Below, one piece after another: positions 1 through 33,488 of a stretch of DNA of 33,488 nucleotides. Made by a program: the position numbers and the translations under genes. Every line of letters starts with the position of its first letter. Within the stretch, counting starts at the first letter, position 1. The notes under the pieces were generated by a model, which worked only from the letters and a program-made list of their open reading frames with translations, was not told the origin of the DNA and searched no databases. Origin of the DNA: Omnitrophica bacterium RIFCSPHIGHO2_02_FULL_46_20 (GTDB taxonomy: Bacteria; Omnitrophota; Gorgyraeia; 2-01-FULL-45-10); contig MHFG01000015.1 of the NCBI GenBank assembly GCA_001804065.1, positions 1 to 33,488 of the forward strand. Reading direction: 5' to 3'.

Positions 1-5
1 AAATT

Positions 6-25
6 CCTGCCTGCCGGCAGGCAGG
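6..25. repeat. Perfect 20-bp palindrome CCTGCCTGCCGGCAGGCAGG
   Basis: Self-complementary sequence just 3' of the grpE stop on the minus strand. Confidence 0.85.
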
Positions 26-36
26 GATCCTGACCC

Positions 37-576
37 CTATCTTTTTACTATTTTCACCGATGCCGGGCGCAGCAACCTGCCATTAAACATGTAGCCCGGC
101 TTTAATTCTTCGACTATTAAACTTTCTTCTTTATCATTTGCCTCTACGGTCTCAATCGCTTCATGCAGATGCGGATTGAACTTTTCTCCGTCCGTCCTTA
201 CCTTTTCGACGCCGATATCTTTAAGAAACTTCTGAATCTGCGCATGGATCATATCAACGCCTTCCTGCACCGCCTTAAAGTCTTTAGCCTCCTTTATGTG
301 CTTTTCTGAGATCTCGAGCGAATCGATTATCGGCAGGAAGTCGATAACGAAACTCTCGTTTGCGTATTTTTGAAAATCTCCCTTCTCCTTATCCAGCCGT
401 TTTTTTGCGTTCTCGAACTCGGCATGCGCGCGGATATATTTATCATAATAGGAATCGCGCTCGTCGCGCTTGGCCTTCAGCACCTCGTATTCCTTTTTAG
501 GGATCGTCACCGTATCGACGGCTGCATCGGGCGCGCTTGGGTTTTCTTGCTTATTGTTATTGTTCTTTTCTTTCAT
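37..576 (-). CDS. grpE: Nucleotide exchange factor GrpE
   Basis: ORF; GrpE C-terminal pattern EKFNPHLHEAI...LKPGYMFNGRLLRPASVKI; downstream of hrcA. Confidence 0.95.
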   Translation of the reverse strand: MKEKNNNNKQENPSAPDAAVDTVTIPKKEYEVLKAKRDERDSYYDKYIRAHAEFENAKKRLDKEKGDFQKYANESFVIDFLPIIDSLEISEKHIKEAKDFKAVQEGVDMIHAQIQKFLKDIGVEKVRTDGEKFNPHLHEAIETVEANDKEESLIVEELKPGYMFNGRLLRPASVKIVKR

Positions 577-579
577 ACC

Positions 580-1314
580 TTATCCGTCAATATCGTAAAG
601 AATATTCGAAACAGTATCGGCAAGATATTCGACCATAGGGATAACCCTTTCGTACACCATCCTCTTCGGCCCTATAACGCCGAGCTTGCCGGATGGCTTA
701 CCTCTGATCTTATATCCATGCGTAACTATACTGCAGTCGCTCAAATAACTTGATTTGTTTTCCTTGCCTATATGTATGGTAAGCCTGTCATCTGATTCAT
801 CGCAAAGAAGTTTCAATATGCTCATCCTGTCCTCAAGGCATCTGAATAGGTTGTGAAGTTTAGCGAGATCCTGAAATTCAGGTTGTTCGATTAAGTGGCT
901 GGCGCCATCCAGATACACCTTCTCGACATCGGGCATCATGGTTATGCCGACATAATTGGTCAGGCTCGAGATTAGGCGCGACGTCTTTTCCAATACATCT
1001 TCAAGCGTCTCTACCTTCTGCTTGTACTGCGCCTCCACGATCTTAACCATGTTATCAGTGAGCCTGCGCCTGTGCATCAATCTTGTTATGTAATAACGGT
1101 ATCCTTTATCGGTCGGGATCCTTCCTGCTGACGTGTGAGGATGAGTAATATAGCCATCCTCCTCGAGGTCGCTCATAACATTGCGGATAGTGGCGCTCGA
1201 CAGGCCTAATTTTCGCGCAACCTGCCTCGAACCGACAGGCTCGGCCGAAGAGATGTATCGGTCGATGATTATCTCTAATATCTCCTCTATCCTCTTCTCG
1301 CGGCCCTTTGTCAT
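580..1314 (-). CDS. hrcA: Heat-inducible transcription repressor HrcA (short form)
   Basis: N-terminal winged helix (EPVGSRQVARKLGLSSATIRNVMSDLEEDGYITHPHTSAGRIPTDKGYRYY) and a CIRCE site upstream. Confidence 0.95.
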   Translation of the reverse strand: MTKGREKRIEEILEIIIDRYISSAEPVGSRQVARKLGLSSATIRNVMSDLEEDGYITHPHTSAGRIPTDKGYRYYITRLMHRRRLTDNMVKIVEAQYKQKVETLEDVLEKTSRLISSLTNYVGITMMPDVEKVYLDGASHLIEQPEFQDLAKLHNLFRCLEDRMSILKLLCDESDDRLTIHIGKENKSSYLSDCSIVTHGYKIRGKPSGKLGVIGPKRMVYERVIPMVEYLADTVSNILYDIDG

Positions 1315-1391
1315 AGCGACGGTCTCTTTATATATTTAAAAGCTGTTCCCCGCTCTTTCTTCGAGTATAAAGCTGCCTTAAGAAAGGGCTG

Positions 1392-1426
1392 TACATTAGC
1401 ACTCTTCAATTATGAGTGCTAATGTA
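1392..1426. promoter_or_regulatory. CIRCE operator (HrcA binding site)
   Basis: TTAGCACTC-N9-GAGTGCTAA at 1396-1422, arms extend to 13 bp (TACATTAGCACTC...GAGTGCTAATGTA). Confidence 0.97.
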
Positions 1427-1428
1427 GC

Positions 1429-1456
1429 AGTTTAACACAGAAGATATAATTGTCAA
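1429..1456 (-). promoter_or_regulatory. sigma70-type promoter of hrcA-grpE
   Basis: Minus strand TTGACA (1456-1451), 16-nt spacer, TAAACT (1434-1429), directly upstream of CIRCE. Confidence 0.7.
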
Positions 1457-1489
1457 GAAAAATATGCCCGACGGGCAGATTTTTCTTGA
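1453..1489. terminator. Hairpin/putative bidirectional terminator between hflX and hrcA
   Basis: TCAAGAAAAAT-at-GCCCG-a-CGGGC-ag-ATTTTTCTTGA: perfect 11-bp outer and 5-bp inner stems, A/T tracts on both arms. Confidence 0.7.
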
Positions 1490-1506
1490 TATAATTTCCT
1501 ATACTA

Positions 1507-2766
1507 TCAAGCAAATTTCTCACGCGTGTGATCGTTTACCCCTAACATCTCCGCAACGCGTATCGGAATCTGGGCTTCTATAAAAACCATATTATCCTTA
1601 TACGATTTTGCCGTTACAAATCCATTTTCATAGATAATATTGAGAGTTCTTGCGTCCGCCATGGGAATTTCCATCTTTATATTGACCATCAGCTTATTTG
1701 TATGCGACGTTATTCTTTTTACCAATTCATCGAACCCTTCCCTTTTAAGCGCTGATATCGGAATAATATTCATGAAATAAGCCTTGGCCTTCTCTATAAC
1801 AACCTTATTTTCCACTTTATCTATTTTATTAAGCGCCGTTATTATGGGTTTATCATTTGCGCCAATACCCTCTAATACCTTATATACGGCATCGGATTGC
1901 TCTTTTGCCTTCGGATGGCTTATGTCAACCAAATGCAGGAGCAAGTCCGCCTCAACAACCTCTTCCAGAGTAGCCTTAAACGCTTCTACCAAATGATGGG
2001 GCAGCCTATCGAGAAATCCTACCGTATCGATAAATAATACTTTTTGTTTATTCGGTAATATGAATTTTCGCACAGTCGGATCCAGGGTTGAGAACAGTTT
2101 ATCCTGAACCATAACCCCGGAATTAGTAAGGGCGTTCAAGAGAGTGGACTTTCCGACGTTCGTATATCCGATTATCGCGATCGTAAGGATAGAAAACCTT
2201 TCCCTTTTCTTCCTCATCATCGCCCTGCGCGCGAAGAGATCCTCAAGCTCTTCTTTAAGATGACTTATCCTGGCTCTTATACGGCGCCTGTCTACCTCTA
2301 ATTTCTGTTCGCCTGGTCCTCGTGTACCAATCCCGCCCCCAAGCCGTGACAGCTGCACTCCCTTACCGGTAAGCCTGGGAAGTAGATATAATAATTGCGC
2401 GAGCTCAACCTGAATCTTCCCTTCGTTGGAATGCGCGCGGCGGGCGAATATATCGAGGATCAATTGCGTCCTATCTATTGTCTTTGTCATTACAATACCT
2501 TCCAGATTCTTCTGCTGTGTGCCGGTAAGATCATTATTAAAAATAACGACGTCTATATTCATGTCTCGGCAAATATTCGCGATCTCTTCTACCTTGCCTT
2601 TACCTAAAAAAAGAGCGGGCTCTATTCTTTCCCTTCGAACTATCATCTCCTTGATGACCTTCGATCCGGCTGAAACGGCGAGCTCTTTTAACTCTACCGC
2701 GCATTCTTCGGCAGCCCATTCTTCGCGCTTATGTAAATCTATGGTGACCGTTAATGCCCGCTCCAC
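1507..2766 (-). CDS. hflX: GTPase HflX
   Basis: GGGIGTRGPGEQKLEVDRRRI and GYTNVGKSTLLNALT motifs; GTG start abuts the miaA stop. Confidence 0.95.
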   Translation of the reverse strand: MERALTVTIDLHKREEWAAEECAVELKELAVSAGSKVIKEMIVRRERIEPALFLGKGKVEEIANICRDMNIDVVIFNNDLTGTQQKNLEGIVMTKTIDRTQLILDIFARRAHSNEGKIQVELAQLLYLLPRLTGKGVQLSRLGGGIGTRGPGEQKLEVDRRRIRARISHLKEELEDLFARRAMMRKKRERFSILTIAIIGYTNVGKSTLLNALTNSGVMVQDKLFSTLDPTVRKFILPNKQKVLFIDTVGFLDRLPHHLVEAFKATLEEVVEADLLLHLVDISHPKAKEQSDAVYKVLEGIGANDKPIITALNKIDKVENKVVIEKAKAYFMNIIPISALKREGFDELVKRITSHTNKLMVNIKMEIPMADARTLNIIYENGFVTAKSYKDNMVFIEAQIPIRVAEMLGVNDHTREKFA

Positions 2767-3687
2767 TTATTTGATCTCCTTCGCTATCGACTTTATTATC
2801 CCGCTGTTATTCATCCTTCCGACATCGAACCACTTGATCCTGTTGTCCGCCCTAAACCAGGTAAGCTGCCTTTTTGCGAATCGTCTTGTATTTCTTTTCA
2901 TCAGCTCTTTCGCCGTCTTGAGATCATACTCGCCTTTTAAATATCCGAGGCTTTCTTTAAAACCTATAACTGCCTTTGCCGTCCTGCTCAATCTCTTTTT
3001 CAATAATTTTTTAACTTCATTGATAACGCCGGCAGCAAACATATCATCAACCCTATTATTTATATTCGAATATATCTTTTCTCTATCCGCGGTAAACCCG
3101 AATATCTTTACATCATATTTATCGCGGATTCCTTTTGTAGCTTTCTTCAATTCTGTCATGGTCTTGCCCGTAGAATGCCGTATTTCAAGCGCCCTTACAA
3201 TGCGCCTTGTATCATTTGGATGAATGGAGAAGGCTGAATGAGCATCTATTTTTTTTAATTTCCCATGTAATTTAGCGCTCCCATAACGGGCGGCATAGCC
3301 ATACATCTTTTTACGAAATTTTATATCGGCCTTCGGAGAAGGAAAAAGCCCGTCAATAAGGCCTTTTATATACAGGCCGCTGCCCCCGGCGACTATCGGG
3401 ACCTTCTTACGTTTAATGAGTTCATCTATCAAGAGAGAGCACTTTTTTATAAATGCGGCAACACTGAATTCTTTTTGAGGGCTTAAAAATTTTACGAGGT
3501 AATAGCGCTCTTTTGTATCGGCAGGTGTGGGGGCTTGATTTAAAATTTGCATACCTTTATACACCTGCATTGAATCGCAGGAGATAATTTCGCCTTTTAC
3601 GCGGCGCGCCAATTTTAACGCAAATTCTGTCTTGCCGATGGCTGTGGGCCCGACCATGAATATAACGGTCTTCTTATTTACCGGCAT
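2767..3687 (-). CDS. miaA: tRNA dimethylallyltransferase MiaA
   Basis: GPTAIGKTEFALKLA, SCDSMQVYKGM, VAGGSGLYIKGL motifs. Confidence 0.95.
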   Translation of the reverse strand: MPVNKKTVIFMVGPTAIGKTEFALKLARRVKGEIISCDSMQVYKGMQILNQAPTPADTKERYYLVKFLSPQKEFSVAAFIKKCSLLIDELIKRKKVPIVAGGSGLYIKGLIDGLFPSPKADIKFRKKMYGYAARYGSAKLHGKLKKIDAHSAFSIHPNDTRRIVRALEIRHSTGKTMTELKKATKGIRDKYDVKIFGFTADREKIYSNINNRVDDMFAAGVINEVKKLLKKRLSRTAKAVIGFKESLGYLKGEYDLKTAKELMKRNTRRFAKRQLTWFRADNRIKWFDVGRMNNSGIIKSIAKEIK

Positions 3688-4511
3688 ACCTTGGTCTTAT
3701 ATCCGTCAGCCTTTAATCTTCCGGCCATATCTTCCGCTTGTGCCTTTGTTTTGAAGCGCCCTACCTTGACCCTGTAGAAAATAAATCCGGCTTTTATTTG
3801 GGCCGACAGGTAGCTGTCATAACCTTTTCGTTTCAATCCGTCCGTCAATTTTTCCGCGTTGCCTTTATTCTTGAAATATCCGGCTTGGACGTAAAAATAA
3901 TCTCCGGTATCGTCAGTTTGCGGCATAAGGATCTCTTTCGATGGCGCATGCGCCGAGATATTCACGCTTGCAGGGCCTGCGTCGGGCATCATTTTAGATT
4001 CAAAACTTAATGGCGAGCTATTTCTTGCCTTGTCAAAATATTCCCTTGCTTTATCTTTGGAGCCGAGTTTGTGGTAGGCATTGCCGAGTTTATGATAGAC
4101 AATCGACGCATTCTTATGGTCCGGATAACTGTCAAGGGCCTCATTATAACTTGTTATTGATTCCGGAATCTTGCCTTCTAAAAAAAAGGCGTCGCCGATG
4201 CCTATACCTCCATCAAACGCCCTCCTGTCTCTAGGGTACCTCTCGATCATATACCTAAAAGTCTCCCGCGCATCCTTAAATCTGCTTAATTGTATTTGGC
4301 TCAAACCCTTAAGATAGAAAAGCTCTTCCCGCCCATGAGCCCCTTCATCAATAAGCCTGTTTGATTCTGTAACAACTCTGTCATATTTCCCTTCCATGAA
4401 CAATTTCTCAACCTGCGGAAGGCTCTCTACGGGCGTTCTCGCGTAAGAATTACCGATAAAAGAAAACATGAGAACGAACGCTAACATGGCTATCTTGACC
4501 CTTTTACTCAT
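3678..4511 (-). CDS. Secreted TPR-repeat protein with C-terminal SPOR domain
   Basis: N-terminal signal-like segment, TPR-like repeats, C-terminal YFYVQAGYFKNKGNAEKLTDGLKRKGYDSYL...YRVKVGRF (SPOR). Confidence 0.8.
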   Translation of the reverse strand: MSKRVKIAMLAFVLMFSFIGNSYARTPVESLPQVEKLFMEGKYDRVVTESNRLIDEGAHGREELFYLKGLSQIQLSRFKDARETFRYMIERYPRDRRAFDGGIGIGDAFFLEGKIPESITSYNEALDSYPDHKNASIVYHKLGNAYHKLGSKDKAREYFDKARNSSPLSFESKMMPDAGPASVNISAHAPSKEILMPQTDDTGDYFYVQAGYFKNKGNAEKLTDGLKRKGYDSYLSAQIKAGFIFYRVKVGRFKTKAQAEDMAGRLKADGYKTKVCR

Positions 4512-5881
4512 ACAATCCTCCCTCTCAACGCATGAGGCGTTACAGATTCTATTTTTACATTGACAAATTTTGAGATCATATCGCTAGAGCCGCCCAATAC
4601 GACCACTTTATTTGTCCGTGTCCTGCCTGTTAAGACATTATTATCTTTCTTATGAAGGTCGCATACCAGAACTTCTACGGCCTTCCCGTTTAAAAGCTTA
4701 TTTCTATTCAATGAAATTTCGCGCTGAAGATTAAGCAAGATGTTGAGCCTGTCTTCTTTTTCTTTTTGCCCGACATCGTCTTTTAATTTTACGGATTTCG
4801 CTGGCGGACGAGGCGAATATTTAAACATGTATGCGCCGTCAAAACCCACGCCTTCCACCATCTTTACGGTATTGCCGAAATCTTCTCTCGTCTCGGAAGG
4901 GAACCCTACTATTATATCAGTAGTGATACTGCCTTCGGGCACATATTTTTTATATTCGCCGGCTAATTTCAAATATTTTTCCGCTGAATAACCTCGATTC
5001 ATAAGCTTTAAGATTCTATTTGATCCGGCCTGCAGCGGCAGGTGGAGATGCTCGCATACTTTCTCGAGATCCCGCATCGCCTTGAATAGATCGGCCGACG
5101 CGTCCTTTGGATGGCTTGTCATGAATCGTATGCGCTCTATGCCCTTGACCGCGTTGAGCGCTTCGAGAAGGCGGACAAAATCAGACTTTTTAGCCGTGGG
5201 CTTTGAGCTGTAAGCTGTAAGATTACGCGAGGGGTTCATATAGGAGTTTACGTTCTGCCCGAGAAGCATGATTTCCTTAAAACCTCTTTTTGCCAGATCT
5301 TTCACCTCTTTTAAAATATCCTTTATCTCTCTAAACCGTTCCCGTCCGCGCGTATACGGGACGATACAATAGGAACAGAAATTATTACATCCTTCTCCTA
5401 TTGAAACATAAGCCCTGAACCTATCTTGTCTATACTCGGGAAATATCTCGGGCCTTTTATCGTTTATTTTATCCGTCGCCACTATCCCGCATCTATTCTC
5501 CATGATATCCTTTATTATCTTGGGTATATCGCTTTCGTTGCCCGGCCCGCATGAAAAATCCAAAATAGGGAGCCTGTCCAGAATCTTGTCCTTATATGCT
5601 TGAGCGGTGCAGCCCATGAGGCCTATGACGATATCCGGCCTTTTCTTTTTTAATAGTTTCAGATCTGATATATTACTGATGAGCCTATCTTCAGCGTGCT
5701 TTCTTACGGAGCAGGAATTAAACAGGATTATATCGGCGCCGGCGATGGAATTCGCGAGAGTGAATCCATCATCGAGCAAAAGCCCCGCAACAAATTCCGA
5801 GTCCCTAAGGCTCATTTGACAGCCGAAGGTACGGATGTAGATTTTTTTTGGCATATTTATGTACAGACTTTTCTTATTCAT
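4508..5881 (-). CDS. miaB: tRNA-2-methylthio-N6-dimethylallyladenosine synthase MiaB
   Basis: TFGCQMSLRDSE, GEGCNNFCSYCIVPYTRGRERFR (CX3CX2C), C-terminal TRAM region. Confidence 0.95.
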   Translation of the reverse strand: MNKKSLYINMPKKIYIRTFGCQMSLRDSEFVAGLLLDDGFTLANSIAGADIILFNSCSVRKHAEDRLISNISDLKLLKKKRPDIVIGLMGCTAQAYKDKILDRLPILDFSCGPGNESDIPKIIKDIMENRCGIVATDKINDKRPEIFPEYRQDRFRAYVSIGEGCNNFCSYCIVPYTRGRERFREIKDILKEVKDLAKRGFKEIMLLGQNVNSYMNPSRNLTAYSSKPTAKKSDFVRLLEALNAVKGIERIRFMTSHPKDASADLFKAMRDLEKVCEHLHLPLQAGSNRILKLMNRGYSAEKYLKLAGEYKKYVPEGSITTDIIVGFPSETREDFGNTVKMVEGVGFDGAYMFKYSPRPPAKSVKLKDDVGQKEKEDRLNILLNLQREISLNRNKLLNGKAVEVLVCDLHKKDNNVLTGRTRTNKVVVLGGSSDMISKFVNVKIESVTPHALRGRIV

Positions 5882-5884
5882 TGG

Positions 5885-6955
5885 TTATAAAGCTATTCCA
5901 AGAGCTTGGTCCCTATTAATGACATGAATCATTTCACAGAGCCTGCCATAATCACGCAGGTTGAAATTCATCACTAGCCGAGGCAGCCCAAGACATTCTC
6001 CTTCATGGATTTCCTTATTCGTTGGAGGCGAAATCTTAATTTCACCGCTTGTCAAAATGTCTTTAAATTTTTGATTTATAAGCTTTAGCGTCTTCCCGGA
6101 AATCTCTTTATTCAGTCTTAATACTGTCAAACCCGCGACGTATCTTATCGAGTGATATACCCTGTAAAAATCTTCTATATATCTAATTGCCTCATCAACG
6201 GTTTTTACAATACGAAAAATATTAAAATCTTCCTTTTGAATAAATCCATTTTTAACCAGCTGGCTATCTACAAAATGCTTCCACGCGGCCCAGTATGTCG
6301 AGCCTTTTGGCTCCATTAAGACTATAGGCCTGGGTTTAGATTTACCGGTTTGGATCAAGGTAAGCATTTCGAACCCCTCGTCATTTGTGCCGAATCCCCC
6401 GGGAAAAAGAGCGGTTGCGTCAGTCTCTTTGACAAAAATCAGCTTTCTGGTAAAAAAATATTTAAAGTTGATTATTTTATCTTTTTCGTATATGTACGGA
6501 TTGGGCTTTTGTTCGAAAGGAAGTCGAATGTTCAGCGCGAACTCTTTGCCCGCTTCGGCGCCTTTATTACCGGCCTCCATGACCCCAGGGCCGCCTCCGG
6601 TTACAATCATGTAGCCTTTTTTAGTCAGCTTTCGCGCGAATTCCTCAGCCATCTTGTATTCGGCTGATGTTTTAAGCGACCTCGCCGAACCAAAGATTAT
6701 GACCTTTTTGACAGCTCTATAAGGAAAAAATATCTTGAAAGAATACCGTAATTCTTTCAGCGCATTATTTACAAGCTTGAGATCTCCATTATCGCTTGAT
6801 TCCAGCCCTAATTTAACGGCGGTCGTGAGTATTTCACGCAGCAGGTGTCTGGACTCAACAGAGCCGAAGCTCTTGGCAAGTTCGCTTATCAAGCCGTCTA
6901 TTGTCTTATCGCCAATTTCGTATTCTTTCGATATCTTGTGTATTTTAGAGGACAT
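5885..6955 (-). CDS. LOG/TIGR00730-like Rossmann-fold protein
   Basis: VTGGGPGVMEAGNKGA and FPGGFGTNDEGFEMLTLIQTGK (PGGxGTxxE). Confidence 0.85.
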   Translation of the reverse strand: MSSKIHKISKEYEIGDKTIDGLISELAKSFGSVESRHLLREILTTAVKLGLESSDNGDLKLVNNALKELRYSFKIFFPYRAVKKVIIFGSARSLKTSAEYKMAEEFARKLTKKGYMIVTGGGPGVMEAGNKGAEAGKEFALNIRLPFEQKPNPYIYEKDKIINFKYFFTRKLIFVKETDATALFPGGFGTNDEGFEMLTLIQTGKSKPRPIVLMEPKGSTYWAAWKHFVDSQLVKNGFIQKEDFNIFRIVKTVDEAIRYIEDFYRVYHSIRYVAGLTVLRLNKEISGKTLKLINQKFKDILTSGEIKISPPTNKEIHEGECLGLPRLVMNFNLRDYGRLCEMIHVINRDQALGIAL

Positions 6956-7550
6956 CCATACCTGTCTTTTTAAGAATTTTTGCCAATTTAGCCATTGGAA
7001 GGCCCACCACGTTATAATAACATCCCTCTATCCGGTCGATGAATACGCCGCCGACGCCCTGTATATCAAAACTGCCCGCCTTACCCAAAGGCGACGTCCT
7101 TTTAAAATAATCCCTGACTTGCTTGTCGTTTAAATGATACATGTATACCTTGGTCTTGCCGCAAGCAGTGTATGTTTTTTTATTGTCCATATCGACAACC
7201 GCTATTCCTGTATATACCCACCGGGGCTTCCGGGAAAGTAATTTCAACGTCCTGACAGCGTCTTTTATATTTCTTGGTTTTCCTACGATCTTTTTTCCGA
7301 CTAATACAACGGTATCGGCGGCGATGACTATGCCGGAATGGAATCTTTTTGAAACATCTTTTGCTTTTGCCAGGGCATTTTCAATTACCAGATCGATGCA
7401 ATTTGTCTTTATCAGCCTCTTCTCTTTTACGTCTGATCCGGCGGCTGTAAATTGAATACCGATATCTCTCAATAATTTCTGTCTTGCCCTTGACCTTGAA
7501 GCCAATATTATCCTCCTCCGCGGAAGATATTTGTCTTTCGTTTTACGCAT
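6945..7550 (-). CDS. maf: Maf-family nucleotide pyrophosphatase
   Basis: IILASRSRARQKLLRDIGI...IAADTVVLVGKKIVGKP...YTGIAVV...GSFDIQGVGG. Confidence 0.92.
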   Translation of the reverse strand: MRKTKDKYLPRRRIILASRSRARQKLLRDIGIQFTAAGSDVKEKRLIKTNCIDLVIENALAKAKDVSKRFHSGIVIAADTVVLVGKKIVGKPRNIKDAVRTLKLLSRKPRWVYTGIAVVDMDNKKTYTACGKTKVYMYHLNDKQVRDYFKRTSPLGKAGSFDIQGVGGVFIDRIEGCYYNVVGLPMAKLAKILKKTGMDVL

Positions 7551-8784
7551 TCGCCGCGCTCTCCCCAGCCAGATATCCGGTTGAAAAGGCCTGCTGTAAA
7601 TTATAGCCGCCGCTCGAGGCGTGACCTTCTATCATCTCGCCCGCGAAGTATAACCCCGGCATAATCTTCGATTCCATCGTCCTGGGATTTATCTCACTTT
7701 TTGAAACGCCGCCAGAGGTAACCATCGCTTCTTCGAGAGGCAAGGCGCCTGTGACAGTCAATGGCAGCGCCTTAAGAAAAGCGGCCAATGACCGCCTTTC
7801 TTCTTTCCCTATCTGACTTGCCCTCTTCTGACCGTTAACTCCAATCAACTTTATTATTATAGGCGCGAGCCTAAAGGGGAGCATGCCGGCGAGAATATTC
7901 TTAATCTCTTTTCCTCCATGCTCTTTGAATTCCCGCAATAATTTATTCTCCATCTCCTCGCATTTTATTCCGGGCTTCAAATCGATTAATAGGCCGACTT
8001 CTTTATGTTCTCCCAGCAAAGAAATAACAGCGCCGCTTAAATCAAGAATGAGCGGGCCCGATACCCCGAAATGGGTAAGAAGAAGTTCGCCAATTTCCGA
8101 TATTATCTTTTTTTTACCGGCAATAAAAGTGACGCGCACGTTTTTTAATGTCATTCCTTGAAGATCTTTAGCCCATTCCTCTTTTGTCTTTAAAGGAACG
8201 AGCCCGCCGCTTAGCGGCATGATGGTATGGCCTAATCTTTTCGCGATCTGAAAGCCTTCGCCCGTAGAACCTGTATCCTTATAAGAAGCGCCGCCGACGG
8301 CGAGAATGACCTTCTTTGCCGTAACGGCGGCGCTGCCGTCTATATCCAATACGAAACCTTCTCCTTTTTTCTTTATATCGCGTAATCGCGCCTTATATTT
8401 TATTTCGACTTTATTATCTTTAAGGCATTCTTCCAATACGTGTGTTACAGAACTTGCTTTATCCGTGACAGGAAACACCCTGCCCTGCCTTTCGGTCTTT
8501 AACTCAAGGCCTCTCGATTTAAAAAAATCCATGAGGTCCTCATTTGAAAAGGCCGAAAGCGCCGTCCTCATAAACTGCCCGGATTTGCCGAACTTTTCTA
8601 TGAAGGTATCAAGCTTCGCGCTGTTAGTAATGTTGCATCTGCCCTTGCCGGTCAAGAGTATCTTTTTTCCTATAATATCGTTTCTTTCGGCTAGAATGAC
8701 TTTTTTCTTTAATTGTCCCGCGCGGATAGCCGCCATGATTCCGGCTGGGCCCGCTCCTATAATCGCCACATCATATAGAGTCAT
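7543..8784 (-). CDS. HI0933/YhiN-family NAD(P)/FAD-dependent oxidoreductase (paralogue 1)
   Basis: AIIGAGPAGIMAA, GKKILLTGKGRCNITN, GLYFAGEMIEGHASSGGYNLQQAFSTG. Confidence 0.9.
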   Translation of the reverse strand: MTLYDVAIIGAGPAGIMAAIRAGQLKKKVILAERNDIIGKKILLTGKGRCNITNSAKLDTFIEKFGKSGQFMRTALSAFSNEDLMDFFKSRGLELKTERQGRVFPVTDKASSVTHVLEECLKDNKVEIKYKARLRDIKKKGEGFVLDIDGSAAVTAKKVILAVGGASYKDTGSTGEGFQIAKRLGHTIMPLSGGLVPLKTKEEWAKDLQGMTLKNVRVTFIAGKKKIISEIGELLLTHFGVSGPLILDLSGAVISLLGEHKEVGLLIDLKPGIKCEEMENKLLREFKEHGGKEIKNILAGMLPFRLAPIIIKLIGVNGQKRASQIGKEERRSLAAFLKALPLTVTGALPLEEAMVTSGGVSKSEINPRTMESKIMPGLYFAGEMIEGHASSGGYNLQQAFSTGYLAGESAANA

Positions 8785-8847
8785 AGAAATGTGCTAAAAT
8801 TTTCCTTTGTTTCTTGCAGAAAATTCCGCGAGCGAAGCGAAGCGAAA

Positions 8848-10038
8848 TTAACTCGTTAGTCCCGATACGAATCCGGAGGCCCATGCCCACGCGAGATTGT
8901 ATCCGCCTCTCCTACCGGAAACATCAAGGATCTCTCCGGCAAAGTAAAGGCCTGTCACTAATTTCGATTCCAAAGTCGATTCTTTGATATCTCTCGTGTC
9001 AATGCCCCCGCTTGTAAGATATGCCTCGTTCCAGCCTCTTGTCCCCGTAACCTTAAATAACCTGTTCTTTAACGTATTTATTATATTTTCCGCGCCGCGC
9101 CTCCCTAATAAATCATTAAATGCCGTCCCGAATTTATTTGGCAGGATTCCCGTAAGGAGATCATCCGCTTTCCACCCTTTATCTATCCTTCTTTTAATTT
9201 CAGATTTTAGCGTTTCTCTATCCATAAATGGAACCATGTCTATGGACACACAGACATCTTTTTTATTATCTCTGTTTATCGCTATAGAGATATCTTCGCT
9301 TATATCAATAATCGCCGTGCCGGATAATCCATATTTTGTAAAGAGCAGGTCGCCGTAAGATTCATAGCCTTCTTTTCCGCCTACGATAGATTTGGCTGAG
9401 GCGAATATCTTCTGGCCCTGCAGCGCATGACATAACCTGTCCTTTACAAGCAAAGGAGACGCTGCCGGCACCGGTTCTATTATTTTGTGGCCAAATTCTT
9501 TAGCCAGCTTATAGCAATTCCCATCTGAACCTAACGCGGGATATGATTTACCTCCGCCCGCGATCACCAGTTTTTCGCATTCTATGTTTTTATTTCCATT
9601 TGACGTTGCCACGAACCTTCCCTTGGAATATGAAATGCGGCTTACCTCGAAATTCACCTCGACAGGCACCGATAGTCTTTCGAGCTCCATCTCGAGAACC
9701 TTTAAAACCGATGAGGATTGATTTGTTATTGGGAAAACGCGGCCGTCTCTTCTTGAGTAAACTTCCAATCCAAGTTCTTTAAAGAAATTATAAGTAGATA
9801 TCTCCCCGAATTTTTCGAATATTGACCTTACCATGTTCCTGGCTGTTTGGTTATAAAATGATTCGTTTAATTTTTCATTCAGAATGTTGCATCTGCCGTT
9901 ACCGGATACTAATATCTTCCTGCCTATCCGAGGCATTCTCTCGCATATGATGACGTCCTGACCCACGCGCTTTGCGCTGATAGCGGCAACAATCCCCGAT
10001 GGGCCGCCGCCGATAATTAAAGTAGAGAACTTTTTCAT
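8848..10038 (-). CDS. HI0933/YhiN-family NAD(P)/FAD-dependent oxidoreductase (paralogue 2)
   Basis: LIIGGGPSGIVAA, GRKILVSGNGRCNILN, GLYFAGEILDVSGRRGGYNLAWAWASG. Confidence 0.9.
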   Translation of the reverse strand: MKKFSTLIIGGGPSGIVAAISAKRVGQDVIICERMPRIGRKILVSGNGRCNILNEKLNESFYNQTARNMVRSIFEKFGEISTYNFFKELGLEVYSRRDGRVFPITNQSSSVLKVLEMELERLSVPVEVNFEVSRISYSKGRFVATSNGNKNIECEKLVIAGGGKSYPALGSDGNCYKLAKEFGHKIIEPVPAASPLLVKDRLCHALQGQKIFASAKSIVGGKEGYESYGDLLFTKYGLSGTAIIDISEDISIAINRDNKKDVCVSIDMVPFMDRETLKSEIKRRIDKGWKADDLLTGILPNKFGTAFNDLLGRRGAENIINTLKNRLFKVTGTRGWNEAYLTSGGIDTRDIKESTLESKLVTGLYFAGEILDVSGRRGGYNLAWAWASGFVSGLTS

Positions 10039-10050
10039 TTTATACTAACC

Positions 10051-10698
10051 TTATATTGTGATGAATTCTTCCATATCGCCTGGCAATCGAGATGAAAATT
10101 TTAGTTTTTCCTTAGTAATGGGGTGAATAAATTCTATCTCTTTTGCGTGAAGCGCCGCTCTCTTGAACCTTAATTCAAAATCCTTCCTGAACGCATATAC
10201 GCTTTCGCCTACCAATGGATGCCCGATATCTTTTAAGTGAATGCGGATTTGGTTTGTGCGTCCTGTGACCGGCTCTACTTCCAAAATGGTGAAATCTTTT
10301 CGCCTCTCTAACACCTTATATTTTGTAGCGGCCGGTTCGTGCCTATTCCTATTTCTATTATAAATTGCCTTATTTATAATATCAAAATTCTTTTTAACCC
10401 TGCCATGAGCAAAGGCAATGTAGGTCTTTTTAACTGATTTTTTTTTAAATTCCTCCATCATTAACCGCTGGCTATTCTTGCCTTTGGCGTAAATAATAAG
10501 GCCTGACGTTTCCCGATCGAGACGATGGCAAGGATGCGCGTTCGCCTCTATCCCCCTGGCGTCAAGGTCCTGGTTCAACAGGTCCGTGAGCGTGCTCGTC
10601 TCTTTTTTCGGGGTAGGTATTACCAGCATCCCTGAGGGCTTATCAACAATAATAAGCCAGTCATCTTCATAGATTATCCTGTATCGCTTGCCGCCCAT
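10051..10698 (-). CDS. RluA-family RNA pseudouridine synthase
   Basis: PCHRLDRETSGLIIYAKG and GRTNQIRIHLKDIGHPLVGE. ORF opens at 10755, but the internal Met (MGGKRYRIIYEDDWLIIVDKPSG) at 10698 is the likelier start. Confidence 0.9.
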   Translation of the reverse strand: MGGKRYRIIYEDDWLIIVDKPSGMLVIPTPKKETSTLTDLLNQDLDARGIEANAHPCHRLDRETSGLIIYAKGKNSQRLMMEEFKKKSVKKTYIAFAHGRVKKNFDIINKAIYNRNRNRHEPAATKYKVLERRKDFTILEVEPVTGRTNQIRIHLKDIGHPLVGESVYAFRKDFELRFKRAALHAKEIEFIHPITKEKLKFSSRLPGDMEEFITI

Positions 10699-10769
10699 AG
10701 CGATAAATATTATATCATTATCAGCGCAAAAAAGACAGGTATGGAGGCCCTGCATGCTAAAGGCCTAAT

Positions 10770-11594
10770 CTATTCGTGCGGGTGATGATGGTCTGGGTGT
10801 TCGTGGGGGTGAAGATGGGATTTACCCTCGTGGATATGGGTATGGCTATGTATGAGGTTATGCCTTTCTAATAATTCCTTATCCCGCAGAATATCGCGCA
10901 TATCGCCGTCTTTAATAACGATCTTGTCTTCGCTCAAGATTATAGCTCTGTCGGCAATCTCCGGCACTATGTGAATATCCTGCGTTGCGGTTATTATAGT
11001 CCTGCCTTTTTCGCTAAGCGTTGATATTGTTTCAATAAGATGACGGGTCGTTCGCGGATCCAGTCCCGCGGTAGGCTCATCCAGCAAAAATACATCTGGT
11101 TCCATAGCAAGAACCGAGGCTATCGCGACTCTTTTCTTTTCACCGATACTTAAATACTGAGGATGCCTATCCCTTAGATGCTTGATACCCATCGCCGATA
11201 GACTATTTTCCAGTCTATTACGGATATCTTTTTCGGGTAATCCTAATTGTAATAAACCGAAGAGGATTTCATCAGCCACATTAGAGTTGAATAATTGTAT
11301 GTCCGGATTCTGAAAAACTATACCGACCTTGCTTCTAAAAAAAATCCCCTCGGTCAAATCCCTCCCCAAGAATTTTATACCCCCCTTACTCGGAAATATG
11401 AGGCCTGCTAACATGAGCAGCAGCGTTGACTTTCCCGAACCGTTAGCGCCGAGAAGGGCTATGCGCTCTCCCGTTTTTATACTGACGTCGACATTATTCA
11501 GCGCGCTGAACTTATCGAGATACGAGTAAGAGACGCCCTTTAGTTCGTATAATAATTCGCTTTGCGGAACCTCTCCAAATGTTTCATCCGCCAT
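10770..11594 (-). CDS. cbiO: ECF transporter ATPase CbiO/NikO with His-rich C-terminus
   Basis: Walker A GANGSGKST, signature YLSIGEKKRVAIASVL, Walker B VFLLDEPTAGLD; tail HSHTHIHEGKSHLHPHEHPDHHHPHE. Confidence 0.92.
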   Translation of the reverse strand: MADETFGEVPQSELLYELKGVSYSYLDKFSALNNVDVSIKTGERIALLGANGSGKSTLLLMLAGLIFPSKGGIKFLGRDLTEGIFFRSKVGIVFQNPDIQLFNSNVADEILFGLLQLGLPEKDIRNRLENSLSAMGIKHLRDRHPQYLSIGEKKRVAIASVLAMEPDVFLLDEPTAGLDPRTTRHLIETISTLSEKGRTIITATQDIHIVPEIADRAIILSEDKIVIKDGDMRDILRDKELLERHNLIHSHTHIHEGKSHLHPHEHPDHHHPHE

Positions 11595-12285
11595 GTTTTT
11601 TAAACTCTCCCGTATATCCGCGCGCTACCATAGCCATATAGACTTCTTCACTCATCTTCATGGAACGCTTGAACAGATGCCCTATTCTTGAGCTTATCCA
11701 GCGCCAGGCAGCTTTCTTCTCAAAGTTCTTTATGAGACGACTTTTTAAACCCAAGTGCGTCTCTTCAAAAACTTTAACAAAAAAGAATATGTAGCGGTAT
11801 GTCATATCTAGAATCTGTATAAAAATATTAGGCACGCCCAGCGACTTCAAAGACTTAAACAACTCCCCGTGTCTTGTACTTATTGTCATGAGGACCGCGA
11901 ACGAAACACAGGTCGCTACCCTGAGGACAAATATTATTGCTGCCTGTATATTTTGCGTGAATACAGCCGGTATCGCTATAAAAAGCGTAAATAGAGGGAT
12001 AAAAAACCATACCCTCTTAATAAAGAATAGTATATTTATTCCCGAAGCCGCGGCCAGTATAATACCGGTAATATAGAGTATAATGAGATGGGATATATTC
12101 CTGACAAAACATATTGTAAGGATGAGGGCTAAAAATATTATCATCTTCAGCCTGGGATCGCGCAGTTGCAGGAATCCTTTTTTTCTCGCAATCTCTTCCG
12201 AGAAAACGGCTTCTTTGAAGAAATTTAAGGCATTCGTTATGGACTTTTCTAAAAATTTCTTATGCCAACCGTCTTGCGATAGCAT
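11584..12285 (-). CDS. cbiQ: ECF transporter transmembrane component CbiQ/NikQ
   Basis: Hydrophobic CbiQ-like protein between cbiO and the PDGLE gene. ORF opens at 12420, but internal Met46 (MLSQDGWHKKFL) at 12285 avoids the 126-nt overlap. Confidence 0.85.
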   Translation of the reverse strand: MLSQDGWHKKFLEKSITNALNFFKEAVFSEEIARKKGFLQLRDPRLKMIIFLALILTICFVRNISHLIILYITGIILAAASGINILFFIKRVWFFIPLFTLFIAIPAVFTQNIQAAIIFVLRVATCVSFAVLMTISTRHGELFKSLKSLGVPNIFIQILDMTYRYIFFFVKVFEETHLGLKSRLIKNFEKKAAWRWISSRIGHLFKRSMKMSEEVYMAMVARGYTGEFKKHGG

Positions 12286-12293
12286 GTGGGACC

Positions 12294-12596
12294 TTATTCT
12301 TTTCTGCTTAAAAATTTTCCTATCAAAAATACCGATGTTATAACGATAAAGATACCAAGCGCGGCTGATATAATATAAGAAATACCTGAACTCCCATAGT
12401 TGGGAATCGGAGCACTCCATAGCCGGGAAAATTTTTCAATCCCCTCAGGCATATATCCGATGAGCTTTCTTAGTTCGTCTAGCCCCCACTCACCCCATGC
12501 CGCCCCGGATTTAAAATGCGCCGGTAAAATTAGGCCTATCGGCGTCAATATTATCAATACTGCTATAAACAGCCAAAGCTTGTTTATAGTCCTCAT
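12294..12596 (-). CDS. PDGLE-domain protein (NikN/CbiN-type small component)
   Basis: Two TM segments, GLDELRKLIGYMPEGIEKFSRLWSAPIPNY, adjacent to cbiM and cbiQ. Confidence 0.8.
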   Translation of the reverse strand: MRTINKLWLFIAVLIILTPIGLILPAHFKSGAAWGEWGLDELRKLIGYMPEGIEKFSRLWSAPIPNYGSSGISYIISAALGIFIVITSVFLIGKFLSRKE

Positions 12597-13261
12597 AATA
12601 TAAGGCCCGGGTCATCCTTTTGTAGATACCTGATAACTAAAAATGTGATAATCGCTTCAAGCCACCCGAATAATAACATGTGCTCCAATAACATTGCCGG
12701 CAGCGCTATATTAAGCCCATAGGGACAATATAGCGCCTTGCCGTCTGACGTATGATGGAGAAGCGGTTGAATTCCGAATTGTATCCCTGTAGAAAGCGCT
12801 GCGGTATTTAGCCCGAAATATGCGCCTATTCCTGCCGCGAGAGCCCGTCTAAAAGAGTCTTTTGCGCTATTCATGCTTATAAATTTGTATATATAATAGC
12901 CGGCAAAAGGCAATATGAATGCCATGTTAAAGCAGTTTGCGCCTATCGCTGTTATGCCGCCGTCTCCGAATAGCAGCGCCTGCACAACAAGCGCGACGGT
13001 TATCATTATCATTGCCGCCCATGGCCCGAGGAGTATCGCTACAAGCGTTCCTCCGACCGCATGGCCTGTCGAGCCGCCCGGTATGGGAATATTGAACATC
13101 ATTACGACAAAGACAAAGCTCGCGCCAAAGGCAAGATACGGAACTTGCCGCGCTTTCAAATTTCTTTTGACGATCTTTGAAGCGGCAATCCATAAAGGCG
13201 CCATGACTAAATAAAAAAATCCGCCTGTTTGAGGGCTCAAATATCCGTCAGGTATATGCAT
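12593..13261 (-). CDS. cbiM: ECF substrate-specific component CbiM/NikM
   Basis: N-terminal MHIPDGYLSPQT and NIPIPGGSTGHAVGGTLVAILLGPWAA. Confidence 0.95.
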   Translation of the reverse strand: MHIPDGYLSPQTGGFFYLVMAPLWIAASKIVKRNLKARQVPYLAFGASFVFVVMMFNIPIPGGSTGHAVGGTLVAILLGPWAAMIMITVALVVQALLFGDGGITAIGANCFNMAFILPFAGYYIYKFISMNSAKDSFRRALAAGIGAYFGLNTAALSTGIQFGIQPLLHHTSDGKALYCPYGLNIALPAMLLEHMLLFGWLEAIITFLVIRYLQKDDPGLIL

Positions 13262-13313
13262 TAATATTCCCTTTTCCCGTATTGTGGTATATTTACATCA
13301 TTTTTTCCATCTG

Positions 13314-13580
13314 TCAATAGAAAATTCGAGGGGAAAATTCTCGCATGTCCATGCCACTGCTACAGCCTTTTGTTTTTAGGGCTCGAGGGTGGCAGTGTTC
13401 ATCCAATTTTAGCTTTAGTAGCTTGTTCTCTCGCCGGGCGCACTTCGTGCTTGGCGGGGTCCCGCCAAAGCGCAAGCGACGGCAGGAATAGATCATAGGT
13501 AGCAAGTCTTTTAGCCGATAGTCCCCTCTCGCCCATTCACCAAAAGGCTGCAGCAGTGTCACCCCTCGAATTTTCCATTG
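13314..13580. repeat. Nested inverted-repeat element (MITE-like or structured leader RNA)
   Basis: Outer arms TCAATAGAAAATTCGAGGGG / CCCCTCGAATTTTCCATTGA (1 mismatch), inner arms CACTGCTACAGCCTTTTG / CAAAAGGCTGCAGCAGTG (1 mismatch), GC-rich hairpin at centre. Confidence 0.75.
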
Positions 13581-13638
13581 ATGCGAAGCAAAGGGGACCC
13601 CTTCTCGCCAAGAGAGATTTTTTCTCCATTATCGCAGG

Positions 13639-13816
13639 CGGAACTTTTGTGGCTTAAGCCTGACGCTGCTGTCAAAAATTTTGACACATTATAGCGATTT
13701 AGTAAAAAATTTTAAATTCCTGAAAGAAGTTAAAATTTTGTCAAAATTTTTTCAGAATAAATTGGTATGCTTAAATGCCAATTTATGTCAGCGGAAGGCT
13801 GGCCGCAAAAGTTCCG
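13639..13816. repeat. Second inverted-repeat element with internal AT-rich hairpins
   Basis: CGGAACTTTTGTGGC / GCCGCAAAAGTTCCG (1 mismatch), then AGCCT-ga-CGCTG / CAGCG-ga-AGGCT; internal TAAATTGG...CCAATTTA. Confidence 0.7.
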
Positions 13817-13837
13817 GCTATGCGCTCCGCATGCCCC

Positions 13838-13866
13838 TTGACCCTTGCCCCATGACCCTGTATAAT
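13838..13866 (+). promoter_or_regulatory. sigma70-type promoter of comF
   Basis: TTGACC (13838-13843), exactly 17 nt, TATAAT (13861-13866). Confidence 0.85.
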
Positions 13867-13874
13867 ACCACTCT

Positions 13875-14540
13875 ATGCAGGCCATTAAAGCAATCGCAAA
13901 AAACTTCATAAATTTGCTCTACCCGCTTCATTGCTTCGGGTGCGGTAAGCCGCTTGATCCGCTTGATGAATTTCATCTGTGCGCGCCCTGCATCGGTTCA
14001 ATAAAATCTAACGCAATGCCGCCTTTTGAGCTTGAGACTGCGCCCATCAAGGCCTACTCCGCCTGCCTATACGAAGGCGCCTCGAAAGAACTTATCCATA
14101 AGTTTAAGTATAAAGACAAGACAATACTCGCAAGAATATTCTCCAAGCTCATGATTGATTGCATAGAAGAAAATCCTGAACTTGTAGATATAGACCTGAT
14201 AACCGTCGTTCCACTGCATAAAACGCGGCTGCGAGAAAGAGAGTTTAATCAGTCCCTCCTACTGGCAGGTCCCATATCGAAAAAATTCAGAATCCCCCTC
14301 AAAAATACATTGGAAAAGGCCCGAAAGACTAAATATCAGAATGAATTATCAAAAGGCGAGAGGATGACTAATCTAAAAGGCGCTTTTAAAGTTTGTGATA
14401 AGGCAGAAATAGGCGGGCGAAACATCCTTTTAATCGACGACGTTATGACGACAGGCGCAACTTTAGGCGAATGCGCGAAAACTCTTTTAGCAGGCGGAGC
14501 TCTAAGCGTAAGGTGCTTTACTTTCGCAAGGGGCATATAG
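13875..14540 (+). CDS. comF: ComF-family protein (phosphoribosyltransferase domain)
   Basis: N-terminal CFGCGKPLDPLDEFHLCAPC and PRTase motif ILLIDDVMTTGATLGECAKTL. Confidence 0.92.
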   Translation: MQAIKAIAKNFINLLYPLHCFGCGKPLDPLDEFHLCAPCIGSIKSNAMPPFELETAPIKAYSACLYEGASKELIHKFKYKDKTILARIFSKLMIDCIEENPELVDIDLITVVPLHKTRLREREFNQSLLLAGPISKKFRIPLKNTLEKARKTKYQNELSKGERMTNLKGAFKVCDKAEIGGRNILLIDDVMTTGATLGECAKTLLAGGALSVRCFTFARGI

Positions 14541-14554
14541 AAGAAGGTGTTTAG

Positions 14555-15646
14555 GTGAGAATAATCGATAGATACCTGGCTAAGGGGTTCCTGGGCTCAT
14601 TTATCTGGTGCCTCTTCGTATTCGTCATAATGGCTGTCATAATAGATATTTTCTCATTTATAGACGATATAGTAAAATATAAAATCGCATTCCAGTCCAT
14701 ATTCGCTTTCTACGTATATTACACACCTACTATATTAGTCCAGGTGACGCCGATGGCGGCGCTTCTTTCCACAATATATATGTTAAGCAATTTGAATAAG
14801 AATAATGAGATAACCGCGATGAAATCCAGCGGGATCGGGCTTTGGCGGATCATGGCGCCTTTGCTCGTGCTTGGATTTTTGGTCAGCGCTTTTGTATTCA
14901 TAGTGAACGATAAGATCATCCCGATAAGTTCCAAGGTATCGCAGATGATACGGCGTGAAGAACTCGAAAAACACAGGGAAAGCGATAAGCAGGCTAAAAT
15001 ATTAGAGAACGTGGCTGTTTATGGAACGGGAAACAGAATCGTTTTCGCGCGAAATTATGACACTATAAATAAGAAACTCGGCGATATTATAATCCATGAA
15101 CATGACGTATCCGAAAATCTCGTATCCAAGATAACGGCCCAGAGCGGCGCATGGACGGGCAGCAGCTGGAAATTTTATAAAGTGATAATGTATAAGGTTG
15201 ACAACTCGGGAAAGATAATAGGCGCGCCGGTTTTCTACAGCGAAAAGATACTCCCTTTAAAAGAGAGACCCAGAGACTTCGCTAGTAGAGAATGGAAGGC
15301 TGATTTCATGAGCTATAAAGAACTGCGAAATTATATAGAGAATTTTAGAGGATCGGGAATGAAGATCACGAAAACCTTACTGGTAGACCTGCACTATAAA
15401 ATAGCATTCCCATTTATAAGCCTGATCATAATAATGGTAGCAGCCCCTTTTGCTATGCTCGCAATGCGCGGAGGAGTGTTGATAGGGGTGGGTATGAGCA
15501 TCGTAATAGGCCTATTCTATTATGCGGTTATAGCTATATCGCTCGCATTCGGCAAGGCAGGAATATTTCCTCCGATAATTGCCGCCTGGTTCGGAAATAT
15601 AGTCTTCGCTATCCTCGGAATATATCTGCTGAAGAAGAAAGTATGA
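14555..15646 (+). CDS. LptF/LptG-family permease (YjgP/YjgQ)
   Basis: MRIIDRYLAKGFLGSF, QVTPMAALLSTIYMLSNLNKNNEITAMKSSGIG, multi-TM; GTG start with upstream GAAGG. Confidence 0.9.
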   Translation: MRIIDRYLAKGFLGSFIWCLFVFVIMAVIIDIFSFIDDIVKYKIAFQSIFAFYVYYTPTILVQVTPMAALLSTIYMLSNLNKNNEITAMKSSGIGLWRIMAPLLVLGFLVSAFVFIVNDKIIPISSKVSQMIRREELEKHRESDKQAKILENVAVYGTGNRIVFARNYDTINKKLGDIIIHEHDVSENLVSKITAQSGAWTGSSWKFYKVIMYKVDNSGKIIGAPVFYSEKILPLKERPRDFASREWKADFMSYKELRNYIENFRGSGMKITKTLLVDLHYKIAFPFISLIIIMVAAPFAMLAMRGGVLIGVGMSIVIGLFYYAVIAISLAFGKAGIFPPIIAAWFGNIVFAILGIYLLKKKV

Positions 15647-16975
15647 TTAATCAGCGCCATCGTGGCTTAGCTCTATCTCTTTCGATTCGACCCTCGGCCT
15701 TGAAATGACACGCTTCAAAGATATATGTTTTGAGGTAAGGGGCCTTGAATCCTTTACATTGAGTTTTTCGAACAAAAATTCGAACTTCTGCTCTATCTCG
15801 TCCGCTATCGCGTCCCGAGTCGCTTTGGGCAGCCCCATAATATCTTTTTTGAATTGGCCCAGCGCCTTCTTTCGAGTGCTATACAGGAACTGCTCCTCGG
15901 CCTGATCGGCCTTTTTCTCGGCCATTTGAGTTTGTTTGAGCCAATCATAAATTCTCATCTTTAATTCTTTCGGAAAGTGAGGGCTCTCATAAACTATATT
16001 CTGGAACTCTGTGGCAAGGTGCACTTCTGCCGCGCCGTTCTCAGGGAATTTCCCGAACGCTTCGGGAGGCAATGTCGACGCGCCATGCTGTACCGCGCCC
16101 GCGAGACCATATTCTTCTCTCGCTATCTTCGAGAGATTTCTTAAGGTGTCGAAGTCCAATTTTACTTGTGCGATAGTGCCATCTGGCAATACTACGCCGC
16201 CATGAGAAGTTCCGGTTTGGATGCTTACCTTGCTTATTCCGATCCTCCCCTTACGAAGCCTCTCTTTATAACCATCCATAAACGCGCGCAAATCTTCCGG
16301 AGTGGAATTTTGATGTCCGACTTCGCCGATTTCTCCGCCGACTGAAATCTCTATGCCGCGCGGCTGGTTTTGTCTTATGAAATTGGTGAGGAGGGCGCAT
16401 ACCTCATAGTTATCTTTTTGCTGTTTCCTTACACTGGGTTTTGAAAGGTCTACAAGCGTCGAAGAATCTATATCGATATTGTAGAATCCGGCCTCAATGG
16501 CTTTTAGGATAAGCGCTTTCAAACCATCAAGTTCTTTTCCGGAGTTTTCTTTGTAATTTTTAGCGCTTACCTGGAAGTGGTCTCCCTGTATAAATACGGG
16601 TCCGTCCCACCCTTCTTTCACCGCCGCCGCGAGACATACTGCCGCATATTCTACGGGCGGCTGGTCCGTATACCCTATTTCTGATTTTGCGATCTCAAAA
16701 AGAAAGGCTCCGGCATTATTCCTTTTCGCGACTCTGAATACGGCCTTAGCAAGATCATAAGCCAATGTCCTTAGATTAATTGCCGGGACAGTGAACGTGC
16801 CGGCGATTTCTCCCTTACCCATTGCCATGTAAAGAGAATTTATACTCGAAGAATAGATGCCATTTTTATACGCAATATTCGTAATCTTCTTTGCTATTCT
16901 TTTTTTCTCATCCATGTTCGGAGCTAACGCTAATTCCATGACTAAATTATCCATGTCGATTGCTCTTCTTCCCAT
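15647..16975 (-). CDS. Divergent class II (zinc) aldolase-like protein
   Basis: GDHFQV, EISVGGEIGEVGH, GTSHGGVVLPDG, AVQHGAST resemble class II FBA motifs; unusual length and C-terminal extension. Confidence 0.75.
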   Translation of the reverse strand: MGRRAIDMDNLVMELALAPNMDEKKRIAKKITNIAYKNGIYSSSINSLYMAMGKGEIAGTFTVPAINLRTLAYDLAKAVFRVAKRNNAGAFLFEIAKSEIGYTDQPPVEYAAVCLAAAVKEGWDGPVFIQGDHFQVSAKNYKENSGKELDGLKALILKAIEAGFYNIDIDSSTLVDLSKPSVRKQQKDNYEVCALLTNFIRQNQPRGIEISVGGEIGEVGHQNSTPEDLRAFMDGYKERLRKGRIGISKVSIQTGTSHGGVVLPDGTIAQVKLDFDTLRNLSKIAREEYGLAGAVQHGASTLPPEAFGKFPENGAAEVHLATEFQNIVYESPHFPKELKMRIYDWLKQTQMAEKKADQAEEQFLYSTRKKALGQFKKDIMGLPKATRDAIADEIEQKFEFLFEKLNVKDSRPLTSKHISLKRVISRPRVESKEIELSHDGAD

Positions 16976-16996
16976 CTCTAAAACTCCCTTCGAATT

Positions 16997-18265
16997 CTAA
17001 GTTCCTAATTCCCAACTATCCAGATATTTTTCCTGCTCTTTGGTCAATGTGTCTATCTTGACGCCTAAAGAATTTAACTTCAGTTTCGCGATGTCCTTAT
17101 CAATAAATTCCGGAACCTTGTAAACTTTTTTCCCTAATTTTTTATAATTTTTTACGATGTATTCGCAGGAGAGGGCTTGATTCGCAAAGCTCATATCCAT
17201 GACGCTCGCGGGGTGCCCCTCAGCGGCAGCCAGATTTACAAGCCTTCCCTCGCCCAGCAGATTTATGCGCCGTCCGTTTCTTAACGTGTACTCATCTACA
17301 AATTCCCTCACCTTACGTTTTTTCTTAGACATCTTTTCAAGCTCCGGAATATCCAGCTCGACATTGAAGTGCCCCGAATTTGAGATTATCGCGCCATCCT
17401 TCATCGCTTCAAAATGTTCTTTTCTTATTACGCTCGTGTTTCCGGTGAGCGTCACGAACAGATCGCCTATTCGGGCCGCGTCTTTTATAGGCATGACAGT
17501 ATAGCCGTCCATAACCGCTTCAAGCGCCTTTAAAGGATCTGTCTCGACTATTATGACATTCGCGCCCATACCCCTGGAGCGCGTCGCAACGCCCCTGCCG
17601 CACCAGCCGTAACCGCATACGACAAAGTTTGACCCGGCTAAAAGTATATTGGTGGCGCGGATTATCCCGTCTATCGTTGATTGGCCGGTCCCGTATCTAT
17701 TGTCGAACAGGTGTTTGGTATTTGCGTCGTTTACAGCGATGATCGGATACATAAGTATCCCGTTTTTATCGAGATTTTTTAATCTTACGACACCCGTCGT
17801 GGTCTCCTCTGTCCCGCCGATTATATCCCTGGCTAGATATTTTTTGGTCTTATGTATCATCGATACAAGGTCAGCGCCGTCGTCCATCGTTATGTTAGGC
17901 TTCGTATCAAGGACGCTTTCGATATGTTTATAGTAGGTTTTATTATCCTCGCCCTTGATGGCAAACGTAGCTATGCGGAAGTCTTTTACCATCGACGCCG
18001 CGACATCATCCTGCGTGCTCAGAGGATTTGACGCGCAGACAACCACATTAGCTCCGCCCTCTTTTAATGTAAACGCGAGATTCGCTGTCTCTGTCGTAAC
18101 ATGGAGGCAGCACGCTATATTCAAATCTTTCAGCGGCTTCTCCTTTCTAAAGCGCCCGCGGACCGATTCAAGCACCTTCATGTACTCATTCGCCCATTCT
18201 ATGCGCAGTTTTCCTTTTTTCGCCAAGCTCAAATTTTTAATGTCATACTTCATCGTAAACTCCAT
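16997..18265 (-). CDS. ahcY: Adenosylhomocysteinase
   Basis: NAD-binding [35 protein letters not shown]; short archaeal-like C-terminus YLDSWELGT. Confidence 0.95.
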
Positions 18266-18266
18266 T

Positions 18267-19439
18267 CTACTTTAAGTATTTCATCAGGTCTTTTGCCTGA
18301 TCCGTCTCTTCCCATGTAAACCCTTCCTCTTCTCGTCCAAAATGGCCGTAAGCGGCGGTTCTGCGGAATCTTCCGCCGTCTGATTCGCGCAGTTTCAATT
18401 CCGCTATTATTCCATGGGGCGTTAGTTCGAAGTGGTCCTTTATTATTTTTATCAGTTTATCATCGGGGACTTTTGCGGTACCGTACGTATTAACCATTAT
18501 GGAGACAGGATCCGCGACTCCGATGGCGTAAGCAAGTTGAACCATCAATTTATCCGCGAGCCCTGCCTTTACGATATTTTTCGCGATATAACGGCCCATA
18601 TAAGCAGCTGACCTGTCTACTTTTGTAGGATCCTTTCCTGAAAAAGCGCCGCCGCCGTGCGGAACAGTGCCGCCATAAGTATCGACGATGATCTTTCTGC
18701 CTGTCATGCCTGTATCCGACTGCGGGCCGCCGATGACGAATTTACCGGTAGCATTTATTAAAAATTTCGTATCCTTGTCTATCAAGCCTTTCAAAATGGG
18801 TTTAGCTATCTTCTCTATGATCTCGATTCTGGCTTCTTCGCAAAGCATGTCTTTCTTCTTGTCAAGGACCTCCTCTGTATGCTGGCAGGCCAAAATAACA
18901 GTCGTTACTTTTTTTGGTTTTCCATCATGATATTCTACCGTGACTTGGGATTTTCCGTCAGGCCCCAGATACTTCAATATATTCTTCTTTCTAACCTCGG
19001 TCATCTTACGGACAAGTTTATGGGACAGCATTATGGGTAACGGCATCAGTTCCGGTGTTTCGCGGCAGGCGTAGCCCATCATCATTCCCTGATCCCCCGC
19101 GCCGCCCGTATCTACCCCTTTCGCTATATCAGGCGATTGCGTATGAATAGCGTTAAGGACAGCGCATGTATGATAATCGAAACCGTATTTTGGATGCGTG
19201 TATCCTATATCCTTTAATAAATCCCTGCATAGAGTATGGGTATCCACGTAGGCTGACGTCGTTATCTCTCCGCCTATTATGATAAGCCCCATGGTAACAT
19301 ACGTTTCGCAGGCAACCCTGCCTGATGGATCCTGTTTTAACACGTTATCAAGAACCGAATCCGATACCTGATCGCATACCTTATCAGGATGCCCCTCCGT
19401 CACGCTCTCTGAAGTAAATAGGTATTTATGTGCTCCCAT
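18267..19439 (-). CDS. metK: S-adenosylmethionine synthetase
   Basis: [58 protein letters not shown] opens at 19475; [11 protein letters not shown] at 19439 is the probable start. Confidence 0.96.
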
Positions 19440-20196
19440 TTCTTTTACTCTCCTTTTTTTTGGCATACTCTTCATCCGCCTTTTTGTATGATTCGATATC
19501 CCCTATATCGTACCATTTTTCAGAAAACGAAAACCCGTAAACCTTATCATTCGCGCTAAGCCATTTTATATAATAGCCGGGGGCGTCCAGATTAGCGGCC
19601 TCATGCTCGGCATATTTTATTATACCCGATACTTTATCCTTCGGGAAATAATATATTCCCGTTGAGATTAAGGCAGACCTTGGGGCTCGCGGCTTCTCCT
19701 CAAAATCCACTACCCTCCTATCTTTATCTATACCCACGACCCCGAATCTCTTCGCCGCCTCGAGGCTGCCGACATCATACAGAGCTATTGAAACACCGTT
19801 GCCATGCTTTTTCGCGAATTTTAAAAAGTCCTTAAGGTCGAGATGGAAGAGGTTGTCTCCAGCTATGACAAGAAGATCGTCGTTTATATGCTTCGTTTTG
19901 ACAGAGAGCTCTAAATCCCGTATGGCGCCAAGCCTCGTTTCATTGGTAAGTGTTCCGTCGTCTATTAATGATATCTTACCGCTATGCGGCGAGCTTTTGG
20001 CCCATTCTTCAAAATTCTTAAAGAACTTGTGATTCGACACTACATAAATAGAATCTATCTCTTTTGTTCCCGCAAGCCTTTCGAGGATTCTGTCTATCAG
20101 CTTCCTCCCGCCTATGGGAAGAAGCGGTTTTGGCGTAGTCAAGGTAAGCGGCCGCAGCCTCACCGCGTAACCCGCGGCCAGTATAATGACCTTCAC
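19426..20196 (-). CDS. Sugar-phosphate nucleotidyltransferase
   Basis: [34 protein letters not shown] and [12 protein letters not shown]. Confidence 0.9.
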
Positions 20197-20216
20197 CTAA
20201 GCGCCTTCTTGGGGGT

Positions 20217-21287
20217 TCATGACTTACATAATTCTTTCTTTAGATACGCAACCCGCTCTACCGGTGTCGGGTCTATGCCGTTTAGTATTGCAAGATAAAA
20301 ACTGACAAAGTCGCCTATATAAATCAGCGAGAAGATCCTCGCGAGAAGCTCCTTGCCGAAGGAGCGCACTTCGATAACTTTTATCCTGTCCTTTTTAAAT
20401 ATATTCCTGGTAATATCCATCCTCTTTGATATCCTAGGATGATCGGCAGCGTCCCTTAACATGATTACAATGCTATTTCGTAAAATCGTTTTTGGATTCT
20501 CCCAGCCGACTACCTCATTATGGTTCATCTCCGGGAATAAGTGGCTCGATGCGAGCGTCTTGGAATTTTCCGCGAGTTGTCCTCTCCAGCGCGTTGCGAT
20601 TGAATCGACATGATCCTGGCCTGCGTATATGACAGGCAGCTTACCGTAAATCTCGGACGCTATTCTCTTCGCTTGGTTGTCCTTATATTTTACTTTACAA
20701 CCAAGCCTGCTATTCTTTATCTTCCTCAAAACGCGTATCGCGTCATCTATAAGCAAGGACTGATCTTTTATGATACCGATCTTCGATAATAATATGAGGA
20801 GCGGGAAGAATGAATATCCGAGCGCGCAGCGAGGAGGAAATCCGGCGGGTATTTTTATACACGGCGCTTCATCGATTTGCGCGCTTTTTTCTAACTTTCC
20901 GCCGGAAGTAATGACTATTATTTTAGAGCCTCTATCCCTTGCGTCGCGGTAAGCGCTTAAAACTTCTTCGGTATTGCCTGAATAGCTAGACGCTACTACA
21001 AGCGTATCTTCATCGACAAAATTCGGTAAAGTATAATTTCTATTAACAAATAAAGGTATTTTCGCGTCATCGGCAACATAAGACCTGCCGATATCAGCGC
21101 CGATGCCTGAGCCGCCCAAACCGATACAAACTATATTTTTACAATTTGTATTGAAATTTTTCGGCAGCTCAAACTCGCCGCCTATATGTTTCGCGTCTTG
21201 GCACTGCTCGGGAAATGATTCTATGAGTTCGAGCATGTCCGACGCGTCATACTTTTCTATCGCCTTAAGATCATCCAGTATATGCAT
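20217..21287 (-). CDS. Bifunctional phosphoglucose/phosphomannose isomerase (SIS domains)
   Basis: IVCIGLGGSGIGADI, VASSYSGNTEEVLSAY, FPPRCALGYSFFPLL, FPEMNHNEVVGWE. Confidence 0.9.
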   Translation of the reverse strand: MHILDDLKAIEKYDASDMLELIESFPEQCQDAKHIGGEFELPKNFNTNCKNIVCIGLGGSGIGADIGRSYVADDAKIPLFVNRNYTLPNFVDEDTLVVASSYSGNTEEVLSAYRDARDRGSKIIVITSGGKLEKSAQIDEAPCIKIPAGFPPRCALGYSFFPLLILLSKIGIIKDQSLLIDDAIRVLRKIKNSRLGCKVKYKDNQAKRIASEIYGKLPVIYAGQDHVDSIATRWRGQLAENSKTLASSHLFPEMNHNEVVGWENPKTILRNSIVIMLRDAADHPRISKRMDITRNIFKKDRIKVIEVRSFGKELLARIFSLIYIGDFVSFYLAILNGIDPTPVERVAYLKKELCKS

Positions 21288-21296
21288 ACAATTAAA

Positions 21297-23063
21297 CTAT
21301 TCGATCTCTATCGCAAGGTCAGGGACTATCTCTTTCAGTTTTCTCTTCGCGAATCTCTCTATATCTTTACCGGTAGATAACGTGATGGCTTGCTGCGCAA
21401 TCTCTTTTGCCTGATCCATTGTAACGGCCCTGATTATCTTCTTCAGTTCCGGAATCGCTATGGGGGATGTGGAGAATTCATCGAGGCCGAACCCTAAAAG
21501 TATCAGCGTCATAAATATATCGCCCGCCATCTCTCCGCACATACCTACCCAAATCCCCGCCTTGTGGCCAGCCTCTATGATATTTTTTATCAAAAGCAAT
21601 ATCGCGGGATGCGCGGGTTCGTATAGGTACGCTATCTTCTCATTAACCCTATCGACTGCGAGAGAATACTGTATAAGGTCGTTTGTGCCTATTGAGAAGA
21701 AATCGGCTTCCCTCGCCAATATATCGGCCGTTAATGCCGCGGAAGGAACCTCTATCATCGCGCCGACCTGCATATTCTCATCAAAAGATATTCCTTCTTT
21801 CCTTAATTCTCTTTTTGTGTCTTCTAAAATAGCGTTAGCCTGCTGCAGTTCTTCTATGCCCGATATCATGGGATACATCATCTTCAGCTTACCGAAAGAC
21901 GATGCCCTTAGAATGGCTCGCATCTGAGTCTTGAATATATCCGGCCGGGCCAGGCAGAAGCGTATAGCGCGCCAACCCATAAACGGGTTCATCTCCTGCG
22001 GTATTTCGAGCTGCGATAAGAATTTATCTCCGCCGAGGTCGAGCGTTCTTATTACGACATTATACGGCTTCATCTTTTTCGCTACCACCGAATAAGCCTT
22101 GAACTGCTCCTCTTCCGTGGGCAGATCCTTGCGGTTCATATAAAAATATTCTGTCCTGTACAGGCCTATCCCCTCGGCGCCATGAGCTATTACTGACGGG
22201 ACCTCTTCATGCAGCTCTATGTTGGCCATCAATTCTATCTTTCTGCCGTCTTTCGTCTCGCACGGCAGGTCCTTCATCTCGAGAAGGTGCTTTTCGAACG
22301 CAACCAGCTTCTTCCTGCTGGATTCGTAATGTTTCAGCGTCGCCGGCGCCGGATTTACTATAACAACCCCGTGTGTTCCGTCAACTATCAGTGTATCGCC
22401 GCTCTTCACATTTTTTGTCGCTGTCTCAAGGCCTACGACGGCTGGGATCTCGAGAGATTTGGCCATGATCGCCGTATGGGACGTGCGGCTTCCGATATCG
22501 GTCGCAAAACCTATTACGTTCTTCTTATGCATCGTTGCCGTATCTGACGGAGAAAGGTCGTATGAAATAACTATGGCCTTCTCCTTTAATGTCGAAAGCG
22601 CGTCCTCTCTCGCGCCAATAAGATTCTTTAATATCCTCTTACCGATATCATTGATGTCGCTTATGCGTTCTCTCAGATATTCGTCCTCCATCTCGGAGAA
22701 TACTTTTATATATTTTTTCAGCACATCCTGGAATACGTATTCCGCGGAAAGCTTTTCCTTCTTTATTTTCGCTATGACCTCTTCTATGAGCATGCTGTCT
22801 TCTATGACAAGAAGATGCGCGCTGAATATCTGGCCATGCTCGGAAGAAAGCTCTTCGGAGATACGCTTCTTTATATCCAGTATCTCCTGCTTCGTCTGGA
22901 TAAGCGCGTCCTTAAAATGCTTTATCTCGTTCGAAATCTGGTCTTCTTTCAAGGAGCGCTTTGGTATGACATACTGCTGCCTGTCGAGAAGCAGCGCATG
23001 ACCTGTAACGATGCCTGGCGCCGCAGGAATACCTCTTAAAGTAAGCTCTTTTTGTTTTGTCAT
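21297..23063 (-). CDS. ptsI: PTS enzyme I (phosphoenolpyruvate-protein phosphotransferase)
   Basis: DIGSRTSHTAIMAKSLEIPAVVG, GAEGIGLYRTEYFYMNR, MCGEMAGD. Confidence 0.96.
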   Translation of the reverse strand: MTKQKELTLRGIPAAPGIVTGHALLLDRQQYVIPKRSLKEDQISNEIKHFKDALIQTKQEILDIKKRISEELSSEHGQIFSAHLLVIEDSMLIEEVIAKIKKEKLSAEYVFQDVLKKYIKVFSEMEDEYLRERISDINDIGKRILKNLIGAREDALSTLKEKAIVISYDLSPSDTATMHKKNVIGFATDIGSRTSHTAIMAKSLEIPAVVGLETATKNVKSGDTLIVDGTHGVVIVNPAPATLKHYESSRKKLVAFEKHLLEMKDLPCETKDGRKIELMANIELHEEVPSVIAHGAEGIGLYRTEYFYMNRKDLPTEEEQFKAYSVVAKKMKPYNVVIRTLDLGGDKFLSQLEIPQEMNPFMGWRAIRFCLARPDIFKTQMRAILRASSFGKLKMMYPMISGIEELQQANAILEDTKRELRKEGISFDENMQVGAMIEVPSAALTADILAREADFFSIGTNDLIQYSLAVDRVNEKIAYLYEPAHPAILLLIKNIIEAGHKAGIWVGMCGEMAGDIFMTLILLGFGLDEFSTSPIAIPELKKIIRAVTMDQAKEIAQQAITLSTGKDIERFAKRKLKEIVPDLAIEIE

Positions 23064-23335
23064 TTTAGCGCGTCCTCTATGTCGCTTAACAGCAGGTTCT
23101 CTAATTCCGTCATCGCGGCTTGCGCGTCTTCGCCTTTTGTGATTATGGTTACCTTCGCGCCCCTCGGCGCCTCTAACATCATTATCCCCATAATAGACTT
23201 GCCGTTAACCTTTGTCTTTCCTTTCATTACCGTAACATCCGAATCGAATTTATTCGCTATCTGGACAAAGAGCGCGGCAGGGCGCGCGTGCAATCCCTGC
23301 TTGTTTTTTATTATAACGGTCTTCTCTATCTCCAT
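23060..23335 (-). CDS. ptsH: HPr
   Basis: KQGLHARPAALFVQ (active His) and NGKSIMGIMML (Ser-46-like site). Confidence 0.96.
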   Translation of the reverse strand: MEIEKTVIIKNKQGLHARPAALFVQIANKFDSDVTVMKGKTKVNGKSIMGIMMLEAPRGAKVTIITKGEDAQAAMTELENLLLSDIEDALK

Positions 23336-23338
23336 AAA

Positions 23339-24592
23339 TTAAGCCCTGGCCTTCTTTAAGCTATTGACAAGGTCGACTATAATCTTTGCCAGTTTCTCCG
23401 AGTCGTGCCTTACATAATCTTTTATGGTAACGATATGCGCTTCTATGGCCCTGCATTTCAGCTTCTTCAAATTTTCAGAATCCGCTATAACGCAATTCGC
23501 GCCTTCCTCTTTATATCTCTGCAGTATCTCTTCCGGTATCCTGCCAGTATTTACTATACAATAATCCACTATGCCCGGCGCGGTATGTTCGATTATGGCG
23601 CGTAAATGATCGCTCGCCTTATAACCGTCTGTCTCGCCCCTCTGGGTCATCACATTGCATACATATGCCTTCACTGCCTTTGACGCGATTATTTCCTGAT
23701 AAATTTTATCAACGAGAAGGTTGGGCATTATGCTTGTGTATAGACTCCCCGGCCCCAGAACGATCGCATCGGCTTTTCGTATGGCTTCAAGCGCCTCGTG
23801 CGTAGGCTTACTGCCGTCCGGCCTCAAGCTTATCCTCTTAACAGGTTTTCGCGCTTTCGGTATCTGACTTTCTCCGACGCTCTCAGTCCCGTCCAGATGT
23901 TGCGCAACTAACGTTACATTATCCAATGTGGATGGGACGACCCTCCCCCTTATCACAAGGACCTTACTTGATTCCTTTATTGCCGCATCAAAATTGCCGG
24001 TGACTTTAGTCATCGCTGTGATAAACAAATTTCCGAAGTTATGCCCTTTTAATTCCGTGCCATCGCCGAATCTGAACTGAAACAGTTTTGCCATCAAAGG
24101 TTCCGCGTCGGCTAGAGCAACGAGGCAGTTCCTTATATCGCCGGGGGGCAATACATCGAAATCCTGCCTTAAGCGCCCTGACGAACCGCCATCGTCCGCA
24201 ACAGTAACTATAGCCGTGATATTGCTCGTGTATTCTTTTAAACCATGTAACAGCATCGAAAGCCCTGTGCCGCCTCCGACAACAACCACCTTAGGCCCTT
24301 TTTCCAATATTAATTTATTGTATACCTTATCGACAAGCTCCTCTTCCCTCTGTGGAAGAAGTATTGTAACAAATGATTTTATAATCCGTTTGATGCCGGT
24401 AACTATCGCAAGAATACCTATGATTACTATGACTGCGGCGAAAGTCTTGCTCCGCGAGGCCTGTTCGGATATGACCATGACAAACCCCATCGAAACCATG
24501 ATGACTCCGAATACGGCCAAGAGGCTCCATCTTTTGACTCTCATTCCGGGATATAACCACTTAAAGGCTTTAAGTATTTTCACCCCGCTCAT
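23339..24592 (-). CDS. YvcK/GlmR-family protein with N-terminal transmembrane segments
   Basis: VVVVGGGTGLSMLLHGLKEYTSNITAIVTVADDGGSSGRLRQDF, GPGSLYTSIMPNLLV; two hydrophobic N-terminal stretches. A GTG 12 nt inside the ORF is an alternative start. Confidence 0.92.
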   Translation of the reverse strand: MSGVKILKAFKWLYPGMRVKRWSLLAVFGVIMVSMGFVMVISEQASRSKTFAAVIVIIGILAIVTGIKRIIKSFVTILLPQREEELVDKVYNKLILEKGPKVVVVGGGTGLSMLLHGLKEYTSNITAIVTVADDGGSSGRLRQDFDVLPPGDIRNCLVALADAEPLMAKLFQFRFGDGTELKGHNFGNLFITAMTKVTGNFDAAIKESSKVLVIRGRVVPSTLDNVTLVAQHLDGTESVGESQIPKARKPVKRISLRPDGSKPTHEALEAIRKADAIVLGPGSLYTSIMPNLLVDKIYQEIIASKAVKAYVCNVMTQRGETDGYKASDHLRAIIEHTAPGIVDYCIVNTGRIPEEILQRYKEEGANCVIADSENLKKLKCRAIEAHIVTIKDYVRHDSEKLAKIIVDLVNSLKKARA

Positions 24593-24652
24593 TCTCCTAC
24601 TCGTTACCCCGCTTTTAAGAATGGGCGGGGTTCATTTTTGCCTACAGAATTC

Positions 24653-25117
24653 TTAATATCTCTTTGAATCCTCTTCCTGAATAATATGCAGTATCTCATT
24701 TTCGCCTTTGGCCTTCTTGAGAAGATCCATAAAATACTTGTCCTTGAGCACGCGGGAAATTCTTGCAAGCGCTTTGAGATGCGGACCTGCGGACTCTTCA
24801 GGCGCTATCAGAAGGAAGAAAATATAAACCGGCTCGCCGTCGAGGGAATCGAAATCCACTCCGGCGCGCGAAAGCCCGAACGCCGCTACGAGCTCTTTAA
24901 CTGACTGGGACTTTGCGTGCGGAATACCGACGCCTTGTCCGATACCTGTTGAACCTAACGCCTCTCTATCTAAGATGGCCTTGATGAGTTCTTCCTCATT
25001 CTTGATGTCGGTCGCTCTTGCGAGAATATCAACCAGCTCTCGTATTACGCCTTCTTTATCGGTCGCCTTAATGCTCACCGATATAGCCTTTTTGTTCAAA
25101 AAGTCCATAATCTTCAT
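24653..25117 (-). CDS. PTS EIIA-like (PtsN/fructose-type) protein
   Basis: GSTGIGQGVGIPHAKSQSVKELVAAFG with active-site His. Confidence 0.9.
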   Translation of the reverse strand: MKIMDFLNKKAISVSIKATDKEGVIRELVDILARATDIKNEEELIKAILDREALGSTGIGQGVGIPHAKSQSVKELVAAFGLSRAGVDFDSLDGEPVYIFFLLIAPEESAGPHLKALARISRVLKDKYFMDLLKKAKGENEILHIIQEEDSKRY

Positions 25118-25172
25118 GTGTAAATCTCCTTATACTTCCATCGTCTCTCGTTATAATCCCTGCGAAGCAGGA

Positions 25173-25247
25173 TGGAGCGGCGGATGGGGTTCGAACCCAC
25201 GACATCGACCTTGGCAAGGTCGCATTCTACCACTGAATTACCGCCGC
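25173..25247 (-). tRNA. tRNA-Gly(GCC)
   Basis: Cloverleaf; loop TTGCCAA between CGACC/GGTCG; GGTTCGAACCC T-arm; encoded CCA. Confidence 0.95.
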
Positions 25248-25265
25248 GTTTGCGAAGCAAACGCG
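25245..25265. repeat. Perfect hairpin CGCGTTTGC-GAA-GCAAACGCG at the 5' edge of tRNA-Gly
   Basis: 9-bp stem with GCGAAGC core, overlapping the tRNA 5' end by 3 nt. Confidence 0.85.
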
Positions 25266-25433
25266 ATGCTGAGGCGGCGGTAAACATTCCGACGAACAGG
25301 AGAAATGCAGCCGCCGAAGCACCTTTGCCCCGTATATATTGTCCAATCACTTCTCCCGTCACGCCTCGGCACCTATCTGAGGCGAAATCGGGATCAAATT
25401 TAGCTTCGGTGTTGTTTTAGGTCCTTCACTTTC

Positions 25434-25454
25434 AAATTCGCCTCCGGCGAATTT
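25434..25454. terminator. Perfect hairpin AAATTCGCC-TCC-GGCGAATTT at the 3' edge of tRNA-Lys
   Basis: 9-bp perfect stem immediately after the encoded CCA on the minus strand. Confidence 0.7.
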
Positions 25455-25529
25455 GGTGCCCGCACCAAGAATTGAACTTGGAACCTTGACATTAAGAGTG
25501 TCCTGCTCTGCCAATTGAGCTATGCGGGC
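25454..25529 (-). tRNA. tRNA-Lys(CTT)
   Basis: GCCCGCA acceptor, loop CTCTTAA, GTTCAATTC T-loop, encoded CCA. Confidence 0.93.
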
Positions 25530-25592
25530 AGATTGCTTATCTATTTAGCGCAAAAAAATTGTTGAGCCGCTCTATTTCGTATAGGGCGAAAT

Positions 25593-25635
25593 CCCCCGAA
25601 GCATCTCCTCTATCCCGCGTTGATTGCGAAGGGGG
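25593..25635. repeat. 43-nt hairpin element, copy 1
   Basis: CCCCCGAAGCATCTCCTCTATCCCGCGTTGATTGCGAAGGGGG. Confidence 0.85.
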
Positions 25636-25710
25636 AAGCTATGCGGGCCTAATATCTGTCAAATTAGCACAATAAATTGTTGAGCCGCTCTATTTCGTAT
25701 AGGGCGAAAT

Positions 25711-25753
25711 CCCCCGAAGCATCTCCTCTATCGCACGTTGATTGCGAAGGGGG
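25711..25753. repeat. 43-nt hairpin element, copy 2
   Basis: CCCCCGAAGCATCTCCTCTATCGCACGTTGATTGCGAAGGGGG. Confidence 0.85.
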
Positions 25754-25802
25754 AAGCTATGCGGGCGCTGTCTATAAAGTCATTAGCCCTGTCTGCGAAA
25801 TC

Positions 25803-25845
25803 TCGCCGGAGCATTCTGCCTATCGCATGTTGAATGCGAAGGCGG
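25803..25845. repeat. 43-nt hairpin element, copy 3 (diverged)
   Basis: TCGCCGGAGCATTCTGCCTATCGCATGTTGAATGCGAAGGCGG, preceded by GAAATC like the other copies. Confidence 0.75.
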
Positions 25846-25931
25846 ATGAGCTACTTTAAAGGCGTAAATTATATCAAAATACTGCTATAAAATCAATATT
25901 TATAAGAATGCCGCTCTCGGGAATGCCCGCG

Positions 25932-26031
25932 CCATGAACACGAGCGTTTGCCCTGTACCACTCAAAATTACTTCGTAATTTTTCGGATACAGGGCATGAA
26001 CCACATGCAGGCAAACGCAAGTAGTTCATGG
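25932..26031. repeat. ~100-nt nested inverted repeat next to tRNA-Leu
   Basis: CCATGAAC/GTTCATGG, GCGTTTGCC/GGCAAACGC, CCCTGTA/TACAGGG, AAAATTAC-TTC-GTAATTTT nested in order. Confidence 0.85.
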
Positions 26032-26113
26032 TGCGAGGGGGGGGATTTGAACCCCCAAGGGAAAACCCACTAGCTCCTAAGGCTAGCGCGTACGCCAGTT
26101 CCGCCACCCTCGC
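26029..26113 (-). tRNA. tRNA-Leu(TAG)
   Basis: GCGAGGG acceptor, loop CTTAGGA, long variable arm, GGTTCAAATCC T-arm, encoded CCA. Confidence 0.95.
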
Positions 26114-26121
26114 ATTGTTAC

Positions 26122-26198
26122 TGGCGCGCCCGGGGTGAATCGAACACCCAACCTACTGGTTCGAAGCCAGCCACTCTATCCAATTGAGCTACGGGCGC
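26122..26198 (-). tRNA. tRNA-Arg(TCG)
   Basis: GCGCCCG acceptor, loop CTTCGAA, GTTCGATTC T-loop, encoded CCA. Confidence 0.95.
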
Positions 26199-26267
26199 GC
26201 AGGACTAATTATGATACTATAAATATATCTACTCTTCAATAGATAGGTTTGTTCTATCTATCTATAT

Positions 26268-27260
26268 TTAGGAGGACGGCATGTTTTTGGCATGTCCAAT
26301 ATTGAATTCTTCCTGGTTTAATCTTCTGAAGGAGTGGGCCTCCGAATCGCATGGATTACAGAAACCATAATCGTGGCACAGGAAAAAATCCTGCGGCATT
26401 ACTATGCGAAGATCTTTTGCCGATGGGTCGAATATATTGCCGAATTTATCTTCGTGGCCCGTATATAGTTTATAATGGCAGTTGTAAATATCGCCGTTCG
26501 GGGCAAATAATACTTTTTTCATGCGGCAGTAGATATCTTTTTTAACGGACTGGTTAAATCCCTCGCGGTAGGCTTCATAATTTCTTATGCCATCTTCCTG
26601 TTCGCAAATAATATCATAAGCATTCTCTGAAGGATACAGGATGCCTTCATGGCGGCCGAAAAATCTCTGTAGTTTTACTATAGGATGTATTTTCGATAAC
26701 CTATTCTTATATTCTTCTATCTCTTTCATATGCGCGGGATGCGCGACAAGAAAAAGGCTATGGACGAAAAAGCCCGCCCTCTTCATCTTTTTCACATTTT
26801 CGATGAATTTTTCTATTCCGGCGTACATGAAATGAAACGAGGCGTTGAATTTAAGCCTCCCTCGACCTCGCTTGATCTGCCTTAAGAATTTTATATCCTT
26901 GTCAAAGAATGGGGAGGTAAAATTTGAGGTAACCGTTATTTTCCAGTTATTGTCGAGATTATTGAGGACATATACGAAGTCCGGATGGAGCGAGGGCTCG
27001 CCTCCGGTAACGGATATCTTTTTCTTTTTCGACGCCCTTAAAAACCTTTTCTTTTGTCTTCCCGCTACGCTATTCAGAGCCTCGACCCACTTTTTTCCTG
27101 GAACTATTCCGTAACTGGCAGTCGGCGCATGAGGAAGCGTTATCTTCTGCACGCAGTATTCGCACGGCAGGCTGCAATTCAAATTCAAGAATACTCCGAA
27201 ATAGTAATCAAAAGGCGCTTCTATTATAATCGTTCCTTCTTTATGCATAAATAGTATCAC
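26268..27260 (-). CDS. Radical SAM protein with SPASM-like Cys-rich C-terminus
   Basis: NLNCSLPCEYCVQ (CX3CX2C), SVTGGEPSLHPDF, C-terminal YCRMKKVLFAPNGDIYNCHYK...FLCHDYGFCNPCDSE. Confidence 0.88.
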   Translation of the reverse strand: MILFMHKEGTIIIEAPFDYYFGVFLNLNCSLPCEYCVQKITLPHAPTASYGIVPGKKWVEALNSVAGRQKKRFLRASKKKKISVTGGEPSLHPDFVYVLNNLDNNWKITVTSNFTSPFFDKDIKFLRQIKRGRGRLKFNASFHFMYAGIEKFIENVKKMKRAGFFVHSLFLVAHPAHMKEIEEYKNRLSKIHPIVKLQRFFGRHEGILYPSENAYDIICEQEDGIRNYEAYREGFNQSVKKDIYCRMKKVLFAPNGDIYNCHYKLYTGHEDKFGNIFDPSAKDLRIVMPQDFFLCHDYGFCNPCDSEAHSFRRLNQEEFNIGHAKNMPSS

Positions 27261-27284
27261 TTTTAATATAATATACTATCAATT

Positions 27285-27839
27285 TCATGCCCTGCTGAGA
27301 TATTGCCCGGTCCTGGTATCGACCTTGATTGTCTCGCCTTCCTCTATAAAGAGAGGCACGTTTATGATAAGGCCTGTCTCCAGTTTAGCCGGCTTTGTTA
27401 CTTTGCCCGACGTGTCGCCGCGGGCTCCCGGCGCGGATTCGATCACTTTAAGATCGATGCTTGGCGGCAGTTCCGCGGAAACAGCCCTTTGTTCATGGTA
27501 AAGGAGCGATATCTCGCAATTCTCCTTCATATAATTCTTGATTCCGCTTAAAATCTCATCACCCAAGACTATGGTCTCATACGTTTCCATATCCATAAAA
27601 TTAAAACCGGAATGATCGTGAAATAGATACTGCGCCTTTTTCGCCTCGAGGTCAACCTTTCCCACCTTGTCTTCCGGGCTATAGCGCATATTTACTATTT
27701 TTCCGTCCAGAAGATGTTTCAGGGTCGTTTGATACATGGCCCTTAAATTGCCCGGCGTTCTGTGCTCTATATCTACGACTACATAAAGCTGGCCGCCATC
27801 GTCGATTATCATACCTCTTTTTAATTCAGAAGCCTTCAT
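27285..27839 (-). CDS. efp: Elongation factor P
   Basis: MKASELKRGMIIDDGGQLYVVVDIEHRTPGNLRAMYQT...GLIINVPLFIEEGETIKVDTRTGQYLSRA. Confidence 0.95.
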   Translation of the reverse strand: MKASELKRGMIIDDGGQLYVVVDIEHRTPGNLRAMYQTTLKHLLDGKIVNMRYSPEDKVGKVDLEAKKAQYLFHDHSGFNFMDMETYETIVLGDEILSGIKNYMKENCEISLLYHEQRAVSAELPPSIDLKVIESAPGARGDTSGKVTKPAKLETGLIINVPLFIEEGETIKVDTRTGQYLSRA

Positions 27840-27927
27840 CTACTTACCCCCTAACATGGCATCGTCTTTATCTTCAACTTTCCATTCCACATCTATAACA
27901 TCCGCGTTAGCTTGGTGAGAAGAGATA

Positions 27928-29640
27928 TTACGAAGGAATTAACTGTTTTATTCGGGACTCTACGTCGAAACTTTTCACTTCGACTACTTTACGGTCGATT
28001 CTGGTCTTTATTTCAACTATATGTTTCTTCGCGTTCTTCTCGCCTATCACTATCTGGATAGGTATCCCGATAAGGTCAGCGTCCTTAAACTTTATCCCGG
28101 CTGATATATCACGGTCATCATAAAGGATATCGTATCCACCGGCTTTGAGTTGTGAATAAACTTCTTCGGAAACTTCTTTTACCTTCTTATTCGCGATGTT
28201 CAGCGCGACGATCAGGATCTGATATGGCGCTATTGAGAGAGGCCATATTATGCCGTCCTTATCATTGCTCGTCTCGATAAGACTCGCGATGATCCTATTA
28301 ACGCCGATCCCGTAGCAGCCCATTATTACTGTATTGGTCTTCCCTTCATGGTTCAGGAATCTCGCGCCAAGCGCTTCGGAGTATTTCGTTCCAAGCTTGA
28401 ACATGTGCCCTATCTCGATCGCGTGCTTGATATCGATCGCTTTGCCGCAAGCCGGACATTTATCATCCTTTGTTATGACCCTCAGATCTGAAAATTCTTT
28501 CGCCTCAAAGTCTCTATCAATGTTCACATTCATAAGATGCGCGTCTTTTTTATTCGCGCCGGTGACAAAATTCGTCATATCTTTTACGCTGTTATCCGCT
28601 ACGATACGAACATCCTTTAATCCTACAGGGCCTGAAAATCCGATAGGCGCGCCGGTCGTTTTTTCTATTACACTTTCGTCGATGAACCCGAGAGCGGAGC
28701 ATTTAAGATAGTCCTTCAGCTTTGTTTCATTTGCTTCAAAGTCTCCCCTGATGAGCAACGCTACCATTTTATCGTCTGCCATATATAATAGCGTCTTCAC
28801 TAATTTAGCAGGCTCAATTTTTAAAAATTCCGAAACTTTATCTATCGTCTTTATGCCGGGTGTCTCCACTTCGGCTATCGGCAGTTTCTTTTCTGCCTTA
28901 CCCGGTTTTACGCCAGGGCATGAATGGCAAGCCGCCACTTGTGTGCTTGCGGCGTATTTGCATTTCTGGCAGATCACTATTTCGTCTTCCCCTGCCTCTG
29001 TCAGCACCATGAACTCATGCGACAACCCGCCGCCCATTATTCCGGGATCGGCTTCGACGGGAATATAGGGCAGGTTACACCTTCCAAAAATTTTGCAATA
29101 CGCATCATGCATCTTCTTGTAACTCGACTCCATTCCTTCGATGTCGCGATCAAAGCTATATGCGTCTTTCATTATGAATTCTGCCGTCCTCATGACGCCG
29201 AATCGCGGCCTCGGTTCATCCCTGAATTTTGTCTGTATCTGGTATAAAATCAAAGGCAGGTCTTTATATGATTTAATATTATTCGCTACGAGGTCTGTCA
29301 CAATCTCTTCATGCGTTGGGCCTAGAACAATCTCCTTGTCGTGCCTGTCCTTAAACTTTATAAGAACCGGCCCTAAAAGATCATAACGACCTGTCTTCAT
29401 CCATATCTCAGAAGGATGTATCGCTGGCAGCAGGACCTCCTGCGCGCCCTTAGCGTTCATCTCTTCCCTGATAATATTGCTGACCTTCTGTAATACCCGA
29501 AATCCTAAAGGCAGATATGAATACGCTCCCGATATAAGTTTTCGTATCAACCCTGCCCTGACCATGAGTTTGTGGCTTATGACTTCGGCATCCTGCGGAT
29601 CTTCTTTAAGCGTAGGTATCAGTGCTTGCGTCCATCGCAT
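27928..29640 (-). CDS. proS: Prolyl-tRNA synthetase (bacterial type with editing insertion)
   Basis: GAYSYLPLGFRVLQKV, LGPTHEEIVTDL, TKFRDEPRPRFGVMRTAEFIMKDAYSF, GCYGIGVNRIIAS. Confidence 0.96.
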   Translation of the reverse strand: MRWTQALIPTLKEDPQDAEVISHKLMVRAGLIRKLISGAYSYLPLGFRVLQKVSNIIREEMNAKGAQEVLLPAIHPSEIWMKTGRYDLLGPVLIKFKDRHDKEIVLGPTHEEIVTDLVANNIKSYKDLPLILYQIQTKFRDEPRPRFGVMRTAEFIMKDAYSFDRDIEGMESSYKKMHDAYCKIFGRCNLPYIPVEADPGIMGGGLSHEFMVLTEAGEDEIVICQKCKYAASTQVAACHSCPGVKPGKAEKKLPIAEVETPGIKTIDKVSEFLKIEPAKLVKTLLYMADDKMVALLIRGDFEANETKLKDYLKCSALGFIDESVIEKTTGAPIGFSGPVGLKDVRIVADNSVKDMTNFVTGANKKDAHLMNVNIDRDFEAKEFSDLRVITKDDKCPACGKAIDIKHAIEIGHMFKLGTKYSEALGARFLNHEGKTNTVIMGCYGIGVNRIIASLIETSNDKDGIIWPLSIAPYQILIVALNIANKKVKEVSEEVYSQLKAGGYDILYDDRDISAGIKFKDADLIGIPIQIVIGEKNAKKHIVEIKTRIDRKVVEVKSFDVESRIKQLIPS

Positions 29641-29675
29641 AGTTAGTCTTTAGTCCTTAGCGCATAGTATTTAGT
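29641..29675. repeat. Degenerate heptanucleotide tandem repeat at the ispG/proS junction
   Basis: AGTTAGT CTTTAGT CCTTAGC GCATAGT ATTTAGT (five heptads). Confidence 0.75.
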
Positions 29676-30691
29676 AATTGAAGCAATTCCGTAATAGCGT
29701 CTTTTGCTGAAACTTTTTTAGCAAACTTTCCTTTTTTAAACAGCATCCCGCACCCTTTGCCGAAGGCTATGCCGATATCGGCTTCACGCGCTTCGCCGGG
29801 CCCGTTGACCTCGCAACCCATGATTGCGACGGTAAGCGGGTGTTTTCGCGCATCGTACTTCGCGCTTCGCGCTTCGTGTTCTACGGCATTTACTATCTTC
29901 ACTAAATCGACCTGGCAGCGGCCGCAGGTCGGACACGAGATAATCTCAGGGCCAAACTTTCTCAGGCTCAAAGAGCTTAATATCCGCTTTGCCGCGGCAA
30001 CCTCTTCAACAGGATCAGCCGTCAGAGAAACCCTTATCGTATCGCCTATGCCATCCAAAAGCAGGCTGCCTATTCCTATCGAAGATTTTACTATCCCGTA
30101 CTTATAAGGCCCTGACGCTGTAACCCCGAGATGCAAAGGATAATCACACAGCTTGGATATCTTCCGATATGCCTCTACTGTTTTCGCGACATCCGAGGCT
30201 TTGAGCGATATAATTATATCATGAAAGTTTAAGTCCTCAAAGAGCTTGATATAGCTAATGGCGGATTTAACAAAATCTCCGGATGTCGATCCTGAATTCA
30301 CGCCTATCCTTATCGGGATCTTCGCTTTTTTAGCGGCCTTTACAACCCGCGTTACTTCATCGCGCCCGCGGATATTCCCTGGATTAAGCCGGATCTTGTC
30401 AGCGCCGCCCTCTATTGCTTTGAGCGCCAGCCTATAGTCGAAATGTATATCGGCAACGAGCGGTATGTTTATCTTTCTTTTAATATTCTTGAGCGCTTCG
30501 GCATCTTTAATCGTCTTAACAGCGACCCTTATAATCTCGCAGCCTGAAACTTCTAATTCTTTTATCTCGGATACAATCGCTTTGACATTCGATGTCTCAA
30601 CCTTCGTCATTGATTGTATCGATACGGGCGAGTTGCCGCCTATCTTTACAGCGCCTACGCTAAGCTGCCTTGTTTTTCTTCTCTTTATCAT
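29657..30691 (-). CDS. ispG: 4-hydroxy-3-methylbut-2-en-1-yl diphosphate synthase IspG
   Basis: TRQLSVGAVKIGGNSPVSIQSMTK, SCPTCGRCQVDL, MGCEVNGPGEAREADIGIAFGKG. Confidence 0.96.
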   Translation of the reverse strand: MIKRRKTRQLSVGAVKIGGNSPVSIQSMTKVETSNVKAIVSEIKELEVSGCEIIRVAVKTIKDAEALKNIKRKINIPLVADIHFDYRLALKAIEGGADKIRLNPGNIRGRDEVTRVVKAAKKAKIPIRIGVNSGSTSGDFVKSAISYIKLFEDLNFHDIIISLKASDVAKTVEAYRKISKLCDYPLHLGVTASGPYKYGIVKSSIGIGSLLLDGIGDTIRVSLTADPVEEVAAAKRILSSLSLRKFGPEIISCPTCGRCQVDLVKIVNAVEHEARSAKYDARKHPLTVAIMGCEVNGPGEAREADIGIAFGKGCGMLFKKGKFAKKVSAKDAITELLQLLNTMR

Positions 30692-31777
30692 CTATCTTTT
30701 AAAGAATTTAACGATTCCGTCGAATATTTTAAACTTCATTATATCGTTATAGAATATAAAAACCGTAAGTAATATCAGAAAACCTATCCCTATATTGGCG
30801 ATGATTTCTTGGGCCTTCATTGAAAGCGGTTTTCCTCTTATCTTCTCGACAATGAGGAATAGTATGTGGCCGCCGTCAAGGACCGGCAGCGGCAGCAGGT
30901 TGAATATTGCGAGCGATGCGCTCAACATAGCCGTTAGATTTATTAGATATATAAGACCCATTTGCGCCGCTTTACCCGTTATTATAAATATACCGATGGG
31001 CCCGGTCATCGATTCCTTTACGGACATCCTGCCCGTAATAATATACCATATCGCCTTATATGTTAAATTGGTTAGAACTATGAGTTTCTTTAATCCCATG
31101 CCGAAAGATTGAAAAAAACCGTATCGAATATTCTCTATCTTCTGAGAAGGCGCTATGCCCAACAACGCTATCTTTGTGCTTTTACCGAATATATCTTTTA
31201 CCTCTCTTATAACAGGCCGTAATTCAAGATCAAAAGTCTCGCCCTTTCTTTCAAGAGAAAGTTTTATCGGGCCTTCAAGATGATCATGTATTATTGCCGT
31301 CATGTCCTCCCAGTACTTAACATCCTTATTATCGACTTTGAGGATTTTATCTCCGAGGATTATGCCGGATTTCTTGGCGGGGTAATCTTCAAGAAGAGAC
31401 CCGACTTCTGTGGTAAGCGTTGGGCTTCCGAACATAAAAATAACGGAAAATATCAAAAACGCCAGCACATAGTTCAATAGCGGCCCCGCAAATATTATCT
31501 TGAAACGATCCGCTATCTTTCTTGAGAGAAACTCAAAACTCTTGCCGGTTAGGTCCTTGCCAGGCTCATCACCTGCCATTTTTACATAACCGCCCAAAGG
31601 TATTGCTGAGACAAGATATTCCGTCTCGCCTCTTATAATAGAAAATATCTTCGGGCCGAATCCGAAAGAGAATTTTTCGACGCGCACGCCTATCCTCTTA
31701 GCTACGATAAAATGGCCAAACTCATGCACGATCACGAGGACGCTCAAAACTATCAGAAAATAGACTATTGATAACAA
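30692..31777 (-). CDS. rseP: RIP metalloprotease RseP/site-2 protease family
   Basis: VIVHEFGHFIVAKRIGVRVEKFSFGFGPKIF, PDZ region, NLLPLPVLDGGHILF; TTG start with AAGGAGG 9 nt upstream. Confidence 0.95.
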   Translation of the reverse strand: MLSIVYFLIVLSVLVIVHEFGHFIVAKRIGVRVEKFSFGFGPKIFSIIRGETEYLVSAIPLGGYVKMAGDEPGKDLTGKSFEFLSRKIADRFKIIFAGPLLNYVLAFLIFSVIFMFGSPTLTTEVGSLLEDYPAKKSGIILGDKILKVDNKDVKYWEDMTAIIHDHLEGPIKLSLERKGETFDLELRPVIREVKDIFGKSTKIALLGIAPSQKIENIRYGFFQSFGMGLKKLIVLTNLTYKAIWYIITGRMSVKESMTGPIGIFIITGKAAQMGLIYLINLTAMLSASLAIFNLLPLPVLDGGHILFLIVEKIRGKPLSMKAQEIIANIGIGFLILLTVFIFYNDIMKFKIFDGIVKFFKR

Positions 31778-31798
31778 TTATTCATTCCTCCTTGAAAT

Positions 31799-31841
31799 CC
31801 TCCGAAGCATTGAGTCTATTGCGCCTTGAATGCGAAGGAGG
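31799..31841. repeat. 43-nt hairpin element, copy 4
   Basis: CCTCCGAAGCATTGAGTCTATTGCGCCTTGAATGCGAAGGAGG. Confidence 0.85.
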
Positions 31842-31880
31842 ATAGACTATTGATAACAATTATTCATTCCTCCTTGAAAT

Positions 31881-31923
31881 CCTCCGAAGCATTGAGTCTA
31901 TTGCGCCTTGAATGCGAAGGAGG
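31881..31923. repeat. 43-nt hairpin element, copy 5
   Basis: Identical to copy 4, offset 82 bp. Confidence 0.85.
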
Positions 31924-31928
31924 ATAGA

Positions 31929-33080
31929 TTAGCGATAACAAAGCTTAACGGTCTCCTCTCTGGCCCAGGATTCAGCCTCTATTATATCGACTATCGATGG
32001 AATATTATTCCTATCTTTATGTTTTTCTAGAACTCTCTCTATTACAACGGATATGCGGGAAAATCTTATCCGCCCTTCAAGGTATCCTTTTACGGCCTCT
32101 TCGTCCGCGGCGTTTAGGACTGCCGGATATGTGCCGCCTTTTTTAAGCGCTTGACGGGCCAATCCCAGGCACGGAAACTTTTTAAAATCTGGTTCTTCAA
32201 AAGACAAACTCTTTATTTTTGAAAAATTTAAAACTTCACACATATTACTGAAACGATCAGGATATGTAAGCGCGTATTGTATTGGAATACACATATCAGG
32301 AGCGCTCAATTCCGCGAATATAGTGCGGTCAGTAAGTTCAACCATTGAGTGCACTATGGCTTCAGGATGCACCAATACGTCTATCCTATTCTCGTCTACA
32401 TCGAAAAGCCACCTCGCCTCTATTATTTCCAATCCCTTATTCATCATGGTCGCTGAGTCGACCGATATCTTCTTCCCCATCTTCCATTTGGGATGTTTTA
32501 AAATAAATTTTGGATGCAATCTATCAAATTTATTTTTCGGAATACCGAGAAGAGGCCCGCCTGTCGCGGTGAGGTATATCTTATTCAAAAACTCAACCCT
32601 ACCCTCGAGACACTGAAATATAGCGCTATGCTCGCTATCTATAGGTATAATATCAACGTTATTCTCTTTGGCTAATTTCATAACGATCGAGCCCGCGCTG
32701 ACTAACGATTCTTTATTGGCAAGCGCTACCCTCTTTCTGTTCTTTATCGCTTTTATCAACGGCATGAGGCAGGAACTTCCGCTTATCGCAAATACGACAA
32801 TATCGACATCGCCGCGAGATACGATTTCATTAAGTCCGTCGGCGCCGAATAAAACTATTGTTTTAGGGGGGACTAAAGAACGTATTCTTTTCGCCAATAG
32901 CTCATCTCGTACGGAAATCACCTTTGCTTTGTAAAGACTGGTTTGGCTCGCGAGAGTTTTTATATTAGAATCCGCGCTTAAAGCGACTACCTCGAATCTG
33001 TCTTTTAAAAAAGCGGCCACGCTAAGCGTGCTGACTCCTATTGAGCCTGTAGAACCCAGAACCGCAATCCTTCTTTTCAC
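31929..33080 (-). CDS. dxr: 1-deoxy-D-xylulose 5-phosphate reductoisomerase
   Basis: IAVLGSTGSIGVSTL, ANKESLVSAG, DSEHSAIFQCLEG, SATMMNKGLEIIEA. ORF opens at 33116; GTG at 33080 (VKRRIAVLGSTGSIG) fits family N-termini better. Confidence 0.95.
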   Translation of the reverse strand: MKRRIAVLGSTGSIGVSTLSVAAFLKDRFEVVALSADSNIKTLASQTSLYKAKVISVRDELLAKRIRSLVPPKTIVLFGADGLNEIVSRGDVDIVVFAISGSSCLMPLIKAIKNRKRVALANKESLVSAGSIVMKLAKENNVDIIPIDSEHSAIFQCLEGRVEFLNKIYLTATGGPLLGIPKNKFDRLHPKFILKHPKWKMGKKISVDSATMMNKGLEIIEARWLFDVDENRIDVLVHPEAIVHSMVELTDRTIFAELSAPDMCIPIQYALTYPDRFSNMCEVLNFSKIKSLSFEEPDFKKFPCLGLARQALKKGGTYPAVLNAADEEAVKGYLEGRIRFSRISVVIERVLEKHKDRNNIPSIVDIIEAESWAREETVKLCYR

Positions 33081-33187
33081 CCCGCTCTTTTGACAAATTA
33101 ATCGGTTATCTTGCATATTATCTTTACTGTTTTCTCACTTATCATACTTAATCTTGCCGATAAAGGTTGTACGTCAAAAGGGCGGGG
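33080..33187. promoter_or_regulatory. 15-bp inverted repeat bracketing the cdsA-dxr spacer and ending at the dxr start
   Basis: CCCCGCTCTTTTGAC (33080-33094) / GTCAAAAGGGCGGGG (33173-33187), 1 mismatch (G-U capable). Confidence 0.6.
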
Positions 33188-33188
33188 C

Positions 33189-33488
33189 TCATCTGACAAT
33201 AACCTTTACATAGAAATAGAATATCGGAGCTGTGAATAGGAGGCTATCGATAACGTCGAGCATCCCGCCGAAACCTGAGATATTATTACCTGAATCCTTA
33301 ACGGCACAATCTCTTTTTATCAATGATTCGGCAAGGTCGCCGACCTGGGCGAGTATTCCGAGGAGAAGACCCAATAGCAGAAGGTGGAGGTGAGAAAAAT
33401 TCGGAAGATACAATTTACCAAGTAGAGCGGCGGCTATGCTGAACATTAGTCCGCCGATCGTGCCTTCCACTGTTTTATTCGGGCTTAT
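33189..33488 (-). CDS. cdsA: Phosphatidate cytidylyltransferase CdsA, C-terminal part (5' end beyond window)
   Basis: Frame reads ISPNKTVEGTIGG...SLIKRDCAVKDSGNNISGFGGMLDVIDSLLFTAPIFYFY. Confidence 0.9.
   Translation of the reverse strand: MSPNKTVEGTIGGLMFSIAAALLGKLYLPNFSHLHLLLLGLLLGILAQVGDLAESLIKRDCAVKDSGNNISGFGGMLDVIDSLLFTAPIFYFYVKVIVR

Follow-up and report, generated by a model that had tools for sequence, protein, structure and literature searches.

Upstream of an intact tRNA-Lys(CTT) gene in an Omnitrophota genome, we found a tandem array of displaced tRNA-Lys 5' ends, in which a hairpin-bearing insert, designated X, interrupts the tRNA sequence exactly between nucleotides 12 and 13 (12|13). 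The array clearly exemplifies an arrangement that recurs at many tRNA genes in related Omnitrophota genomes of several genera, with breaks in the arms and loops of the cloverleaf. The explanation that we prefer, with a probability of roughly 0.55, is that displaced 5' ends with X inserts lie beside a regenerated tRNA, following the logic of 5'-type tRNA-gene islands, and that the array was changed later by slippage or recombination.

Array of displaced 5' ends upstream of tRNA-Lys

The window, i.e., the whole stretch of 33,488 nucleotides that was analysed, is contig 15 of a 1.31-Mb Omnitrophota genome in 92 contigs. Its minus strand carries tRNA-Arg, tRNA-Leu, tRNA-Lys and tRNA-Gly, all upstream of a PTS IIA gene, and about 20 relatives keep this tRNA cluster, whole or in part. 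Two displaced copies of nucleotides 1-12 of the tRNA-Lys (GCCCGCATAGCT) were found, each followed directly by T and a 43-nt hairpin, designated E (Table 1). A sequence-only reading had described two units of tRNA-Lys nucleotides 1-12, hairpin and leader, followed by the intact tRNA-Lys, with each partial unit opening with the tRNA nucleotides and switching to the hairpin. This order was confirmed, and the junction was seen in both units, but the count of two was incomplete, as a third, diverged E preceded by GTAGCTCAT lies farther upstream.

Table 1. Positions of the features discussed, in window coordinates
Feature	Position	Strand	Basis
Intact tRNA-Lys(CTT)	25454..25529	-	ARAGORN and Rfam RF00005, 66 bits
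Remnant of tRNA nt 13-17 (CAATT) and unit A leader	25530..25561	-	sequence
-10-like TGCGCTAAA in unit A leader	25544-25552	-	putative promoter
Insert X, copy A, 75 nt, with hairpin E at 25593-25635	25562..25636	-	
Fragment A, tRNA-Lys nt 1-12	25637..25648	-	
Remnant of tRNA nt 13-17 and unit B leader	25649..25679	-	sequence
-10-like TGTGCTAAT in unit B leader	25663-25671	-	putative promoter
Insert X, copy B, 75 nt, with hairpin E at 25711-25753	25680..25754	-	
Fragment B, tRNA-Lys nt 1-12	25755..25766	-	
Unit C, third, diverged hairpin E	25803..25845	-	
GCCTTTAAAGTAGCTCAT, degenerate tRNA-5'-like stretch before unit C (weak)	25846..25863	-	sequence only
GATATAAT, candidate -10-like motif upstream of outermost unit	25868..25875	-	motif spacing in relatives
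Exact 82-nt tandem repeat (E, ribosome-binding site and first 18 nt of rseP-like ORF)	31760..31923	-	

Units A and B, at a spacing of 118 nt, have 96 nt in common at 97% identity, and the 43-nt element gave zero matches in shuffled sequence. The leaders are far more divergent than this remainder of the unit, with 17 of 28 positions identical and only 6 of the 15 nearest the tRNA. The earlier statement that the leader before the real tRNA matches that before the inner fragment is thus only partly true. Similarly, the proposed tandem duplication is borne out by a repeated unit of tRNA 5' end, hairpin and leader, but a simple recent duplication as the origin of the array was rejected because the leaders are too different. 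The -10-like GATATAAT is probably the native -10 of tRNA-Lys, and since it lies upstream of the outermost unit, transcripts with decoy tRNA 5' halves, as had been suggested, are possible.

Nearly all genomes compared are metagenome assemblies, with a few stretches masked. An assembly artefact is nevertheless unlikely, because the units in the window differ from each other, because a tandem array of the same layout occurs at tRNA-Lys in another genus (genome G004, locus L370), and because the complete genome of Candidatus Velamenicoccus archaeovorus has a 5' fragment with a hairpin (L078).

Insertion of X between nucleotides 12 and 13

X is 73-85 nt long and was found exactly at 12|13 in eight cases from several genera: Lys (twice in the window, G004 and L051), Gly (G017 and G023), Arg (G004) and Met (L158). 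Nucleotides 1-12 of the tRNA stand on its left, and on its right the tRNA continues from nucleotide 13 for a few to 22 nt (CAATT in the window, CAATGGTAGAATA in G017, CAGC, and nucleotides 13-34 in G023). Since the tRNA resumes at nucleotide 13 behind X, X was inserted into tRNA sequence; the idea that the element replaced most of a tRNA copy was wrong. X starts with T-CCNCC, continues with the hairpin and GGATTTCGCC, and ends with GGCTCAA. Its ends are invariant, its apical stem sequence is swapped freely with the pairing kept, and its loops vary. Orthology of the insertions between genera was judged by position and conserved ends, without a tree.

The right-end motif of X, GTCNGGNTTAGGCT, had eight matches in the family, all eight adjoining tRNA 5' sequence. 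Within the fetched stretches, an intact tRNA follows downstream in seven of them, and the eighth (L370) stops within a second unit. Two further matches came from other families, and a tRNA was not found near them. The remnant behind X is TGYGCTWAW-like in Lys, Arg and Met and TGGTAGAATA in Gly; both resemble an extended -10 and may drive the regenerated tRNA. At L257 (G023:C216), a single displaced tRNA-Gly copy contains two hairpin inserts, one at 12|13 and the other in the anticodon loop at 34|35, and the tRNA resumes after each.

Properties and distribution of hairpin E

The consensus of E from 12 copies in its own genome is CCNCC-TTC-G(CATTC)...(GAATG)C-TTC-GGNGG with covarying pairs. Among genomic copies, four pairs were changed on both sides, and 95.8% of the cells were paired versus 84.4% in shuffles. 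At E<0.01, a covariance model recovered 30 copies from the own 1.3-Mb genome. It also detected E in the majority of the family's genomes, with a maximum of 82 copies in G023. Of the 30 own-genome copies, 12 are located within 500 nt of a predicted tRNA, where fewer than one was expected, and inverted pairs of E follow the CCA end of several tRNAs. E is also inserted away from tRNAs. The exact 82-nt repeat in Table 1, which shows TCTAT microhomology, duplicates the start region of the rseP-like gene.

E was not found within the 92 kb around 30 Y1_Tnp (Y1/RAYT-type) genes of the own genome and relatives, and mobilisation of E by RAYT/IS200 was rejected for this reason. No GTAG or CGTC tag common to the left flanks of the 30 own-genome copies was seen by eye; many of these flanks end in TAT. 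At the gathering threshold, Rfam matched only tRNAs in the window, and neither the hairpin nor the 3' elements of relatives gave a match above threshold. E as the universal cause of the breaks was also rejected, as hairpins of other kinds stand behind the break in L078, L334 and L337; because these hairpins differ in family, one element cannot explain all cases.

In L008 (G000:C47, about 1367-1627), next to masked bases, a copy of E is placed in a stretch resembling a tRNA that contains a group I intron (Intron_gpI in Rfam at 33 bits, under the gathering score of 50). The own genome probably holds a further case, since L139 (G000:C63:4699) has a tRNA-Met-like 5' fragment, GGCGGGGTAGCTCA, with an E-like hairpin behind it and masked bases nearby. 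In addition, immediately behind the CCA end of tRNA-Leu (window 25929-26028, minus strand) stands another dispersed hairpin, CATGAACTACTTGCGTTTGCC...GGGCAAACGCTCGTGTTCATG, and similar sequences occur at other tRNA 3' ends in the own and related genomes.

Survey of tRNA end fragments

The survey covered 367 Omnitrophota tRNA loci from the own genome, relatives of the cluster, four E-rich genomes and other fetched loci, and was not a random sample. Upstream copies of the tRNA's own 5' end were detected at 33 loci (37 copies), 33 of the copies beginning exactly at nucleotide 1. They end at nucleotides 11-25 in 30 of 37, at 34-36 in three and at 56 in two. Downstream copies of the own 3' end were detected at 50 of the 367 loci; 51 of these 53 copies stop at the last base, and 38 begin at nucleotides 54-60, in the T-loop. 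Most breaks thus fall in one of three places, the D-arm, the anticodon loop or the T-loop. A hairpin starts within 3 nt of the 5' break in 24 of 36, versus 13% of random positions. As for polarity, fragments of the 5' end stand upstream of the tRNA and those of the 3' end downstream of it, and the control with the reverse configuration was almost empty. Had the units in relatives never contained tRNA sequence, this would have spoken against the sequence-only reading; relatives show the same kind of tRNA fragments at tRNA-Lys and at other tRNAs.

The binomial values for break clustering (about 1e-14 and 1e-25) were calculated as if breaks were uniform above the detection length, and the 5' value was computed with 31/38, where the count is 30/37, with the same conclusion. 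Loci related by descent were counted separately, so these counts overstate the number of independent events. Because short fragments are kept and found more easily, fragment length may account for part of the D-arm excess, but it leaves the peak in the T-loop and the hairpins next to the breaks unexplained. An 11-nt tRNA-Pro 5' fragment (L176) may be due to chance or a terminator, and no weight was placed on it.

In most loci, the duplicated piece begins at tRNA nucleotide 1 and excludes the leader, which is included in L169, L258 and the outer L010 copy. The fragments are near-perfect while the leaders diverge. Other tandem arrays were found at tRNA-Lys in G004, where the leaders are identical, at tRNA-Thr in G012 (L337, two 61-nt units) and at tRNA-Arg in L311 (two units). 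Many relatives (L011, L015, L016, L021) have no fragment at the same tRNA.

Two structured arrangements were observed beside these fragments. Downstream of tRNAs in L012 (160-320), L018 (1128-1410 and 2587-2753), L019 (959-1100 and 2560-2700) and L030 (2575-2740) lies a conserved element of about 100 nt, GAAGCC...CGCCGAC..AAGGAAAAG...GACAG...GTAGC. At each locus it opens with the reverse complement of the T-arm of that tRNA and closes with a copy of the last ~21 nt of the same tRNA, so the arms fit their own target tRNA. An Rfam search with this element gave no match. The tRNA-Arg loci L020 (1831-1918), L309 and L311 mirror these 3' elements: a 23-nt 5' fragment and a hairpin are followed by the reverse complement of the fragment's D-arm (ATCCAATTGAG), with which the real tRNA could form an alternative pairing.

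Origin of the array

In L013, L051 and L087, a TATAAT-type -10 is located upstream of the outermost fragment at a similar spacing to that before the uninterrupted tRNA in L016 and L021. Because of this spacing, the outermost fragment is most likely the native gene start and the intact tRNA a regenerated copy. In the window, the outermost, degenerate unit would accordingly represent the native promoter and gene start. X would enter the D-arm of 5' tRNA segments at 12|13, and we infer that insertion and duplication were one event, the copied end regenerating a complete tRNA-Lys downstream. The nucleotides 1-12 would then serve as direct repeats, through which slippage or recombination could lengthen or shorten the array and homogenise the units. 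The G004 array with its identical leaders may show the next step at the same tRNA. Several observations count against this explanation, among them the mixed families of the hairpins behind the breaks. The leaders in the window have diverged beyond what simple slippage would leave, and conversion or repeated insertion would be needed to place diverged leaders beside a homogenised remainder; moreover, shared sequence starting at nucleotide 1 is predicted by no standard target-site duplication. No mobilising enzyme was linked to the inserts either: in the own genome (about 92% complete), XerC and XerD were the only tyrosine recombinases detected, and the Y1_Tnp genes examined had no E around them.

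The strongest alternative, although we regard it as unlikely, is a history in two steps, in which slippage duplicated the leader with the tRNA 5' part and REP-like hairpins later entered the dispensable copy, intact tRNAs being intolerant of them. The E copies away from tRNAs, the 82-nt repeat with its microhomology, and a fragment with more than one hairpin, as in L257, agree with such a history. However, random insertion predicts 5' fragments downstream and 3' fragments upstream as well, of which nearly none were seen, and the breaks cluster in cloverleaf arms and loops. Somewhat less credence again is given to a class of miniature inserts that recognise the cloverleaf fold of tRNA genes, or a cruciform, with insertion and rebuilding of the tRNA as a single event that might involve XerC/XerD or an RNA or single-stranded intermediate; breaks in the D-, anticodon- and T-loops and one duplicate edge at the mature tRNA end would fit such inserts.

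It is improbable that the 5' fragment and hairpin are kept as a functional leader of the pre-tRNA, e.g., as an RNase P decoy or a maturation switch by alternative pairing. The conserved frame and stems of X with variable loops, the near-perfect fragments against diverged leaders, the tRNA-Arg loci with the D-arm complement and the -10-like motif upstream would fit this role, but the many relatives with no fragment at the same tRNA indicate that it is not required, and the search thresholds favour well-preserved fragments. That the arrays are scars of former large tDNA islands, of which genome reduction left only the displaced fragment and attachment arms, is very doubtful: the genome is small, and the fragment polarity is island-like with partly the same sub-sites, but X has a defined size and ends conserved across different tRNAs, and known islands avoid the D-arm and carry a 5' fragment in only 159 of 3,919 (PMC4383910).

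If insertion and tRNA regeneration are coupled, as in the preferred explanation, the inserts would be far smaller than catalogued tRNA-gene islands and would suggest that Omnitrophota have a recombination activity not yet recognised. Across the phylum, the inserts also lengthen and restructure tRNA upstream regions, which bears on tRNA expression.

Comparison with known systems

Islander accepts islands of 2-200 kb, and island finders discard candidates below 2 kb; the inserts described here can mislead such finders as well as tRNA annotation. Like 5'-fragment-type tDNA islands, which use tyrosine integrases, they split a tRNA gene and leave a fragment on the matching side, as Islander requires (PMC4383910), with an intact regenerated tRNA, and arrays are possible. 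They differ in their size of about 60-250 nt, the D-arm break and the hairpin at the break. No integrase was found in the 118-nt units, and the genome shows only XerC/XerD. Crossovers of tDNA islands are known from the anticodon loop, the T-loop or the T/acceptor junction and not from the D-arm (PMC4383910), whereas the units of the window break at nucleotide 12, in the D-arm; in a few relatives, the break is in the anticodon loop or T-loop. The pTN3-type archaeal integrases, whose attB is in the tRNA 5' half, likewise displace this half, and a promoter of the element then drives the regenerated tRNA (PMC8371274). Unlike the Omnitrophota inserts, pTN3-type elements are large, autonomous and integrase-bearing.

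E resembles REP/REPIN sequences in being an imperfect palindrome of about 40 nt with a paired stem, present as singlets and inverted pairs and dispersed between genes. REP/REPIN are palindromes tagged by GTAG or CGTC, and the GTAG class is mobilised by RAYT; E differs in its strong link to tRNA ends, and neither a conserved tetranucleotide tag (by eye) nor an E-flanked RAYT gene was found.

The same script applied to the 49 tRNAs of E. coli K-12 detected zero 5' fragments, and 3' fragments at tyrTV, lysT and argQZYV, where the last 18-19 nt are repeated downstream; going by the E. coli sequence and its annotation, we take those at tyrT to be the tyrT/rttR tRNA 3'-end repeats. The Omnitrophota 3' fragments at other tRNAs of relatives are of this type, but the E. 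coli repeats concern the 3' end only, and the tRNA-Lys of the window has only 5' fragments. Our literature search found no published account of hairpin-bearing tRNA 5' fragments in Omnitrophota. Because of these E. coli loci, the 3'-end form is already known, and the form with 5' fragments, a D-arm break and a hairpin is apparently a variation on this theme that is new.
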